64,000 bases of DNA, from positions 54,784 through 118,783 of the forward strand of contig JAUNJY010000007.1 of NCBI GenBank assembly GCA_030535455.1, given 5' to 3'. Shown piece by piece: positions 1 to 64,000 of this stretch; within the stretch, counting starts at the first letter, position 1; each line of letters begins with the position of its first letter. The notes under the pieces are model-generated. The model was not told where the DNA came from. It made no database searches and saw nothing but the letters and a program-made list of their open reading frames with translations. Position numbers and translations under genes: made by a program. The stretch comes from a bacterium. GTDB lineage: Bacteria; Bacillota; Clostridia; Lachnospirales; Lachnospiraceae.

Positions 1-120
1 CCTGATAGGAGAATGTCGCTAGCGCGAGTAGGTTCGGCGCGTGCAAAGTGCCTTCTCCCGGGAGATTGAGGGTAAGGGGAGCCACGAATGTCGAAGACAC
101 TTTGTTCTGGATAGAAAACT
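1..120 (+). repeat. Dispersed structured element, copy A (cut by window start)
   Basis: Only the 3' part of the element is visible. It holds the shared core with GAATGTCGC at about 11-19 and GGTTCGGCGCG at about 31-41, then a hairpin in which AAAGTG (44-49) pairs with CACTTT (98-103), followed by GTTCTGG. The same end, CACTTTGTTCT, closes copy E near 44.37 kb. The 5' hairpins lie outside the window. No coding frame is convincing here. Confidence 0.6.
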
Positions 121-439
121 GCAGGGCGGGGATGTATCTCAGGAGCAAATTGTGGCCGATTGGACACCTGCATAAAAAAAACTCACTGAGTGCCCAAAGT
201 ATCACATAAAACAAAGAAAAATTATTGATATGCCTGGGATGTGACAAGAACCGCGGACATTCGCAAACAACTGATACTATATCTGGCTAAAAGGACACAA
301 AAATCATTAGAAATCTTTGGAGATTTGGCAAAATTACAGTAGAAAAGTCCTACATGCAAAAACGAGGATTGCCCCGATAAAGTCTCTTTACATAATTACC
401 CAGGAAATCTATAATTGTAGAAAAAAGGAGGTAGGGACG
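121..439. other. Gene-less leader region before the transaminase gene
   Basis: No supported gene. An open frame runs into the next gene from position 317 but has no ribosome binding site and its first 41 residues look non-homologous. TGCAGG near 120 and CCTGCA near 168 could pair weakly. I see no clear promoter. Confidence 0.4.
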
Positions 440-1300
440 ATGGAGAATTTAGGCTATTATAATGGAACCTATGGATTGATTGAAGAAATGAGTATTCCAA
501 TGAATGACAGGGTACATTTCTTTGGGGATGGTGTCTATGATGCAACTTGCAGCAGAAACCATGTGATTTACCTGATAGACGAACATATTGATCGCTTTTT
601 TGAAAGCTGCAGCCTACTGGAGATTACATGTCCATGCAGTAAGGAAGAGTTAAAACAGATATTAAATGAAATGATTCAAAAAGTGGAAGGAGAGGAGTTA
701 TTTGTCTACTGGCAGGTGACAAGAGGAACCGGACCTAGAAAACATGCATTTTTGGAAGGAAAGGCAAATCTTTGGATTACCATAACTCCAATGGAGTTTT
801 CAGACCTTACAAAGAGAATACGGCTTACTACCATGGAAGACAGGCGATATGAATATTGCAATATTAAGACACTTAATTTAATTCCAAGCGTACTGGCTGC
901 TCAAAAGGCTGCAAAAGAGGAGTGCTTTGAAACTGTATTTCATCGGGGAGAGATAGTAACAGAATGTGCCCATAGCAATGTTTCTATTTTACAGAATGGA
1001 TGTCTGAAGACCCATCCAAATGACTGCCATATCTTAAACGGGATTGCAAAACGACATTTGATCAAAGCCTGTAATCAGCTAGGCATTCCAGTAGTCGAAG
1101 AAGCATTTACGTTAAAGGAATTAAAAGAGGCAGATGAAATCATTGTCACAAGTTCGAGCAATTTCTGTCTTGCAGCCGATACCTTAGAGGGCCATAAGGT
1201 GGGTGGAAAGGCGTCAGAGTTACTTACACAGTTGCAACAAGTTTTAATTAAAGAATTCAATGAATATTGCATTGAAGAAAAGCAACTTATTTTGAAATAA
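440..1300 (+). CDS. dat: Class IV PLP aminotransferase, D-amino-acid transaminase-like
   Basis: This 286-residue protein has the fold-type IV layout of D-alanine/branched-chain transaminases, which exchange the amino group between D- or L-amino acids and 2-oxo acids using PLP. Visible marks are an early NGTYGLIEE segment, FFGDGVYDA, the R-G-T-G-P-R segment, the PLP lysine in CNIKTLNLI and the conserved glutamate in GEIVTECAHSN. The start at 440 is chosen because AAAGGAGG lies just upstream; an upstream in-frame ATG at 317 has no such site. It precedes a kinase-like gene and the liv importer, which fits amino-acid catabolism. D-alanine specificity, as opposed to branched-chain or aminodeoxychorismate lyase activity, is inferred. 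Confidence 0.8.
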   Translation: MENLGYYNGTYGLIEEMSIPMNDRVHFFGDGVYDATCSRNHVIYLIDEHIDRFFESCSLLEITCPCSKEELKQILNEMIQKVEGEELFVYWQVTRGTGPRKHAFLEGKANLWITITPMEFSDLTKRIRLTTMEDRRYEYCNIKTLNLIPSVLAAQKAAKEECFETVFHRGEIVTECAHSNVSILQNGCLKTHPNDCHILNGIAKRHLIKACNQLGIPVVEEAFTLKELKEADEIIVTSSSNFCLAADTLEGHKVGGKASELLTQLQQVLIKEFNEYCIEEKQLILK

Positions 1301-1440
1301 AAACAAAGAATATAAAGTGAATACATAGAAAAAAATGATTAAATATGGAAAAAGTGAAACCTTCTTGCAATATCAATCCTCTTTGTTATAATTTGCCTTA
1401 TTAAAAAGCAGAGGAAATGAGATGGCAAGGAGGAATGTCC

Positions 1441-2076
1441 ATGGATAGATTTGTGATTGCAGTTACCAGGACTTGTGGAAGTGGTGGTACGACCATTAGC
1501 AAGATGCTGGCTGAGAAATTTGAAATTGATTTGTACGATCGAAAGTTACTTCGCCTGGCATCACAAGATAGTGGGATTAATGAGGAGCTGTTTGCCAGAG
1601 CCGATGAGAATACAAGAAAAAGTCTGTTATATAATGTAGAGAAAAAGGTGTATCATGGAGAAATCATTCCTCCGGAAAGCAATGATTTTGTATCAGATCA
1701 GAATTTATTTAATTACCAGGCCAAAGTGTTAAAAGAACTGGCAAGGCAAGAGTCTTATATCTGTGTTGGAAGGGCTTGTGATTATGTCTTACGTGAGTTT
1801 TCAAATGTATTAAGGGTGTTTGTATATGCACCGGAGGCAGTTTGTTTTATAAGGGAAGCCGAACGGCAAGGGATTTCCATTAATGAGGCAAAACGGTATG
1901 TCAGGATGAATGACCGTTACCGAAGAAGGTATTACCGCTATCATACCAGCAATGAATGGGAAAATCCTTATAACTATGATGTCTGTATTAACACAGGCAA
2001 TATTACCTATGAGGAAAGTGTATCGATTATCAGTAGATTGGTGGAAGAAAAATTTTGTATAAAAAATGTAGTATAG
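1441..2076 (+). CDS. Cytidylate kinase-like family protein (Cytidylate_kin2 type)
   Basis: A 211-residue P-loop-like protein. The N-terminus VIAVTRTCGSGGTTISKML resembles the nucleotide-binding loop of cytidylate kinases but in the GSGG form typical of the Cytidylate_kin2 group, whose substrate is unknown. VCIGRACDYVL and the arginine-rich stretch NDRYRRRYYRYHT match the lid region of that group. It is not the housekeeping cmk. The start at 1441 has AAGGAGG seven bases upstream; ATGs at 1417 and 1435 are poorly spaced. It lies between an aminotransferase and an amino-acid importer. A second member at 34.5 kb has the same kind of neighbours. Confidence 0.75.
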   Translation: MDRFVIAVTRTCGSGGTTISKMLAEKFEIDLYDRKLLRLASQDSGINEELFARADENTRKSLLYNVEKKVYHGEIIPPESNDFVSDQNLFNYQAKVLKELARQESYICVGRACDYVLREFSNVLRVFVYAPEAVCFIREAERQGISINEAKRYVRMNDRYRRRYYRYHTSNEWENPYNYDVCINTGNITYEESVSIISRLVEEKFCIKNVV

Positions 2077-2084
2077 CAAGAAAG

Positions 2085-2126
2085 AAACGAGGAGGTTTTC
2101 TTAATTAGAAAGCTTCCTCGTTTTTT
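2085..2126 (+). terminator. Intrinsic terminator after the kinase-like gene
   Basis: AAACGAGGAGG (2085-2095) can pair with CTTCCTCGTTT (2113-2123) through a long AT-rich stem, followed by a T-run. It separates the kinase-like gene from the liv importer operon. Confidence 0.8.
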
Positions 2127-2193
2127 AATGAAAAGGAAATCATAGTGCACAATGCACTTTGATCATATAACAAAGAATAAAGGAGGAAATGAT

Positions 2194-3399
2194 ATGAAAA
2201 AAAGAAAATTAGCAAGTATGATAGTTTGCATATCGATGATTGGCACCATGCTTATGGGGTGTCAAAAGAAAGAGGAAGCAACAACAACCTCACAGACAAC
2301 GCCTCTTGGAGCAGCGGCAACGACTGATAAAAAAGATAATGTCATTCGAATTGGCGTAGTTTCTTCCTTAACCGGTGGATCCGCAATATATGGAGAAGGA
2401 GCACAGAATTCTATCACGATGGCTGCAGAAGAAATTAATAGCAGCGATAGTGCGTATAAGGTTGAGATTGTAAATGGAGGCAAGGTCGTAGATGATGCAG
2501 GCGACTCCAAACAAGCAGTAAATGCCTATAACAGTCTGGAGGCAGAGAAGCCAGATGCAGTAGTAGGAGCGTTTTTCTCCTCAGTTACCCTTCCAATGGC
2601 AGAAATCGCAAAAGGACAGAATATGCTCTTACTTGCAACCGGTGCAACCAACTATAAAGTGACCCAAGTTGGACCAACCATCTTTCGTGATTGCTTTATT
2701 GACCCTTATCAAGGAAAGATGGCTGCCGCATTTGCAAAAGACCAAGGGGCGAAGAAAGCAGCAATCATTTACGCAAAAGACGATGATTATTCCAATGGAT
2801 TAAAAGATGCATTTGTGGAAAATGCAAAAACAGCAGGTATTGAGATCGTATATACCGGCGAGTGTACCACAAAAGACACTGATTTTTCAGCACAGGCATC
2901 CCAAGTAGTAGCATCAGGCGCTGACTTCTTATTTTATCCTTGTTTCCTTGATACCGTGCCACTTTTTGTACAACAGGCAAGAGGTGCCGGCTATGAGGGC
3001 GTAATCATGGGTGGTGACGGCTGGGATGGTGCAGACACTACAGGTTTAGAAACAGACTTTGAAAAATGCTACTTTACGAACCATTATTCTTCAGAAGATA
3101 CGGCTCCTGCAGTGCAGCAGTTTGTAACCAAATACAAAGAAAAATATGGTGAAAAGAGCTTAAATGCATGTGCAGCCCTATATTATGATGCAATCTACAT
3201 GTTAGTGGAAGCTGCTAAAAATGGCGGTGGTTCCGATACTGCGTCCTTGGTAAAAGGCATGACAGGCATGAAGTTTACAGGTGTAGGCGGCACATTCACA
3301 TTAGACAAGAATGGTGACCCGGCAAAGAGTGTGGTAGTAAATACCTACGAAAATGGAAAGGTAAAATGGTTTAAGACCATCGAACCAGAAAGTAACTAG
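2194..3399 (+). CDS. livJ: Branched-chain amino-acid ABC transporter substrate-binding lipoprotein
   Basis: A 401-residue secreted lipoprotein. The N-terminus has basic residues, a hydrophobic stretch and the lipobox LMGC, so Cys23 is the predicted lipidated residue. A short Thr/Ser-rich linker follows. The rest is a type I periplasmic-binding-protein fold of the LivJ family, with IGVVSSLTGGSAIYG at the start and a ligand-binding GATN...FRDCF segment. It captures leucine, isoleucine, valine or a related ligand outside the membrane and delivers it to LivHM. The start at 2194 follows AAAGGAGG; the ATG at 2152 does not. It is first in the livJHMGF order. The exact ligand cannot be read from sequence. 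Confidence 0.9.
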   Translation: MKKRKLASMIVCISMIGTMLMGCQKKEEATTTSQTTPLGAAATTDKKDNVIRIGVVSSLTGGSAIYGEGAQNSITMAAEEINSSDSAYKVEIVNGGKVVDDAGDSKQAVNAYNSLEAEKPDAVVGAFFSSVTLPMAEIAKGQNMLLLATGATNYKVTQVGPTIFRDCFIDPYQGKMAAAFAKDQGAKKAAIIYAKDDDYSNGLKDAFVENAKTAGIEIVYTGECTTKDTDFSAQASQVVASGADFLFYPCFLDTVPLFVQQARGAGYEGVIMGGDGWDGADTTGLETDFEKCYFTNHYSSEDTAPAVQQFVTKYKEKYGEKSLNACAALYYDAIYMLVEAAKNGGGSDTASLVKGMTGMKFTGVGGTFTLDKNGDPAKSVVVNTYENGKVKWFKTIEPESN

Positions 3400-3438
3400 A
3401 AAACGTGCAATTAGCCTTTTAAAAGGAGGTGCGTATTT

Positions 3439-4326
3439 GTGTCATTATTTATTCAGAGTTTAATAAATGGATTAAATCAAGGAGCTATTTATGCATTGAT
3501 TGCACTTGGATATACCATGGTATACGGCATTATCCGGATGATTAATTTTGCCCACGGCGATTTTATCATGGTAGGTGCCTATACATTGTTTTATACGGTT
3601 CCCTTGATGATACATCAAGGAATGCCACCGTGGATTGCAGTCATCTTTGCTATTGTGATCTGCACCGCGGTCGGTGTATTGGTAGAAAGGATTGCTTACC
3701 GCCCAGTTCGGGCGGCAGGCTCCATGTCAGCATTGATTACCGCATTGGCCATGAGTCTGTTTTTGGAGAATTTGGCAATGGTCTTATTTGGTGCCAATCC
3801 AAAATCAGTGACTGCTATTTTTAATCTTCCCTATATTACCATCTTTGGTGCTAAATTACAGGAGAAGTATTTATTGACCATAGGTATTGGTGTTCTGATG
3901 ATGGTGGGATTACAGCTGTTTGTAAAAAAGACAAAGTTAGGAAAGGCAATGCGTGCCGTTCCCCAAGATAAAGAAGCCTCAGTCTTGATGGGAGTCAATG
4001 TAAATAAAATTATTTCCACTACATTTGCAATTGGTTCCGCCCTTGCAGCAGTGGCAGCCCTAATGTATTGTTCTACCTATCCTAGATGTACTACAGATAT
4101 GGGCTCCATGATGGGACTTAAAGCATTTATTGCGGCCGTTCTTGGCGGTATTGGAAGTATTCCGGGTGCCATGGTCGGCGGAATTATCGTAGGACTTGTT
4201 GAAATCTTTGTAAAAGTATATGTGGCACCGGGATGGTATGAGGCCATAACCTATAGCCTGTTGATCTTTGTATTATTAGTTAAACCTTCCGGCATTCTTG
4301 GTAAGAGTGTTGGAGAGAAAGTGTAG
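3439..4326 (+). CDS. livH: Branched-chain amino-acid ABC permease LivH
   Basis: A 295-residue integral membrane protein with about eight hydrophobic helices. It has the LivH signatures GLNQGAIYALIALGYTMVYG at the start, RMINFAHGDFIMVGAY, and the EAA-like coupling region around PQDKEASVLMGVNV. GTG at 3439 is the start, eight bases after AAAAGGAGGT. It forms the channel with LivM. The following livM start touches its stop codon, so the pair is translationally coupled. Confidence 0.93.
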   Translation: MSLFIQSLINGLNQGAIYALIALGYTMVYGIIRMINFAHGDFIMVGAYTLFYTVPLMIHQGMPPWIAVIFAIVICTAVGVLVERIAYRPVRAAGSMSALITALAMSLFLENLAMVLFGANPKSVTAIFNLPYITIFGAKLQEKYLLTIGIGVLMMVGLQLFVKKTKLGKAMRAVPQDKEASVLMGVNVNKIISTTFAIGSALAAVAALMYCSTYPRCTTDMGSMMGLKAFIAAVLGGIGSIPGAMVGGIIVGLVEIFVKVYVAPGWYEAITYSLLIFVLLVKPSGILGKSVGEKV

Positions 4327-5388
4327 GTGAGGAGCATGAATAAGAAAAAGAAACGATCCTATTTGATTAATTTTGCTGGAATCCTTTTCGTATTTTTCCT
4401 GCTTACAGGCCTGTTCCAATCCGGCATTTTAGGAGATCGAAGTGATTATATCAAAGGGATTTGTACAACTGCATGTTATACCATTATCATGGTGGCATCC
4501 TTAAATCTGCTGGTAGGATTTATGGGAGAGTTTTCACTGGGACATGCAGGGTTTATGTCAGTGGGGGCGTATGCTTCTGCAATCGTAACGAATTATTTAT
4601 ATCAATATGTCATACCAGATGGAGCCTTATTTGTCATTGCTCTTTTAGTGGGAGGTGTTGCGGCAGCCATAGCAGGTGTCCTAGTAGGCATTCCTGCACT
4701 ACGGCTACGTGGGGATTATCTTGCCATAGTGACCGTTGCATTTGCAGAAATCATCCGAGTTGCATTTTGTAACTTTAAGATTACAGGATCAGGAAGGACA
4801 ATGAGTGGAATAGCCAAATTATCTACATTTAACTGGTGCTTCTGGGCAATGGTCCTTTGTCTGACCTTTATGTTTATGTATACCCGTTCCAGATTCGGTA
4901 GAACGGTCGTGGCAATTCGTGAAGATTATATTGCGGCAAGTACAAGTGGAATCAATGTTACTTTCTACAAAGTATTAAACTTCGCTATTTCAGCATTTTT
5001 TGCAGGTGTTGGAGGTGCCATGTATGCTCATTATATGACAGCCATGATCCCAACCAACTTTAACTTTAACTATTCTGCTGAGATGCTGACCGAAGTAATC
5101 ATTGGTGGTACTGGTTCACTGACAGGGTCAATTATAGGAGCAGCATTCTTGTCCTCTTTGCCAGAGCTTATGAGACAGTTTGCAAGTTACCGTATGTTAG
5201 CATATTCGGTGGTATTAGTTTTGGTTATGATTTTTAAGCCAGGCGGGATATTTGGAAAATGGGAGTTTTCTTTGACAAGGATGCTTGTACATATTAAAAA
5301 CTTCTTTACCAATCCACCAAAAAAGCAGAAGCGGAAAGGGGGAACCTTAGATGGAGAGACAGATTATTCCGGTACTGAAAACGCATGA
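4327..5388 (+). CDS. livM: Branched-chain amino-acid ABC permease LivM
   Basis: A 353-residue membrane protein, second channel subunit of the importer. LNLLVGFMGEFSLGHAGFMS and GDYLAIVTVAFAEIIR are family signatures; IREDYIAASTSGINV is the coupling region. The start is GTG 4327, adjacent to the livH stop, or ATG 4336; the sequence does not settle which. The last ~35 residues are a basic cytoplasmic tail whose end overlaps livG by 38 bases, a tight coupling of permease and ATPase. Confidence 0.92.
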   Translation: MRSMNKKKKRSYLINFAGILFVFFLLTGLFQSGILGDRSDYIKGICTTACYTIIMVASLNLLVGFMGEFSLGHAGFMSVGAYASAIVTNYLYQYVIPDGALFVIALLVGGVAAAIAGVLVGIPALRLRGDYLAIVTVAFAEIIRVAFCNFKITGSGRTMSGIAKLSTFNWCFWAMVLCLTFMFMYTRSRFGRTVVAIREDYIAASTSGINVTFYKVLNFAISAFFAGVGGAMYAHYMTAMIPTNFNFNYSAEMLTEVIIGGTGSLTGSIIGAAFLSSLPELMRQFASYRMLAYSVVLVLVMIFKPGGIFGKWEFSLTRMLVHIKNFFTNPPKKQKRKGGTLDGETDYSGTENA

Positions 5389-6157
5389 TCTTGGAATTTC
5401 CTTTGGCGGATTAAAGGCAGTTGATTGTTTTAATATAGAAATTGGACAAAGTGAGTTAGTTGGCTTGATCGGACCTAATGGAGCTGGCAAGACAACTGTC
5501 TTTAATCTGCTGACGGGAGTATATAAGCCAACAGAGGGTTCCTTTTACTTAAATGGAGAAAAAATGAATGGTAAGAATACGCATCAGATTGTAGCGGCAG
5601 GCATATCTAGAACTTTTCAGAATATTCGCCTATTTAAGAAAATGACTGTAGCAGAAAATGTCATGGTTGCATTGAATATGCATATGTCGTATTCCCTTGT
5701 TTCCTCTGTATTTCGCTTGAAAAAATATTTTAGGGAAGAGGAAAGAGCTCGAAAGAAGGCAATGGAGTTGCTTCAAATCGTTCATTTGGAAGAGAAAGCG
5801 GATGTGGTTGCCGAAAATCTTCCTTATGGCCAGCAGAGACGGTTAGAGATTGCTCGTGCCCTTGCAACAGGAATGAAGCTGTTATTGTTGGATGAACCGG
5901 CAGCAGGCATGAATCCAACAGAGACAGAAGAGCTATTGGAAATTATCAATGTCATCCGCGATAAGTTTAAGATATCTGTCTTACTCATTGAACATGATAT
6001 GAACTTTGTCATGAAAATCTGTGAACGGATCCAAGTAATCGATTATGGAGTTACCATTGCATCCGGTACTCCAGAAGAGATTGCCAATAATCCAAAGGTA
6101 ATCGAGGCATATTTAGGAAAAGATGAGGAAGAAGAGGAAGGAGTGGTCCTATGTTAG
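5351..6157 (+). CDS. livG: Branched-chain amino-acid ABC ATPase LivG
   Basis: A 268-residue ABC ATPase. Walker A is GPNGAGKT near residue 40, the Q-loop region follows at SRTFQNIRLFKKMTVAENV, the signature is the LivG-type LPYGQQRRLEIARAL, Walker B is LLLLDEPAAGMNP, and the switch histidine is in LLIEHDMNFVM. It powers uptake with LivF. It overlaps livM at its 5' end and livF by seven bases at its 3' end. The acidic tail EEEEEGVV is unremarkable for the family. Confidence 0.93.
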   Translation: MERQIIPVLKTHDLGISFGGLKAVDCFNIEIGQSELVGLIGPNGAGKTTVFNLLTGVYKPTEGSFYLNGEKMNGKNTHQIVAAGISRTFQNIRLFKKMTVAENVMVALNMHMSYSLVSSVFRLKKYFREEERARKKAMELLQIVHLEEKADVVAENLPYGQQRRLEIARALATGMKLLLLDEPAAGMNPTETEELLEIINVIRDKFKISVLLIEHDMNFVMKICERIQVIDYGVTIASGTPEEIANNPKVIEAYLGKDEEEEEGVVLC

Positions 6158-6855
6158 AATTAAAAAATGTGGATATCAGTTATGGGGCCATTCATGCCGT
6201 CCATAATGTAAGCCTTTGTGTAAACGATGGGGAGATTGTATCCCTGATTGGTGCAAATGGGGCAGGTAAGACGACGATCTTACATACCATTACCGGCCTG
6301 AAGAAAGCGAATAAGGGAACCATTACTTACGATGGACTGGACTTGCAAAAGACCGAAGCAAGCAAGATTATTCAACTGGGTATTGCCCATGTACCGGAAG
6401 GACGGCATATCTTTCCAGATATGACGGTAACAGAGAATTTGGAGATGGGTGCGTATATTAGAAATGATAAGGATGAAATTCAAGAAACAATGCAAGAAAT
6501 CTTTGAACGGTTTCCAAGATTAAAGGAGCGTAGAAAACAGATTGCAGGGACCCTGTCGGGAGGGGAACAGCAAATGCTGGCAGTTGGAAGGGCCCTTATG
6601 AGCAAGCCTAAAATATTATTGATGGATGAGCCGTCCATGGGCCTTTCCCCTTTATTAGTTAAAGAAATCTTTCGCATTATCAAGGAAGTACATAAACAGG
6701 GGATTACGGTACTGTTAGTGGAACAGAATGCCAAGATGGCCCTATCGATTGCAAACCGTGCCTATGTACTAGAAACAGGGAGTATTTCAATGGACGGAGA
6801 TGCAAATAAGTTATTAAATGACGAAAAAGTGAAAAAGGCATATTTAGGTCTATAA
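6151..6855 (+). CDS. livF: Branched-chain amino-acid ABC ATPase LivF
   Basis: A 234-residue ABC ATPase, the last liv gene. Walker A GANGAGKTT, LivF-type IAHVPEGRHIFPDMTVTEN, signature LSGGEQQMLAVGRAL, Walker B ILLMDEPSMGLSP and the switch His replaced by Gln in LLVEQNA, as is usual in LivF. AAGGAG lies just upstream of the ATG inside livG. No typical T-rich terminator follows before the rpsP promoter at 6862. Confidence 0.93.
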   Translation: MLELKNVDISYGAIHAVHNVSLCVNDGEIVSLIGANGAGKTTILHTITGLKKANKGTITYDGLDLQKTEASKIIQLGIAHVPEGRHIFPDMTVTENLEMGAYIRNDKDEIQETMQEIFERFPRLKERRKQIAGTLSGGEQQMLAVGRALMSKPKILLMDEPSMGLSPLLVKEIFRIIKEVHKQGITVLLVEQNAKMALSIANRAYVLETGSISMDGDANKLLNDEKVKKAYLGL

Positions 6856-6861
6856 AAATCA

Positions 6862-6890
6862 TTGACAATTCGATTTATTTCGACTATACT
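6862..6890 (+). promoter_or_regulatory. Promoter of stand-alone rpsP (TTGACA-N17-TATACT)
   Basis: TTGACA at 6862-6867 and TATACT at 6885-6890 are spaced by exactly 17 bases, a near-consensus housekeeping sigma promoter. Transcription would begin near 6897, inside a perfect dyad. The promoter of ylxM-ffh-rpsP-khpA at 24236 has the same -35, -10 and spacer length. Confidence 0.85.
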
Positions 6891-6923
6891 AATGGGTGTA
6901 AAGAAAAAAACTTTACACCCATT
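6891..6923 (+). promoter_or_regulatory. Perfect 13-bp dyad at the transcript start of rpsP copy 1
   Basis: Bases 6891-6903 are the exact reverse complement of 6911-6923, with a loop of seven A. The inner part, TGTAAAG-A7-CTTTACA, starts seven bases after the -10 box. The same inner sequence sits at the same distance in the 24.2 kb promoter. There is no T-run after it, so it is not a typical terminator for liv. It could be an operator or a 5'-end mRNA hairpin. Confidence 0.7.
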
Positions 6924-6996
6924 AAAATTGTAAAAAATAGTACATTATATAGAGTTATTGCAAACGCAGTAAATCACATTTTAGGAGGAAACAACA

Positions 6997-7239
6997 ATGG
7001 CAGTAAAAATCAGATTAAAACGTATGGGACAAAAGAAAGCACCTTTCTATAGAATTATCGTAGCAGATTCAAGATCTCCAAGAGATGGTAAATTCATCGA
7101 TCAAATCGGTACTTACAACCCAACAGTTGAACCAAGTGCTTTCAACGTAGATGAAGAAAAAGCAAAAACTTGGTTAGCTAACGGAGCTCAACCTACTGAA
7201 ACAGTAGCTAAATTATTCAAAAACGCTGGTGTTCTTTAA
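6997..7239 (+). CDS. rpsP: 30S ribosomal protein S16, stand-alone copy
   Basis: An 80-residue S16 (bS16), the small-subunit assembly protein. [30 protein letters not shown] and IGTYNP are diagnostic. AGGAGG precedes the ATG. It differs from the second S16 at 26.2 kb at nine of 80 positions (residues 5, 12, 25, 41, 58, 68, 71, 74 and 79), so both are full length and look functional. This copy is outside the usual ylxM-ffh operon, with its own promoter and a strong terminator, so it is a single-gene unit. Confidence 0.96.
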
Positions 7240-7264
7240 TTCATAGGAACAACATAATGATAAA

Positions 7265-7304
7265 GAAGTCCCCTTTAGGCAATCTGCCTAAAGGGGGCTT
7301 TTTC
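7265..7304 (+). terminator. Intrinsic terminator of rpsP copy 1
   Basis: AAGTCCCCTTTAGGCA pairs with TGCCTAAAGGGGGCTT across the three-base loop ATC, followed by a T-run. A decayed piece of the dispersed element follows directly at 7305-7340. Confidence 0.92.
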
Positions 7305-7340
7305 GATTTGTGAAAACTTCTCTTCGAGCAGCCAACACGT
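7305..7340 (+). repeat. Decayed fragment of the dispersed structured element
   Basis: GTGAAAACTTCTCTTCGAGCAGCC matches the first hairpin of copies D-F (for example AAACTTCTCTTCG in copy E). It starts right after the rpsP terminator. The rest of the element is not recognisable. Confidence 0.4.
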
Positions 7341-7408
7341 TATATTACTGATTGTTTTTCTCATATTTAATGTTTCTCATTAAAACATCAATTATAAGGA
7401 GGTTAACT

Positions 7409-7568
7409 ATGAGAAAAACAATTTTTAACTGAGTACAGAAAACCATCTAGAATAATTTTTTCAGATAGAGCCGTATCGATTATTATACCACGCGTGCTGT
7501 TGATCATTTTGGAATGTTTAATTAAAGAAGGATTCAGAATGCAAAAAAAATCTGAGGAGATATTATAA
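7409..7568 (+). pseudogene. Possible frameshifted remnant of a small gene
   Basis: A good ribosome binding site (AAGGAGG, about 7396-7402) precedes ATG 7409, but the frame stops after MRKTIFN. Shifting frame after MRKTIF gives a continuous reading LTEYRKPSRIIFSDRAV and onward to a stop at 7566. The product is not recognised. It may also be a seven-codon leader peptide. This lies in a 640-base stretch without an intact gene. Confidence 0.25.
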
Positions 7569-7613
7569 AAAGTATAGTAAAATAAGTGTTGAGAAACTGT
7601 ATCATGTAAATAC

Positions 7614-7642
7614 TTGTAAAACAAAAGTAACATCGTTATAAT
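7614..7642 (+). promoter_or_regulatory. Promoter upstream of a DtxR-like operator
   Basis: TTGTAA (7614-7619), a 17-base spacer and TATAAT (7637-7642) form a plausible promoter. The start would fall near 7649, just before the dyad at 7652-7667 and about 80 bases before a terminator hairpin. Confidence 0.65.
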
Positions 7643-7651
7643 AAGAAATGT

Positions 7652-7667
7652 GTTAGATGTAACTAAC
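7652..7667. promoter_or_regulatory. Inverted repeat GTTAG-N6-CTAAC, probable metal-repressor operator
   Basis: GTTAGATGTAACTAAC matches, at all but one base, the site at 9055-9070 in front of the ABC transporters. The TTAG/CTAA half-sites resemble DtxR-family operators, and a DtxR-type gene closes this cluster at 13.0 kb. It lies at the predicted transcript start. The assignment to that repressor is inference. Confidence 0.6.
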
Positions 7668-7687
7668 TCGTGCGTGAAACATAGCAG

Positions 7688-7727
7688 ACTCCTGTTAGAA
7701 GAGCATTCTTCCCATGGGAGTTTTTTT
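7688..7727 (+). terminator. Intrinsic terminator before repeat copy B
   Basis: ACTCC with inner GAAG pairs with CTTC and GGGAGT, followed by seven T. With the promoter at 7614-7642 it would define a transcript of about 80 bases. Confidence 0.6.
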
Positions 7728-7857
7728 CATTGATAGAGAATTTGTCGTCGAGAACTTTCCTATCAATGAAAAAGCATCCGAAAAAGCGGGTGTAAGATGC
7801 ACACTCACTGGAAAGGCAGATTTCGCTTGTTAACGTTACCAAGTTCGACGCAAAAAA
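7728..7857 (+). repeat. Dispersed structured element, copy B
   Basis: Hairpin 1 pairs CATTGATAG (7728-7736) with CTATCAATG (7760-7768). Hairpin 2 pairs GCATCC with GGGTGT around GAAAAAGC. The core GATGCACACTCACTGG follows, and AAGTTCGACGC closes it. It begins directly after a terminator T-run and ends about 25 bases before the next gene. Confidence 0.75.
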
Positions 7858-7882
7858 ATAAAAGAGAAGGAGTACAAGAAGG

Positions 7883-8134
7883 ATGATAGAATTTAGATAT
7901 GATACACAATTGTTAATAGAAGGAACAGATCTTGATGAAGATACAATCAATGAATACTTTACAAAGAACTTTAAGGGAGACTGTCTCTTGGCTGTTGGAG
8001 ATGAGGAACTGATTAAAATCCATTACCATACCAATGAACCATGGAAAGTGCTAGAGTATTGCGCTTCGTTGGGAGAAATCTATGATATCGTGATAGAAGA
8101 TATGGACCGCCAGTCACGAGGATTGAAAGGGTAG
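7883..8134 (+). CDS. Stand-alone C-terminal-type domain of a FakA/YloV (DAK2-fusion) protein
   Basis: This 83-residue protein matches the last conserved part of the fatty-acid kinase FakA/YloV family: an FRYDTQLLIEG strand (the usual YCTEFLI motif), GDCLLAVGDEELIKIHYHTNEP (usual GDSLVVVGDDDLVKVHVHTN), and a closing VIEDMDRQ (usual IENM..Q). Full-length FakA is about 550 residues, with kinase and middle domains that are absent here. It has a GAAGG site before the ATG. It may be a partner or regulator of DegV/FakB-type proteins, or a leftover of a gene. It sits just ahead of the methyltransferase-ABC cluster. Confidence 0.6.
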   Translation: MIEFRYDTQLLIEGTDLDEDTINEYFTKNFKGDCLLAVGDEELIKIHYHTNEPWKVLEYCASLGEIYDIVIEDMDRQSRGLKG

Positions 8135-8209
8135 AAAGAACAGATAGGCTTTTTGTTGTAAAATGCAATGTTAACTAACAGTAAAGCTAAAAAGGGGGCT
8201 GGATTGTAA

Positions 8210-9004
8210 ATGGAAAAACCAGATTACAAGAACTGGGTACCAAAAGGAATGCTGATTGCATTAAGCACGGCATCCATTATTTCCATTTTATGCATACTGC
8301 TATTGGGAACGATTTCGACTTCATTAAGTGGCACAGCTCAAGCAATCATTATTGCCTTGCTTGGGATAGTGTTTTTAGTATGTGGAATAAGTTCGGTCTG
8401 GTGTATTATAGCATACCGGGCATTTTCCTATAATGGGAAAAGGAAACTTTCCAGACAAATAGTGAACGGTACGGCAGCATACATCACAATCCCTGAGGGT
8501 GGAAAGGGATTGGATATTGGATGCGGAAGTGGTGCGCTAACAATAGCCTGTGCAAAAAGAAATCGACAGGGAACTATGATGGGGGTAGATCGATGGGGAA
8601 AGGACTATGCCTCATTTAGTAAAGGTCTTTGTGAGCATAATGCAGAACTAGAAGGAGTTCATAACGTTAGTTTTGCTAGGGGAAATGCAATAAAGCTGCA
8701 GTTTCCTGATGAAAGTTTTGATGCAGTGACGAGCAACTATGTGTACCACAATATTACCGGAATGGATAAGCAAAGGCTGCTATTGGAAAGCTTACGTGTT
8801 CTAAAAAAAGGGGGAGTATTTGCAATACATGATTTAATGTCACCATCCAGGTATGGAGATATGAATTCCTTTGTAAAAGCGTTAAAGGATATGGGGTATG
8901 AGGAAGTAAATTTAATCGATACCACCAAGAATATGTTTATGACTTCCAGCGAGGCAAGGAAATTCATGCTAACAGGATCTAGTCTTCTTGTTGGACGAAA
9001 ATGA
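8210..9004 (+). CDS. Membrane-anchored class I SAM-dependent methyltransferase
   Basis: A 264-residue protein with two hydrophobic helices (about residues 14-36 and 42-65) followed by a Rossmann methyltransferase domain. Motif I is GLDIGCGSGALTIACAK, the acidic residue of motif II is in MMGVDRWG, and motif IV is FDAVTSNYVYHNI. The catalytic domain would face the cytoplasm. The substrate is unknown. It lies between the FakA-like protein and the two ABC transporters of the proposed DtxR-controlled locus; a partial operator-like TGTTAACTAAC lies upstream at 8169-8179. Confidence 0.75.
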   Translation: MEKPDYKNWVPKGMLIALSTASIISILCILLLGTISTSLSGTAQAIIIALLGIVFLVCGISSVWCIIAYRAFSYNGKRKLSRQIVNGTAAYITIPEGGKGLDIGCGSGALTIACAKRNRQGTMMGVDRWGKDYASFSKGLCEHNAELEGVHNVSFARGNAIKLQFPDESFDAVTSNYVYHNITGMDKQRLLLESLRVLKKGGVFAIHDLMSPSRYGDMNSFVKALKDMGYEEVNLIDTTKNMFMTSSEARKFMLTGSSLLVGRK

Positions 9005-9034
9005 TGATCTTATACATAAGCAGTCGTTAAGATA

Positions 9035-9050
9035 AGGTAAAGTTTTACCT
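9035..9050. promoter_or_regulatory. Perfect 16-bp inverted repeat upstream of the ABC genes
   Basis: AGGTAAA-GT-TTTACCT is a perfect dyad five bases upstream of the GTTAG-N6-CTAAC site. It may bind a regulator or form part of a composite operator. Confidence 0.45.
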
Positions 9051-9054
9051 GTTG

Positions 9055-9070
9055 GTTAGTTGTAACTAAC
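9055..9070. promoter_or_regulatory. Second GTTAG-N6-CTAAC operator-like site
   Basis: GTTAGTTGTAACTAAC differs from the 7652 site at one central base. It lies 50 bases upstream of the first ABC gene. DtxR-type operators commonly have TTAG/CTAA arms, so the repressor at 12.6-13.0 kb is the likely ligand. Confidence 0.6.
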
Positions 9071-9120
9071 GATGCAAAAGAGAAGCCTAACCAAATGATA
9101 GAAAAGGAGCGTTATTGATT

Positions 9121-10908
9121 ATGAATGGGAAAAAGAAAGGTTCCATGTCTAGGCTGTTTCAATATGCAGGAAAATTTAAATATCTGACAATATCGTCATG
9201 GGTACTGTCAGCAATCAGTGCTTGGGTCGCACTTGTACCATTTTATTATATTTGGAGGATTATAAAGGAGGTATTAGAAGTATCTCCAAATTACAGTGAG
9301 GCGGAGAATTTAAGCCATTATGGGTGGTGTGCAGTAGGATTTGCTGTGTTATCCATGTTGCTTTATATCTGTGGCCTGATGTGTTCTCATATTGCTGCAT
9401 TTCGAGTGCAGGCCAATATGCGTTCCCAGACCATGAAATATATCCTAACGCTTCCCATCGGATTTATGGATGACATAGGAAGTGGAAAGGTTCGAAAGAT
9501 TGTAAATGAATCCAGCGCTGCTACAGAGTCTTATCTGGCTCACCAGCTTCCCGATCGGGCAGCTGCAATGGCTACCCCTGTGGGACTGCTGATTTTGCTT
9601 CTCACCTTTGACTGGCGATTAGGTTTGCTAAGCCTTATTCCGATTATCATTGCATTCTTCATTATGGCTTCTATGACAGGCAGCAGTATGAAGGAAAAGA
9701 TGAAACAATATTAGAATTCTCTGGAGGAGATGTCCAATGAGGCAGTTGAATACGTACGTGGCATTCCGGTTGTAAAGACATTTGGCCAGTCAGTATTTTC
9801 ATTTAAAAGGTTTAAGGCCTCCATTGAGAACTATGAGAAATGGGTGATTGCCTATACGAAAGAACTAAGGATTCCGATGGTTTGTTATACCACCGTCATT
9901 AATGCAGTTTTTGCAGTCTTAATCGGTGCAGCCTTTGCTTTTACGGTAAATGGAAGTTCCAAGACCTTTTTGTTAAACCTGATTTTTTATATTATCATTA
10001 CTCCAATTATTACAGTGACTTTAAATAAGATTATGTATTCAAGTGAGAATGCCATGATTGTTGAAGATGCCATTAAAAGAATTGATAGTATTATGGGGCA
10101 AAAACCATTAGAAGAGCCAGTAAGATCAAAGCATCCCCAAAATCCTTCTGTCACATTTCGTCATGTTTCATTTCGCTACCCACATGCATCTAAAGAGGCA
10201 TTGCATGACATTAATCTATCCATAGGACAGGGAGAACATGTTGCCTTTGTTGGACCATCAGGAGGTGGAAAGACCACCTTGGCAAGTCTGGTTGCAAGAT
10301 TTTGGGATACTACAGGTGGAAGTATTTTGATTGGCGGAGTAAATGTAAAGGATATTTCAAGCAAAGAGCTGATGGATACGGTATCATTTGTATTTCAAGA
10401 CAGCAAGCTTTTAAAGATGTCAATCTTTGATAATGTCCGCATGGGAAGGCCAGATGCCACTAGAGCGGAAGTTATGGAGGCACTAAAAAAAGCTCAGTGC
10501 GAAGATATTATTGCTAAGTTGCCAAAGGGAATAGATACCATAATTGGATCAAGCGGAACCTATGTATCTGGAGGAGAAGCGCAACGGTTATCTATTGCAA
10601 GGGCAATGCTTAAGAATGCACCTATTATAATTCTGGATGAAGCAACTGCATTTGCTGATCCGGACAATGAGGCAAAAGTGCAAGAAGCCTTTGCTAAACT
10701 GTCTGCTGGTAAGACTGTGATCATGATAGCCCACAGGCTGACTACCGTGACTGGGGCAGATCGGATTTATGTGGTAAAAGAGGGCAAGATCGAGGAACAA
10801 GGAAGCCATGAACAATTAGAACGGTTCCATGGATTATACAGCCGTATGTGGAAAGAATATAATAACTCAGCAAACTGGAAAGTAGGAGGTGAAAGCACAT
10901 GGGCATAA
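9121..10908 (+). pseudogene. ABC exporter-fold half-transporter interrupted by one TAG codon
   Basis: The reading frame is continuous for about 595 codons except for TAG at 9712-9714 (codon 198). Before it lie three to four transmembrane helices; after it come KTF-type coupling segments, Walker A GPSGGGKTT, signature VSGGEAQRLSIARAM, Walker B IIILDEATAFADPDNE and the H-loop IAHRLTT. Homologous sequences read MKQYQNSLEEM here, so TAG most simply replaces CAG (Gln). The downstream piece could restart at ATG 9730, but GGAGG is only two bases away and the restart would lack the first helices. The TTG at 9115 is an alternative first codon. The family includes YbtPQ/IrtAB-like siderophore importers and drug exporters. 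It may be inactive or a base error. Confidence 0.8.
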
Positions 10909-12635
10909 TTGAACGGTTACAGCACAAATTTGCACTTTCTGAAAACGGAGCAAAGGATATGGTGAAGGCATTTGTATCGGTCACAGTATCCGATGTGGTG
11001 TTGATGTTTCCAGTAGGACTTCTTTATTCTCTTGTCGGAGATTTTATAAATAATCGTCTGACCAATGAAAGAATTCCGTTTTATGTAGTCGGAAGTATTC
11101 TTTGCCTTGTCTTGATTTCCATCACGACATACATACAATATAATGCAACATTTTTTGCAACCTATATCGAAAGCGGTATCCGCAGAACCTCGCTGGCAGA
11201 AAAATTAAGAAAGCTTCCATTGTCCTTCTTTGGAAAGAGAGACTTAGCAGACCTTACAAGTACGATCATGGCAGACTGTGCAACGTTGGAGACTGCATCC
11301 TCTCACTGGATTCCTGAGCTGATTGGAGCAATTGCCTCTACGTTTCTTGTGGCAATCTCATTATTTGTATTTGACTGGAGAATGGCAATAGCAGCCCTTT
11401 GGGTTTTGCCCGTAGCATTTGTCATCGTTTTATGCTCTTCTAGCCTGGTGCATAAATTAGGAAAGAAACATATGGAATTAAAGATGGATTGCGCCGATGG
11501 AATACAAGAATGCTTGGAAACCGTCCGTGATTTAAAGGCAAATAATGCACAGACAAAATATATGGATGATTTAGAGAAAAAGATCCGTGCCGTCGAAAAG
11601 CATGCAATCATTAATGAACTGGGAACTGCTGTCTTTGTTTCTTCGGCTCAAATGATCTTAAAGCTTGGAATTGCTACGGTTGCCTTGGTAGGAGGTATCT
11701 TACTGGTAGATGGAAGTCTGGATATCCTTACGTTTTTCATGTTCTTATTACTGGTATCCAGATTATATGACCCAATGCAGATCGCCTTGCAAAACCTTGC
11801 GGCCATTATTGCGGCAGAGGTCCAGTGTGAACGTATGGATGAGATCCTTTCCCATGAACAGCAGACAGGAGTAGAGGAACTTACCAATCATGGGTGTGAC
11901 ATTGTATTTGACCATGTGGGATTTACGTATAACGGAGAAGAAGATGTGCTGTCTGAGGTGTCCTTTAAAGCAAAACAGGGCGAGGTAACAGCCTTGATTG
12001 GCCCATCTGGTGGTGGCAAGACAACAATAACCAGACTTGTAGCAAGATTTTGGGATATCAATAAAGGTAAGATTACGGTTGGTGGCATGAATATATCACA
12101 GATTGATCCGGAGACATTGATGTCCTTATACTCCATCGTATTCCAGGATGTAACCTTATTTAATAACACGGTGTTGGAAAATATTCGTATTGGACGTAAA
12201 GATGCAACCGATGAAGAGGTTCTTGTTGCTGCAAGATTGGCACACTGTGAGGAATTTGCAGAACGGCTTCCGGACAAATGGAATACCATGATTGGTGAAA
12301 ATGGATCTGAATTATCAGGTGGTGAACGGCAACGGATTTCCATTGCAAGAGCATTCTTAAAAAATGCTCCAATTATTTTGCTTGATGAGGCAACCGCATC
12401 CCTTGATGTGGAGAATGAAACATTAATTCAGGAGTCGCTGTCCAACTTAATTAAAGATAAGACGGTTTTGGTAATTGCACATCGCATGAGAACCGTAGAG
12501 GGTGCTGATAAGATCGTAGTCTTAAAAGATGGAGTGGTTGCAGAACAGGGAAGCCCTGCATGGCTCGGACAGCGAAATGGAATTTATCAGCAGATGCGAA
12601 AGAGACAAATGAAAGCTGCTGAATGGGCACTTTAG
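10899..12635 (+). CDS. ABC transporter half-molecule, permease fused to ATPase
   Basis: A 578-residue exporter-fold ABC protein with about six helices in the first 320 residues, then an ATPase with Walker A GPSGGGKTT, signature LSGGERQRISIARAF, Walker B IILLDEATASLDVENE and H-loop IAHRMRT. Its start overlaps the end of the preceding half-transporter by ten bases, so the two were made as a heterodimer. Under a DtxR-type regulator such pairs are often YbtPQ/IrtAB-like transporters for metal-chelator complexes; that role is inferred. If the partner is dead, this protein would have to work alone or not at all. Confidence 0.85.
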   Translation: MGIIERLQHKFALSENGAKDMVKAFVSVTVSDVVLMFPVGLLYSLVGDFINNRLTNERIPFYVVGSILCLVLISITTYIQYNATFFATYIESGIRRTSLAEKLRKLPLSFFGKRDLADLTSTIMADCATLETASSHWIPELIGAIASTFLVAISLFVFDWRMAIAALWVLPVAFVIVLCSSSLVHKLGKKHMELKMDCADGIQECLETVRDLKANNAQTKYMDDLEKKIRAVEKHAIINELGTAVFVSSAQMILKLGIATVALVGGILLVDGSLDILTFFMFLLLVSRLYDPMQIALQNLAAIIAAEVQCERMDEILSHEQQTGVEELTNHGCDIVFDHVGFTYNGEEDVLSEVSFKAKQGEVTALIGPSGGGKTTITRLVARFWDINKGKITVGGMNISQIDPETLMSLYSIVFQDVTLFNNTVLENIRIGRKDATDEEVLVAARLAHCEEFAERLPDKWNTMIGENGSELSGGERQRISIARAFLKNAPIILLDEATASLDVENETLIQESLSNLIKDKTVLVIAHRMRTVEGADKIVVLKDGVVAEQGSPAWLGQRNGIYQQMRKRQMKAAEWAL

Positions 12636-13021
12636 ATAAAGGAGGGGATAATATCAAACTTCGTGCATCAGGTGAGGATTACTTAGAAGCAATATTGATA
12701 CTTCGAAAGAAAAAGGGCATGGTCCGTTCCATTGACCTTGCTCAGCATATGGAATATAGCAAAGCTAGCATTAGTCATGCCGTTTCTGTACTTAAAGACG
12801 GTGGATTTTTGACAATGGGCTCCAATGGCTATCTATATTTAACAGAGCAAGGGAGGGAAATCGCAGAAAAAGTATATGAGAAACATCAGTTTTTTACCAG
12901 GCAGCTTATGGAAGCAGGTGTTGAACCAAAGATTGCAGAGGAAGAGGCCTGCAGGATGGAACACACCATCAGCGATGCCAGCTTTTTGAAACTAAAAGAA
13001 GCAGCAAAAGAAAGCAGTTAG
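12623..13021 (+). CDS. DtxR/MntR-family metal-dependent transcriptional repressor
   Basis: A 132-residue repressor. The N-terminal winged helix (LRASGEDYLEAI, SIDLAQHMEYSKASISHAVS, VLKDGGFL) is followed by the dimerisation helices with the metal-binding CRMEH cluster, the C-x-x-E-H arrangement of DtxR. The aspartate and glutamate of EDYLE complete the usual site. There is no SH3 tail, so it is of the short MntR-like size. ATG 12623 overlaps the ABC gene but has no ribosome binding site; the best one, GGAGGGG at 12641-12647, sits before an ATC codon at 12653. It likely represses this locus through the GTTAG-N6-CTAAC sites when metal is plentiful. Confidence 0.85.
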   Translation: MGTLDKGGDNIKLRASGEDYLEAILILRKKKGMVRSIDLAQHMEYSKASISHAVSVLKDGGFLTMGSNGYLYLTEQGREIAEKVYEKHQFFTRQLMEAGVEPKIAEEEACRMEHTISDASFLKLKEAAKESS

Positions 13022-13026
13022 GTTTG

Positions 13027-13920
13027 TCATAGGAGAGAAAGAGCTTTGACCATCTCCACAAATCGCTTAACATCTTCTGGCGGATCAAGACTATAAAGTA
13101 AGCCATAGGGAATTGCATACTCCCACTCCACAGGGATCGTTACAAGGCCTGGATGTACGTCCTGCCAGCATTCTAAGGATAAGAGCATTTTATTACTTTC
13201 TGCACATTTACTAAAAACCGATAGATCATAGAAACATGGAGCGTCCTCAATATGGATTCTAGGATGGTGCTTCTCCAATTCATTTCTAAGAAAATCATTG
13301 ATTACGGAGTCACCACGTTTTACCATTAAAAGAGTTTCATCATAAAGGTCTTTAATGGAGAGCAGTTTCTTACTTGCAAGTCGGTGATCTCTTGAAACAG
13401 CAATCATTTTCTTATATCTGCCTAACGGAAGAAAGTTACATAAACTTAACCATGCTCTTGAATCACAAACACCAATCAAAAAATCAAAGCTTTCTCCTAA
13501 GTTTTTGATCACGTGTAAGATATCATTATGATTATCATCAAATGAAACAAGGTGTAGTTTATAGTTTGAAAAGTCACTGTTCAGACGGTACCATAAATCC
13601 ATAAATGGTCTTGCAGGATTTAACAAGGATGTTCCAACACAAAATGTACGATTTGAATTCTCTTGATAGGCTCTGGCATCTGCCAGGGCTTTTCTTGAGT
13701 AGTCAACCATAAACTGAGCATCCTTATAGATCATCTTTCCCACACCGGTCAGTGTAATACCTGTGGGAGTTCGGTTAAGGAGCTTTAAATCAAGAGTTTT
13801 CTCTAAAGCATTCATTTGCTTCATTACAGCCGTTGACGAAATAAAGAGGCGTTCTGCAGCTTTGGTAAAACTGCCACAGTCCGCAACAGCAATAAAAGTA
13901 TCTAGAATAGGATTATACAT
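13027..13920 (-). CDS. LysR-family transcriptional regulator
   Basis: A 297-residue LysR protein. The winged helix is at the N-terminus (FIAVADCGSFTKAAERLFIS and STAVMKQMNALEK), with a two-lobed effector-binding domain behind. The ATG at 13920 follows AAAGGAGG on the minus strand; a TTG two codons earlier is less likely. It is divergent from the flavodoxin-aldo/keto reductase pair with a perfect dyad between, the standard LysR arrangement. The inducer is unknown. Confidence 0.9.
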   Translation of the reverse strand: MYNPILDTFIAVADCGSFTKAAERLFISSTAVMKQMNALEKTLDLKLLNRTPTGITLTGVGKMIYKDAQFMVDYSRKALADARAYQENSNRTFCVGTSLLNPARPFMDLWYRLNSDFSNYKLHLVSFDDNHNDILHVIKNLGESFDFLIGVCDSRAWLSLCNFLPLGRYKKMIAVSRDHRLASKKLLSIKDLYDETLLMVKRGDSVINDFLRNELEKHHPRIHIEDAPCFYDLSVFSKCAESNKMLLSLECWQDVHPGLVTIPVEWEYAIPYGLLYSLDPPEDVKRFVEMVKALSLL

Positions 13921-13935
13921 AAGCAACCTCCTTTA

Positions 13936-13958
13936 AGTATAAACATTTAGTTTATACT
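13936..13958. promoter_or_regulatory. Divergent LysR-type operator
   Basis: AGTATAAAC-N5-GTTTATACT is a perfect nine-base inverted repeat that contains a T-N11-A core. It lies 15 bases upstream of the LysR gene start and upstream of a TATAAT (14000-14005) for the flavodoxin gene, whose -35 is weak, consistent with activation. Confidence 0.65.
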
Positions 13959-14035
13959 ATGCTAACATATTGGAAATTCTATGTCAAAAGTGATCATGCT
14001 ATAATAGGCGTAACAAAAGGAGAGGAGCTGTAAAA

Positions 14036-14536
14036 ATGTCTGAATTAATCGCATTTTTCTCACGTAGAGATGAAAATTATGTGAACGGAGAGATTAAGAC
14101 TTTAGAAATTGGTAATACGGAAATTGCAGCAGGTATGATTAAGAAGTTGACAGGTGCAGATAGCATTCAGCTTATTCCAGAGCAGCCATATTCCAAGGAT
14201 TACAATGAATGTACGGCAGAGGCAAAAGAGGATCAAAGACGGAATGCGCGCCCAGCATTAAAAACCTGTCCATCAAGTATTGCAGAATATGACACGATTT
14301 ATCTTGGATACCCAAACTACTGGGGAACCATGCCAATGGCGGTAGTTACCTTTTTAGAAAAGTTTGATTTTTCAGGAAAGACCATACGCCCATTCTGTAC
14401 TCATGAGGGAAGCGGGTTAGGAAGCAGTATTCAGGATATTAAGAAGTGCTGTCCCAATGCTATCGTTACAGAGGGGCTGGCTCTTCATGGAGGCAGCATA
14501 AAAAGAGCAGAAAAAGAAATTGAACAATGGATTTAG
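14036..14536 (+). CDS. Flavodoxin-like FMN protein
   Basis: A 166-residue flavodoxin-fold protein. YDTIYLGYPNYWGTMPMAV and FCTHEGSGLGSSIQDI match the FMN-binding loops of the flavodoxin_4 type. The usual first phosphate-binding loop is weakly conserved: the N-terminus reads LIAFFSRRDENYVNGEI. It probably carries electrons or reduces quinone-like substrates in the cytoplasm. It shares an operon with an aldo/keto reductase ten bases downstream and lies opposite a LysR gene, a common redox or electrophile-stress arrangement. Confidence 0.85.
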   Translation: MSELIAFFSRRDENYVNGEIKTLEIGNTEIAAGMIKKLTGADSIQLIPEQPYSKDYNECTAEAKEDQRRNARPALKTCPSSIAEYDTIYLGYPNYWGTMPMAVVTFLEKFDFSGKTIRPFCTHEGSGLGSSIQDIKKCCPNAIVTEGLALHGGSIKRAEKEIEQWI

Positions 14537-14548
14537 GAGGAATGAATG

Positions 14549-15391
14549 ATGGAATATGTAACATTGAATAATGGTGTAAAGATGCCGATTTTGGGATATG
14601 GGGTATATCAGACACCACCAGAGGAAACAGAAAAATGCGTGTTGGAAGCTATCAAAATGGGATACCGCTTGATTGATACAGCACAAGCATATGGAAATGA
14701 AGAAGGTGTAGGAAATGCAATTGCAAACTGCGGTGTACCACGAGAAGAGTTATTTATCACTACGAAAGTCTGGATTACCAATGCAGGTTATGAAAAAGCA
14801 AAAGCCTCTATTGTAGAGTCATTAAAGAAGTTAAAGACAGACTATATTGACTTACTCTTAATCCATCAGCCATTTAACGATTACTACGGAACGTACAAAG
14901 CAATGGAAGAGGCGTATAAAGAAGGCAAAGTTCGTGCGATTGGAGTATCCAATTTCTATCCAGACCGCTTTATCGATTTAAGCAGTTTTAGTGAAATAAA
15001 GCCAACAGTAAATCAAGTAGAAACCCATGTGTTCTGTCAGCAAAAGAAGGCAAAAGAAATTATGAAAAAGCACGGAACACAGATTATGAGCTGGGGACCA
15101 TTTGCAGAAGGAAAAAATGATTACTTTAATAATTCAGTGCTTGTGGAAATTGGAAAGGCACATGGAAAAACTGCAGCCCAGACAGCTCTTCGCTTCTTAA
15201 TCCAAAGTGATGTGGTTGTGATCCCTAAATCTACCCATTGTGATCGTATGGAACAAAACTTCAATGTATTTGATTTTACGTTAACCAAAGATGAGATGGC
15301 AAGGATTGAGGCATTGGATGGTGGGGAAAGCTTATTCTTCTCTCATTATGATCCATCTACAGTAGAATGGTTTATGAGCATCGTAAAATAG
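14549..15391 (+). CDS. Aldo/keto reductase (AKR5-like)
   Basis: A 280-residue TIM-barrel oxidoreductase that reduces aldehydes or ketones with NAD(P)H. The catalytic tetrad is visible: Asp and Tyr in LIDTAQAYGNEEGVG, Lys in FITTKVW and His in LLLIHQPF. The cofactor-binding end is VVIPKSTHCDRMEQNF. It resembles YvgN/2,5-diketogluconate reductases. AGGAGG upstream supports ATG 14549 (or 14546). Confidence 0.9.
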   Translation: MEYVTLNNGVKMPILGYGVYQTPPEETEKCVLEAIKMGYRLIDTAQAYGNEEGVGNAIANCGVPREELFITTKVWITNAGYEKAKASIVESLKKLKTDYIDLLLIHQPFNDYYGTYKAMEEAYKEGKVRAIGVSNFYPDRFIDLSSFSEIKPTVNQVETHVFCQQKKAKEIMKKHGTQIMSWGPFAEGKNDYFNNSVLVEIGKAHGKTAAQTALRFLIQSDVVVIPKSTHCDRMEQNFNVFDFTLTKDEMARIEALDGGESLFFSHYDPSTVEWFMSIVK

Positions 15392-15400
15392 AATGAATGA

Positions 15401-15670
15401 CTGGGGAATATCAGAAATGACGGAAGAATAGTTGCGGAAAGCGCATGCAGTTTGCAGAAGGAGACACCGGCACAGCTGTCTCTTGCCTGGATGCTTTGTA
15501 AAAAGCCATACCTTGTACCGATTCCGGGACCAAGAAGAAGAGAGCGGATTACCGAAAATGCTGGAGCAGCAGACATTGAATTAGCGAAAGATGAAGTGGC
15601 TGCAATTGATAAACGATTGGACCAAATACAGATGTCTGACGTATTTGGCGTTTCACCAGTGCAGAAATAA
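15401..15670 (+). pseudogene. C-terminal remnant of a second aldo/keto reductase
   Basis: The frame reads AESACSLQKETPAQLSLAW and then VPIPGPRRRERITENAGAA, followed by a helix ending QMSDVFGVS. This is the C-terminal third of an AKR13-like protein, including the NADP-binding PGPRRRERI stretch. Nothing upstream restores the barrel, and no ATG or ribosome binding site is present. It probably comes from a deletion that fused or lost the rest of a tandem AKR gene. Confidence 0.75.
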
Positions 15671-15679
15671 GAATATCAA

Positions 15680-15730
15680 AATACCTCTTATTGAGCAGTT
15701 TCTAAGACTGTCGATAAGAGGTATTTTTAT
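15680..15730 (+). terminator. Intrinsic terminator of the flavodoxin-AKR unit
   Basis: AATACCTCTTAT (15680-15691) pairs exactly with ATAAGAGGTATT (15714-15725), followed by T-rich sequence. Confidence 0.85.
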
Positions 15731-15777
15731 TGGTGTTACACAATGGTTTGAGTAAGTGCTCGAATAATTTACTTTTA

Positions 15778-15805
15778 TTGGAATAAATGTAAATTATGTT
15801 ATACT
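15778..15805 (+). promoter_or_regulatory. Promoter of the GH35 gene
   Basis: TTGGAA (15778-15783), a 16-base spacer and TATACT (15800-15805) lie 38 bases before the start codon. Confidence 0.6.
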
Positions 15806-15843
15806 AGTAGTGTAATTGATAGAAACACTAAAGGAGTAGTTTG

Positions 15844-18123
15844 ATGGAACATTATATGAAAATAGCTGGTCTTAAAAAGAAAGACCTGAAGGATCTTGGA
15901 GAGGATTTTTCCGCTACCAATGATAAAGGAAAAAAGATAGGGTTTACAAATTATTATATGGAGAAAGACCATAAGCCATTTTACGGAGTAAGCGGAGAAT
16001 TCCATTTTAGCAGATGTGATGCAAAAAGATGGGAAGACGAGTTAGTGAAGATGAAACTAGGTGGGATCACGGTAATCTCAACCTATGTATTCTGGAATCA
16101 TCACGAGGAGGAAGAGGGCGTCTTTGAGTTTAGTGGCAATAAAGACTTAAGGGCCTTTATTAAGCTGTGTAAAAAGCATTCATTGGATGTGATTCTTAGA
16201 ATTGGGCCATTTGCCCATGGCGAAGTTAGAAATGGAGGAATGCCCGACTGGTTGTATGGAAAGCCATTCGAGGTACGACAGCTAAATGAGGGCTTTCTAA
16301 CGTATACCAAACGATTGTACATAAAGATAGCAGAGCAGGTAAAAGGACTTTTCTTTTCAGACAATGGACCAATTATCGGAGTTCAGTTGGATAATGAATA
16401 TATGCATTCTTCCGCACCATGGGAGAGTACAACCGGGATCTCCAACGAATGGGTTCCTACTGGGAAAGATGGTAAAGCTTATATGTTAAAGCTAAAAGAA
16501 ATTGCAGAGGAATGTGGGATTAATCCGGTGTTTTATACATGCACTGGATGGGGAGGCGCTGCAACCCCGGATAACATGCTGCCACTTTGGGGCGGATACG
16601 CATTTCGTCCATGGCTGTTTTATTCTCATCATGGAAAACATCCAAGTACTGAAGAATATGTATATCAGGAGTTCCATAACAATGAGGTGCCATGTGTCCA
16701 TGACTTTCAGCCAAGCTACAAACCAGAGGAACGTCCGTATGCTTGCTGTGAAATGGGCGGTGGCATGTTTAGCAGTTACAATTACCGGTTTGTCCTTCCG
16801 TTTAAAAGCGTAGATGCCATGGCCAATATCAAGATGGCGTCTGGATGCAATTTCCTTGGTTATTACATGTACCATGGCGGTACCAATCCGTTAGGGAAGC
16901 ATGGAACATTTATGAATGAAAGTCAGGCACCCAAACGGTCTTATGATTTTCAGGCACCACTTGGAGAATTCGGTCAGATACGAGAGTCCTATGGACGCCT
17001 TAAGACCATTCACTATTTTGCAGAAACGTTTCAAGAGCAATTGTGCAGCTTAGTGACCGTTCTTCCACAAGGGGCATCCACCATAGAGCCAAATGACCTT
17101 ACGACTCTTAGATATGCAGTCCGTACGGATGGAAAACGGGGATTTCTATTTATTAATAATTATCAGGATCATGAGGAAATGACAAAGAAATCCAGAGAGC
17201 AGATTACGTTGGAACTTGAGACGGAAAAAGTTGTATTTCCACCGATCGACATTGCAGCAGATGAAAATTGTATCCTTCCATTTCATATGGAATTACAGGG
17301 AATTGATCTGATTACAGCCACAGCACAGCCGGTTACTTTTGTAATGACGAAGAAGGGCGTACTGTATGTGTTTATGCGTCCCGAAGGAATGCAAGCGGAA
17401 TTCCAGTTTTCTAAGGATGCTAAAATAAATGGAACAGACAGCAATCGATTTGTAATGGATGAGAACAGGGATGCAGAGGTGTTTTTTGTCGAAGAAGGAG
17501 AACAACAGATTCAGATTTTATGCGTGAGCAGGGAAGTATCCAACAATATGTATCGGTTAGAAGGAAAAGGCGTATTGTTTACCGATGCAGCATTGCTCGC
17601 CGATGAAGAAGGAATACAGATCGAAAGCAGGAAGCATTTCAATCAGATTACTACATATCCGTCCGACCTTTTAGAGAACAGTGCATATGTAACACGTATA
17701 GAAACGGATGATGATTTCGTACTTGGATGCTATAAGTCAGAGTGCAGAAAGGTTACCATAGAGCCTGAACTTAAACAAGTTGGAGAAAGCCGTTATACAG
17801 TACAGCTACCAATTGGACTAAAAAAGGACATCAAAGACCTGATCTTAAAGATTGAGTATGCGGGAGATATTGGTCAGGCATTTATCAATGGCCAGCTGAT
17901 CCATGATAATTTCTGCAATGGAGCTGCCTGGGAGATTAGTGTGGGAACATACTTGGAACAATTGGAAAACGAACCGATTACCATTTATATCACTCCGTTA
18001 AAGGAAGGCGTCAATGTTAATGTAGAGTCTGCAATGGCAGCAAGAATTGAAGAAGTCGAGTTTATGATTGGAGCAATTAGCAGCATTTGTGCTGAACCGG
18101 TATATGAGCTTCGTGTAATGTAA
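15844..18123 (+). CDS. Glycoside hydrolase family 35 beta-galactosidase
   Basis: A 759-residue intracellular GH35 enzyme without signal peptide. It should release terminal beta-galactose from oligosaccharides. The N-terminal barrel shows GVSGEFHFSRCDAKRW, STYVFWNHHEEEEGVFEF and GPFAHGEVRNGGMPDWL. The proposed acid/base Glu is in GVQLDNEYMHS and the nucleophile Glu in ACCEMGGGM. Beta-sandwich domains fill the C-terminal half. ATG 15844 is seven bases after AAGGAG. It is transcribed toward an AraC gene and lies next to a DUF5107-TPR gene and galE, forming a galactoside utilisation locus. Confidence 0.9.
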   Translation: MEHYMKIAGLKKKDLKDLGEDFSATNDKGKKIGFTNYYMEKDHKPFYGVSGEFHFSRCDAKRWEDELVKMKLGGITVISTYVFWNHHEEEEGVFEFSGNKDLRAFIKLCKKHSLDVILRIGPFAHGEVRNGGMPDWLYGKPFEVRQLNEGFLTYTKRLYIKIAEQVKGLFFSDNGPIIGVQLDNEYMHSSAPWESTTGISNEWVPTGKDGKAYMLKLKEIAEECGINPVFYTCTGWGGAATPDNMLPLWGGYAFRPWLFYSHHGKHPSTEEYVYQEFHNNEVPCVHDFQPSYKPEERPYACCEMGGGMFSSYNYRFVLPFKSVDAMANIKMASGCNFLGYYMYHGGTNPLGKHGTFMNESQAPKRSYDFQAPLGEFGQIRESYGRLKTIHYFAETFQEQLCSLVTVLPQGASTIEPNDLTTLRYAVRTDGKRGFLFINNYQDHEEMTKKSREQITLELETEKVVFPPIDIAADENCILPFHMELQGIDLITATAQPVTFVMTKKGVLYVFMRPEGMQAEFQFSKDAKINGTDSNRFVMDENRDAEVFFVEEGEQQIQILCVSREVSNNMYRLEGKGVLFTDAALLADEEGIQIESRKHFNQITTYPSDLLENSAYVTRIETDDDFVLGCYKSECRKVTIEPELKQVGESRYTVQLPIGLKKDIKDLILKIEYAGDIGQAFINGQLIHDNFCNGAAWEISVGTYLEQLENEPITIYITPLKEGVNVNVESAMAARIEEVEFMIGAISSICAEPVYELRVM

Positions 18124-18125
18124 TG

Positions 18126-18968
18126 TCAGAAAGGACTGCGATATTCACTTGGCGTCATCTTTTCCCATTTCTTAAAGGTAGTGCAAAAGTTACTTTCATC
18201 AGAAAAACCGGAATGATAGGCAATTTCCTTAATGGAAAGGGACGTTGTCTTTAATAAAAACTTGGCGCAGTTGATACGTGTTGCAATCAAGTATTGATGT
18301 GGAGTCATTCCGGTTTCCTTTGTAAAGATCCTTGTAAAATAGAAAGGACTTAAAGAAGCTTCTTCTGCCAGTTTTTTTAGGGAAATCTGTTCCATAAAGT
18401 GTTCAGTGATATAGGAAATGACATTGGAAAGGGAATGTTCATTTTTCATGGCTATGTCATTGATGGAGTCTGAGAATAGTAGTTCTGTCATAATGTCATT
18501 GATATCACGGGAAATGCATTCTTCCTTTACTTGTGCGGAACTTTGAAAGGTGCCATAAAGGTTATGTAAGGTCTGTTCCACAAGCTGCAGATTTCTTGGA
18601 AATAAAACGTTGCCGGAGTTTTTTATAATATGTTCATAATAGCTTCGGCACAATGGTCCGTCAAAATGGAGCCATAACGCTTCACAGCCATTTATTGTTT
18701 CATATTGATGGGGCGCATAGCAATCAAGAAATAGTATACTGTTTTTTGGAACAGTCACCGTAGTTTTTTCAAGTGTCAGCAGACACTCTCCCTTTTTAAT
18801 CAACATAATCAGGAAACTGTCATAGTTGTTTCGTGTAAGTTTATATCCGGCACCATAGGTATAACAACCGATGCAGACAGGGGAAAAGAATAACTTCTTA
18901 GCAAGGGAACTGGCCGTATATACATAATAATCCGAACCAGCAAGTACCAGAGGTTCATTTGGACGCAT
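18126..18968 (-). CDS. AraC-family transcriptional regulator
   Basis: A 280-residue regulator: a cupin-type sensing domain in the first 150 residues (FLDCYAPHQYETI is the typical cupin strand) and two helix-turn-helices at the end (SLKKLAEEASLSPFYFTRIF and SIKEIAYHSGFSDESNFCTT). It lies head-to-tail with the GH35 gene, leaving only two bases, and divergently from the DUF5107-TPR gene. It likely activates this sugar locus in response to a galactoside. Confidence 0.9.
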   Translation of the reverse strand: MRPNEPLVLAGSDYYVYTASSLAKKLFFSPVCIGCYTYGAGYKLTRNNYDSFLIMLIKKGECLLTLEKTTVTVPKNSILFLDCYAPHQYETINGCEALWLHFDGPLCRSYYEHIIKNSGNVLFPRNLQLVEQTLHNLYGTFQSSAQVKEECISRDINDIMTELLFSDSINDIAMKNEHSLSNVISYITEHFMEQISLKKLAEEASLSPFYFTRIFTKETGMTPHQYLIATRINCAKFLLKTTSLSIKEIAYHSGFSDESNFCTTFKKWEKMTPSEYRSPF

Positions 18969-19150
18969 AATGCTTCTCCTTTCCTGAATAGAATTGTTAC
19001 CTACTAGTATAGCAGAGTAGTGAATATAGTTCCATAAAAAGAAAGCAATTTTTAAAAATATATAGGCAAGTTTTACGAATGAAAATAAGGAAAAGTAAAG
19101 CTACAATGGAGCTAAAGAAAAGCAATTTACAATAATCAGGAGGAAGCAAA

Positions 19151-22100
19151 ATGGATACAGTGAAGATCTGGGAAGAGGAAGTGCTAATCCCAACCTATGA
19201 AGTCGGTGAGCCGGACAAAAATCCTATGTTTTTAGAAAATAGAGTGTATCAGGGAAGTTCAGGCAAGGTATATCCATATCCAACCACGGAAAAAATCAGT
19301 CATGAGAAAAAAGACAAACTATGGCATGCCGTTTACTTGGAAAATGAATATTTGAAAGTCATGATTTTGCCGGAACTGGGTGGCCGCATCCAGAGAGCAT
19401 TTGATAAGACCAATAACTATGATTTTGTATATTACAATCATGTCATAAAGCCAGCATTGGTAGGACTAGCAGGACCATGGATTTCAGGAGGAATTGAGTT
19501 TAACTGGCCTCAGCATCACAGGCCTACCACGTACATGCCGGTGGACCATATGATTGAAGAACATGAAGACGGAAGTAAGACATTATTAATTAATGATGTA
19601 GATCAAATGTATGGAACCAAAGGAATTGCCTCCTTTACGTTATATCCCGGAAAAGCATATATAGAAATTCAAGGGCAGTTATACAATCGAACCGCAATGC
19701 CACAGACCTTCCTATGGTGGGCAAATCCGGCCGTTCCAGTCAATGACCATACCCAGTCCATATTTCCGCCGGATGTACATAATGTTTATGACCATGGGAA
19801 ACGAGATGTTTCCCGGTTCCCAATTGCAAAGGGAGTGTATTACAAGCATGACTATAGCGAAGGCGTAGACATATCCCGGTATAAAAATATTCCGGTGCCA
19901 ACGTCCTATATGGCAGAGACCTCCAAGTATGATTTTGTTGGAGGATATGATTACAAAAAAGAAGCCGGTTTGCTCCATGTAGCAGACCACCATGTTTCAC
20001 CTGGAAAAAAACAGTGGACTTGGGGGTGCGGAGAATTTGGAAAGGCATGGGACCGTAATCTGACGGATGAAGATGGTCCATATATTGAATTAATGACTGG
20101 TGTTTATACAGAAAACCAGCCGGATTTTTCATGGTTAAAGCCATTTGAAGAAAAGACATTCAAGCAGTATTTCATGCCTTATAAAAAAGTCGGTGCTGTA
20201 AAGAATGCAACCATTCATGCCGCGCTGAATGTGGAGATTGAAAAGCATGCCGTTGTAGTTACTGCGTACGGGACAGAACTGTATGACCATGCAGAGCTTA
20301 TAATAAAAAATGCAAAAAAAGCTGTGTATCGGGAAACCTGCAGATTGTCTCCTGTAGATATTATCCAGCGAACGGTGAAAACAATGGTCGTAAATGCACA
20401 GGATATTTGTGTATCGATCATTTCCGACGGGGAACTTTTAGTGGAATACCAGCCGGAACAGGAGAAGATTCCAGAACTGGCAAAACCAGCAGAACCAGCC
20501 AAAGAGCCAGAAGAGATCATGACAAATGAAGAACTCTTTCTGATGGCACAGCATATTGAACAGCATCGCCATGCCACCTATCTTCCAGACCCATATTATC
20601 TAGAAGGATTAAAACGTGATCCAGGAGATAGCAGAATAAATACTGCATATGGACTACTACTTCTTAGAAGGGGAGACTTCATAAGTGCAGAAAAGCATTT
20701 TAAGACTGCAATTAAACGGATTACCTGGAGAAGCCCAAACCCATATAACAGTGAACCTTATTATAATCTAGGAGTAGCATTATTTTACCAAGAGAAACAG
20801 GAAGAGGCCTACGACGCCTTTTACAAGGCAACCTGGAGCAGTGAGCAGCAGGAAATGTCTTTCTATTATCTTGCGGCAATTGAAGCCCAACGAAACAACT
20901 ATGAGTCTGCACTGGAACTGGTGGAGAAAGGCTTGGTAAAGAATACCCATAATAGCAAGGCTAGGGGATTGAAAACAGCAATTCTAAGGAAGCTTGGGAA
21001 GAAAGAAGAGGCCAAGAATTGGATTAAAGAAACTCTAAACATTGACCCGTTTGATTACCTGTCTCGATTTGAACTTGCTGGACTAACGGATTGCAAAGAA
21101 GAAATTATATCAGAGATAAATCAACTAATGCGCGGTTTTCAAGAAGCGTATCTGCAAGTGGCAAGAGATTACGCAGAGGCAGGCTTATATGAAGAAGCCA
21201 TTGCAATACTAGGCCAGTGTAAAGCTGGCTATCCTATGTTGTCATACTACAAGGCATACTATCTAAAGAAACTAGGAAGGACGGAGGAAAGCAACGAAGT
21301 ATATAAAAAAGCAGATGCCTGTTCGCCACTTTATTGTTTCCCAAACAAGCTAGAAGATATCGCTGTGTTAAATGAGGCGGTGGTACAGTTTCAAGAAGGG
21401 GCTAAGGCATATTACTATCTAGGATGCCTATACTATGACAAGCTTCAGTTTGAAAAGGCGATCTCTTTGTGGGAAAAATCAGTAGAACTGGATGCCTCAT
21501 TTCCTACGGCACATCGTAACCTGGCACTTGCGTATTACAACAAACAGAAGGAACCACAAAAAGCAAAAATTGAATTAGAAAAGGCATTTTCATTAGATGA
21601 GACAGATGCCAGAATCTTCTTAGAACTGGACCAGCTCTATAAGAAGCTAGGCGTGGCAGTTACAAAGCGATTAAGAAATTATGAGTCACATCTTAATATT
21701 GTCAAAAAACGAGACGATGTCATGCTAGAGTATGTGACCCTTTATAATATGGCTGGAATGTATCATAAAGCATATGACACGATTATGTCTCATAAGTTTC
21801 GCCCATGGGAAGGGGCAGAAGGAAGGATATCCGGTCAGTATAAGATTGCACTAGTGGAACAGGCAAAAGAAGAGATTGCGCAGGAAAATTATAAAACGGC
21901 AGAGACCTTGCTTTGTAAGGCTCTTATCTATCCAGAAAACCTAGGTGAGGGCAGGCTGGAAGGGACAAAAGACAATCACATCTATTATTATCTAGGAGTC
22001 GTAAAGCAAGCACTTGGTGACCAAGAAGAGGCAGTCAAATGCTATGAAAAAGCAGAGCTTGGTGAAAATGAGCCGGCAGGAGCAATGTATTACTATGATC

Positions 22101-22432
22101 AGCCTGCAGATATGCTTCTTTATAAAGGATTGGCAAAGAAAGAACTTAAAAAGACCAAGGAGGCCTATTCCTGCTTTAATAAGCTGATGGATTATGGGGA
22201 ACGGCATCTAAATGAGGAAGTAAAAAAAGATTATTTTGCAGTTTCCCTTCCTGATTTTCTAATCTTTGAGGATGACATGGAGAAAAGGAATAAGGCACAC
22301 TGCTATTATTTAATGGGACTTGCAAGCATTGGGTTACAAGAGAAAGAAAAGGCAGCAGAATATTTTGATTTGGCACTGCAGTATGACTATAATCATCAGA
22401 ACTGCCGTATTTACCGAAAAATGATAAGTTAG
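19151..22432 (+). CDS. DUF5107 domain protein with long TPR array
   Basis: A 1093-residue protein. Residues about 40-330 resemble DUF5107, with a galactose-mutarotase-like beta-sandwich (MILPELGGRIQRAFDKTNN, GISGG-like WISGGIEFNWPQHH). From about 475 to the end there are many tetratricopeptide repeats such as EAYDAFYKATWSS and KAISLWEKSVELDASFPTAH. It lacks a signal peptide. The DUF5107 family is found beside glycoside hydrolases and may bind or mutarotate sugars, but no activity is established that I can cite. The ribosome site AGGAGG precedes ATG 19151. Its place between the AraC gene and galE argues for a galactose-related role. Confidence 0.8.
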   Translation: MDTVKIWEEEVLIPTYEVGEPDKNPMFLENRVYQGSSGKVYPYPTTEKISHEKKDKLWHAVYLENEYLKVMILPELGGRIQRAFDKTNNYDFVYYNHVIKPALVGLAGPWISGGIEFNWPQHHRPTTYMPVDHMIEEHEDGSKTLLINDVDQMYGTKGIASFTLYPGKAYIEIQGQLYNRTAMPQTFLWWANPAVPVNDHTQSIFPPDVHNVYDHGKRDVSRFPIAKGVYYKHDYSEGVDISRYKNIPVPTSYMAETSKYDFVGGYDYKKEAGLLHVADHHVSPGKKQWTWGCGEFGKAWDRNLTDEDGPYIELMTGVYTENQPDFSWLKPFEEKTFKQYFMPYKKVGAVKNATIHAALNVEIEKHAVVVTAYGTELYDHAELIIKNAKKAVYRETCRLSPVDIIQRTVKTMVVNAQDICVSIISDGELLVEYQPEQEKIPELAKPAEPAKEPEEIMTNEELFLMAQHIEQHRHATYLPDPYYLEGLKRDPGDSRINTAYGLLLLRRGDFISAEKHFKTAIKRITWRSPNPYNSEPYYNLGVALFYQEKQEEAYDAFYKATWSSEQQEMSFYYLAAIEAQRNNYESALELVEKGLVKNTHNSKARGLKTAILRKLGKKEEAKNWIKETLNIDPFDYLSRFELAGLTDCKEEIISEINQLMRGFQEAYLQVARDYAEAGLYEEAIAILGQCKAGYPMLSYYKAYYLKKLGRTEESNEVYKKADACSPLYCFPNKLEDIAVLNEAVVQFQEGAKAYYYLGCLYYDKLQFEKAISLWEKSVELDASFPTAHRNLALAYYNKQKEPQKAKIELEKAFSLDETDARIFLELDQLYKKLGVAVTKRLRNYESHLNIVKKRDDVMLEYVTLYNMAGMYHKAYDTIMSHKFRPWEGAEGRISGQYKIALVEQAKEEIAQENYKTAETLLCKALIYPENLGEGRLEGTKDNHIYYYLGVVKQALGDQEEAVKCYEKAELGENEPAGAMYYYDQPADMLLYKGLAKKELKKTKEAYSCFNKLMDYGERHLNEEVKKDYFAVSLPDFLIFEDDMEKRNKAHCYYLMGLASIGLQEKEKAAEYFDLALQYDYNHQNCRIYRKMIS

Positions 22433-22446
22433 CTCATAAAAACAAA

Positions 22447-22486
22447 GAAACACATCTTTTCTTTTAAAAGTATTTGTGTTTTAATA
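22447..22486 (+). terminator. Probable terminator after the TPR gene
   Basis: AAACACATCTTTT pairs imperfectly with AAAAGTATTTGTGTTT, ending in TTTT. It may allow partial readthrough into galE. Confidence 0.5.
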
Positions 22487-22549
22487 GTTGTGGAAAAGGA
22501 AAAAAATGTTAATGGTAAAGATGAAAACAAATACAGGAGGAAGAAAAAT

Positions 22550-23584
22550 ATGAAGATTTTAGTTCTTGGAGGAGCCGGCTATATTGGTTCACATGTAGTA
22601 AGTGAGCTTATTGATCAAGGTGAGCAGGTTGTAATCGTAGATAGTTTGGAAACCGGACACATAGAAGCAGTACATAAAGAAGCAGTATTTTACCAAGGCG
22701 ATATCCGTAATAAGGAGTTTATCGATGGCGTGTTTGAGAAAGAACAAATCGATGGTGTCATTCATTTCGCAGCAAACTCCTTAGTAGGAGAAAGCATGAC
22801 CAACCCGTTAAAATATTATGATAATAATCTATATGGAACAAAAGTACTATTAGAGAGTATGGTGGAACACAATGTGAAAAAGATAGTATTTTCGTCTACT
22901 GCTGCTACATACGGAGAACCAGAGAGTATTCCGATTTTAGAGACTGACCGTACAGAGCCAACAAATCCATATGGTGAAACTAAATTATCTATGGAAAAAA
23001 TGATGAAATGGACAGATAGGGCACATGGACTTCGCTATGTGGCACTTCGTTATTTTAATGCATGCGGTGCACATGCAAGTGGTAAGATTGGAGAAGCACA
23101 TGATCCAGAGACACACCTTATTCCTTTAATCCTTCAGGTTCCAAATGGTAAGCGCGCTTCTATCAGTATTTACGGAGATGATTATGATACCAAGGACGGC
23201 ACTTGCGTCAGAGACTATATTCATGTAACAGACTTGGCACAGGCTCATATCCTTGCATTAAAGTATCTGATGGAGGGAAATGACAGCAATGTGTTCAATT
23301 TGGGAAATGGCATAGGATTTACCGTAAAAGAAGTAATTGAAACAGCAAGAAAAGTAACAGGACATGCAATTCCAGCAGAAATTACACCAAGGCGTGCAGG
23401 GGATCCTGCTAAGCTGATTGCATCCAGCGAAAAAGCTAAGAAAGTGTTAGGATGGAACCCACAGCATGCAGACATAGAAGAAATCATTGCATCTGCATGG
23501 AACTGGCACAAAAATCATCCAAATGGATATGCCAAAAATCAAGAAGATGTTTCTCAAACTGAGAAAATTTTACAAAGAGGGTAA
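22550..23584 (+). CDS. galE: UDP-glucose 4-epimerase
   Basis: A 344-residue short-chain dehydrogenase-type epimerase that interconverts UDP-galactose and UDP-glucose with tightly bound [13 protein letters not shown] is the NAD loop, [10 protein letters not shown] carries the catalytic Ser/Thr region, and [12 protein letters not shown] has the YxxxK motif. [19 protein letters not shown] is the GalE signature. ATG 22550 is preceded by AGGAGG; 20 extra upstream residues in the longer frame are not homologous. It completes the Leloir-type step for galactose released by the GH35 enzyme. Confidence 0.96.
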
Positions 23585-23850
23585 ACAAAGTATAATTGCA
23601 TAGATTATGGAAATAGTAAAAAATATTCCAGCATATACATTGTGAAAGATAAAAAGGAAACAATTAGTTGTTCAAAGATAACTCAGAACTTATGCTTGTC
23701 ACTTCAGAACGAGAAGATCAGCGAACAAATGGCCAGTCCCCACATGTAGTTGCAATTTTTCGTTCTGCTTTCATGGCGACAATAGAGTAAGATTTAACGT
23801 AGGATTTTGTAAAAACTTTGATATTCCTTAGATGGCAGCAATACCGTATT

Positions 23851-24002
23851 TATGGATAGAAAGCGTCTCTTGGAGCCGCCTTCCATTCATAAAAAAGGCC
23901 CTAAAAAGACAGTGCGTACGATGCGCACTCACCGGAAATGAAAGTGTCGCAGTCGCGACCAGGTTCGGTACAAAAAAAGTGTGTGTGGAGCACACTTTTT
24001 TT
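23851..24002 (+). repeat. Dispersed structured element, copy C
   Basis: Hairpin 1 pairs ATGGATAG with a diverged CTTCCATTCAT. The core CGATGCGCACTCACCGG follows, with an inner perfect hairpin GTCGC-AGTC-GCGAC, then AGGTTCGGTAC. Hairpin 4 is a perfect 12-base stem (23972-23983 with 23991-24002) ending in seven T, so the element itself can end as a terminator. It lies in a 721-base gene-less stretch (23585-24305) that otherwise shows only copy D and a promoter. Confidence 0.75.
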
Positions 24003-24007
24003 AATAC

Positions 24008-24130
24008 ATAGGAGACTTCTCTTCGAGAAGTCTCCTATTCTTGAACAAAGCACCCTGAAAAGCGGGGGCAAGATGCGCAATCACTCGAGAGAAAGATGTC
24101 GCAATCGTAACCCGGTTCGGCGCGAGTAAA
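24008..24130 (+). repeat. Dispersed structured element, copy D
   Basis: Hairpin 1 is a perfect 14-base stem (24008-24021 with 24025-24038) around TTC. Hairpin 2 pairs GCACCC with GGGGGC around TGAAAAGC. The core GATGCGCAATCACTCG and GGTTCGGCGCG follow. It begins right after the hairpin-4 T-run of copy C, so two elements stand in tandem. Confidence 0.78.
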
Positions 24131-24235
24131 ATGGTTCCTGAGGACTGAATACAGGATATGGATGCGCCCAATGTAAACAGATATTTCTTGCCGAAAGACC
24201 CCCTTCTATATAGGTAAAAAAAGTCGAAAATAATA

Positions 24236-24264
24236 TTGACATCCTATTTTACATATACTATACT
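24236..24264 (+). promoter_or_regulatory. Promoter of ylxM-ffh-rpsP-khpA (TTGACA-N17-TATACT)
   Basis: TTGACA at 24236-24241 and TATACT at 24259-24264 have a 17-base spacer. Box sequences and spacing equal those of the stand-alone rpsP promoter at 6862-6890. Confidence 0.85.
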
Positions 24265-24266
24265 TA

Positions 24267-24296
24267 CCACTGTAAAGAAAAATACTTTACAGGTGG
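24267..24296 (+). promoter_or_regulatory. Transcript-start dyad of ylxM-ffh-rpsP-khpA
   Basis: CCACTGTAAAG pairs with CTTTACAGGTGG with one bulged G, around AAAAATA. TGTAAAG starts seven bases after the -10, exactly as at 6897. The right arm also provides GGTGGTGAT, the ribosome binding site region of ylxM, so folding could hide the ylxM start. Confidence 0.7.
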
Positions 24297-24305
24297 TGAT
24301 CAAAT

Positions 24306-24716
24306 ATGACAAACCAGGTTATTTTAGACAATAATGATGGTAAAAATAAAAAATCAAAAGCAACGACAAAGCTGGATCAGATCGTAGAATTATCATTACT
24401 ATATGACTTCTACGGAGCATTACTGAAGGATCACCAGCGAGAAATTTACGAGGATTACATATTAAATGATCTCTCGTTAAGTGAAATTGCTTCAGAGCAG
24501 GATATTTCTAGACAAGGTGTACATGATATCATTAAGCGTTGCAGCAAGCAACTGATGGATTATGAAGCCAAGTTACAATTGATAGAAAAGTTTAATAATA
24601 CAAAGGATAGAGTAAATCAAATTAATGTGTATGCGAAAAGCATAAAAGAGACAGGATGTCTTGACAAAATAGATGAGATTGAAAAATTATCATACCAAAT
24701 ATTAGACGAGTTTTAG
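24306..24716 (+). CDS. ylxM: YlxM family DNA-binding protein (SRP-associated)
   Basis: A 136-residue helix-turn-helix protein. The region DLSLSEIASEQDISRQGVHDII is the sigma-70 region 4-like HTH of the family. It is nearly always encoded just upstream of ffh, and streptococcal YlxM has been linked to SRP function. GGTGGTGAT upstream serves as the ribosome site. It ends 23 bases before ffh. Confidence 0.9.
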   Translation: MTNQVILDNNDGKNKKSKATTKLDQIVELSLLYDFYGALLKDHQREIYEDYILNDLSLSEIASEQDISRQGVHDIIKRCSKQLMDYEAKLQLIEKFNNTKDRVNQINVYAKSIKETGCLDKIDEIEKLSYQILDEF

Positions 24717-24739
24717 AGAATTAGATGGGAGGTATGTGT

Positions 24740-26092
24740 ATGGCATTCGACAGTTTAACGGATAAATTACAGAACGTATTTAAAAACCTTAGAGGTAAAG
24801 GAAAATTATCAGAAGCTGATGTAAAGGCTGCTTTAAAAGAAGTAAAGATGGCATTACTTGAAGCGGATGTTAACTTCAAAGTTGTAAAAAACTTTGTAAA
24901 GACAGTGCAAGAAAGAGCAATCGGTCAAGAGGTTATGACAAGTCTGACACCTGGCCAGATGGTAGTTAAGATCGTTAACGAAGAAATGGTTAACTTAATG
25001 GGAGCTGAGACTACTGAAATCGCTCTTAAACCAACACAAGAAATCACTGTATTATTAATGTGTGGTCTTCAAGGTGCTGGTAAGACAACAACAACTGCAA
25101 AGATTGCAGGAAAGTTAAAACAAAAAGGCAGAAAGCCTTTGCTTGTAGCATGTGATATTTATCGTCCGGCTGCAATCGAACAGTTACAGATCAACGGTGA
25201 AAAACAAGGTGTGCCAGTATTTGCAATGGGTACAAGTCACAAACCTGTTAACATCGCAAAAGCTGCCATTGAGCATGCAGCGAAAAATGGAAATAATGTA
25301 GTAATCTTAGATACTGCAGGTCGTCTTCACATTGATGAAGATATGATGAACGAGTTAATCGAAATCAAAGAAAATGTAGACGTAGACCAATCCATCTTAG
25401 TTGTTGATGCTATGACAGGTCAGGATGCTGTAAATGTATCTGAAATGTTTAATGATAAAATCGGTATCGATGGCGTTATCTTAACGAAATTAGATGGTGA
25501 TACAAGAGGTGGTGCTGCACTTTCTATCCGTGCGGTAACAGGCAGACCAATCCTTTATGTAGGTATGGGTGAAAAACTTTCTGATTTAGAACAGTTTTAT
25601 CCAGACCGTATGGCATCCAGAATCCTTGGAATGGGTGATATCTTAACTTTAATCGACAAAGCACAAGCAGAAATCGATGAAGACAAGGCAAAAGAATTAG
25701 AACAAAAGATCCGTAAAGCGGACTTTAACTTCAATGATTATCTGGAACAAATGCAACAGATCAAGAACATGGGTGGAATTGGTGATATCTTAAGCATGAT
25801 GCCTGGCATGGGCGGTAAGATGAAAGACATCGAAATTCCGGAAAATCTTTTAACTGGCGTAGAAGCAATTATCCGCTCTATGACTGATGAAGAGAGAAAC
25901 AACCCGGATCTTATCAATCCTTCCAGAAAGAAACGTATTGCCAAAGGTGCAGGCGTGGATATCAGCGAAGTAAATAAATTAATCAAACAGTTTGAACAAG
26001 GCAAAAAGATGATGAAGCAAATGTCTGGTATGATGTCAGGCAAAGGTGCAAAACGCGGTGGCGGCAAATTCAAATTACCTTTTGGCTTTTAA
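24740..26092 (+). CDS. ffh: Signal recognition particle protein Ffh
   Basis: The 450-residue SRP54 homologue, a GTPase that binds signal peptides of nascent chains and SRP RNA and hands ribosomes to FtsY. An N domain comes first; the G domain has CGLQGAGKTTTTAKIAGK, DTAGRLH, TKLDGDTRGGAAL and a conserved GMGEKLSDLE; the M domain is methionine-rich and ends MMKQMSGMMSGKG. ATG 24740 is six bases after GGGAGG; two earlier in-frame ATGs (24725, 24734) lie in or before that site. Confidence 0.97.
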   Translation: MAFDSLTDKLQNVFKNLRGKGKLSEADVKAALKEVKMALLEADVNFKVVKNFVKTVQERAIGQEVMTSLTPGQMVVKIVNEEMVNLMGAETTEIALKPTQEITVLLMCGLQGAGKTTTTAKIAGKLKQKGRKPLLVACDIYRPAAIEQLQINGEKQGVPVFAMGTSHKPVNIAKAAIEHAAKNGNNVVILDTAGRLHIDEDMMNELIEIKENVDVDQSILVVDAMTGQDAVNVSEMFNDKIGIDGVILTKLDGDTRGGAALSIRAVTGRPILYVGMGEKLSDLEQFYPDRMASRILGMGDILTLIDKAQAEIDEDKAKELEQKIRKADFNFNDYLEQMQQIKNMGGIGDILSMMPGMGGKMKDIEIPENLLTGVEAIIRSMTDEERNNPDLINPSRKKRIAKGAGVDISEVNKLIKQFEQGKKMMKQMSGMMSGKGAKRGGGKFKLPFGF

Positions 26093-26204
26093 TATGTAAT
26101 TGTTTTTTGTATGGAAATGAGTCAGTTCATATTCAGCAAGTTACAATATAGATTTATTACATTTAATTGTAATAGCAGTTTAGACTTAAGGAGGTGAAAA
26201 TAAC

Positions 26205-26447
26205 ATGGCAGTAAAAATGAGATTAAAAAGAATGGGTTCCAAAAAAGCTCCTTTCTATAGAATTATCGTAGCTGATGCTAGATCTCCAAGAGATGGTAAG
26301 TTCATCGACCAAATCGGTACTTATGATCCAACAGTTGAGCCAAGTGCTTTCAACGTTGATGAAGAAAAAGCAAAACAATGGTTAGCTAACGGTGCACAAC
26401 CAACTGATACAGTAAACAAATTATTAAAAAATGCTGGTATCCTTTAA
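26205..26447 (+). CDS. rpsP: 30S ribosomal protein S16, operon copy
   Basis: An 80-residue S16 in the conserved place after ffh. [19 protein letters not shown] and [13 protein letters not shown] are diagnostic. AGGAGG precedes the start. It is 71/80 identical by eye to the copy at 7.0 kb. S16 is needed for 30S assembly; having two intact copies is unusual. Confidence 0.97.
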
Positions 26448-26540
26448 TTTGGAACGTATGACTAGTTTCGATTATAACGCAGACTCAATTTTGTTTACTC
26501 CCTATCGTTGCTTAAAATATTAAGTCCGAGGTGAGAGATA

Positions 26541-26771
26541 ATGAAAGAATTAGTTGAAGTAATTGCTATGTCGCTAGTTGATCATCCAGAAGAAGTTGTA
26601 GTTACGGAAAATGAAACTGATGATTCAATCATTGTTGAATTAAAAGTGGCTTCAGATGACATGGGTAAAGTAATTGGCAAACAAGGTCGTATTGCGAAAG
26701 CCATTCGTACTGTTGTTAAAGCAGCTGCAACCAAAGATGAAAAGAAAGTTATTGTTGAAATTCAGCAGTAG
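26541..26771 (+). CDS. khpA: KH-domain RNA-binding protein KhpA
   Basis: A 76-residue single KH domain with the GKVIGKQGRIAKAIRT loop. KhpA works with KhpB in RNA binding that affects cell elongation and division in Firmicutes. It follows rpsP as in most Clostridia. In those genomes rimM normally follows next; here a strong terminator ends the unit and rimM is about 26 kb away. Confidence 0.95.
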   Translation: MKELVEVIAMSLVDHPEEVVVTENETDDSIIVELKVASDDMGKVIGKQGRIAKAIRTVVKAAATKDEKKVIVEIQQ

Positions 26772-26780
26772 CGCGGGGGG

Positions 26781-26814
26781 AGCCCCCAGGCCTTTTGGCC
26801 TGGGGGCTTTTTTT
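26781..26814 (+). terminator. Strong intrinsic terminator after khpA
   Basis: A perfect 12-base GC-rich stem (26781-26792 with 26797-26808), TTTT loop and six to seven T. This is among the strongest terminators in the window. Confidence 0.95.
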
Positions 26815-26838
26815 CTTTCTCCCGAGGGAGGCTGTGAG

Positions 26839-27002
26839 CCTTTTTTATGCGCATGTTGTAATGATTGTTCTTCGGTTGCCTCTACAGTTTTTGAGTTGTG
26901 TTCGTGCCTGTCAGACTGTTCGTCTGCCATTCGCGGACACAACTCAAAAACAGTAACGGCAAACGAAGTACAATTTCATTTACAACATTGCGCATAAAAA
27001 GG
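26839..27002. repeat. 164-bp long imperfect inverted repeat
   Basis: The outer tips pair exactly: 26842-26853 with 26989-27000 (TTTTTATGCGCA and its complement), and 26854-26861 with 26980-26987. The inner 15 bases (26887-26901) pair exactly with 26937-26951. The middle part is about two-thirds matched. The loop carries a further small hairpin, CAGAC...GTCTG. No transposase gene and no clear target duplication are seen. Confidence 0.75.
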
Positions 27003-27041
27003 GCGCTTCACTGTATTGGGGGGAGAAAGAAAAAAGATATA

Positions 27042-27436
27042 GAGTTTACGGCTATCGCACGAACGTGCGATAAGCGTAAACCTGAAGGTAGTGGCGAACG
27101 CAGAAAAGACGAGCAAGATGGCGAGTTTACGGCTATCGCGAAGGACGTGCGATAAGCGTAAACCTGAAGGTAGTGGCGAACGCGGAAAAGACGAGCAAGA
27201 TGGCGAGTTTACGGCTATCGCGAGGGACGTGCGATAAGCGTAAACCTGAAGGTAGTGGCGAACGCGGAAAAGACGAGCAAGATGGTGAGTTTACGGCTAT
27301 CGCCAAGGGCATGCGATAAGCGTAAACCTGAAGGCTGTGGTGAACGTGAAAAGACGAGCAAGTTGGTGAGTTTACGGCTATCGCACGAACGTGCGATAAG
27401 CGTAAACCTGAAGGTAGTGGCGAACGCAGAAAAGAC
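27042..27436. repeat. Five tandem 81/82-bp hairpin repeats
   Basis: Units begin at 27042, 27123, 27205, 27287 and 27368. Each starts with a hairpin: GTTTACG pairs with CGTAAAC, a GCT/AAG internal loop follows, then ATCGC pairs with GCGAT. Only the 8-9-base loop varies (ACGAACGT in units 1 and 5; others differ). A conserved ~43-base linker beginning CTGAAGGTAGTGGCGAACGC follows. Periods not divisible by three and stop-broken frames exclude a repeated protein. Function is unknown. Confidence 0.85.
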
Positions 27437-27524
27437 TAAAGTGGCGTGGTGCCTTTTTTCTGTTGCACTGATGTGGTAGAATGCAGTTATAGCTTTGATT
27501 GTGTGAAGGAGAGGAGCAAGCAGT
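27437..27524 (+). other. Spacer between the tandem array and the next gene
   Basis: A short stretch with a possible -10-like TAGAAT near 27477 and a purine-rich GAAGGAGAGGAG ribosome site at about 27506-27517. I see no terminator. With the features above it completes the 753-base gene-less block 26772-27524. Confidence 0.35.
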
Positions 27525-28109
27525 GTGATTATAGAAATGTTGGTTAAGTATGGGGTGTTTGGGATCATGCTTGCTGGATTTGCGGAGGCAATTCTTTTGC
27601 CGTTTCCCATGGAAGTGGTTTCTGTTCCGGTATATTTGGCTAGCCCTGAGAAGGCTGCTTTGTTTGCCTGTGTATTGGCATTATGTTCGGCAGTGGGCTC
27701 TTTGATTGGATATAAGATATGTAATCGTTGCAGTCATTTTTTTATAAAGAAGACGATAGATGTTGCTGCGGTTAAGAAAGTACAGGGATGGTATCAGAAA
27801 AATGTGATTTTTACATTGCTGACTTCAGCTATTACTCCGATACCATATGAAATCTATGTGCTAACGGCAGGAGTATTTGCAGTGGATCTTAAGTGCTTTT
27901 TTGTAGGGAGTCTTGTTAGCCGTGTTATCAGGCACGTGCCGCAGGGGTTGTTGATTTCCTATGGTGGAAATGGAGTAATACGTTGGTGTAAGGAGAATAT
28001 GGTCTTTGTAATTGTTTGTATCCTTGGAGTTTGGGGTGTGAAAAGTATCTGTGATAGAAAAAAGCAGAAAGCAGAAGCAAAGGCGACTGAACAACAGGAT
28101 GAGCGCTAA
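27525..28109 (+). CDS. DedA/YqaA-like (SNARE-associated fold) membrane protein
   Basis: A 194-residue membrane protein with about four to five hydrophobic segments. The start FGIMLAGFAEAILLPFPMEV and the centre LLTSAITPIPYEIYVLTAG match YqaA-type members of the DedA/VTT superfamily, with the characteristic re-entrant proline motifs. Such proteins are linked to lipid carrier or phospholipid scrambling; the role here is inferred. GTG 27525 follows a strong ribosome site. It is the first gene after the tandem hairpin array. Confidence 0.7.
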   Translation: MIIEMLVKYGVFGIMLAGFAEAILLPFPMEVVSVPVYLASPEKAALFACVLALCSAVGSLIGYKICNRCSHFFIKKTIDVAAVKKVQGWYQKNVIFTLLTSAITPIPYEIYVLTAGVFAVDLKCFFVGSLVSRVIRHVPQGLLISYGGNGVIRWCKENMVFVIVCILGVWGVKSICDRKKQKAEAKATEQQDER

Positions 28110-28178
28110 AGTAGCATTAATGATAAGACGATATGAATGATAGAGAAATTAATTAGGAAGAGGTATAAGAGGGACAAC

Positions 28179-29330
28179 ATGAAAAGAGCAATTGTACTAG
28201 CTGGTGGAGGTTCTAAGGGGGCATATCAGATTGGAGCATGGAAAGCACTTCGTGAACTGAATATTACATTTGATATTGTGACTGGAACATCAATTGGGGC
28301 AGTAAATGGTGCCATGATCGTGCAAGATGATTTCGAGAAGGCATATGAATTCTGGGAAAAGCTTTCGATGGATCAGGTCATTAATAATGGCCTGAATATT
28401 AATAATGGATTGGAAACATTAAGACAGCAAAAAGAGCAGATTGTACCGTTTATTAAGGTGTTTATGTCGAATAAAGGAGCAGATATTCAGCCATTTAAAG
28501 ATGGATTGGATGAATATTTGGATGAGAAACGTTTTATGGAATCAGAGATTGCATTTGGTCTAATGACGGTTAAGTTTCCCAATATGATGCCCGTAGAAAT
28601 CACAAAGACAAAGATAAAGCCGGGGTATTTACAAAAGTGGGTTTTAGCATCTGCTTCTTGCTTTCCTGCATTTCCAATCTGTAAAATTGACGAGGAAAGC
28701 TACATTGATGGTGGTTATTATGATAATCTTCCAATTGATACAGCGTTTCGTTTAGGGGCAGAGGAAGTGATTGCAATTTCCTTAAAGTCTCCGGCGCCAA
28801 CAAAGAGCTACATGGGAAATCCATTGGTGACCATAATTGAGCCATCTCATTCATTAGGAGGGTTCCTTGAATTTGAGTCAGAAGGAATTGTAAATAATAT
28901 GAGCTTAGGATATAATGACACCATGAAGACGTTTGGAAAATTGTGTGGCAAGTTATACTCGTTTCGTATTGTGGAAAAAGCAGCCTATGAAGAGATTGCA
29001 AGAAAGCTGATCCAAACGTTATTAAAAATGGAACTGGGCAAGAGCTGTAAAAATGACCGATGGAGTCTGCGAAATGAAAAGAGATTGTCAGGTGTTGACC
29101 TTATCTTAGGAAATGACAGACAGCAAGATTTATTCACTTGCTTTATACGATTTTTAGAAAATTCAATGCAATTGCTGCAATATGATTATTACAAGATCTA
29201 TAACATTGAAGCGGTACTTGAAGAGCTGAAAGCCCAGGAAAAAAGCAGAGTGTTTCATGACAGAGCTTTAGAATGCCTGTGTGCACGGGAGTTTATAAAA
29301 GCCATCAATGAAACAGTAGTAGAACAGTAG
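28179..29330 (+). CDS. Patatin-like phospholipase
   Basis: A 383-residue protein with a patatin domain in the first ~210 residues: oxyanion loop GGGSKGAYQIG, nucleophile Ser in GTSIGAVNG and catalytic Asp in YIDGGYYDN. It should hydrolyse acyl esters of phospholipids. No signal peptide is present. The C-terminal part has no recognised domain. ATG 28179 (MKRAIVLAGG) is preferred over the ATG 28137, which lacks a ribosome site. Confidence 0.88.
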   Translation: MKRAIVLAGGGSKGAYQIGAWKALRELNITFDIVTGTSIGAVNGAMIVQDDFEKAYEFWEKLSMDQVINNGLNINNGLETLRQQKEQIVPFIKVFMSNKGADIQPFKDGLDEYLDEKRFMESEIAFGLMTVKFPNMMPVEITKTKIKPGYLQKWVLASASCFPAFPICKIDEESYIDGGYYDNLPIDTAFRLGAEEVIAISLKSPAPTKSYMGNPLVTIIEPSHSLGGFLEFESEGIVNNMSLGYNDTMKTFGKLCGKLYSFRIVEKAAYEEIARKLIQTLLKMELGKSCKNDRWSLRNEKRLSGVDLILGNDRQQDLFTCFIRFLENSMQLLQYDYYKIYNIEAVLEELKAQEKSRVFHDRALECLCAREFIKAINETVVEQ

Positions 29331-29338
29331 CAGATAGT

Positions 29339-29378
29339 AAGTAGAGAGCAGAAATAAAGATGCTGTCTACTTATTTTT
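29339..29378 (+). terminator. Intrinsic terminator of the patatin gene
   Basis: AAGTAGA plus GAGCA pairs with TGCTG plus TCTACTT, followed by ATTTTT. Confidence 0.8.
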
Positions 29379-29423
29379 AATTCATAAACCTATTTATATT
29401 AAAAAGCCAGTCAGGCAAATGAG

Positions 29424-29775
29424 TTGTTTTGTCCAGAATGCCACGGCACATTAGAATTATGTGCAGGTGTCATAATAGCCCCCTATTTTCGACATAAATC
29501 AATTGCTGACTGTCCGATTTCACGAGAAATAAAGACTCAGGCAGGAAAACGTACATATTATGGGAAAAAGATGCTGTATTCTTTGGGAAAGACTGCTAAT
29601 ACCATTAGAAGATCAGGAAGAGAACGAAAAGGCTGCTAAAAGACGTGAAAAACAGGTTGAGGATTTTAATGAAGAGCTTATGCATACTCCTTTATACACA
29701 CAGCCTAGGAAAGTGCAAAAGATGCTAGAATTCATAGAACAGCGAAATAAGGTATGGAACTGGATTTCTAAATGA
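29424..29775 (+). pseudogene. Frameshifted CoiA-like remnant
   Basis: One frame gives FCPECHGTLELCAGVII and YFRHKSIADCP, the zinc-finger-like N-terminus of CoiA-type proteins (CPEC ... H.FAHK). From about 29630 a second frame continues with QVEDFNEELMHTPLYTQPRK. The two frames differ by one base, and there is no normal start. A degraded fragment of a CoiA-like or related nuclease gene is the simplest reading. The second half is not recognised. Confidence 0.55.
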
Positions 29776-29855
29776 TAAGAATACCTTGACAATGCATTAT
29801 GCTAAAGTCATAATTAAAATGATTAAATAAAATGGAAATAAGTGGGAGACTTATT

Positions 29856-30032
29856 ATGGAAGAGAAACGATTTAACGGTAGTTTGATTGCCACTCTTGTG
29901 TTTGGCGGATTGTTTGCAACACTTGTAATATTTAATCTATTTAAAGGACAGGATGCCTATGCTCCATTGGCTGTACTATGGGTTGCCATTGGTGCAAAAG
30001 CATGTCCAAAAAAAGGACTACTTACAAAATAG
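29856..30032 (+). CDS. Small single-pass membrane protein of unknown function
   Basis: A 58-residue protein with two close hydrophobic stretches (SLIATLVFGGLFATLVIF and PLAVLWVAIGA) and a short basic end. ATG 29856 has a weak GGGAG site; an upstream ATG at 29832 is possible. It stands 35 bases before a flavin/PLP-type oxidase-fold gene. Function is unknown. Confidence 0.5.
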   Translation: MEEKRFNGSLIATLVFGGLFATLVIFNLFKGQDAYAPLAVLWVAIGAKACPKKGLLTK

Positions 30033-30067
30033 TAGATTAATTAGGATAAAGGTAAGGAGAAGATACG

Positions 30068-30538
30068 ATGAAGATAGAAATGAGAAGAAAAGATAGACAG
30101 TTAACAGAAGAAGAGACAATTCAGTTATTAGAAGCCACAGAGTATGGCATACTCTCGACAGTAAGTGAAGATGGAACACCTTATGGTGTACCGATTAGTT
30201 TTGCATTCAAGGACCATTGTATCTATATGCATGGTGCAAAAGCAGAGGGACATAAGCTACGTAATGTTGCATCCAATGCAGAGGGCTGCTTTACCGTTGT
30301 AGACCATGTACAGGCGCTACCTGAAAAGTTTTCCACACAGTATATGTCTGCCATTGCCTTCGGTAAGCTGCAAGTGGTTACTGAAGAAAAGGAAAAGCAT
30401 GGAGCTCTTGAAGCATTAATTCAAAAGTATTCACCGGACTTTTATGAAAGCGGACTTGCTTATATAGAACGTGCCGCAGCAAATACGACTGTCATAAAGC
30501 TTGAAGTCAGCCATATGACTGGAAAAGGAAGAAAGTAG
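30068..30538 (+). CDS. Pyridoxamine 5'-phosphate oxidase family protein (NimA-like)
   Basis: A 156-residue split-barrel flavin-binding protein. The start LLEATEYGILSTVSEDGTPY with YGVPISFAF and the tail KLEVSHMTGK are typical of the NimA/5-nitroimidazole-reductase-like group. It probably binds FMN or F420-like flavin and reduces small molecules. A GGTAAGGAG ribosome site precedes it. It ends nine bases before pucR and may be cotranscribed. Confidence 0.85.
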   Translation: MKIEMRRKDRQLTEEETIQLLEATEYGILSTVSEDGTPYGVPISFAFKDHCIYMHGAKAEGHKLRNVASNAEGCFTVVDHVQALPEKFSTQYMSAIAFGKLQVVTEEKEKHGALEALIQKYSPDFYESGLAYIERAAANTTVIKLEVSHMTGKGRK

Positions 30539-30547
30539 GGAGTAATT

Positions 30548-31711
30548 ATGTTTCTGACTTTTGAAGAACTATTTGCCATAGAAGGTATGAAACAGGCAAG
30601 GCTGATTGCAGGAAATGAGGGCATCCATCGATTGATCAAGGGTGCCCACGTAGTAGAAATGATTGATGCAAAAAAGTGGGTCAAAAGCGGCGAGCTGTTA
30701 TTTATTAGTGGTGTCGGCCTTGAAAATATGGAACAAGATCTGCTCCATATCATTCAGGATGTATATGAGAAAGGTGCAGCTGGTATTGTCGTTGAAGTTG
30801 GGCCATACATTAAGGAAATTACAAAGAAAGAGAAAGATCTGGCAGATCATCTTGGTTTTCCAGTACTTGCTCTTCCTTTTGAAGTAAATATAAGCGATAT
30901 TATATCGAAGACATTTTACATGATTTATGAGAAAGAAAAAGGAAATAAGGTACTTAGCGACTTTATGAAGGAAGTCATGATAACCAACCATCCGGAAGAA
31001 CTTGAGGATAAGGCAAAGCTTCTTGGATATCATTGCGAGCAAGGCCATATCGCCATTGTTTGGTCAGTAGAGGACTTGAAGTGCCAAAAACAAGAACCTA
31101 TAGACTTAGAACAGGTCTATACCTATGTAAGAAATGAATTCTCTTCTGAGAAAACACTATTTTATGTGATGGAAGAACATTGTATTACAACGATTGTCTC
31201 TTATTCAAAAGAGGAAAAGGCAATCTTGGACCGCAAGATTAAAAGGGTATGTTCTAAGATGCCGCAAATGGTAGTCAGCATTGGAGTGGGTACCTTGTTT
31301 CATGGAATCAAGCATCTCCCAAACAGCGTCATTGCAGCAAAGAAAGCGTTGGAATTGATTGCGGACAGCACAGCATCTGGTGAAGTCTGTTACTATAATG
31401 AAATGGGCATTTATCGTATCTTTGCTGAATTACAAAAACAGAATTTGTTAAAAAAAGTCATGAATGAAGAACTTGGAGTGCTTTTTGCGTATGATGAAAA
31501 AAATAAAAGTGAGCTTGTACATACTTTAGAGGTGTATCTTCAAACAGGAAGCAATATCAGCAGGGCAACAGAGCTTTTATTTGTGCATAGAAATACGGTG
31601 AAACAGCGGATTAAGCGAATTGGTGAGCTGCTGGAGAAGGATCTTTCCGATAGTAATGAGGTATTTAACTTACAGCTGGCATTTAAGATAAAAAATTATC
31701 TAAAGATATAA
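30548..31711 (+). CDS. PucR-family transcriptional regulator
   Basis: A 387-residue regulator. The N-terminal PucR domain (LTFEELFAIEGM, AGNEGIHRLIKGAHVVEM) is followed by a GGDEF-like central region and a C-terminal helix-turn-helix in SNISRATELLFVHRNTVKQR. PucR proteins control purine, GABA, proline or other amine catabolism. It stands just upstream of an alcohol dehydrogenase and a class III aminotransferase, which it likely controls through the paired sites at 31714 and 31747. Confidence 0.9.
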   Translation: MFLTFEELFAIEGMKQARLIAGNEGIHRLIKGAHVVEMIDAKKWVKSGELLFISGVGLENMEQDLLHIIQDVYEKGAAGIVVEVGPYIKEITKKEKDLADHLGFPVLALPFEVNISDIISKTFYMIYEKEKGNKVLSDFMKEVMITNHPEELEDKAKLLGYHCEQGHIAIVWSVEDLKCQKQEPIDLEQVYTYVRNEFSSEKTLFYVMEEHCITTIVSYSKEEKAILDRKIKRVCSKMPQMVVSIGVGTLFHGIKHLPNSVIAAKKALELIADSTASGEVCYYNEMGIYRIFAELQKQNLLKKVMNEELGVLFAYDEKNKSELVHTLEVYLQTGSNISRATELLFVHRNTVKQRIKRIGELLEKDLSDSNEVFNLQLAFKIKNYLKI

Positions 31712-31713
31712 TG

Positions 31714-31728
31714 TGTCCACTGTACACA
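31714..31728. promoter_or_regulatory. Operator-like site 1 (TGTCCACTGTACACA)
   Basis: An imperfect dyad related to the perfect site 33 bases downstream (shared TGTCCACT and ACA). Located three bases after the pucR stop. Confidence 0.5.
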
Positions 31729-31746
31729 AACAATAGTTTTTATTTA

Positions 31747-31761
31747 TGTCCACTATGGACA
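31747..31761. promoter_or_regulatory. Operator-like site 2 (TGTCCACTATGGACA)
   Basis: TGTCCA-CTA-TGGACA is a near-perfect dyad; with flanking bases it reads ATGTCCA/TGGACAT. Paired with site 1 at about three helical turns, it is a good candidate for PucR binding upstream of the dehydrogenase operon. Confidence 0.55.
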
Positions 31762-31820
31762 TATCAATCCAAGTGAAATGATGATATCATTCCTATATCA
31801 GATAAATCAAGTATTTGAAC

Positions 31821-31863
31821 AGACCAAAGGGGGTCAAATAAATCCTCTTTGGTCTTTTTTTTA
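31821..31863 (+). terminator. Terminator or attenuator upstream of the alcohol dehydrogenase gene
   Basis: AGACCAAAGGGG pairs with CCTCTTTGGTCT (one mismatch) followed by about eight T. It may end pucR, or act as an attenuator if transcription of the next operon begins at the operator sites upstream. Confidence 0.7.
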
Positions 31864-31905
31864 TTGATGGAAGCTCCTCTAGAAAGGGCATTCACACTTA
31901 TGGGA
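31864..31905 (+). repeat. Decayed start of the dispersed structured element
   Basis: TTGATGGAAGCTCCTCTAGAAAGGGC follows the terminator T-run and resembles hairpin 1 of copies B and E (TTGATAGGAAACTTCTCTTCG) only loosely. Low confidence. Confidence 0.3.
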
Positions 31906-31918
31906 AAGGAATGATAGA

Positions 31919-33076
31919 ATGAGCAATACATTTGTTATGCCAAAGAAAATAATCTCTGGTGAAAATGCATTAGCAGGTGCAAAAGAGATCTTTCAGACGG
32001 CAGGAAAGAAAGCATTGATTGTAACGGGAAAGGTTATGGTCAAGGTAGGAAATGTAGACAAGGTTACTAAGATCTTAGATGAGCTTTCCATTGCCTATGC
32101 AGTATATTCAGATATTACCGGTGAACCAACTGATACGATGATTGAGGGAGGTTTACAAAAATATAAAGAAGAAGGTTGTGATTTTCTTATTGGACTTGGA
32201 GGAGGAAGTCCTCTAGACTCCATGAAGGCTATAGCGGCACTGGTAACCAATAAAGGAAGCATTTCCGATTATATGGGAAAATCAATCACTACCAAAGTGC
32301 CAACCATGATTGCAATTCCTACTACAGCAGGTACCGGCTCAGAAGCAACTTGGTTTACCATCATTACAGATACGAAAAAAGATATCAAGATGTTGTTAAA
32401 AGGACCTGTGTTGCTGCCAGATGTGGCAATCGTTGATTATAAGTTTTCATTGACGGCTCCTAAATCAGTTACCTCAGCCACAGGATTAGATGCTCTAACC
32501 CATGCAATCGAAGGTTATACCTCCAAAAAGGCACAGCCAATGACAGATACTTTTGCAATCTCTGCAATCAAACGTATCTTCAGATACCTTCCAATTGCAT
32601 ATCAGGAGGGAAGCAATGAGGAAGCAAGGGAACAGATGGCACTTGCAGCATTAGAAGCTGGCATTGTTATTAATAATTCCTCAGTTACCATTGTTCATGG
32701 AATGAGCAGACCAATTGGCGCACTGTTCCATGTGCCTCACGGGCTGTCCAATGCAATGCTGCTAAAGGAATGTTTCACTTATGCATTGGATGGAACCTAT
32801 GAGAGATTTGGAAGATTAGGACGAGAAATTGACGTAGCAGATATTGAAGACTCCGATGAAGAAGCAGCAAAGAAATTCTTACAGGCAGTAATCGATCTTT
32901 GCAAGGTATGTGAAGTTCCAACCCTTGAGGAATACGGAATTGATAAGCAGGAATTCTTTAGCTCTATCATCAAGATGAGTGAAGATGCCATTGCCAGTGG
33001 AAGTCCTGGCAATACAATCAAGCCAGTTCACAAAGAGGATGTGGTAGAGATTTATCGCAAGTTATGGAGCAAATAA
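31919..33076 (+). CDS. Iron-containing alcohol dehydrogenase
   Basis: A 385-residue group III alcohol dehydrogenase that uses NAD(P)H. GGGSPLDSMKAIAALVTN binds the cofactor, PTTAGTGSEATWFTII is the family signature, and the metal ligands are expected in the GLDALTHAIEG and HGMSRPIGALFHVPHG segments. It likely reduces an aldehyde made by the downstream aminotransferase, for example succinic, malonic or sulfoacetaldehyde semialdehyde; the choice is not readable from sequence. Confidence 0.9.
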   Translation: MSNTFVMPKKIISGENALAGAKEIFQTAGKKALIVTGKVMVKVGNVDKVTKILDELSIAYAVYSDITGEPTDTMIEGGLQKYKEEGCDFLIGLGGGSPLDSMKAIAALVTNKGSISDYMGKSITTKVPTMIAIPTTAGTGSEATWFTIITDTKKDIKMLLKGPVLLPDVAIVDYKFSLTAPKSVTSATGLDALTHAIEGYTSKKAQPMTDTFAISAIKRIFRYLPIAYQEGSNEEAREQMALAALEAGIVINNSSVTIVHGMSRPIGALFHVPHGLSNAMLLKECFTYALDGTYERFGRLGREIDVADIEDSDEEAAKKFLQAVIDLCKVCEVPTLEEYGIDKQEFFSSIIKMSEDAIASGSPGNTIKPVHKEDVVEIYRKLWSK

Positions 33077-33124
33077 TAAAATGTTAAAATAGAAAGGGCC
33101 TAGAAAGGTAAAAAGGTGGATACT

Positions 33125-34471
33125 ATGAGAGAAATGTCAAAAGAAGAAATCAAACAATTAGACAGGGAGCATGTATTGCATTCCTGGTCGGTACAAGGAA
33201 AATTAGATCCTACAGTTGTAACAGATGCTGAGGGTATTTATTTCTATGATGCCGATGGCAATAAATATTATGATATGAGTTCTCAATTGGTTAACTTAAA
33301 TATCGGGTTTGGGAACACGAAAGTGGCAGATGCCATTGCCGAACAGGCACATAAGCTTCCATTTATCGGACCTGGTTATGCAGTAGATGTAAAATCAGAA
33401 TTGGCAAGAAGGATCATTGAACTTGCTCCTGATAATATGAGTAAGGTATTCTTTACCCTTGGTGGAGCAGATGCCAATGAAAATGCATTAAAGATGGCAA
33501 GGTTATACACTGGCAGAAATAAAGTGTTCAGCCGTTATCGTTCTTATCATGGTTCTACCATGGGTGCTGGTAACTTAACCGGTGAACCAAGAAGATTTAA
33601 CTGTGAGACAAATGGTGTTTCCGGTTATATTAAGTTCTTCGATCCATATATTTACCGTGAAGCCATTGAATTTAAAAGCGAGCAAGAAGCAACCAAATTC
33701 TATCTTTCCAAATTAAGAGAGCAGATTATTTATGAAGATCCGAATACCGTTGCAGCAATCGAATGTGAGACAATTACAGGAAGTAATGGCTGTATCATCC
33801 CTCCAGATGGATATTTACAAGGTATTCGTGATATTTGTGACGAATTCGGCATTATGATGATATGCGATGAAGTAATGATGGGCTGGGGCCGCACCGGAGA
33901 AACCTTTGCCTTTATGAACTGGGATGTAAAACCAGATTTAGTATCCTTTGCAAAAGGTATTACTTGCGGATATGCTCCACTTGGCGGCGTCATCGTAGAT
34001 AAAAAGATTGCAGATTATTTCGATGATCATAAATTACTTTGTGGCCTTACTTACAGTGGACATCCATTATCATGTGCTGCCGGTATTGCAACCTTAGATG
34101 TATATGAAGAAGAGCATTTAGTTGAAAATTCCAGAGCGATGGGTAAGATCTTAGGAGAAATCGAAGAAGAGTTAAAAGAGAAACATCCATGTGTAGGCGA
34201 TGTACGTTATAAAGGGTTATTCTCAGCATTAGAATTAGTGAAAGATAAAGAAACAAGAGAGCCATTGGTAGAATACAATAGCGACCCAGAAAACATCATG
34301 GGTGGAATTGTTGGTTCCTTAAAGAAAAAAGGATTTTCTACATATAGCCATGAAAACTGCATAATCGTCGCACCTCCACTGATCATCAATGAAACAGAAT
34401 TAAGAGAGGCAATGACAATTCTTGATGAAGTACTTACAGAGGTAGACTCTTTGGTTTGCGTTGCAGTATAG
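33125..34471 (+). CDS. Class III omega-amino-acid aminotransferase
   Basis: A 448-residue fold-type I PLP enzyme. VFFTLGGADANENALKMARLY, YRSYHGSTMGAGNLTG, ICDEVMMGWGRTGETF and the PLP lysine in SFAKGITCGYAPLGG are conserved marks. It resembles beta-alanine/GABA/taurine-type transaminases more than acetylornithine enzymes. ATG 33125 follows AAAAGGTGG; GTG 33116 lies within that site. With the adjacent alcohol dehydrogenase it could convert an omega-amino acid to an aldehyde and then an alcohol, as known for taurine (to isethionate) or GABA fermentation in other anaerobes; which one is inference. Confidence 0.85.
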   Translation: MREMSKEEIKQLDREHVLHSWSVQGKLDPTVVTDAEGIYFYDADGNKYYDMSSQLVNLNIGFGNTKVADAIAEQAHKLPFIGPGYAVDVKSELARRIIELAPDNMSKVFFTLGGADANENALKMARLYTGRNKVFSRYRSYHGSTMGAGNLTGEPRRFNCETNGVSGYIKFFDPYIYREAIEFKSEQEATKFYLSKLREQIIYEDPNTVAAIECETITGSNGCIIPPDGYLQGIRDICDEFGIMMICDEVMMGWGRTGETFAFMNWDVKPDLVSFAKGITCGYAPLGGVIVDKKIADYFDDHKLLCGLTYSGHPLSCAAGIATLDVYEEEHLVENSRAMGKILGEIEEELKEKHPCVGDVRYKGLFSALELVKDKETREPLVEYNSDPENIMGGIVGSLKKKGFSTYSHENCIIVAPPLIINETELREAMTILDEVLTEVDSLVCVAV

Positions 34472-34536
34472 GTAACCGTCAATTTGAGTAGCATGTGCTG
34501 GTGAAATCATATGCCAGCACAGGATGGGAGGAACAT

Positions 34537-35130
34537 ATGAAACATTTTGTAGTAACGATTGGTAGAGAGTTTGGAAGTAAGGGATGCGCCATTGGGACTG
34601 AACTTGCGAGACAGCTTGGCGTCAATCTGTATGACAAAGATCTTGTCGAGGAGGCAGCCAAGAAATTGCAGATGGATGCAGAAACGGTTCGCAGTGCCGA
34701 TGAAGTGTCGGCAAAGGATATGGAAGATATAGCAACTACTTATGGAGTGCAAAATTTTTATATTTCCACTCAAGTACTTGCGGCACAGGCAGAGTTTATT
34801 GAAGAAGTAGCGGATAAAGAATCCTGTGTCATTATGGGAAGATGTGCAGACTATATTTTAAAGGATCGGTCTGATTGCCTTAAGATCTTTATCTATGCAC
34901 CATTTGCATCTCGAGTGAAACATATTATGGAAGAGTATGATTTATCTGAATTTGCTGCAAAAAGAATGGTAAAACAGACAGATGCCAAACGGGATGAGTA
35001 TTATCGATATGTAACAGGCATTAGCCGTGGCGAACATACCGGCAAAGATTTAATGATTGATAGCAGTCTGATGGGTGTAGAAGAAACTGTAAAAATGATC
35101 AAACAAATGGTAGAGAAGAAGTTTGCATAG
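34537..35130 (+). CDS. Second cytidylate kinase-like family protein
   Basis: A 197-residue paralogue of the protein at 1441-2076. FVVTIGREFGSKGCAIGTELA is the P-loop-like start, CVIMGRCADYILKDR and KRDEYYRYVTG match the lid. ATG 34537 follows GGGAGGA. It lies after an aminotransferase and before a dicarboxylate/amino-acid symporter, mirroring the first copy. The substrate is unknown. Confidence 0.75.
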   Translation: MKHFVVTIGREFGSKGCAIGTELARQLGVNLYDKDLVEEAAKKLQMDAETVRSADEVSAKDMEDIATTYGVQNFYISTQVLAAQAEFIEEVADKESCVIMGRCADYILKDRSDCLKIFIYAPFASRVKHIMEEYDLSEFAAKRMVKQTDAKRDEYYRYVTGISRGEHTGKDLMIDSSLMGVEETVKMIKQMVEKKFA

Positions 35131-35143
35131 AAGAAACCAAATC

Positions 35144-35222
35144 ATCAAAGGTGATGGTAAGCTTTTAGGGATATGTCGTGAAGAGATATCGATGAAAGCT
35201 TGCAATCACCTATTTTTTTACT
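35144..35222 (+). terminator. Long intrinsic terminator before the symporter gene
   Basis: AGGTGAT and GTAAGCTTT pair with AAAGCTTGC and ATCACCT; an inner GATAT...ATATC extends the stem. A run of seven T follows, ending about 20 bases before the symporter start. Confidence 0.75.
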
Positions 35223-35241
35223 ATTTTTAGGAGGTAGTAAT

Positions 35242-36570
35242 ATGAGTGCAATTATTCGAAGAATTAAGAAAATGAATCTTACGACAAAGATTATGATTGG
35301 TCTGTTGCTTGGTGTAGTGGCTGGGTTTTTAGTGCCATCTACATGGACAGGGCTAATCAAGGCATCACAGACAGTCGGAACCATATACATGAATGCATTG
35401 AAGATGATGATCTATCCATTAGTATTCTGCTCCCTGATTGTTGGTATAAAGAGTATGGGCAGTATTTCGGCTACAGGAAAAGTTGCAGGACGTGCCATGA
35501 CATATTTTCTATCCACTACATTTTTAGCTTGTATCTTTGGTATCTTTGTTCCACAGTTTTTAGGTATAGGAAAAGGAGCATCCTTAAATTTGGTGGAAAC
35601 CGATGTGGAAGTAAACAATGTATCCAATATTCTTGATACAGTGACCAACCTGATCCCTTCTAATCCAATCGCATCATTTGCAAATGGAGATATGTTGTCA
35701 ATCCTTGTGTTTGCAGTAATCGTAGGATTTGCTATTCTTTCCTTAGGAAGAAAGGCTCAGCCATTTATGGATGTCGTTGTTTCCTTAAATGAAATCAGTA
35801 TGAAAATCTTATTTGTGGTTATGAAATTCACACCAATCGGCGTATTCTGCACGATCTTGCCAGTTATTGCAAGCAATGGTTCCGATACTATCTTATCTGT
35901 TGGACAAGCATTGCTTACAACGTATCTTGTAATCATTGTGTATGCAATTATCGTTTATGGTTTTGTAGTGAAAGTCATTGCCAAAGGCAGTCCAATTAAG
36001 TTTGCCAAAGCAATCATGCCAGCTGCTTTAAATGCATTTGGTACTTGCAGCAGCTCAGCAACCATTCCAATCAGTATGCGATGTGCAGAAGACAATATGG
36101 GTGTGCCTAAGGAAGTAACAAGTATCGTATTGCCATTAGGTGCGACAATCAATATGGATGCCATTTCAATCCTTATGTCTATTATGATTACTTTCTTTGC
36201 CAATGCGTGTGGTATTCACCTTACAATTACCAATATGGTAGTCATTGTACTTTCCAACGTGTTATTATCCATTGGTACACCAGGTATTCCAAATGGACAG
36301 GTTGCATCCTTTGCTGCACTTGTGCAGATTGCAGGAATTCCAACAGGTGTCATGGGTATCTTTATCAGTGTAAGCACATTATCCGATATGATTGTAACTA
36401 TGATCGATGTTGTTGGTGACATGGGATGCTGTGCTGTACTTACCCATATCCTTGGATATGATGGAAAAGGAAAACATAAGGGTTCCTTAGCAAATACAAT
36501 GGATGATGCAAGAGATGTTATGATGGATCCAACAACCGTAGGTACCGTAGGTTCTGTCGCTGATATCTAA
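35242..36570 (+). CDS. Dicarboxylate/amino acid:cation symporter (DAACS family)
   Basis: A 442-residue membrane transporter of the GltP/DctA/SstT family. ALKMMIYPLVFCSLIVGI, GTCSSSATIPISMRCAE (serine-rich re-entrant loop), GATINMDAISILMS and the GIPNGQVASFAA region are conserved substrate/sodium-binding motifs. It couples Na+ or H+ to uptake of glutamate, aspartate, serine or a dicarboxylate. ATG 35242 follows AGGAGG. It probably supplies substrate to, or works with, the aminotransferase cluster. Confidence 0.92.
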   Translation: MSAIIRRIKKMNLTTKIMIGLLLGVVAGFLVPSTWTGLIKASQTVGTIYMNALKMMIYPLVFCSLIVGIKSMGSISATGKVAGRAMTYFLSTTFLACIFGIFVPQFLGIGKGASLNLVETDVEVNNVSNILDTVTNLIPSNPIASFANGDMLSILVFAVIVGFAILSLGRKAQPFMDVVVSLNEISMKILFVVMKFTPIGVFCTILPVIASNGSDTILSVGQALLTTYLVIIVYAIIVYGFVVKVIAKGSPIKFAKAIMPAALNAFGTCSSSATIPISMRCAEDNMGVPKEVTSIVLPLGATINMDAISILMSIMITFFANACGIHLTITNMVVIVLSNVLLSIGTPGIPNGQVASFAALVQIAGIPTGVMGIFISVSTLSDMIVTMIDVVGDMGCCAVLTHILGYDGKGKHKGSLANTMDDARDVMMDPTTVGTVGSVADI

Positions 36571-36573
36571 AAT

Positions 36574-36618
36574 TAAAAGACGTGTTCTCTGAATTACTTA
36601 AGAGGATACGTCTTTTTT
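36574..36618 (+). terminator. Intrinsic terminator after the symporter gene
   Basis: AAGACGT...ACGTCTT with inner TCTCT/AGAGGA pairing and a T-run. Confidence 0.8.
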
Positions 36619-36697
36619 CTTTTGTTGCGTACAGGTTTTTCGTGGAGTATAATTTAAGTATTATGTAAAATTAAGTAAACAAAGGAGAGATATCCAC

Positions 36698-37414
36698 GTG
36701 AAGCGTATAATAAGCCTTATCCTACTGGGGCTCCTATGTTTGAGCTGTACAGGCTGTCAGGAGAAGCGGAGAAATGAGATGAAAGAGTCCTACTCAAAAG
36801 AAGACATAAAACAGCTTACTTCAAAGTACCTAAAAGATAAATACCAGTTGGAAGACATTACATATGGCAAGATGGGGACATTTGATGAGATATATGGCGG
36901 TATCGATGCTACCCAGTTCATCGGTTTTAAAGGATTTATTGTTGAGGCAAATGACTTTAAGGTGTATATGGCATTTGACATCCATGGTGACTATGAGTTT
37001 TCAGATGATCGGCAAAGTAAGCAGATTGAAACAGATCTGAAACAAAAATTAAAGGAAGCCTATAGCAAAACCGCATATCTTAGCATGGAATATAACCATG
37101 TAAGAATTTATAACACAGACAAGGAACTGTATGGATACAATGATTATATGCATTCATATGAAACACTTTATGAAAATGACCTTGCAAAGCTGTTTAAGAA
37201 TGAAATACATAAAGACCATCTAGCGATGATTTATATCGATGGTGAGCAAGAGAGTGAACGTATTACAAAACTTAAAAGCGAAATGGACAAAACAGGTGTA
37301 AGTTATTATGTATACCAATTGAAAGAAGGTGTATATGAGAAGCTGCAAGGTCATTTTGACGATTATGATTATATGGATCACTATCTGATAAATAATGGTT
37401 ACGAAATAAGCTAG
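36698..37414 (+). CDS. Lipoprotein of unknown function
   Basis: A 238-residue protein starting at GTG 36698 after AAAGGAGAG. The N-terminus has a hydrophobic signal and lipobox SCTGC, with Cys20 the lipidated residue. The mature part is rich in charged and Tyr residues with no recognised domain. It stands alone between two transporter genes. Function unknown. Confidence 0.65.
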   Translation: MKRIISLILLGLLCLSCTGCQEKRRNEMKESYSKEDIKQLTSKYLKDKYQLEDITYGKMGTFDEIYGGIDATQFIGFKGFIVEANDFKVYMAFDIHGDYEFSDDRQSKQIETDLKQKLKEAYSKTAYLSMEYNHVRIYNTDKELYGYNDYMHSYETLYENDLAKLFKNEIHKDHLAMIYIDGEQESERITKLKSEMDKTGVSYYVYQLKEGVYEKLQGHFDDYDYMDHYLINNGYEIS

Positions 37415-37463
37415 TAATATTTGGCGAGCAACATACCGTATGTTTTTTTCTAGATAAGCAAAA

Positions 37464-37499
37464 AATAGTGGTATTAGAAAATAATACTACTATTTTTTT
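37464..37499 (+). terminator. Intrinsic terminator after the lipoprotein gene
   Basis: AATAGTGGTATT pairs with AATACTACTATT (one mismatch) followed by seven T. Confidence 0.75.
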
Positions 37500-37521
37500 A
37501 TGTAGAAACATAGGAGGAAAA

Positions 37522-39021
37522 ATGAAAAAGAAGTTTACATTTCCCACTGCATATACGGTATTGTTCGTAGTGCTTTTCTTGGCATGCTTGCTTACCTTCT
37601 TTATTAATGCAGGTTCCTACGCCAAATTATCTTATGATATGGATGCGGGAATATTTACAGAAGTACTACCGGATGGAACAGCCAAGGCATTTGAAGGGAC
37701 GCAAGAGACATTAGATAAGCTTGGTGTGTCCAATGACATTGCAAAGTTTCAGGATGGCAGTATCAATAAGCCAGTGGCAGTTCCAGGAACTTATGAGCGG
37801 GTGGATCAAAATCCACAGGGTATCAAAGAGTTTTTGATTGCACCAATCCTTGGCGTCTACGATAGTATTGGCATAATCTTATTCGTTTTTATGATTGGCG
37901 GCGTAATTGGCGTAATCAATGAAAGCGGTGCCATTAATGCCGGTATAGCTGCATTATCAAGGGCAACCAAAGGACATGAGTATTTACTTATTATCTTTGT
38001 CACTGTATTGATTTCACTTGGCGGAACAACATTTGGTCTGGCAGAAGAGACAATTGCCTTTTATCCAATCTTAATTCCGGTCTATCTGGCTGCAGGCTAT
38101 GATGCATTGGTCTGTATTGCGGCAATCTATATGGGGTCATCCATTGGTACTATGTTCTCAACGACCAATCCGTTTTCGGTGGTCATTGGTTCGAATGCAG
38201 CAGGAATTAGCTTTACCCAGGGGATTTTATATCGTCTGATAGGACTTGTTGTTGGTGTGGCAATTGTCATTTTCTATGTTGTCCGATACGCCAATAGGAT
38301 CCATAAAAATCCGGAAAAATCACTGTTATATGATATGCGGGAAGAAATCAGCAAACATTTTAAGAGTGATGTAAAGGAAGAACCATTTACTACACGTAGG
38401 ATTATCATCTTAATCATTTTCATCCTCAGCTTTGTCCTTATGATTTACGGCGTATCCAAGCTTGGCTGGTGGTTTGAAGAAATGACGGCCTTATTTATCG
38501 TGGCAGGAGTGCTCATTGGCATTATTGCAGGCGTTGGTGAAAAGACATTTGTCGGAACATTTATTGCAGGTGCTGCTGATTTTATGGGGGTTGGCCTAGT
38601 TATCGGCATCGCAAGAAGCATTAACATCATTCTGGAAAATGGCCGTGTTGCCGATACGATCTTATTTGGTCTGTCCAACCTGGTATCTGGAATGAGTCCA
38701 AACCTATTTATTATCTTGATGATGTTTGTCTTTATGATCTTAGGCTTCTTTATAGCCTCTTCTTCCGGTCTTGCAACACTTGCCATTCCAATTATGGCAC
38801 CTCTTGCAGACTCTGTGGGAGTACCAAGGGATGTAATCATTACGGCATTTATCTTTGGCCAGGGCATCATGTCCTTTATTACACCGACTGGACTAATTCT
38901 TGCCAGCTTAGAAATGGTTCATGTTACGTATAATAAGTGGCTGCGGTTCGTTTTGCCACTGCTTGGCATAGTAATCGTACTGGCTGTTGCAATTCTTTTA
39001 TTGGAAGTTAATATTTCTTAA
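37522..39021 (+). CDS. YfcC/ArcD-type membrane transporter
   Basis: A 499-residue membrane protein with about 12 hydrophobic helices. FVFMIGGVIGVINESGAINAG, GGTTFGLAEETIAFYPILIP and SSIGTMFSTTNPFSVVIGSNA match the YfcC family (C4-dicarboxylate anaerobic carrier superfamily; relatives exchange basic amino acids). ATG 37522 follows AGGAGG. It is the last transporter of this amine/dicarboxylate cluster. Substrate is uncertain. Confidence 0.88.
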   Translation: MKKKFTFPTAYTVLFVVLFLACLLTFFINAGSYAKLSYDMDAGIFTEVLPDGTAKAFEGTQETLDKLGVSNDIAKFQDGSINKPVAVPGTYERVDQNPQGIKEFLIAPILGVYDSIGIILFVFMIGGVIGVINESGAINAGIAALSRATKGHEYLLIIFVTVLISLGGTTFGLAEETIAFYPILIPVYLAAGYDALVCIAAIYMGSSIGTMFSTTNPFSVVIGSNAAGISFTQGILYRLIGLVVGVAIVIFYVVRYANRIHKNPEKSLLYDMREEISKHFKSDVKEEPFTTRRIIILIIFILSFVLMIYGVSKLGWWFEEMTALFIVAGVLIGIIAGVGEKTFVGTFIAGAADFMGVGLVIGIARSINIILENGRVADTILFGLSNLVSGMSPNLFIILMMFVFMILGFFIASSSGLATLAIPIMAPLADSVGVPRDVIITAFIFGQGIMSFITPTGLILASLEMVHVTYNKWLRFVLPLLGIVIVLAVAILLLEVNIS

Positions 39022-39027
39022 ACATGG

Positions 39028-39075
39028 CTGCCTTGCAGATACAAATATAATGATATTTGGACTGCAAGGCAGTTT
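39028..39075 (+). terminator. Intrinsic terminator after the YfcC-type gene
   Basis: CTGCCTTGCAG pairs perfectly with CTGCAAGGCAG, with inner CAAATAT/ATATTTG, then TTT. Confidence 0.75.
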
Positions 39076-39110
39076 CGCAAAAAAAGATAAAAAACAAGCA
39101 AATAATAGAA

Positions 39111-39139
39111 TTGTTGCTATCGCCCTTCTATTCTATAAT
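39111..39139 (+). promoter_or_regulatory. Promoter of the surface protein gene
   Basis: TTGTTG (39111-39116), 17-base spacer and TATAAT (39134-39139), 38 bases before the ATG. Confidence 0.65.
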
Positions 39140-39177
39140 TTTATGTGAATTAAAATAGAAATTAGGGGGAAAAAAGA

Positions 39178-39996
39178 ATGAAAAAGAACAAATTGATAGC
39201 AGCAGTATTAGGGTTTGCATTAACTTTATCAGCAACAACAATGTCCTTTACAACAAATGCATCTGCAGAAAAGGATCAATATGCAGGAGTTGGATCTTAC
39301 ATGGCATTCGCTCAAATGCAGACAGCAACATGGGTGTACCGTGATTCCTTTGACTCAGATTCAAGCGGATTTAAGAGCAAAGACTTTAACAGCGTAATGA
39401 ATGCTACAACAGAAAAAGCTACAAAGACTAAAGTCATCGATACAAAAATCGATGGTGATGGCGACTATGTAATCGCGTTCAAAGACCTTGACTTAGCAGA
39501 TTCTAAAGAATTTAACATGCTTGGTATCTCTACAAATATTGCAGCAGACTCAAAAATCAAAATTACAGCTGCTTCCGTAAGCTATGATGGAACAGAACTT
39601 ACAAGCGAATTCAAACAGAAAAACGATGATAAGAAATACGTTCATCTTATGTTCATCAACCAATATGATGATACAATGAAGGGAAAAGTTAAAAATAATG
39701 TTCCTGCAGACGGATCTACAATTGTAATGAAATTTACAGTATCCGGATTTGGTTATGAGAAAAAAGTAGAAGACTCTGCTGAAATCTCAACAGCTACAGC
39801 TACACCAGCACCAACTCCAAAGTTACCAGAAGACAAATCCAATGAAACTGTAGCACCAAAAACACCAGTAGCTCAAGCAGCAAGCGCTGATAATAGTGAT
39901 GGCGGTTCTAATATTGGAATTATCATAGGTGTAGTTGCTGCCGTTGTAGTAGTAGCAGGTGTAGTTGTGGTAGTCGTACGTAAACGTAAGAACTAG
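39178..39996 (+). CDS. Membrane-anchored surface protein of unknown function
   Basis: A 272-residue exported protein. A signal peptide ends near TTNASA (about residue 30). The middle ~170 residues are a predicted beta-rich domain with several Asp/Lys segments. A Thr/Pro linker (TATATPAPTPKLPED) leads to a C-terminal helix (IGIIIGVVAAVVVVAGVVV) and basic RKRKN stop-transfer, so it is anchored with the domain outside. It has a good GGGGGA ribosome site. A GH43-like gene follows 19 bases later, so a carbohydrate-related role is possible but unproven. Confidence 0.65.
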   Translation: MKKNKLIAAVLGFALTLSATTMSFTTNASAEKDQYAGVGSYMAFAQMQTATWVYRDSFDSDSSGFKSKDFNSVMNATTEKATKTKVIDTKIDGDGDYVIAFKDLDLADSKEFNMLGISTNIAADSKIKITAASVSYDGTELTSEFKQKNDDKKYVHLMFINQYDDTMKGKVKNNVPADGSTIVMKFTVSGFGYEKKVEDSAEISTATATPAPTPKLPEDKSNETVAPKTPVAQAASADNSDGGSNIGIIIGVVAAVVVVAGVVVVVVRKRKN

Positions 39997-40014
39997 TAGC
40001 AGGGAGGAAAGAAA

Positions 40015-41337
40015 ATGGCAAATCCATATTTACCAAATTGGGAGTACATACCGGACGGAGAGCCAAGAGTATTTGGAGACCGTGTGTATATTTATGGTTC
40101 ACATGATAAAGCAGGAAGTGATCGCTTTTGTGATTATAAGCTGAAGGTATGGTCGGCAGATTGCAAAAATTTAAATCATTGGACCTGTCATGGCGATATC
40201 TTTCATACAAGGCCAGATGAAGATCATGGCTCGGATGTAGACTGGACAGATCATGAATTATATGCTCCTGATGTGGTATATAAGGATGGGAAGTATTATT
40301 TATATGCCTATATCGTTGATCAAAAAGGATGTGTGGCAGTAAGTGACAAGCCTGAAGGGCCATTTACCTTACTTTCGAAGTACCATGTAGGACCGGATGA
40401 AAATGAAATCCTCAAAGAAGGCATCTTCATTGATCCTGGGGTGTTAGTAGACGACGATGGAAGAGTGTATATCTACTGTGGATTTAATCACTCGTTTCTA
40501 GCAGAACTAGATGGCAACACAATGGTTGACGTATTGCCATCTAGCTTTGTTGACAGGTTCTTGCCAGAAGAAGAACCAACTGCATTTTTTGAAGCATGTT
40601 CTCCAAGAAAAGTGAATGGATTATATTACATGATTTAGTCACCAAAGCGTGGAAGCAGGCTGGTTTATGCGACCAGTAATTCTCCTGTTGGACCATTTAA
40701 GTATCGAGGGGTGCTGATTGACAATGGAGTAGAATATCCAGGCGGAAATGATCATGGTTCTATTTGCAATATCAATGGACAGTGGTATTTGTTTTATCAC
40801 AGAACGACTAATAATACGGTTATGTCGAGACGAGGCTGTGTTGAAAAAATTCAGATCTTAGAAGATGGAACCATACCACAGGTAGAAATGACATCACTTG
40901 GATTTGAGGATGCGCTCTCTCCTTATGAGACCGTAAAGGCAGAAATTGCTTGTGTTTTAATAGGCGGGTGCTTTATCAGTGAAAGCAGTCCATTCTCACG
41001 CAGAATTCAAAATATAAAGAATGATGCAGTTATTGGTTATAAGTATTTTGAGTTTGGAGAGGATTATGGAAGCAGTACAATGCTGCTATCTATGCACCTT
41101 ATTAGCTGTGGTGCCAGTGGAACGATACATGTCTTGCTAGATGACTATAAATCGGGAGAAGAAATCGGCATTATAGAATTTAATGGATCCGATGAGATCA
41201 TTACTGCCCGTGTGAAAAATGTAACCGGCAGGCATGCACTATATTTTCTCTTTCAGGATAAGCTAGCAACTTGTTTATTATGCCAGGCTGTAGAACGTCC
41301 ATTATGTCAATTGGAAGAGTTCGTATTTATGAAATAA
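40015..41337 (+). pseudogene. GH43-like glycoside hydrolase interrupted by one TAG codon
   Basis: The frame runs 440 codons except for TAG at 40636-40638 (codon 208). The first part has PYLPNWEYIPDGEPRVFG, a propeller start with the catalytic-type Asp region, YAPDVVYKDGKYYLY and IDPGVLVDDDGRVYIYCGF. After the stop it continues SPKRGSRLVYATSNSPVGP, then GGNDHGSICNINGQWYLFYHR. Family 43 sequences usually read YYMIYS here, so TAG most likely replaces a Tyr codon. The enzyme type (arabinosidase/xylosidase) is inferred. The downstream piece lacks a plausible start, so no active product is expected unless the stop is a sequence error or suppressed. Confidence 0.75.
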
Positions 41338-41350
41338 CATAGTATTCATT

Positions 41351-41386
41351 AAAAAAGGCCATTGCACTTAGATGTAATGGCCTTTT
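41351..41386. terminator. Bidirectional terminator between GH43 and AraC genes
   Basis: AAAAGGCCATTGCA pairs with TGTAATGGCCTTTT, A-rich on one side and T-rich on the other, serving the convergent genes. Confidence 0.8.
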
Positions 41387-41405
41387 AGAGTGGAAAAATA
41401 TGAAA

Positions 41406-42281
41406 TTAGTGTTTGTACTGATTGCGATAAGAAAGCGGTGCCATTCCTGTAATTTGCTTAAACAGTCTGGTAAAATAGCTGGTACTTTCGATGCCAATGG
41501 CATTGGAAATCCATGCAACAGACATGGAGGTTGTAAGTAAGAGGGATTCTGCATGTCGAATACGTAAGATATTACAGTACTGAGTGTAGCTAAATCCTGT
41601 TACGGATTGAAATAATCGGCTAAAATGGTAATAACTGATACCTGACATATGTGCAGCTGTTTTCATATCCAGTTTTTCATCTGGGTGGGAGAGGATGTAA
41701 TTAATTACGGTATCTAATTGCTGTAGTTGAGAAAAATCCGTTTCCTCCGGCTGGAAAGTAAGCACCTGATCCTCAACCAATTGGGAAAGCAAGGATAAAA
41801 GGAGGCTGCGCTGCTGCCATTCAAGACTTAAGGGAATCGGCTGTGAATTTTCCCTGCATTGCTGCTGTTTTTGACATATAGACGCAAGGGATAAGAGCAG
41901 CTGTTCGGTTTTCGAATTCTGTTTTATTTTTATATAGGGAACCATTCCTTCTTTTGTTGGAAGACTTAATATGGAAGGGAGGCTTGGCCCGTTTGCTTGT
42001 AAAAATGACTGTGAGAATTGTACATTTAAGTCGGTCACCTCTGTATAATTGCGATTGCTATGTACGATAAATGGGGGGATAAAAAATAGCGAACCATCAG
42101 TTATATCATATGGAATGCCATTGAATGTTTCATTGCGAGAGCCATGAATGACATAGGCAAGCTCATAATAAGAGTGACAATGAAGCGGAAATGAGAAGTT
42201 TGCGTTTGATGTATAAGAAAGACAGCTAATATTTGATTGTGCAGGTAATTCATTTCCCTGAAATGTAGTTTGATAATACAT
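41406..42281 (-). CDS. AraC-family transcriptional regulator
   Basis: A 291-residue regulator with an N-terminal cupin sensing domain (FPLHCHSYYELAYVIHGS) and C-terminal double HTH (DMKTAAHMSGISYYHFSRLF and SVAWISNAIGIESTSYFTRL). It is convergent with the broken GH43 gene, which it may have controlled. Confidence 0.9.
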   Translation of the reverse strand: MYYQTTFQGNELPAQSNISCLSYTSNANFSFPLHCHSYYELAYVIHGSRNETFNGIPYDITDGSLFFIPPFIVHSNRNYTEVTDLNVQFSQSFLQANGPSLPSILSLPTKEGMVPYIKIKQNSKTEQLLLSLASICQKQQQCRENSQPIPLSLEWQQRSLLLSLLSQLVEDQVLTFQPEETDFSQLQQLDTVINYILSHPDEKLDMKTAAHMSGISYYHFSRLFQSVTGFSYTQYCNILRIRHAESLLLTTSMSVAWISNAIGIESTSYFTRLFKQITGMAPLSYRNQYKH

Positions 42282-42493
42282 ACTTTATACCTCCGATTTG
42301 GTGTAATATTCTCAGGTTTTTATATAAAACTATTGTAATGTAAGAAAAACTTACTTTCCATTTACATAATTATACAGACAATGGGATATATTATAATTTT
42401 TCACTGAAGGCAGAATAAAGCTTATTCAGATTTTGTATCATATTTACTTATGATTATAAAATATGGTATTATTTAGGAGGAAAAGTTTGGCAG

Positions 42494-42550
42494 ATGTTTT
42501 TGGATGAACAGGGAAAAACCGTTCAGTTAGGAGGAAGCTATGCATTTTAA
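42494..42550 (+). CDS. Possible 18-codon leader ORF overlapping the next gene
   Basis: ATG 42494 opens MFLDEQGKTVQLGGSYAF and stops at 42548-42550, overlapping the ATG 42540 of the next gene by 11 bases. AGGAGG lies 13 bases upstream, somewhat far. The ribosome site of the next gene is inside this frame, so translation could be coupled. Speculative. Confidence 0.25.
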   Translation: MFLDEQGKTVQLGGSYAF

Positions 42551-43232
42551 ATACATCAAAAATAATAATTTAGAACTGATCAATCAGGTAAATAAAAGCA
42601 GCCATGCTGTGCCTGAATATGACATTAGCAAGAAGAAGGTACATCCGGAGTTCTATATGAGTGCAAAGAGAGAGGTTGTCATGATTGGAAGGATTGATTC
42701 CAACTATATCAGCTGGCTATCCTTTTCTAATCTGGACGACAAAGAGTTAAATGCAAAGATTTTCAATGCAATAATTAATGAACGGCATCCATATGTTTCG
42801 CAATCTTCAAAGGTATTAGGAAAACGTTACTTTGAAGTGAAGGGATGGCTGAAAGGGGAAATCCGTCATACTACCGTTGGAGGCATGTTATGGAATACGC
42901 CATTTGGACATTATTATGGTTCTGGAAATCCTGAAGAACATGGACGACATTTTGCAAATGATTTAGCCAACTATTTTGACAGTCAGCTTGAACTTTGCGA
43001 TATGCGGATGGCAGATGGAAAATACGAGAAGATCTTATACTATTATTTAGGCATTTTACAGAAAAAAGATGTAGATTACATGTATTATGAGCAGGTAAAG
43101 CCGTTAATTCAGATTATTGAGAATGAAAGCTATCTGGTCTTGAGTCCAAACGAAGAAATCAAAGAGTTATATTTGCAATGTTTAAGGGAAATCAACCAAT
43201 TATATAATGTATATATGACACTTGTGAAATAG
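42540..43232 (+). CDS. Protein of unknown function paired with a WYL regulator
   Basis: A 230-residue soluble protein, not recognised. Segments such as GRIDSNYISWLSFSNLDDKE, VLGKRYFEVKGWLKGEIRHT and MLWNTPFGHYYGSGNPEEHGRH are distinctive. It has a GGAGGAAGC ribosome site and ends nine bases before a WYL-domain regulator, so they form one unit. No catalytic motif stands out. Confidence 0.6.
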   Translation: MHFKYIKNNNLELINQVNKSSHAVPEYDISKKKVHPEFYMSAKREVVMIGRIDSNYISWLSFSNLDDKELNAKIFNAIINERHPYVSQSSKVLGKRYFEVKGWLKGEIRHTTVGGMLWNTPFGHYYGSGNPEEHGRHFANDLANYFDSQLELCDMRMADGKYEKILYYYLGILQKKDVDYMYYEQVKPLIQIIENESYLVLSPNEEIKELYLQCLREINQLYNVYMTLVK

Positions 43233-43241
43233 GATAGGTCT

Positions 43242-44138
43242 ATGAAAATAAATCGATTGTTTGAGATTGTCTATTTGCTGCTGGACCATAAGACGCTGAC
43301 AGCAAAAGAACTGGCAGAGCGATTTGAGGTATCCACACGAACGATTTATCGTGATATCGAAAATCTATCCATAGCAGGAATTCCTATTTATATGAGCAAA
43401 GGAAAAGGCGGAGGCATATCCTTATTGCCTGATTTTATCTTTAATAAGTCCGTCCTTTCCGAAGAGGAGAAGTCAGGAATATTGGCATCTTTACAGGCAG
43501 TAAGTTCTGTCCGCCCTGAAGAGGCGGCCCCTGCACTGGCTAAATTAAGTACCATGTTGGGCGGCCACGACACAGACTGGATTGAGGTTGATTTTTCAAG
43601 CTGGGCCAACCTAGACTACGAAAATACCGTGTTTAGCCAGTTAAAAGAGGCTATCCTTCGAAAACAGATTGTATCCTTCGATTATGTAAGTGGGAAAAAA
43701 GAGTCAACTACACGGACTGTGCTGCCATTAAAATTATGTTTTAAGGGACAGGCTTGGTATTTATACGCATTTTGCAAGACAAGAAAAGAAGAACGTTTCT
43801 TTAAGCTGAGGCGGCTTCATCATCTATTTGTGACGGAAACTTCCTTTGAGTATCCTACACCTAAAAAGGTCCTGTCCAACACGAAAATTCCTGCAGAGCA
43901 TATGGTTTCTATTCGACTAAAAGTATCTAAAGAAATGGCATTTCGAGTATATGACGAGGTGGAACAGTTTGAGGTGGACAAGGAAGGAAACTTCCTTTGT
44001 ACGGTGTTGATGCCAAATGGACGATGGATAAGTGATTACATATGCTCTCTGGGAGAATACTGTGAAGTGATTGAGCCTGCCTGGCTCCGCAGCCAGATCA
44101 AAGAACAGTTAGAGCGTACATTAAAAAGATATGAATAG
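43242..44138 (+). CDS. YafY-type HTH/WYL-domain transcriptional regulator
   Basis: A 298-residue regulator: DeoR-type winged helix (LTAKELAERFEVSTRTIYRDI), then a WYL domain from about residue 130 with FKGQAWYLYAFCKTRKEERF and a C-terminal WCX-like region. WYL domains sense nucleic-acid or other ligands. It is paired with the unknown gene just upstream. Confidence 0.9.
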   Translation: MKINRLFEIVYLLLDHKTLTAKELAERFEVSTRTIYRDIENLSIAGIPIYMSKGKGGGISLLPDFIFNKSVLSEEEKSGILASLQAVSSVRPEEAAPALAKLSTMLGGHDTDWIEVDFSSWANLDYENTVFSQLKEAILRKQIVSFDYVSGKKESTTRTVLPLKLCFKGQAWYLYAFCKTRKEERFFKLRRLHHLFVTETSFEYPTPKKVLSNTKIPAEHMVSIRLKVSKEMAFRVYDEVEQFEVDKEGNFLCTVLMPNGRWISDYICSLGEYCEVIEPAWLRSQIKEQLERTLKRYE

Positions 44139-44189
44139 GATGAGAGGCGCGTTGGAGTGAATGCAAGATTTCATTTGTCTACAGTCTGA

Positions 44190-44220
44190 GAAGGGAGAAT
44201 AATCCCCTTCTCTTTTTTTT
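44190..44220 (+). terminator. Intrinsic terminator before repeat copy E
   Basis: AGAAGGGGA-type arm (AGAAGGGAGAATAATCCCCTTCTC) pairs AGAAGGG with CCCTTCT, followed by eight T. Confidence 0.75.
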
Positions 44221-44221
44221 A

Positions 44222-44373
44222 TTGATAGGAAACTTCTCTTCGCGCAGCTTCCTATCAATAAAAAAAGGCTTTCTAAAAACCAGAAAGCCAAGATGCGCAC
44301 TTACGCAGAAGGAGTTTATCACTTCGTGATCGCGTTCGGCGCGGAGTGTTTTGCAAGCAAAACACTTTGTTCT
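44222..44373 (+). repeat. Dispersed structured element, copy E (best four-hairpin copy)
   Basis: Hairpin 1: TTGATAGGAA (44222-44231) pairs exactly with TTCCTATCAA (44249-44258). Hairpin 2: GGCTTTCT (44267-44274) pairs exactly with AGAAAGCC (44282-44289), a sequence unlike the GCACCC/GGGTGC of other copies. Hairpin 3: GCGC...GCGC closes ATCAC-TTC-GTGAT. Hairpin 4: AGTGTTTTGC (44345-44354) pairs exactly with GCAAAACACT (44357-44366). It starts one base after a terminator T-run. Confidence 0.85.
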
Positions 44374-44395
44374 GAAAAGGAAACTACTCTTTGGC

Positions 44396-45313
44396 TTAGC
44401 GATATTCAAAGGAGAGCTCTGCCGAGTATGAATTTATGTAGCAGACGGTTCCAAATGGTATGGTTGCCATTGGCTTTTCATGGCCGGATTGAACTCCATA
44501 TAACACTGGTTTTTTATAGCTGGAAAAGAAGTCCTTAAAAAAGTCAAACATGGTGTAGGAAGGATCATTTGGATTAGTGCAATCTTTAAATGTGCCAAGA
44601 ATTACTCCATCAACCTGATCGAGCACGCAGGAGTGTGCAAGATGATGCATCAGCTTATCGCAGCGAGGCAGGGATTCGTCCACATCTTCCAAAAACAATA
44701 TTTTTCCTTTAAAATCCGGCTGATAAAATGTTCCGATGGATGGACTGATTAAAGAAAGGCAACCGCCAATAACCCTTCCACATGCTGTTCCCTTGACAAT
44801 TGAAATAGGTTTGCTTCCATCAGGGGAATGATAGGTCAATACATCAGGCATGGAGATGGCTTCCTCAAAGCATTGTTTTGTATACTCATCGTAATCATTA
44901 ATCATATTGGAGGAGACCATAGGACCATGGAATGTAATAAAATCACAAAGTCTGTGAAACGCTAAATGAAAGGAGGTAACGTCGCTGTAACCAACAAAGA
45001 GTTTTGGATGTTTTGTAATGGTCTGGTAATCAAGCAATGACATTAGCGAAGTACTTCCATAACCTCCACGAAGGCAAAAGATTGCATCAATCGAAGAAGA
45101 ATAAAACATTGCATTTAAGTCATCTGCACGGACTTGGTCTGAACCGGCAAGATACCCGTGCAAGGATTCGGTCACACTGTCACCAATTACGGCATTCATA
45201 CCCATTGCCGTAATTGCATCGATACAAGCATTTAGTTTGGAAGGCTGAATCGGAGAGCATGGCGCAACAAGCCCCACGGTGTCTCCGGGATGTATTGGGT
45301 TTGGATAGTTCAT
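44396..45313 (-). CDS. S66 family peptidase (LD-carboxypeptidase / MccF-like)
   Basis: A 305-residue serine peptidase. The nucleophile is in FVGYSDVTSFHL, the Glu in LFLEDVDESL and the His in GHEKPMATIPFG, the S66 triad. LRGGYGSTSLM precedes it. Such enzymes trim tetrapeptides of cell wall (recycling) or inactivate microcin C7-like antibiotics; the sequence does not decide. It has an AGGAGG-like site on the minus strand. Confidence 0.9.
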   Translation of the reverse strand: MNYPNPIHPGDTVGLVAPCSPIQPSKLNACIDAITAMGMNAVIGDSVTESLHGYLAGSDQVRADDLNAMFYSSSIDAIFCLRGGYGSTSLMSLLDYQTITKHPKLFVGYSDVTSFHLAFHRLCDFITFHGPMVSSNMINDYDEYTKQCFEEAISMPDVLTYHSPDGSKPISIVKGTACGRVIGGCLSLISPSIGTFYQPDFKGKILFLEDVDESLPRCDKLMHHLAHSCVLDQVDGVILGTFKDCTNPNDPSYTMFDFFKDFFSSYKKPVLYGVQSGHEKPMATIPFGTVCYINSYSAELSFEYR

Positions 45314-45369
45314 AGTTCCTCCTTATTATGTAGTTAGTACATTATATGTGTACAAGCAAAAAAATATTT

Positions 45370-45397
45370 TTAATATGACATACAGCTGTCATATTAA
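45370..45397. promoter_or_regulatory. Perfect 11-bp inverted repeat between divergent genes
   Basis: TTAATATGACA-N6-TGTCATATTAA is a strong operator candidate, 45 bases before the effector-binding protein and 57 bases before the S66 peptidase. The cognate regulator is not adjacent. Confidence 0.6.
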
Positions 45398-45440
45398 CTT
45401 CGTTACAATAGGGCTATCAAAAAGAAATGAGGTAATGTAT

Positions 45441-45884
45441 ATGAAACATATCGTAGTAACACTGGATGAGAAAGTTGTAGTAGGAGTTAGTGCAAAGACA
45501 TCCAATGAAGATCCGAAAATGACAGAAATCATAGGCGGACTGTGGGACACTCTTTATAATACGGGGATCTATGGATTGATTAAGAACAAACGTAATGAAT
45601 ATGCGATTGGTTTATACTCGGATTACACAGAAGATGGCGGATATACTGTGACGGCTGGCGTAGAAGTGGGAACACCAGATAACAAAGATCTGACAGTAAA
45701 GGTAATTCCTGCCGGAAAATATGCTAAGTTTGAGGTGCGAGGAGATGTGCATACGGCAGTTAGTGAAGCCTGGAAGGATATTTGGAGTATGGATTTAGAA
45801 CGAAGCTATACAGGCGATTTTGAGGAGTATCTGACTTCAGATATGGATAATGCGCAAATCGATATTTATATTGCATTAAAATAG
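45441..45884 (+). CDS. AraC-effector-binding/GyrI-like domain protein
   Basis: A 147-residue stand-alone ligand-binding domain of the SRPBCC-like/GyrI superfamily (VTAGVEVGTPDNKDLTVKVI, GKYAKFEVRGD, and DMDNAQIDIYIALK at the end). Without DNA-binding part it may be a small-molecule sensor or scavenger. ATG 45441 is favoured by GAGG eight bases upstream. Another GyrI-like gene follows. Confidence 0.75.
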   Translation: MKHIVVTLDEKVVVGVSAKTSNEDPKMTEIIGGLWDTLYNTGIYGLIKNKRNEYAIGLYSDYTEDGGYTVTAGVEVGTPDNKDLTVKVIPAGKYAKFEVRGDVHTAVSEAWKDIWSMDLERSYTGDFEEYLTSDMDNAQIDIYIALK

Positions 45885-45908
45885 TTTGACTGACAGGGGG
45901 CTTTCTAA

Positions 45909-46562
45909 TTGGATAAGGTAGATTATAAGAAAAAACAGAAGGAGTTGTATTTCCCGGGAGGAACACCATCCATCGTAACTGTGCCTGAAATGATCTTTAT
46001 TGCGGTGGATGGAAAGGGAGATCCCAATGTTTCAGAAGAATATAAGCAGGCAGTCCAATTGTTATATGGGCTTTCCTATACGATAAAAATGAATAAAAGC
46101 GGCCCAGCATGTCCAGATGGCTATTTTGAGTATGTAGTGCCACCACTGGAGGGCTTTTGGTGGTCTGACGATGAGCAGTTTGCAACCAATACTCAGATTA
46201 ATAAAGAGTTGTTTTTGTGGACGTCTGTCATTCGCCAGCCGGAATTTGTTACAACGGAGGCATTTGAACAGGCAAAAACTATATTAAAGAAGAAAAAGCC
46301 TGAGCTTTCATGTTCTGATGCTAAGCTGATCAAATATACGGAAGGCCTTTGTGTGCAGATAATGCATTATGGTTCTTATGATGAGGAAGCGTCGACCATT
46401 CAAAAGATGGAAGCATTTTTGTCTAAGACAGAGTATCAGGTGGATTTGTCAGAAACCAGAAGACATCATGAAATCTATTTAAGTGATCCTAGGAGGACTT
46501 CGACTGAAAGGCTAAAGACAATTATTCGTTATCCGATTACATATAAAAACGATAAAAAATAA
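45909..46562 (+). CDS. GyrI-like small-molecule-binding protein
   Basis: A 217-residue protein of the GyrI-like/YdeE group: KKKQKELYFPGG, VPEMIFIAVDGKGDP and LEGFWWSDDEQF are family marks. It starts with TTG 45909 after a G-rich site. Members bind drugs or signals; some hydrolyse cyclopropyl antibiotics. It is the second ligand-binding gene of this pair. Confidence 0.78.
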   Translation: MDKVDYKKKQKELYFPGGTPSIVTVPEMIFIAVDGKGDPNVSEEYKQAVQLLYGLSYTIKMNKSGPACPDGYFEYVVPPLEGFWWSDDEQFATNTQINKELFLWTSVIRQPEFVTTEAFEQAKTILKKKKPELSCSDAKLIKYTEGLCVQIMHYGSYDEEASTIQKMEAFLSKTEYQVDLSETRRHHEIYLSDPRRTSTERLKTIIRYPITYKNDKK

Positions 46563-46566
46563 GAAG

Positions 46567-46602
46567 AAAAGGTAGTCCAGTGTTTATGTGGGGCTGCCTT
46601 TT
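46567..46602 (+). terminator. Probable terminator after the GyrI-like pair
   Basis: AAAAGGTAGTCC pairs imperfectly with GGGGCTGCCTTTT. Confidence 0.55.
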
Positions 46603-46707
46603 ATTTACGTCTCAAAGAACAATTACGTGTGAATGTTAAAAAATGGTTAGGAAAATAAAAATATGTTATAATAGATATATATGAAGTGTGCATAGGGAGT
46701 GAGCAGT

Positions 46708-47376
46708 TTGAAGTTTGAAATTCTTAGCGGGAAATTTGAAACTGGTACTGATGAGCAGCAGGAAGGCTATATTCACTTATTTGGCGAGGAGCAGGTACAG
46801 CATAGATTTGATCTCTATTTTCATTGGTTTAATTTAATTCATGAAGTGGGACATGTCTTGGTAGAACAGCAGAAGTTACATATAAATCCAGTAGAAGAAG
46901 AGTTATTTGTCAATCAGTTTGCAGTTGCTTATTGGAGACAGGTTGGTGCAGACGAGTATTTGGCAGAGTTAAAGAAGATTATCGAAGAGGTAATTACGAG
47001 ACTTCCTAATCCGGTTCCAAGTAAGCAGAGTTTTGTTGAGTTTTTTAGACGGATTTGGGGTACGGCAGAGCTATATACAGTATCCATGTATGGATATTTT
47101 CAGTTGTCCTGTGTCATTCAGGCTCTGACAGAGGAACGAACACTAGAGGAAATATTAAAAAGACTAGGAATTGATGAGCCGGATATCAGTATGATGGAGC
47201 TTACCTATATTGAGGCCTCTGCTGACAATGCCGTTCAGATACTTTCTAGTTGTATTAGTAATTTACATAACGCAGGAATACCAATGCCTGCCATAAGGCT
47301 GGAGTTGGTAGATAATCCGCAAATACAGTGTTGCCAGCCGGTCAAGCCGGAAAAAAGCAGAGAGAAAAAACGGTAA
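46708..47376 (+). CDS. Putative zinc metallopeptidase, ImmA/IrrE-like
   Basis: A 222-residue protein with the zinc motif LIHEVGHVLVEQ (HExxH) and a downstream EEELFVNQFAVAYW resembling the E...NxFA part of ImmA/IrrE peptidases. It has no XRE DNA-binding domain. TTG 46708 lies eight bases after GGAG; GTG 46699 is the alternative. A Lys/Arg-rich tail ends it. A protease with a regulator target is possible but not shown; the methyltransferase downstream may be in the same unit. Confidence 0.55.
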   Translation: MKFEILSGKFETGTDEQQEGYIHLFGEEQVQHRFDLYFHWFNLIHEVGHVLVEQQKLHINPVEEELFVNQFAVAYWRQVGADEYLAELKKIIEEVITRLPNPVPSKQSFVEFFRRIWGTAELYTVSMYGYFQLSCVIQALTEERTLEEILKRLGIDEPDISMMELTYIEASADNAVQILSSCISNLHNAGIPMPAIRLELVDNPQIQCCQPVKPEKSREKKR

Positions 47377-47422
47377 AGAAGGAGCGTGAAACGTATAAAC
47401 AGTAGGAAAGGGGAATGAAAAG

Positions 47423-48037
47423 ATGGATAACGTATATTTTGATCAAGTGGCATCCTCATGGGACAGTAAGCGACGGATACGAAGAGCGGAGACGCTTGCT
47501 AACATCATAAAAGAAGAAGTGCCGGATATGGAAAATAAGAAAGTGTTAGAGTTTGGATGCGGCACCGGATTATTGACTTTTCAGTTATATCAGGAAAATG
47601 CAATTCAGATATATGGATATGACCTGTCACCTAAAATGTGCAGTATTTACGAGAAGAAAATTGAGCTTTATGAGGCATTTTATAATGTACATTTGATTAA
47701 GGAATTAACGGAGGAAAAGGACTATGATTTAATTTATAGTTCTATGGTATTTCATCATATTATCAATTTAAAGGAAAAATTAGAAGAGGTGATTGGATTA
47801 CTTGCAGCGGGAGGTACCTTCTTGATGATTGATTTAGATAAGGAGGATGGTACATTTCATAAAAATGAAGAGGATTTTCATGGACATAATGGATTTGGGC
47901 ATAAGGAAGTGAAAACCTTACTTCAAGACTCGGGATTAGTAAATATTTCAGTAAAAACAGTTTATCAGGGAACAAAATATATTAATAATCAAGAAATTCC
48001 GTATTCTTTATTTGTTGCAAAAGGAACAAAGAGGTAA
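47423..48037 (+). CDS. Class I SAM-dependent methyltransferase
   Basis: A 204-residue methyltransferase without membrane helices. Motif I is VLEFGCGTGLLTF, motif II acidic residue in GYDLSPKM, motif IV LIYSSMVFHHI. GTKYINNQEIPYSLFVAKG closes the sheet. Substrate unknown. It follows the metallopeptidase gene by 46 bases with a GGAAAGGGG site. Confidence 0.8.
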   Translation: MDNVYFDQVASSWDSKRRIRRAETLANIIKEEVPDMENKKVLEFGCGTGLLTFQLYQENAIQIYGYDLSPKMCSIYEKKIELYEAFYNVHLIKELTEEKDYDLIYSSMVFHHIINLKEKLEEVIGLLAAGGTFLMIDLDKEDGTFHKNEEDFHGHNGFGHKEVKTLLQDSGLVNISVKTVYQGTKYINNQEIPYSLFVAKGTKR

Positions 48038-48067
48038 TTGCAGTGTATTAAGAAGTATTATAGGTTA

Positions 48068-48093
48068 GAGCGCATAGAAGCGCTCTTTTTTTT
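48068..48093 (+). terminator. Intrinsic terminator before repeat copy F
   Basis: GAGCGC-ATAGAA-GCGCTC followed by eight T. Confidence 0.9.
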
Positions 48094-48240
48094 GAATAGG
48101 AAACTTTTCTTCGAGAAGCCTCCTATTCTTGAACAAAGCACCATGAAAAGCGGGTGCAAGATGCGCACTCACTCGAAAGGAGAATGTCGCTGTCGCAACC
48201 GAGTTCGGCACGGAGTGGTTTGTAAGCAAAACACTTTTTT
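48094..48240 (+). repeat. Dispersed structured element, copy F
   Basis: Hairpin 1 pairs GAATAGGA (48094-48101) with TCCTATTC (48121-48128), extended by AACTTTTCTTCGAGAAG. Hairpin 2 pairs GCACC with GGTGC. The core GATGCGCACTCACTCG and CGAGTTCGGCACG follow. Hairpin 4 pairs AGTG..TTTG with CAAA..CACT. It begins at the last T of a terminator. The remaining gene-less DNA to 48321 shows nothing else. Confidence 0.82.
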
Positions 48241-48321
48241 TACGAAAACAACGAGTCAAAGGCAGAGAACCAAGAAACGTACCCATTGTACTGGTGAAAA
48301 AGTTACTTAAAATTAAAGTTG

Positions 48322-48350
48322 TTGACAAATCAACATCTTTGATTTATGAT
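48322..48350 (+). promoter_or_regulatory. marR-type gene promoter with overlapping operator
   Basis: TTGACA (48322-48327), 17-base spacer and TATGAT (48345-48350). The spacer holds AAATCAA-CATCT-TTGATTT (48327-48345), a perfect seven-base inverted repeat, placed to block RNA polymerase; autoregulation is likely. Confidence 0.7.
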
Positions 48351-48383
48351 AACGATATCGCAAAAACAGATAAGGAGAACATT

Positions 48384-48824
48384 ATGATTAATCGCTTTGA
48401 AACATTTGTAACGATGATGAATAAAATCAATCGTAGCATTCAGATAATAAAGAATAAAGAGATGGAGGACTATGGTTTAAAAGGCTCTCAAGTAATGTGC
48501 CTGTATCAGCTGAAGCAGCATGAAGATGGAGTTACATCAAAAGACCTTGCTTCCTTATGTGGTGAAGACAAGGCGGCAATTTCAAGAACACTAGCAAAAT
48601 TAGAAGAGGCTGGGCTTGTGTCCTTTATTGATAATCTGGAGGGCAAAAAACGCTACCGTACCTTGATTAAGCTAACCAAGGAAGGACGAACGGTCTGTGA
48701 GAAAATCAACGAGAAGATTGGTCGAGTTGTTGAAAACAGCGGAGAAGGCTTTAGCGAGGAAGAACGAGAAGTATTTTATCGCGTATTAAGCGTAATTGCA
48801 GAAAATTTAGAACGACAGGTATAG
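48384..48824 (+). CDS. MarR-family transcriptional regulator
   Basis: A 146-residue MarR winged-helix protein: KGSQVMCLYQLKQHEDGVTS, then DLASLCGEDKAAISRTLAKL recognition helix and a DNLEGKKRYRTLIKLTKEG wing. ATG 48384 follows AAGGAG. It precedes a DegV gene by 53 bases and may control it, as MarR-type regulators often act on lipid or efflux genes. Confidence 0.9.
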   Translation: MINRFETFVTMMNKINRSIQIIKNKEMEDYGLKGSQVMCLYQLKQHEDGVTSKDLASLCGEDKAAISRTLAKLEEAGLVSFIDNLEGKKRYRTLIKLTKEGRTVCEKINEKIGRVVENSGEGFSEEEREVFYRVLSVIAENLERQV

Positions 48825-48877
48825 CCACTAAATAAAAAAATAGAAGAAGAAGCTTTTAAAGAAGCAGGGGGATAAAA

Positions 48878-49729
48878 ATGAGTATAAGAATAATATGTGA
48901 TTCGGCAAGTGATATAGCAGCAGAGAAGGCCAGAGACTGGAAGGTAACCGTATTACCAATCAAGACAATCTTTGGAGACCAAGAGTATTTGGATGGCGTA
49001 ACAATGAGTCATAAAGAATTTTATGAGAAATTAATTGAGACAGACGAGCTTCCAAAAACAAGTCAAATCTCACCATTTGATTATGAGGAAGCATTTAAAG
49101 AAGTTGTAGAGGCGGGGGATACTGCTATTTGCATCACATTGTCTTCTAAATTGTCAGGATGCTATCAAAGTGCGCATATTGCTGCTCAAGAGTTCAAAGA
49201 TCAGATTATGATTGTAGACAGTGAAAATGTGTGTATAGGGGAGCAGCTATTGGTTGAATTAGCAGTCCAGTTACGAGAAGAAGGAAAAACTGCAGGAGAG
49301 ATTGTATCCATTTTAAATCAGGAAAAGAAAAATATTCGTCTAATCGCTTTATTAGACACTCTCGAATATTTGAAAAAGGGAGGTCGTATCTCTGCAACTG
49401 CAGCATTTGCAGGAACTTTGCTTTCGATTAAACCGGTGATTACTATAACTGAAGGTGAGATTGCCATGCTTGGAAAAGCAAGGGGTTCAAAAAATGGCAG
49501 CAATATGCTGATACGCCTGGTGGAAGAGGAAGGTGGAATAAATCTGAATAAGCCAATCAATGTAGCTTACAGTGGATTATCAGATGACTGTCTGCAAAAA
49601 TATCTTCAGGATAGTAAAAAACTATACGAAGGAAAAGAGGGGAGCTTGCCAATCTGTACAATTGGAAGCACAATCGGCACCCATGTAGGTCCCGGAGCCA
49701 TTGCTGCAGCATTTTTTGTCAATCAATAA
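48878..49729 (+). CDS. DegV family fatty-acid-binding protein
   Basis: A 283-residue DegV/FakB-type protein. IICDSASDIAAEKARDW, SQISPFDYEEAF and IGSTIGTHVGPGA are family marks. Members bind a fatty acid and present it to the kinase FakA. The only FakA-like sequence in the window is the isolated domain at 7.9 kb; a true partner may be elsewhere. It is followed by an alpha/beta hydrolase that could supply fatty acids. Confidence 0.9.
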   Translation: MSIRIICDSASDIAAEKARDWKVTVLPIKTIFGDQEYLDGVTMSHKEFYEKLIETDELPKTSQISPFDYEEAFKEVVEAGDTAICITLSSKLSGCYQSAHIAAQEFKDQIMIVDSENVCIGEQLLVELAVQLREEGKTAGEIVSILNQEKKNIRLIALLDTLEYLKKGGRISATAAFAGTLLSIKPVITITEGEIAMLGKARGSKNGSNMLIRLVEEEGGINLNKPINVAYSGLSDDCLQKYLQDSKKLYEGKEGSLPICTIGSTIGTHVGPGAIAAAFFVNQ

Positions 49730-49744
49730 GGAAAAGGTACTAGA

Positions 49745-50695
49745 GTGAAAAATAAAATAAGAATTACCAAAAAGAAAGCCTTCATCATAGGTTTCGTCTG
49801 TATCATTCTTCTACTAGTGGCTGGAGCAGCAGTAGGAAATTATTTTTATAACCTGGCGTTAAATCCAGCAGTATCAAAAGACATGATCTTTGGTGAAGAC
49901 GAAGAGACAGAGAAACAAGAAGTCAACTGGATTACAGAGCAGAGCGGCTACACGGATCAGTTTATCACTTCAGAAGATGGATTAAAGCTGCATGCGTATG
50001 AAATAACGAATACGAAGAAATCAGATGTATGGGTGCTTGTTGTACATGGATATACGGGACAGGGCAGTGACCAGTATGGTTATGCGAAAGGATTTTATGA
50101 CATGGGATACAATGTTTTGGTTCCTGATTTACGTGGACATGGTTTAAGCGATGGAGACTATATCGGAATGGGATGGGACGACCGTCTCGATATTATGAAG
50201 TGGACTGACTACATTATTGCCAAAGACAGTGAAGCGCAAATTGTCCTTCATGGTGTTTCCATGGGAGGTGCTACCGTTATGATGGTTGCAGGAGAACAGC
50301 TTCCTAGCAATGTGAAATGTATTATTGAAGACTCTGGATATACATCCGTATGGAGTGAATTTTCCTATCAGCTAGATGCATTATTTAACTTACCAGCATT
50401 TCCAGTAATGCAGCTTGCCAATTTGGCTACTAAGGTTCGCGCAGGATATTGGATTTCTGATGCTTCTGCAATTGACCAGCTAGCTAGAGCAACAAGGCCA
50501 ATGCTATTTATACATGGAGATAACGACGATTTTGTACCGTTCTTTATGCTAGATCAAGTGTACAATGCAGCAAATGTAGAAAAAGAAAAGCTGGTAATCG
50601 AGGGAGCAGCACATGCCAAAGCATTAGAGACAAATCCTGAAATTTATTGGAAGACAATCGACAGGTTTGTTACTCAATATGTAAAAACGCCCTAG
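49745..50695 (+). CDS. Membrane-anchored alpha/beta hydrolase
   Basis: A 316-residue hydrolase with an N-terminal transmembrane helix (AFIIGFVCIILLLVAGAAVG) and the catalytic domain likely outside. The nucleophile is in VLHGVSMGGATV, the acid in HGDNDDFVPF and the His in EGAAHAKALE. It could be an esterase or lipase. GTG 49745 is the start. Its last codons contain the left arm of a terminator hairpin. Confidence 0.85.
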   Translation: MKNKIRITKKKAFIIGFVCIILLLVAGAAVGNYFYNLALNPAVSKDMIFGEDEETEKQEVNWITEQSGYTDQFITSEDGLKLHAYEITNTKKSDVWVLVVHGYTGQGSDQYGYAKGFYDMGYNVLVPDLRGHGLSDGDYIGMGWDDRLDIMKWTDYIIAKDSEAQIVLHGVSMGGATVMMVAGEQLPSNVKCIIEDSGYTSVWSEFSYQLDALFNLPAFPVMQLANLATKVRAGYWISDASAIDQLARATRPMLFIHGDNDDFVPFFMLDQVYNAANVEKEKLVIEGAAHAKALETNPEIYWKTIDRFVTQYVKTP

Positions 50696-50707
50696 ATAAC
50701 AGGGCGT
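50687..50707. terminator. Hairpin spanning the end of the hydrolase gene
   Basis: ACGCCCT (50687-50693) pairs exactly with AGGGCGT (50701-50707) across the stop codon. It lacks a T-run, so it is a weak terminator between convergent genes. Confidence 0.4.
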
Positions 50708-50735
50708 ACAAGGCACACTCACTGGGAAGATGGTT
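50706..50735. repeat. Fragment of the dispersed structured element inside a coding end
   Basis: AAGGCACACTCACTGGGAAG matches the core (AAGATGCGCACTCACTCG) of the element. It lies inside the 3' end of the convergent DNA glycosylase gene, so that protein's last residues may derive from it. Confidence 0.45.
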
Positions 50736-51555
50736 TATTCGTTTGATTTTTGGGCTTGAGATCATAGTAAAAGGCATACTGTTGAAACACTCCGGCGACC
50801 CCGCGATATCGTTCGAACGGAAAGCCATCCTTATAATTTTCATCTAATACGTGCTTGATATGTGTATCAACTGGAAATGCGTCTAAATGATGCAATCCAT
50901 AGAGGCAGATGCATTCGGACACCTTAATCCCTATGCCGTAAAGTTTAAGAAGTTCATTTTTAGCCTCTTCGTAGGAAAGGGATGGCAAGGTCTCTAAAGA
51001 AAATTCACCGCTTGCAATTGCCTTAGAGACACGCTGTATATATTTGGCGCGATATCCAAGGTTGCAATCCCTTAATGCCTGTTCTGTTGGTAGTGAAAGT
51101 GCTTTAGGAGTGGGAAAGGCATAGTAAGCCTCGCCATAAGAGTTGAATTTTTTCTCGCCGTATTTCTCACAGATGGTCTGGATGCACTTTTGTATCCTTT
51201 GAATATTATTCTGCTGGCTGATCAGAAAGGAAATAATCATTTCCCATAAATCTTGTTTTAAAATGCGAATGCCGGAGCCGTATTCCATGGCCGTCAGCAT
51301 ATACTGATCATTGTGGTCAATTTGTTTCACAATTTCATCATAATCTTCATCCAACGAAAAATACCAGTTCCAATAGGTATAAAAGTCCTCTTCGGAGCAC
51401 AGAAAAGTGACGATATCACCCTCTTGTTTTAGTTCCAAGTACTGACCAAAGGCGATAACTTCAAAGTAGCCACGGGTATTTTCTTTAATGCGGAAACATT
51501 GACCAGAGTGACAGATTTGTTCAATATCAAAGTGCTCCACTTTTAATTTAAACAT
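50719..51555 (-). CDS. ogg: 8-oxoguanine DNA glycosylase (OGG1-like)
   Basis: A 278-residue HhH-GPD base-excision enzyme that removes 8-oxoguanine. The helix-hairpin-helix GIGIKVSECICLYGLHH contains the catalytic Lys, and AFPVDTHIKHVL holds the catalytic Asp. The N-terminal part (SGQCFRIKE) matches the OGG N-domain. ATG 51555 follows AAAGGAGGG; 17 upstream residues in the longer frame are unlikely. Its C-terminus overlaps a repeat fragment. Confidence 0.88.
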   Translation of the reverse strand: MFKLKVEHFDIEQICHSGQCFRIKENTRGYFEVIAFGQYLELKQEGDIVTFLCSEEDFYTYWNWYFSLDEDYDEIVKQIDHNDQYMLTAMEYGSGIRILKQDLWEMIISFLISQQNNIQRIQKCIQTICEKYGEKKFNSYGEAYYAFPTPKALSLPTEQALRDCNLGYRAKYIQRVSKAIASGEFSLETLPSLSYEEAKNELLKLYGIGIKVSECICLYGLHHLDAFPVDTHIKHVLDENYKDGFPFERYRGVAGVFQQYAFYYDLKPKNQTNKPSSQ

Positions 51556-51644
51556 AGTACCCTCCTTTATTTTAGAACGTTCATTAGTATGTACACGGAG
51601 AAGCATTGTTATTATATTGTATTTCTTTTATTGGTAGAGGGATA

Positions 51645-51690
51645 AAAAAGAGAAGAGACTCTGACGAAGAGCTTCTTCTCTTTTGTTTTT
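51645..51690 (-). terminator. Intrinsic terminator of the tautomerase gene
   Basis: AAAAGAGAAGA pairs with TCTTCTCTTTT, with inner CTC/GAG; on the minus strand it ends in a T-run. Confidence 0.8.
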
Positions 51691-51701
51691 AGAATTTAAT
51701 A

Positions 51702-52043
51702 TTAGAAGTTTTTATTATTCCAGCCCCATTCACTAATCTCGGAATATTTGACATAAGTCCTAGATGGTGAAACGTTTAGATGGGTTTCTACTACCTTGCA
51801 GATTGCTTTTGTTAATTTTTCGTAGTCAGCAGGGGTAGCGTTGCCGAAGATTGAGACTTCAACCATGGCAGCAGGATCTTTTGTTCCTTTAAACCAAAGA
51901 CTGCTGTCTGGCTCTAATCCGACCATAAGCCAGTCCTCGCTTTTTCCTGGAATTGCAGTGATGGCATGTCCGAAATCAGTTTTGATAGCCTCTTTCGTCT
52001 GTTCAGACACAGCGACATTTGTTTTCATATTAATAAATGGCAT
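51702..52043 (-). CDS. MIF/tautomerase family protein
   Basis: A 113-residue protein of the macrophage-migration-inhibitory-factor fold (MPFINMKTNVAV with the catalytic Pro after Met; MVGLEPDSSLWFKGTKDPA; YVKYSEISEWGWNN). The free N-terminal proline would act as base in keto-enol tautomerisation. Physiological substrate unknown. Confidence 0.85.
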   Translation of the reverse strand: MPFINMKTNVAVSEQTKEAIKTDFGHAITAIPGKSEDWLMVGLEPDSSLWFKGTKDPAAMVEVSIFGNATPADYEKLTKAICKVVETHLNVSPSRTYVKYSEISEWGWNNKNF

Positions 52044-52205
52044 ATACGATTAACTCCTTTCCATGCATTTTATACGGTCATTATAGAATACCTAGGCAGG
52101 ATTTTCAATCAACTCATAGAAAATGCGGTAGAAATGAGAAAAATACTTACGTTTCTAATGAATTTTGTGGTACAATTATAGTGTAGTGAGAAAGGATGAG
52201 TAAAA

Positions 52206-52526
52206 ATGATCAAGAAGGCAGTCGTACATAAAACATTTGGTAAGGGTACCATTGTTGAAAAAAAGCAAAACTACATAAAAGTTCAGTTTGAAGCCTTTAG
52301 AGAACGAAAAACATTTTTATATCCAGATTCATTCGAAAAGTTCTTGACATTCGAAGAACCTGATTTGCAAAAAAAAGCATTGGAAGAGTTAAAGAAGATA
52401 CAAGAAAAGAAAGAAGCCGAGCATGAAGCAAAGCGCTTGTTATATCAGCAGCAGATTGAGGAAGCTCAGGCACCACCTAAGAAGTCGAAAAGAGCAACTG
52501 CTGCAAGCAAAAAAACAGAACAGTAA
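52206..52526 (+). CDS. Small basic coiled-coil protein of unknown function
   Basis: A 106-residue protein. The first half reads VVHKTFGKGTIVEKKQNYIK then FEKFLTFEEP, a small beta domain seen in other clostridial proteins (GxGxI ... F.YPD.FEKFL). Residues 55-90 are a charged coiled coil, and the end is Lys-rich. It is not assigned a function. It stands just before the rimM transcription unit. Confidence 0.65.
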   Translation: MIKKAVVHKTFGKGTIVEKKQNYIKVQFEAFRERKTFLYPDSFEKFLTFEEPDLQKKALEELKKIQEKKEAEHEAKRLLYQQQIEEAQAPPKKSKRATAASKKTEQ

Positions 52527-52552
52527 TTTAGGACAACAGAATAATATGTATA

Positions 52553-52602
52553 GAAGAACCTGGTATACTCTCAATTAAGAAAGTAGGTCAGGTTCTTTAT
52601 AG
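52553..52602 (+). terminator. Intrinsic terminator upstream of rimM
   Basis: AGAACCTG pairs with CAGGTTCT, with inner GTATACT/AAGTAGGT, followed by TTT. Confidence 0.7.
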
Positions 52603-52669
52603 TTTAGGGAAGATTTCTGCATTTGTTGAAGTATTGGTCCTTAAATCCTTGTTAATACTAGGAATGTAT

Positions 52670-52698
52670 TTGACAAACGATATAGAGTTAGATAGAAT
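52670..52698 (+). promoter_or_regulatory. Promoter of rimM-trmD
   Basis: TTGACA (52670-52675), 17-base spacer and TAGAAT (52693-52698). This gives rimM its own start, consistent with its separation from khpA. Confidence 0.75.
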
Positions 52699-52735
52699 TT
52701 AAAAGATAATGCCAAGATAAAGCAAGGAGACTACG

Positions 52736-53245
52736 ATGGAACAATTATTACGTGTTGGCGTAATTTCAAATACGCACGGAATTCGAGGAGAGGTAAAGGT
52801 ATTCCCTACAACAAATGATGCCTCTCGTTTTGACTATTTAAAAGAAGTAATCTTAGATACAGGAAAAGAGCAAATGACGCTACATGTATCCAATGTAAAA
52901 TACTTCAAACAATTTGTAATCTTAAAATTTAAAGAATTTGATAATATCAATGACATTGAACGTTATAAAGGAAAAGATTTATTTGTAACTCGTGAAAATG
53001 CAGTACCATTAGAAGAAGGCGAATATTATATCGCAGATCTTATCGGCTGTAAAGTGGTAACTGACGAAGGAAACGACCTTGGTGAGTTAATCGATGTAAT
53101 GGAAACAGGTGCAAACGATGTTTATGTTGTTAAGACAAAAGACAGAGGCGAAGTACTTCTTCCATATATCGACGAATGTATCCTTAATATCGATATTGAT
53201 AATAAAGAAATTACGGCTCACATCATGCCAGGTCTTTTAGACTAA
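52736..53245 (+). CDS. rimM: 16S rRNA processing protein RimM
   Basis: A 169-residue 30S maturation factor. [20 protein letters not shown] is the N-terminal barrel signature; the PRC-barrel part has [15 protein letters not shown] and [15 protein letters not shown]. It assists assembly of the 30S head near S19. It ends 13 bases before trmD. Confidence 0.96.
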
Positions 53246-53258
53246 CGGGGGGAATTGA

Positions 53259-53996
53259 ATGAATTTTTACATCCTGACGTTATTTCCTGAGATGGTCGAA
53301 GATACGTTTCATACAAGCATAATGAAGCGCGCAGCAGAGAAAGAGCTAGTTAGCCTTACTGCTGTCAATATCCGTGATTTCTCTGAAAATAAACATTTGA
53401 AAGTGGATGATTATCCATATGGCGGTGGTGCCGGCATGGTAATGCAGCCAGGGCCTGTTTACAGTGCCTATGAGTCAATCAAAGAAAAAGCAAAAGGTGC
53501 CCGTGTGGTGTACATGACACCTCAAGGAAAAGTATTTAATCAGAAGATGGCTGAAGAATTTGCAAAGGAAGAGAACTTAATCTTCCTATGCGGACATTAT
53601 GAAGGAATCGATGAGCGAGTATTAGAGGAAATCGTGACAGACGAAGTATCCATTGGTGATTATGTACTGACAGGCGGCGAACTTCCATCCCTAGTTATGA
53701 TGGATGCCATTGGCCGTTTAGTGCCAGGAGTATTAAATAATGATGTATCCGCGGAAATCGAATCCTTCCACGATAACTTATTAGAATACCCACAGTACAC
53801 AAGACCAGTAACGTTCCACGATAAGGAGGTTCCAGAAGTATTACGTTCTGGACACCATGGAAACGTAGAGAAATGGAGACGAGAACAGTCCATCATTCGT
53901 ACGTTAAAGAAACGTCCTGATCTGTTAGAAGAGGCTAATCTAACAAAAAAAGAAAAGCAATTTTTAGAAACTCTTAAAAATAAGAATAAGAAATAA
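53259..53996 (+). CDS. trmD: tRNA (guanine37-N1)-methyltransferase
   Basis: A 245-residue SPOUT methyltransferase that makes m1G37 in tRNA. The start NFYILTLFPEMVEDTF, DDYPYGGGAGMVMQPGPV and the trefoil-knot motif IGDYVLTGGELPSLVMMDA are diagnostic. SAM binds in the knot. It is followed by the rplS promoter. Confidence 0.97.
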   Translation: MNFYILTLFPEMVEDTFHTSIMKRAAEKELVSLTAVNIRDFSENKHLKVDDYPYGGGAGMVMQPGPVYSAYESIKEKAKGARVVYMTPQGKVFNQKMAEEFAKEENLIFLCGHYEGIDERVLEEIVTDEVSIGDYVLTGGELPSLVMMDAIGRLVPGVLNNDVSAEIESFHDNLLEYPQYTRPVTFHDKEVPEVLRSGHHGNVEKWRREQSIIRTLKKRPDLLEEANLTKKEKQFLETLKNKNKK

Positions 53997-54038
53997 TTAA
54001 ATTGCGAAAACTTGGTAATAGAACTATGAAATTTATTC

Positions 54039-54067
54039 TTGCAATTATCGACTATTTATGATAAAGT
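54039..54067 (+). promoter_or_regulatory. Promoter of rplS
   Basis: TTGCAA (54039-54044), 17-base spacer and TAAAGT (54062-54067), about 20 bases ahead of the candidate L19 leader. Confidence 0.6.
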
Positions 54068-54087
54068 ATGGTTGTTGTGAGATTAAG

Positions 54088-54125
54088 GGTGTTCCTCTGC
54101 TACTTACTAGCGTATTAAGAACATC
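54088..54125 (+). ncRNA. Candidate L19 leader RNA
   Basis: GGTGTTC (54088-54094) can pair with GAACATC (54119-54125), enclosing GCTA-CTTAC-TAGC. This two-stem layout ahead of rplS recalls the known Firmicute L19 leader. It precedes the AGGAGG of rplS. A covariance search would decide. Confidence 0.55.
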
Positions 54126-54150
54126 TAATATAAATTAGGAGGTCGCACAA

Positions 54151-54498
54151 ATGAATCAAATTATTAAAAATATCGAAGCTGCTCAATTAAAAGCAGAAGT
54201 ACCTAGCTTTTCCGTTGGTGATACTGTTAAAGTATACGCTAAAGTAAAAGAAGGTAACCGTGAAAGAACTCAGGTTTTCGAAGGTACAGTATTAAAGAGA
54301 CAAAATGGTGGAGCAAGAGAAACTTTTACAGTTAGAAAAACTTCTAACGGTATCGGTGTAGAAAAAACTTGGCCATTACACTCTCCAATCGTAGAAAAAG
54401 TTGAAGTTGTAAGATACGGTAAAGTTAGAAGAGCTAAACTTAACTACTTACGTCAAAGAGTTGGTAAAGCTGCTAAGGTTAAAGAATTAGTTAAATAA
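54151..54498 (+). CDS. rplS: 50S ribosomal protein L19
   Basis: A 115-residue L19 (bL19) at the 30S-50S interface. [32 protein letters not shown] and the basic [20 protein letters not shown] tail are diagnostic. AGGAGG precedes the start. Confidence 0.97.
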
Positions 54499-54541
54499 TT
54501 TTTCTTAGTGATCTAGCTTTGAATCATATTTTAAAAATGTT

Positions 54542-54587
54542 AAGGGGCTGTCGTACTGTATTTGCTATAGTACGTAGCCCCTTTTTA
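54542..54587 (+). terminator. Intrinsic terminator of rplS
   Basis: AAGGGGCT and CGTACT pair with AGTACG and AGCCCCTT, then TTTTT. Confidence 0.92.
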
Positions 54588-54665
54588 TTTCATAGGGGAC
54601 TTCTTATAAAAGAAGCCTTCTGTCAAATAAAGCCTCTGAGACAATGGCATTTCCTGGGGATGAAA
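54588..54665 (+). repeat. Decayed copy of the dispersed structured element
   Basis: CATAGGGGACTTCTTATAAAAGAAGCCTTCTGTC resembles hairpin 1 (ATAGGAGACTTCTC...GAGAAG). AAAGCCTCTGAG follows where hairpin 2 is expected. It starts right after the rplS terminator. The core is lost. Confidence 0.45.
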
Positions 54666-54752
54666 TAAGAGTTCGTTTCTTTTTGGATTCGTGTTATAAT
54701 AGGAATGTTATTGAGGACTTAAAAATACAAAAGTGTTGTAGAGGAGTAAGTT

Positions 54753-55409
54753 ATGGCATTCGATTTTGATAATGGAAACCGTCAAGAAAAGAGAAAAAAT
54801 CGCCTAGTACGACTGCTCATCTGGATCGTAGAAATCGCAATTGCAATATTCCTTGGATTTCTTGTAATTCACTTTGGGTTTCAAAAGATCAAGATGTACG
54901 GGGAGTCGATGAGCCCTACTCTGGCTGAAAGTGATTCTATTATGGTAAATAAGCTTGATTATCGTTTTTCTTCGCCAAAACGTGGAGACGTGATCGTGTT
55001 TAAACAAAGCGGACAAGAACACAGCTACTATAATGTGAAGCGTGTGATCGGACTCCCGGGAGAAACAATAGAGATCAAAGAAGGCATTGTTTATATTGAC
55101 GGAACTAAGTATAAAGAAATTGTGGAAGTAGAAGAGATTAGCAACAGTGGTCTGGCAGCTACTCCATATAAGTTAGAAGATGGGGAATATTTTGTCCTCG
55201 GAGATAATCGAAATGGCAGTGTAGATAGCAGATTTGCCAGTTTCGGTACTGTAATAAAAGATGATATCATCGGTAAAGCGTGGATTCGTATGAACAAATT
55301 CGCATTTATCGGTAATTTGAATAGAAGAAAAGAGGTAGAGGAAACGGAGACGCCATCTGCAACACCGATTGGCGGTATCTCGGTAAGTCCAACACCGACA
55401 GCAAAATAA
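54753..55409 (+). CDS. lepB: Type I signal peptidase
   Basis: A 218-residue membrane-anchored serine protease that cuts signal peptides. A transmembrane helix near residues 22-42 is followed by MYGESMSPTL with the Ser nucleophile, the Lys in VKRVIGLPGE and the GDNRNGSVDSR box. The tail is Thr/Pro-rich. It opens the lepB-rbgA-lepB-rnhB run. Confidence 0.95.
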   Translation: MAFDFDNGNRQEKRKNRLVRLLIWIVEIAIAIFLGFLVIHFGFQKIKMYGESMSPTLAESDSIMVNKLDYRFSSPKRGDVIVFKQSGQEHSYYNVKRVIGLPGETIEIKEGIVYIDGTKYKEIVEVEEISNSGLAATPYKLEDGEYFVLGDNRNGSVDSRFASFGTVIKDDIIGKAWIRMNKFAFIGNLNRRKEVEETETPSATPIGGISVSPTPTAK

Positions 55410-55440
55410 AAGACAAAATTAAGAACATGAGGTAAGGCAA

Positions 55441-56301
55441 ATGCATTTTCAATGGTATCCAGGACATATGACGAAAGCAAAACGTCAGATGCAGGAAGAT
55501 ATAAAATTAATCGACGTTGTAATCGAGTTAGTAGATGCAAGAATTCCACTAGCAAGTAAAAATCCAGATATTGATGATTTAGCAAAGAATAAATCCAGAG
55601 TTATCCTTTTAAACAAATATGATTTAGCAGATCCTGAATGGTCTAGAAAATGGAAGGCTTGGTACGAAGCAAAAGGCTGGTATGTAGTAGGCCTTAACTC
55701 TAAAAAAGGGACTGGCGTAAAAGATGTTCAAAACATTATTTTAGAAGCATGTAAAGAAAAGATTGAACGTGACCGCAAACGTGGGATCATCAATCGTCCG
55801 GTGCGTGCTATGATCGTTGGAATTCCTAACGTTGGTAAGTCTACGTTTATCAACACATTTGCAGGAAAAGCATGTGCTAAGACTGGTAACAAGCCAGGTG
55901 TAACAAAAGGAAAGCAATGGATCCGTCTGAATAAGAACGTTGAATTATTAGATACACCAGGTATCTTATGGCCAAAATTTGAAGATCAGACAGTAGGTCT
56001 TAAATTAGCATTCATTGGTTCTATTAAAGAAGAATTATTAAATACGACTGAACTTGCAATGGAATTATTAGATTTCATGAATACGCATTATAAAGGCGTA
56101 TTAGAAGAACGTTATGAAATGGAAGCATATGAAGATTCTGTTAAGACACTTTACCATATTGCAGAACTTCGTTCTTGCAAATTACGTGGAAATGAGCTTG
56201 ATTTAAATAAAGCAGCAGGTATTATCATTGATGATTTCCGTAATGCAAAGTTAGGAAGAGTAACGTTAGAATTTCCTGAGGATGGTAACTCCGAAGAATA
56301 A
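55441..56301 (+). CDS. rbgA: Ribosome biogenesis GTPase RbgA (YlqF)
   Basis: A 286-residue circularly permuted GTPase needed for late 50S assembly. The start FQWYPGHMTKAKRQM is typical; NKYDLAD (G4) comes before GIPNVGKST (G1) and DTPGI (G3). A C-terminal helical ANTAR-like domain follows. It ends 12 bases before the second lepB. Confidence 0.95.
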   Translation: MHFQWYPGHMTKAKRQMQEDIKLIDVVIELVDARIPLASKNPDIDDLAKNKSRVILLNKYDLADPEWSRKWKAWYEAKGWYVVGLNSKKGTGVKDVQNIILEACKEKIERDRKRGIINRPVRAMIVGIPNVGKSTFINTFAGKACAKTGNKPGVTKGKQWIRLNKNVELLDTPGILWPKFEDQTVGLKLAFIGSIKEELLNTTELAMELLDFMNTHYKGVLEERYEMEAYEDSVKTLYHIAELRSCKLRGNELDLNKAAGIIIDDFRNAKLGRVTLEFPEDGNSEE

Positions 56302-56313
56302 GGAGGTTTCAGT

Positions 56314-57123
56314 TTGAAAAAGGGAAGCAGTATTGATGACAGCTTAGAATTTTGTAAAGAAATAAAATATTATGAAGAAAAAGATGATCCATTAGCATTT
56401 GATGAAAAGAATTTTCCAAAGCTAAAAGAATACATTCAGTGGATTAACGACACAGACCAGGCCGTACATAGTGATTATGTAGCCTACGAGTCTGCGCTTC
56501 GTAAGATAGAGCAGGAAACGCCGACACAAAAACCGATAAAGAAACAGGCAGAAATCATTGATTTTCCGATGGAGGAAATGGATGAGGAAGAGGAAGAAAA
56601 GACCACGCTTTTAGGTGTGATAGGTCAAATCTTAGCCTGTCTTTTAGTTGCAATTGTATTAGTATATGGAATTACCACCTTTGTTGTTACCTATTCAAGG
56701 GTAAATGGAGGCTCCATGGAAATCACATTACACGATGGCAATGTGGTAGCGATCAATCGCTTTACCTATCGCTTTCATGATCCGGAACAGTTTGATGTGA
56801 TCGTATTCAAAAACGATACAGACATTAATTTGGTGAAACGAATCATTGCACTACCAGGACAAACCATTCAGATTGTGGATGGCAAGATCTATGTGGATGG
56901 GGAAGTAATCAATGAAAACTATGGTACGGAAGACATGTCCTACGCAGGAAATGCGGCCGAACCAATTACATTGGGAGTGGACGAGTACTTTGTGTTAGGA
57001 GATAACCGTAATAACAGTACGGACAGCCGTTCATCATATGTTGGACTAGTACGAAAAAAAGATATTATAGGAAAAGTCAGCGCAAGACTATATCCATTTA
57101 GCCAATTTGGCGGTATTGAATAA
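56314..57123 (+). CDS. lepB: Type I signal peptidase with N-terminal extension
   Basis: A 269-residue second signal peptidase in the same operon. The first ~100 residues are an acidic cytoplasmic region absent from the other copy; a helix (LLGVIGQILACLLVAIVLVY) follows, then NGGSMEITL (Ser), LVKRIIALPGQ (Lys) and GDNRNNSTDSRSS. It starts with TTG 56314 after AAGGAGG. The extension may regulate or localise it. Confidence 0.9.
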   Translation: MKKGSSIDDSLEFCKEIKYYEEKDDPLAFDEKNFPKLKEYIQWINDTDQAVHSDYVAYESALRKIEQETPTQKPIKKQAEIIDFPMEEMDEEEEEKTTLLGVIGQILACLLVAIVLVYGITTFVVTYSRVNGGSMEITLHDGNVVAINRFTYRFHDPEQFDVIVFKNDTDINLVKRIIALPGQTIQIVDGKIYVDGEVINENYGTEDMSYAGNAAEPITLGVDEYFVLGDNRNNSTDSRSSYVGLVRKKDIIGKVSARLYPFSQFGGIE

Positions 57124-57139
57124 ACCAGAGGTAAGATAC

Positions 57140-57895
57140 ATGAAGAGTTTAGCAATGATTAAACAGGAATTAGAACAGGCAGAAGCTTCTGTCCGTAAAC
57201 AAATGCTTACAGAGTTAGAAAGTGACTCGAGAGTGGGTGTTAAAAACCTAATTCTACGCTATAAAAAGATAGAAGAAAAATATCTTGCAGAGCTTGAACG
57301 AATTGAAGTCATGAAACAGTTTGAATATGAATACGCAGACGCAAACTATATCTGTGGTATTGATGAAGTAGGACGTGGTCCGCTTGCAGGCCCTGTTGTT
57401 GCAGGTGCAGTAATCTTAGACCCGAATGTTGATATCCTTTATCTAAATGACTCCAAACAGCTCAGTGAGGCAAAGAGAAATGAATTATATCTTGAAATCA
57501 AAGAGAAAGCAATTGCTTGTAATATAGGCATTATGCCACCAAGCGTAATTGATGATATCAATATATTAAACGCTACGTATCAAGCGATGAGAGAAGCAGT
57601 GGAAGGGTTGGAAGTGACTCCGGACGTGCTTTTAAATGATGCAGTAATCATTCCTGGACTTCCTATGGAACAGGTCAAGATTATCAAAGGCGATGCCAGA
57701 AGTATCTCTATTGCAGCTGCAAGTATTCTTGCAAAGGTTGAGAGAGATGAGATGATGGTAGAATACGACAAGATTTATCCTGAGTACGGCTTTGCCCAAA
57801 ACAAAGGATATGGTAGTAAGCAGCACATCGAAGCATTAAAAAAATATGGCCCTTGTCCAATTCATCGTAGAAGCTTCATTAAAAACTTTGTATAA
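57140..57895 (+). CDS. rnhB: Ribonuclease HII
   Basis: A 251-residue RNase H2 that removes RNA from RNA-DNA hybrids and misincorporated ribonucleotides. CGIDEVGRGPLAGPVVAGAV carries the first catalytic acids; LNDSKQLSEAKR and SIAAASILAKVERD follow. A ~70-residue N-terminal helical extension fits the Firmicute form. ATG 57140 has an AGAGGTAAG site. Confidence 0.95.
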   Translation: MKSLAMIKQELEQAEASVRKQMLTELESDSRVGVKNLILRYKKIEEKYLAELERIEVMKQFEYEYADANYICGIDEVGRGPLAGPVVAGAVILDPNVDILYLNDSKQLSEAKRNELYLEIKEKAIACNIGIMPPSVIDDINILNATYQAMREAVEGLEVTPDVLLNDAVIIPGLPMEQVKIIKGDARSISIAAASILAKVERDEMMVEYDKIYPEYGFAQNKGYGSKQHIEALKKYGPCPIHRRSFIKNFV

Positions 57896-57921
57896 TTTTT
57901 AATAAGCAGTGAGGTAATCCT

Positions 57922-58206
57922 ATGGAAGAAATGAGAAATAAAACTGCAGTTGCATTAGAATATAGCCCAGATGAACAGGCACCGAAGATCATTGCTTCTG
58001 GCAGGGGTTACCTGGCAGATAAGATTGTTACGGCTGCAAACGAGTCAAAGGTTCCGGTGCATCAAGATGCTCCTCTTGCAAAAACGCTGTCAAAGCTTGA
58101 AATTGGCGAGTATATTCCTAAGGAATTATACGGAGTGGTTGCAGATATTCTTGTGTATGTTGATGAAGCAGACCGAATTAAGAAAAAACTGAACTTAAAA
58201 AAGTAA
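57922..58206 (+). CDS. ylqH: FlhB C-terminal-like protein (YlqH)
   Basis: A 94-residue soluble homologue of the cytoplasmic end of the flagellar export protein FlhB (AVALEYSPDEQAPKIIASG, KVPVHQDAPLAKTLSKLEIG, IPKELYGVVADILVYV). The FlhB NPTH cleavage motif is replaced, so it is a stand-alone paralogue. It lies between rnhB and yraN as in Bacillus. Confidence 0.88.
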   Translation: MEEMRNKTAVALEYSPDEQAPKIIASGRGYLADKIVTAANESKVPVHQDAPLAKTLSKLEIGEYIPKELYGVVADILVYVDEADRIKKKLNLKK

Positions 58207-58221
58207 AGTTGGGGGTATTTC

Positions 58222-58590
58222 ATGTATAATAAGCGGGTAATTGGTAATGACAAAGAACAACTTGTCGTAAAACATCTAGAGACATTAGGATATCAGGTGA
58301 TAATGACGAATTATTTCTGTCAGGCTGGAGAAATTGACATTATTGCAAAGGAGAATGGCTACCTTGTGTTTATCGAGGTAAAATACCGTTCTAATTTGAA
58401 AAATGGATATCCAGAAGAAGCAGTTACCAAGCGGAAGATGCATGCAATCATAAAAACAGCAAATCACTACTTATTAAGACATGGTTTATCGTTTGATAGC
58501 CCATGTCGTTTTGATGTTGCTGTCTTATTAAAGGACGATATCAAGGTATATCAGAATGCATTTATGATTGATGAAGGATATATTTTTTGA
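58222..58590 (+). CDS. yraN: YraN/UPF0102 family endonuclease-like protein
   Basis: A 122-residue protein with the restriction-endonuclease-like core: GNDKEQLVVKHLETLGYQV, FCQAGEIDIIAKENGYLVFI EVK-type E..D...K layout. Its stop overlaps the next start by four bases. It may act in DNA repair. Confidence 0.9.
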   Translation: MYNKRVIGNDKEQLVVKHLETLGYQVIMTNYFCQAGEIDIIAKENGYLVFIEVKYRSNLKNGYPEEAVTKRKMHAIIKTANHYLLRHGLSFDSPCRFDVAVLLKDDIKVYQNAFMIDEGYIF

Positions 58591-59528
58591 AAGGTAGCAA
58601 AATAGGCATGAACGAATATAATCCAGAGAGAATTTTTGATGCGAACAATGACCAGGTTCATTATAAGTACGAAAATTCTGTTTATAATATAAAGTATAAC
58701 GATGACGATGCACATGCATTGCTAAATACAGATCATGAGACACCATTTGTCCATTTTGAAGCGCTTGACCGCGTAGAAGGAATTAGACATGGGTTTTCCA
58801 CAAGACTTGGCGGCGTCAGTACAGGTGACTTTACAACACTTAACTTAAGCTTTGTTCGTGGAGATAAAGAAGAAGCAGTAAAGGAAAATTATGAACGTAT
58901 ACTTGCTGCCATGGGAATGAAGGAAACTGATCTTGCGTTCTCGGACCAAGTACACGATACGCTTGTTTATCGTATTACCAAGGCGGATATCAGTAAGGAT
59001 AATCGCTTTGAACGTAGGCTAAAAGGCATTGATGGCCTGATAACCAATGAGCCGGGAGTGACATTGGTTACCTCTTACGCTGATTGTGTGCCATTATACT
59101 TTGTGGATCCGATAAAAAAGGCAATCGGCCTTAGCCATTCCGGCTGGAAGGGCACGGTTAATAAGATTGGCAAGAAGACAGTAGAAGCCATGACTGAGGA
59201 ATTTGGATCAGATCCAAAGGATATTATTGCAGTGATTGGCCCTAGTATCTGCTTTGACTGTTATGAAGTCAGTGAAGATGTTGCAACAGCATTTATGGGT
59301 AATTTTACAAATGAAATAACATCCAAGATACTGTATAATAAAGGAAATGGAAAGTATCAATTAGACTTATGGCTGGTAAATAAGTATATCTTATTAGAAG
59401 CGGGCCTTGAGGAAACGAATATAACAAATTCGAATTTATGCACATGCTGTAATAACCGCTTACTGTTTTCGCATCGTGCAAGTGGCGGAAAACGCGGAAA
59501 CCTAGCAGCTTTTATGTGTTTAGAATAG
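58587..59528 (+). CDS. pgeF: Polyphenol oxidase/laccase-domain protein PgeF (YlmD/YfiH)
   Basis: A 313-residue laccase-domain protein; the family acts as purine nucleoside phosphorylase/adenosine deaminase-like enzyme. GIRHGFSTRLGGVSTGDF, TSYADCVPLYFVDP and GLSHSGWKGTVNKIG carry the copper/zinc His-Cys motifs, with NLCTCCNNRLLFSHRASGG at the end. TTG 58587 follows GAAGGAT; ATG 58608 is the alternative. Confidence 0.9.
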   Translation: MKGSKIGMNEYNPERIFDANNDQVHYKYENSVYNIKYNDDDAHALLNTDHETPFVHFEALDRVEGIRHGFSTRLGGVSTGDFTTLNLSFVRGDKEEAVKENYERILAAMGMKETDLAFSDQVHDTLVYRITKADISKDNRFERRLKGIDGLITNEPGVTLVTSYADCVPLYFVDPIKKAIGLSHSGWKGTVNKIGKKTVEAMTEEFGSDPKDIIAVIGPSICFDCYEVSEDVATAFMGNFTNEITSKILYNKGNGKYQLDLWLVNKYILLEAGLEETNITNSNLCTCCNNRLLFSHRASGGKRGNLAAFMCLE

Positions 59529-59584
59529 AGTTTTAACAACATGATTCGCATAAAGCGCTGGTTTTATGCAGACGGGAGAATGAC

Positions 59585-60898
59585 ATGAGTATAAAAGGAC
59601 ACATTATAACAAGCGTGCAGCCTGGAAGTATTGCAGAAGAGCTTGAAATCGAACGTGGCGACACCCTTCTTCGTATTAATAATCAAGAGATTAAAGATGT
59701 CTTTGATTATCATTACTTGGTAAATGATGAATACCTTACGGTTCTTATTATGAAACCAAACAATGAAGAGTGGGAATTAGAAATTGAAAAAGACTATGAA
59801 GAAGATTTAGGGATTGAGTTTGGCGAAAGCTTAATGGATAACTATCGTTCTTGTCGAAACAAATGTATTTTCTGCTTTATTGATCAAAATCCAGAAGGCA
59901 TGAGAGAAACGATCTATTTTAAAGATGATGATGCCAGATTATCCTTCTTGCAAGGAAATTACATCACACTTACTAATATGAAGATGGAAGACATCGAACG
60001 TATTATTCTTTATAAATTGGCACCGATTAATATTTCTGTCCATACGACAAATCCTGAGCTTCGTCAAAAAATGCTCCATAACCGATTTGCGGGGGATGCT
60101 TTAGAAAAAATCAAGCGTCTTTACGAAGGCGGAATTGAAATGAATTCCCAAATCGTATTGTGTAAGGGTTACAATGATGGAAAAGAATTAGATCGTACCA
60201 TTGAAGATTTAGGAAACATGATGCCTCATATGCGCAGTCTTTCTGTAGTGCCACTTGGAAAGACAAAGTTCAGAGACGGATTGGAGCAAATTCCATCCTT
60301 TACAAAAGAGGACGCAAGACAAGTGTTAGACCAAATACATTATTGGCAGGAAAAGTTCTTAGAACAGCATGGTACAAGATTTGTATTTGCCAGTGATGAA
60401 TGGTATATTAAAGCTGAGTTAGACGTTCCAGAAGAAGATTACTATGAAGGATATGGACAGATTGAAAACGGTGTAGGAATGGTTCGTTCCTTAACGGAAG
60501 AAGTGCTATCCTACCTTGATGAAATCGAAGGGGATGACCGCTTAGGGAAAGTCTCCATGGTAACCGGTGTACTTGCGAGTTCTACAATTGATTATTTAAA
60601 ATCAAAGGTGAATGAAAAATTCCCAAATATGACAATTGACCTGTATACGATTAAAAATGACTTCTTTGGTCATGAAATTACCGTAGCAGGGCTCTTAACT
60701 GGCGGAGATATTATCAACCAGTTAAAAGGAAAAGATTTAGGCGATTATCTAATTCTTCCAAGCGTTTTACTTCGAAGCGGCGAGGATGTACTTTTAGATG
60801 ATCTTACCATAAATGATATTCAAAATGCTTTACAAACCGACATCCGTATTGTACAATCAGACGGAACGTCATTTGTTAATACAATTATTACCAAATAA
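59585..60898 (+). CDS. DUF512 radical-SAM protein with PDZ domain
   Basis: A 437-residue protein. The N-terminal PDZ-like region (VQPGSIAEELEIERGDTLLR) is followed by a radical-SAM cluster in CRNKCIFCFIDQNP (CxxxCxxC), with GNYITLTNM nearby, and a C-terminal DUF512 domain. Its product is not established to my knowledge. It often neighbours der in Clostridia, as here, suggesting a role near ribosome assembly. Confidence 0.88.
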   Translation: MSIKGHIITSVQPGSIAEELEIERGDTLLRINNQEIKDVFDYHYLVNDEYLTVLIMKPNNEEWELEIEKDYEEDLGIEFGESLMDNYRSCRNKCIFCFIDQNPEGMRETIYFKDDDARLSFLQGNYITLTNMKMEDIERIILYKLAPINISVHTTNPELRQKMLHNRFAGDALEKIKRLYEGGIEMNSQIVLCKGYNDGKELDRTIEDLGNMMPHMRSLSVVPLGKTKFRDGLEQIPSFTKEDARQVLDQIHYWQEKFLEQHGTRFVFASDEWYIKAELDVPEEDYYEGYGQIENGVGMVRSLTEEVLSYLDEIEGDDRLGKVSMVTGVLASSTIDYLKSKVNEKFPNMTIDLYTIKNDFFGHEITVAGLLTGGDIINQLKGKDLGDYLILPSVLLRSGEDVLLDDLTINDIQNALQTDIRIVQSDGTSFVNTIITK

Positions 60899-60928
60899 TA
60901 ATTATTACGAACTAATAAGGAGAAAACA

Positions 60929-62257
60929 ATGAGTAAACCAATCGTAGCGATTGTGGGTCGTCCTAATGTAGGTAAATCCACTTTATTTAATACTCTTGCC
61001 GGAGATAAAATATCTATCGTTAAAGATACTCCAGGTGTAACAAGAGATAGAATATATGCAGAGGTAGACTGGTTAAACTATCAGTTTACATTAATTGATA
61101 CCGGCGGTATCGAACCAGATACAAGCGACTTAATCTTATCCCATATGAGACAACAGGCGGAAATCGCCATTGCAACAGCAGATGTAATCATGTTCGTTGT
61201 AGATGTTAGACAAGGGTTAGTAGATTCTGACTTCCAAGTTGCGAACATGCTTCGTAAATCCCATAAGCCAGTAGTCTTAGTTGTAAACAAAGTAGATAAC
61301 TTTGACAAATTCATGCCAGACGTATATGAATTCTATAACTTAGGAATCGGTGAACCATTCCCAGTCAGTGGTGCATCCAAATTAGGTCTTGGTGACATGC
61401 TTGATGAAGTTGCAAAACACTTTGATCTTGAAAAGATGAAAGAAGAGGAAGAAGATGAAAGACCACGTGTTGCTATCGTAGGTAAGCCAAACGTAGGTAA
61501 ATCTTCTCTTATCAACAAATTATTAGGTGAAGAACGTGTAATCGTTTCCAATATTGCAGGTACGACTCGTGATGCAGTCGATACAGAAGTAAAATACGGA
61601 GATAAAGAATATGTATTTATCGATACAGCAGGTCTTCGTCGTAAAAATAAAATCAAAGAAGAATTGGAACGTTATAGTATCATCCGTACTGTAACAGCGG
61701 TAGAACGCGCCGATGTTGTTATGGTTGTAATCGATGCAGAAGAAGGTGTTACTGAACAAGATGCAAAGATTGCAGGTATCGCACATGAACGTGGAAAAGG
61801 TATTATCGTTGTAGTAAACAAATGGGATGCTATTGAAAAGGATGATAAGACAATCTACAAATATTCACAAGAAATCCGTGACGTTCTTTCCTTCATGCCT
61901 TATGCAGAAATTATGTTTATTTCCGCTAAGACTGGACAAAGAGTGTTCAAGATGTTTGACTCCATTGAAACTGTAATTCAAAATAACCAATTACGTATTC
62001 AGACAGGTGTCTTAAATGAAATCATGATGGAAGCAACAGCTATGCATCAGCCACCTTCAGACAAAGGTAAGAGACTTAAGCTTTACTACATTACACAAGT
62101 TGCAGTTAAGCCACCTACATTTGTTATCTTTGTAAACAGTAAAGAATTAATGCATTATTCTTATACTAGATATATTGAGAATAAAATCCGTGAAGCATTT
62201 GGTTTTGCAGGTACTTCACTTAAATTTATCATACGTGAAAGAAAGGGCGATGAATAG
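60929..62257 (+). CDS. der: Ribosome biogenesis GTPase Der (EngA)
   Basis: A 442-residue protein with two tandem GTPase domains: [15 protein letters not shown] and NKVD in the first, [23 protein letters not shown] and NKWD in the second, then a KH-like C-terminal domain. It is essential for 50S assembly. AAGGAG precedes the ATG; plsY starts two bases after its stop. Confidence 0.97.
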
Positions 62258-62259
62258 AA

Positions 62260-62883
62260 ATGATACCAGAAATCGTTATATGTCTAATTGTTGGATATTG
62301 TTTTGGATGTTTTTCAACAGGTTACTTCTATGGAAAGACACAAAATGTCGATGTACGACAACATGGGAGTGGTAATATTGGTTCTACCAATACACTCCGC
62401 ACATTAGGTGTAAAAGCGGGTATCATCACATTGCTCGGTGATGTTTTTAAATGTCTGTTACCTTGCGCTGTTTTGAGTATTCTTTTTAAAGGCAAAGCAC
62501 TAAGCTATGACCTGATCATCGGATACACTGGACTTGGCGTGGTACTTGGTCACAACTTTCCTTTCTGGCTTAAATTCAAAGGCGGAAAGGGAATTGCGGC
62601 TATGTCAGGAGTCATCATCATGTTCAGCTTAAAACTTACATTAATTGATATCATTATCTTTGTAAGTATTGTGGCATTGACAAGATATGTATCGCTTGGC
62701 TCTTTAATCGTATCCTTAAGTCTACCAATTTATGCAGCGATTGTTTGCAGAGGAGCTTCAGATTATATACATATAATTATTGTTTATTGTATGTTCACTA
62801 TCTTAGCTTTTTATAAACATCGTTCCAATATTGCACGTTTAGTAAGCGGAACAGAAAATAAAATTGGTCAGAAAGCCAGTTAA
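62260..62883 (+). CDS. plsY: Glycerol-3-phosphate acyltransferase PlsY
   Basis: A 207-residue membrane enzyme that transfers acyl-phosphate to glycerol-3-phosphate, first step of phospholipid synthesis. GSGNIGSTNTLRTLGVKAG and GHNFPFWLKFKGGKGIA are the conserved motifs. About five helices. It is coupled to der and precedes gpsA, which supplies its substrate. Confidence 0.95.
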   Translation: MIPEIVICLIVGYCFGCFSTGYFYGKTQNVDVRQHGSGNIGSTNTLRTLGVKAGIITLLGDVFKCLLPCAVLSILFKGKALSYDLIIGYTGLGVVLGHNFPFWLKFKGGKGIAAMSGVIIMFSLKLTLIDIIIFVSIVALTRYVSLGSLIVSLSLPIYAAIVCRGASDYIHIIIVYCMFTILAFYKHRSNIARLVSGTENKIGQKAS

Positions 62884-62896
62884 TTAGGAGGTTTTT

Positions 62897-63907
62897 ATGA
62901 GTAAAATAGGAGTTATAGGTGCCGGTGCCTGGGGTACAGCGTTAGCAATCGTCTTAGCAGGTAAAGATCATGAGGTTATGCTTTGGACAAGATTTGAGTC
63001 GGAAGCAGAAGCGTTAAGAGAAAAACGTGAACTTGTAGATCGTCTGCCAGGTGTCAAACTTCCTGAAAATATCTCATTTACTTCTAGTATGGAAGAGGCT
63101 TGTACTGGTCAGGACATGTTAGTTCTTGCGGTTGCCTCTCCTTATATTCGAGCTACTGCACATACAATGAAGCCATTTGTAAAAGATGGACAAATTGTTG
63201 TTAACGTTGCAAAAGGAATTGAAGAAAGTACGTTATTTACTTTATCAGAAGTAATCGAAGATGAACTTCCAAATGCTGATGTTGCGGTCCTTAGTGGTCC
63301 AAGTCATGCAGAGGAAGTGAGTAAAGGAATTCCAACCACAGTAGTAGTTGGTGCAAAGACAAAAGAGACTGCTCTTTATATTCAAGACATGTTTATGACA
63401 GATACCTTCCGTGTCTATACAAGTCCTGATATCATCAGCATCGAGCTTGGCGGTTCTTTAAAGAATGTCATCGCTCTTGCAGCTGGTATTACAGACGGGT
63501 TAGGCTTTGGAGATAATACAAAGGCTGCCCTTATGACAAGAGGTGTTGCAGAAATTAGTCGTCTTGGATTAAAAATGGGCGGTAATCTTGAAACCTTTGC
63601 AGGTTTATCAGGAATTGGCGATTTAATCGTTACTTGTACAAGCAAGCACAGCCGTAACCGTAATGCCGGCTACCTAATTGGTAAAGGTTATACGATGCAA
63701 GATGCCATGGATGAGGTAAAGCAGGTAGTAGAAGGCGTTTACGCTGCCAAAGCTGCTTTAAAGCTTGCAAAAAAATATGAAGTTAATATGCCAATCGTAG
63801 AACAGATCAACAAAGTATTGTTTGAAGATGTTCCAGCGCTTGAGGCAGTTAAGAACTTATTGCTCCGTGATAAAGTAAGCGAGTATCAGACTCTTACTTG
63901 GGAATAA
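62897..63907 (+). CDS. gpsA: Glycerol-3-phosphate dehydrogenase [NAD(P)+]
   Basis: A 336-residue enzyme making sn-glycerol-3-phosphate from dihydroxyacetone phosphate. GAGAWGTALAIVL binds the cofactor, VLSGPSHAEEV and LGGSLKNVIALAAGI carry the catalytic Lys, and GLSGIGDLIVTCTS is typical. AGGAGG precedes ATG 62897. Confidence 0.97.
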   Translation: MSKIGVIGAGAWGTALAIVLAGKDHEVMLWTRFESEAEALREKRELVDRLPGVKLPENISFTSSMEEACTGQDMLVLAVASPYIRATAHTMKPFVKDGQIVVNVAKGIEESTLFTLSEVIEDELPNADVAVLSGPSHAEEVSKGIPTTVVVGAKTKETALYIQDMFMTDTFRVYTSPDIISIELGGSLKNVIALAAGITDGLGFGDNTKAALMTRGVAEISRLGLKMGGNLETFAGLSGIGDLIVTCTSKHSRNRNAGYLIGKGYTMQDAMDEVKQVVEGVYAAKAALKLAKKYEVNMPIVEQINKVLFEDVPALEAVKNLLLRDKVSEYQTLTWE

Positions 63908-63911
63908 GGAT

Positions 63912-63953
63912 GAAGCGTCTATATGACTACGGTTGTATGGACGCTTTTTTTTA
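63912..63953 (+). terminator. Intrinsic terminator of gpsA
   Basis: AAGCGTC pairs with GACGCTT, followed by eight T. Confidence 0.88.
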
Positions 63954-63954
63954 T

Positions 63955-64000
63955 TTATGGAAGAGTTGCTAGGCCTTTGTCAAGATTCCATACTACTTTT
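63955..64000 (+). repeat. Possible start of another dispersed element at window end
   Basis: TATGGAA and ATTCCATA form a stem directly after the gpsA terminator, the position where other copies begin. The window ends before the core, so this cannot be confirmed. Confidence 0.3.

What the first reader, a model, noticed from the sequence alone, without database searches (positions are those of the whole stretch)
44222..44373. Dispersed four-hairpin intergenic element with pairing conserved across changed sequence
Seen directly: six recognisable copies (1-120, 7728-7857, 23851-24002, 24008-24130, 44222-44373, 48094-48240) and several decayed pieces share a core around GATGCGCACTCACTCG and GTTCGGCGCG. 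Up to four consecutive hairpins occur in the same order. Pairing is kept when sequence changes: hairpin 2 is GCACCC/GGGTGC-like in B, D and F but GGCTTTCT/AGAAAGCC in E; the inner stem of hairpin 3 is GTCGC/GCGAC in C but ATCAC/GTGAT in E. Inference: selection acts on an RNA or DNA fold, so this may be an undescribed structured RNA, a small non-autonomous mobile element, or both. I know of no named family that matches, but I cannot search.
Basis: partly seen in the sequence, partly recalled or inferred. Interest (0 to 1): 0.85.

Follow-up and report, generated by a model that had tools for sequence, protein, structure and literature searches.

The report
Small mobile repeats behind transcription terminators
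The window holds copies of a small, strongly folded, gene-less DNA element that occurs over a hundred times in this genome and inserts just behind the stop signals of transcription; it looks like an unnamed family of mobile repeats whose moving enzyme is still unknown.

Summary
Six copies lie at the stated places, all on the + strand, and no Rfam family matches. The own genome gives 148 model matches (a lower bound), and 65 of 299 sampled genomes of its family carry the element; named relatives are mostly Lachnospiraceae. One copy from each of 32 genomes shows strong compensatory pairing: 49 double-change cells against 8.8 in shuffles.

New here: it behaves as a mobile element with a specific target. 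Copies start in the T-tract of an intrinsic terminator of the upstream gene (T-tract 32 of 32; hairpin before it 27 of 32, 9.1 expected). Two closely related genomes have 17 matches against 1. At two clean sites the relative has the same terminator without the element, which places insertion at TTTTTA^TG without target duplication. Orientation follows replication (119 of 121 hits agree within contigs).

Target and strand equal those of group IIC introns, but no ribozyme or gene is present. Neither reverse transcriptase nor Y1 transposase is found in both copy-rich genomes, so the mover is unknown. The core is probably read as folded single-stranded DNA; an RNA role is neither shown nor excluded. 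This is a new family of a known broad kind with an unusual target.

The parts
44188..44220 (+). Intrinsic terminator of the upstream gene 43242-44138: stem 44188-44195 / 44204-44212 and T-tract; the insertion target of copy E
   Evidence: Sequence; folds as a hairpin; the orthologous terminator in G001 carries no recognisable element
44213..44267 (+). Copy E, hairpin 1: T-tract and TTGATAGGA arm paired with TCCTATCAA and A-tract
   Evidence: Fold; arms match within copies far better than between copies
44267..44289 (+). Copy E, hairpin 2 (GGCTTTCT/AGAAAGCC)
   Evidence: Fold; other type GCACC/GGTGC in B, D, F
44293..44344 (+). Copy E, conserved core: stem A 44294-44298, stem B 44303-44307 / 44331-44335, purine-rich bulge, stem C 44318-44322 / 44326-44330
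   Evidence: R2 59.2 bits, E 1.7e-11 (E is one of the 32 rows of R2); covariation
44345..44372 (+). Copy E, hairpin 4 (AGTGTTTTGC/GCAAAACACT) and T-rich tail TTTGTTC: terminator-like 3' end of the element
   Evidence: Fold; alignment of 30 copies
1..110 (+). Copy A, 3' part only (core remainder to about 42, then a long 3' hairpin module ending CACTTTGTTC); 5' part lies before the window
7729..7853 (+). Copy B (core 7797-7853), behind a terminator
   Evidence: R1 83 bits, R2 24.8 bits
23852..24002 (+). Copy C (core 23921-23973), first unit of a tandem pair
   Evidence: R1 91 bits, R2 42.1 bits
24004..24130 (+). Copy D (core 24073-24125), second unit of the tandem pair
   Evidence: R1 93 bits, R2 36.7 bits
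48067..48093 (+). Intrinsic terminator AGAGCGC..GCGCTCT and T-tract of the upstream methyltransferase-type gene; insertion target of copy F
   Evidence: Terminator also present in G001, followed there by other sequence
48092..48240 (+). Copy F (core 48161-48213, hairpin 4 behind it)
   Evidence: R1 108 bits, R2 53.0 bits
50642..50751 (+). Decayed copy
   Evidence: R1 22.5 bits, E 0.003; not found by R2 at E <= 0.5

Best explanation
A family of small non-autonomous mobile elements (about 100-190 bp, no gene) that insert into the T-tract tail of intrinsic transcription terminators, mostly on the strand that is the lagging-strand template. SHOWN: high copy number, presence or absence at conserved terminators, the target, the orientation, no target duplication at two clean sites, covariation of the core fold. 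INFERRED: movement goes through folded single-stranded DNA exposed at replication forks; the host terminator hairpin marks the target; the conserved core hairpin, with unpaired ACT/TCG and an AAGG-rich bulge, is bound by an unidentified trans-acting enzyme; the element's own 3' terminator-like hairpin is equivalent to the host terminator, so each insertion supplies a new target (tandem arrays).
For: 148 model matches in G000; 17 against 1 in close relatives; same terminators with and without element, insertion at TTTTTA^TG; nearly identical copies behind three different terminators; T-tract 32/32 and hairpin 27/32 against 9.1 expected; 37 of 37 copies follow a same-strand gene; 2 of 121 hits on the minority strand of their contig, and in G003 the strand flips at dnaA; covariation 0/500; G.T only 4 of 297 standard pairs in stems B and C against 47 of 585 in tRNAs, which fits DNA pairing.
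Against: No enzyme identified; no composite element with a gene between the ends seen in what was fetched; Y1 loci of G000 carry no core match. In G003 the strand excess over gene orientation is modest (2 of 48 sites disagree, P 0.013). 5 of 32 sites fail the hairpin test. Copy F does not fold well as DNA. Five of 13 compared G061/G062 sites have flanks too diverged to judge.
Confidence: 0.72

Rival explanations
1. A SINE-like retroelement: an element RNA ending at its own terminator is copied by a group IIC intron reverse transcriptase acting in trans and joined behind terminators, the normal target of IIC introns.
For: Same target and strand as class C introns (PMC8919778 and PMC4424553, passages); an intron with a IIC-like RT sits directly behind an element copy in G061; some 5'-shortened copies abut the host T-tract (L209, L223; L024).
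Against: G000, with 148 matches, has no RVT_1 match (draft, 93.6% complete); RVT_1 presence does not track the element (10 of 15 bearers, 11 of 22 non-bearers in the family, p 0.50); no group II features in the element; G.T pairs are rare in stems B and C.
Confidence: 0.13
2. No dedicated enzyme: lagging-strand synthesis stalls at terminator hairpins, the nascent A-tract end switches to the T-tract behind another element copy's hairpin 4, copies the element and switches back.
For: Both ends of the element are T-tracts behind hairpins; tandem arrays, recurrent internal deletions and mosaic copies, mirrored hairpin-1 arms; no common transposase found; fork-linked orientation.
Against: T-tracts are very short homologies for jumps to distant loci; conserved unpaired core bases suggest recognition by a specific factor; I know of no precedent (recalled).
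Confidence: 0.1
3. A functional structured RNA or regulatory 3' element that the host keeps and copies at transcript ends.
For: Strong core covariation, position at transcript ends, own terminator-like end.
Against: Copies absent at orthologous ends in close relatives; patchy occurrence (65 of 299); the host terminator lies upstream and should stop transcription into it; G.T pairs rare. No transcript data available here.
Confidence: 0.05

Closest known systems
Group IIC (class C) introns
   Same: Insert immediately after rho-independent terminators and on the lagging-strand template (PMC8919778 passages; PMC4424553 passages).
   Different: No group II ribozyme domains (no Rfam match), no RT gene, 100-190 bp instead of kilobases (size of introns recalled).
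IS200/IS605 elements and their gene-less derivatives (PATE, REP)
   Same: Hairpins near the ends, single-strand target on the lagging-strand template (PMC6006769, abstract start in a search listing), no target duplication (recalled).
   Different: G003 has many copies and no Y1_Tnp match; Y1 loci of G000 and G001 carry no core.
BOX, RUP and SPRITE of pneumococcus; MITEs in general
   Same: Small, folded, interspersed, modular, without genes; SPRITE is terminator-like and lies near 3' ends of genes (PMC3049150 passages).
   Different: Here the host's own terminator is the target; no terminal inverted repeats and no target duplication at the two clean sites.
Integron gene cassettes (attC)
   Same: By analogy only: a folded single-strand site at the 3' end of each unit, tandem addition, effect of the lagging-strand template (PMC5371416 passages).
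   Different: No cassette gene and no integrase identified; attC core boxes were not tested.

Membership tests
Any Rfam 15 family | Match at or above the family's gathering score | tested here: not met
   0 matches in the window; 31 sub-threshold matches at six loci, all below gathering
Conserved folded element (not a named family) | Compensatory changes beyond controls in copies from different genomes | tested here: met
   caveat: the loci were collected with a model that contains stems B and C
MITE | Terminal inverted repeats | tested here: not met
   By eye: ends are TCTTACAGG.. and ..GGATTCTTTTTT or ..TTTGTTC
MITE | Target site duplication | tested here: not met
   Two clean occupied/empty pairs, L189/L191 and L184/L196
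MITE | Autonomous parent transposon with the same ends | not tested
   No systematic search for paired ends was made
IS200/IS605-derived element | Y1 transposase in a copy-rich genome | tested here: inconclusive
   G000: 3 matches, 2 without stops; G003, complete, many copies: none. The enzyme could have been lost from G003
Group IIC intron | Insertion behind an intrinsic terminator | tested here: met
Group IIC intron | Insertion in the lagging-strand template | tested here: met
Group IIC intron | Group II ribozyme domains and RT gene | tested here: not met
   No Rfam group II match in the window or the six loci; elements are too short for an RT gene
Integron cassette / attC | attC core boxes and integron integrase | not tested
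   No search made
Structured RNA gene | Transcript | not testable with these tools
   No RNA-seq at hand

The most novel reading that the evidence does not exclude
Intrinsic transcription terminators act as a general attachment site: the element's own 3' terminator and any host terminator are equivalent folded single-strand sites at the replication fork, and a gene-less cassette spreads from one to the next, like an integron cassette without an integron, by an unknown trans-acting recombinase or by fork template switching with no dedicated enzyme at all.
Probability: 0.25. Interest if true: 0.87.

Novelty: new variant of a known kind. Interest (0 to 1): 0.67.

Why it matters
It is abundant (148 matches in one genome, 55 in a complete one) and widespread in Lachnospiraceae, yet it matches no Rfam family, and I saw no description of it in the listings of six literature searches of open-licence papers aimed at such repeats. 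It changes the 3' ends of transcription units. Its target and strand coincide with those of group IIC introns, so it allows a direct test of whether terminators at replication forks are a shared landing site for unrelated mobile DNA, and of whether a gene-less element can use another element's machinery.

Tried and rejected
Rejected: a known Rfam RNA. Weakened as a single common mover: Y1 transposase (no match in G003) and reverse transcriptase (no match in G000); neither tracks the element among 37 family genomes (RVT_1 10/15 against 11/22, p 0.50; Y1 12/15 against 13/22, p 0.29). Both could be missed in a draft or lost later. Rejected: that the matched arms of hairpin 1 are made at insertion. 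In the young G061 copies L173, L175, L176, L180 and L185 the 3' arm reads GATAAAAAG while the T-tracts differ; L190 does match one changed base. Carriage by phages, plasmids or viruses: none found, but phages and plasmids were searched only with copy E, and viral contigs only with an exact core pattern that copy E itself does not match.

The first same-copy/cross-copy test selected for pairing and was repeated without that selection for G000. and the G061 part caught unrelated hairpins and are not used. tRNA parsing failed and worked. The G.T shares for host terminators, hairpins 1 and 4 and the core (11.8, 2.3, 9.6, 4.0%) come from minimum-energy folds and are not used as evidence; hairpin 4 is not depleted. 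RNAalifold on the first alignment A2 found few of these pairs.

Rows dropped: one search used 32 of the 35 hits above 80 bits (3 on contig C71, mixed strands, left out) plus 5 window copies; 3 of these 37 lie inside an ORF of the crude caller. One search dropped one reverse-strand shadow and merged copies within 1 kb (55 hits to 48 sites). L020 was left out of A3. In A6 about six rows seem shifted in stem C and count as unpaired. The G000 and 'other' rows come from the pairing-selected set; the 32-genome row does not.

Full report
OBSERVATION. A covariance model from 24 copies (R1) scores B to F at 83-147 bits; copy A is cut by the window edge and its 5' part lies upstream in the contig. No Rfam family reaches its threshold in the window. 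The matter is larger than the window: copy E has 61 BLAST matches in its own genome, 32 of them at 90% identity or more if two matches under 25 bases are left out, and R1 gives 148 matches at E <= 0.01 with 150 candidates scored, so 148 is a lower bound.

DISTRIBUTION. The three other same-genus genomes have 50, 16 and 57 matches; 11 of 33 other genomes of the family and 0 of 24 genomes of other families of the order have any (E <= 0.01). A wider sample gives 65 of 299 family genomes (E <= 1e-4, stricter filters). Copy E has no match in 50,697 phage or 72,556 plasmid records, and the core pattern none in viral contigs.

ANATOMY. In order: (i) a host terminator and its T-tract; (ii) hairpin 1, with inner part like ATAGGAAA..TTTCCTAT and variable outer bases, whose 3' arm runs into an A-tract opposite the T-tract; (iii) hairpin 2 (GGCTTTCT/AGAAAGCC, GCACC/GGTGC or CGCTCCGC type); (iv) the core, TGCRC-ACTY-stem B-purine-rich bulge (AAAGGA-like)-stem C-stem B'-TCG-GYGCR; (v) hairpin 4 with a T-rich tail, itself terminator-like. 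The outer parts vary and can be missing: L112 has the core directly behind a terminator. A second element in five G062 loci, directly behind terminators and without hairpins 1 and 2, shares the core architecture; the core model R2 scores it at E 6.7e-8, 2e-5, 2.2e-4, 0.009 and 0.16, so kinship is clear for the first three and tentative for the rest.

COVARIATION. One copy from each of 32 genomes, aligned by sequence (A6): stems A, B and C pair in 93.3% of cells (shuffled 83.4), 11 of 15 pairs show double changes (4.6) in 49 cells (8.8), and 0 of 500 shuffles reach any of the five measures; structures slid by 1-3 columns score at most 0.100 against 0.333. RNAalifold finds stems B and C and most of stem A unprompted. 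Caveats: the loci were collected with a model containing stems B and C, and relatedness is not modelled. Stems B and C hold 4 G.T among 297 standard pairs, against 47 of 585 in 27 tRNAs from the fetched sequences. Double changes thus far exceed G.T intermediates, which fits a DNA-level fold or templated correction better than a slowly evolving RNA; it is not proof.

HAIRPIN 1. In G000 the outer arms match within a copy far better than between copies: 434 of 517 cells, permuted 313.7 (sd 8.7), 0 of 5000, in 47 copies chosen without regard to outer pairing. The match includes T-tract irregularities (L005, L026), and in L083 of another genome it runs 21 bases, into the host terminator stem. This looks like templated correction of a hairpin. 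It is not made at insertion: in young G061 copies the 3' arm stays the same while the T-tract differs.

TARGET. A T-tract precedes 32 of 32 copies (one per genome), and a hairpin of at most -6 kcal/mol ends within 3 bases of it in 27 of 32 (9.1 expected from shuffles); in the pairing-selected sets the figures are 29 of 36 in G000 (6.7) and 50 of 78 elsewhere (19.1); control stretches give 2 of 31 (1.2). The terminators differ in sequence and so are host parts. All 37 copies examined in G000 follow a same-strand gene.

PRESENCE AND ABSENCE. G001 of the same genus is syntenic with the window; between the flanks of E and F it has 68 and 116 bases against 258 and 284, with the terminators recognisable and no R1 match. 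At the F site it has a short TATAGGA..TATCCTA palindrome, perhaps a remnant. The sharper pair is G061/G062, 86-89% identical over 5.6 kb: 17 R1 matches against 1, the one being shared (L177/L174). Flanks of the other 16 G061 sites were searched in G062. Thirteen have a counterpart: two show the conserved terminator with no element and place insertion at TTTTTA^TG; five have the second element there (behind a similar terminator at four, a different one at L186/L194); five lack the element in diverged flanks; one has a decayed copy. Three have no counterpart. L173, L175 and L176 are nearly identical copies behind three different terminators. Tandem units (C/D in the window; three in G003) and L190, behind another hairpin 4, show that the element's own 3' end can serve as target.

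STRAND. In the G000 stretches 255 genes are co-oriented with the elements and 48 opposite (15.8%). On the 36 G000 contigs with more than one hit, 2 of 121 hits are on the minority strand. In G003 (one contig) the strand flips between 3.40 and 3.66 Mb, around dnaA at 3,496,685, and near 1.13 Mb; with a terminus assumed opposite dnaA 2 of 48 sites disagree (P 0.013 against 15.8%), one of them 77 kb from that point. The element's sense strand is thus mostly in the lagging-strand template.

WHAT MOVES IT. Class C group II introns have the same two habits (PMC8919778, passages; PMC4424553, passages). One group II intron sits directly behind an element copy in G061 (group-II-D1D4-3, 140 bits), and its partial RT matches GsI-IIC RT best (E 2.5e-78). 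But the element has no group II features, G000 has no RVT_1 match, G003 has no Y1 match, and neither gene tracks the element. So I commit to 'mobile element of lagging-template terminators, probably moving as folded single-strand DNA, enzyme unknown', with trans-mobilisation by a IIC RT as first rival and enzyme-free fork template switching as the boldest. Shortened copies abutting T-tracts (L209, L223, L024) and repeated internal deletions (L206, L216, L217, L219) fit either copying model.

NOVELTY. Small interspersed gene-less repeats are a known kind (MITE, BOX, RUP, SPRITE, REP). This family matches no Rfam family, lacks terminal inverted repeats and target duplication, and combines a terminator target, fork-linked orientation and cassette-like 3' ends. 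The literature searches cover open-licence papers only and I saw listings, plus passages of PMC2267715, PMC3049150 and PMC10969869. Robart 2007 and Toor 2006 were not held; I know them only through other papers' passages.

Noticed in passing
window 44139-44189; also L008, L012, L013, L014, L022, L162, L163, L170, L208: A second repeat, ending ATTTGTCTACAGTCTGA, lies directly upstream of terminator stems, with or without the element behind them (10 of 13 loose matches look real). G001 lacks this stretch at the E site.
   Followed up: partly
window 6988-7241 and 26196-26449: Two stretches 19 kb apart are 85% identical over 254 bases; the first encodes a ribosomal protein S16 match, the second was not searched.
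   Followed up: no
window 27022-27436: About five tandem repeats with an 80-82 base period, inside or near open frames.
   Followed up: no
L075 7650-7991 (minus strand): A copy sits directly behind the terminator of a T-box leader, so transcription into a gene beyond would have to pass through the element.
   Followed up: no
L180-L190 (G061): Several G061 copies carry extra repeat modules inside hairpin 2 or the core, as if other small repeats had inserted into the element.
   Followed up: no
L053, L076, L094, L095, L107, L114: In six named records the element lies behind the same conserved gene of about 1.6 kb; gene not identified, so shared ancestry and repeated targeting are not separated.
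   Followed up: no
L173 1-1300: Group II intron with a IIC-like RT inserted right behind the tail of an element copy.
   Followed up: partly
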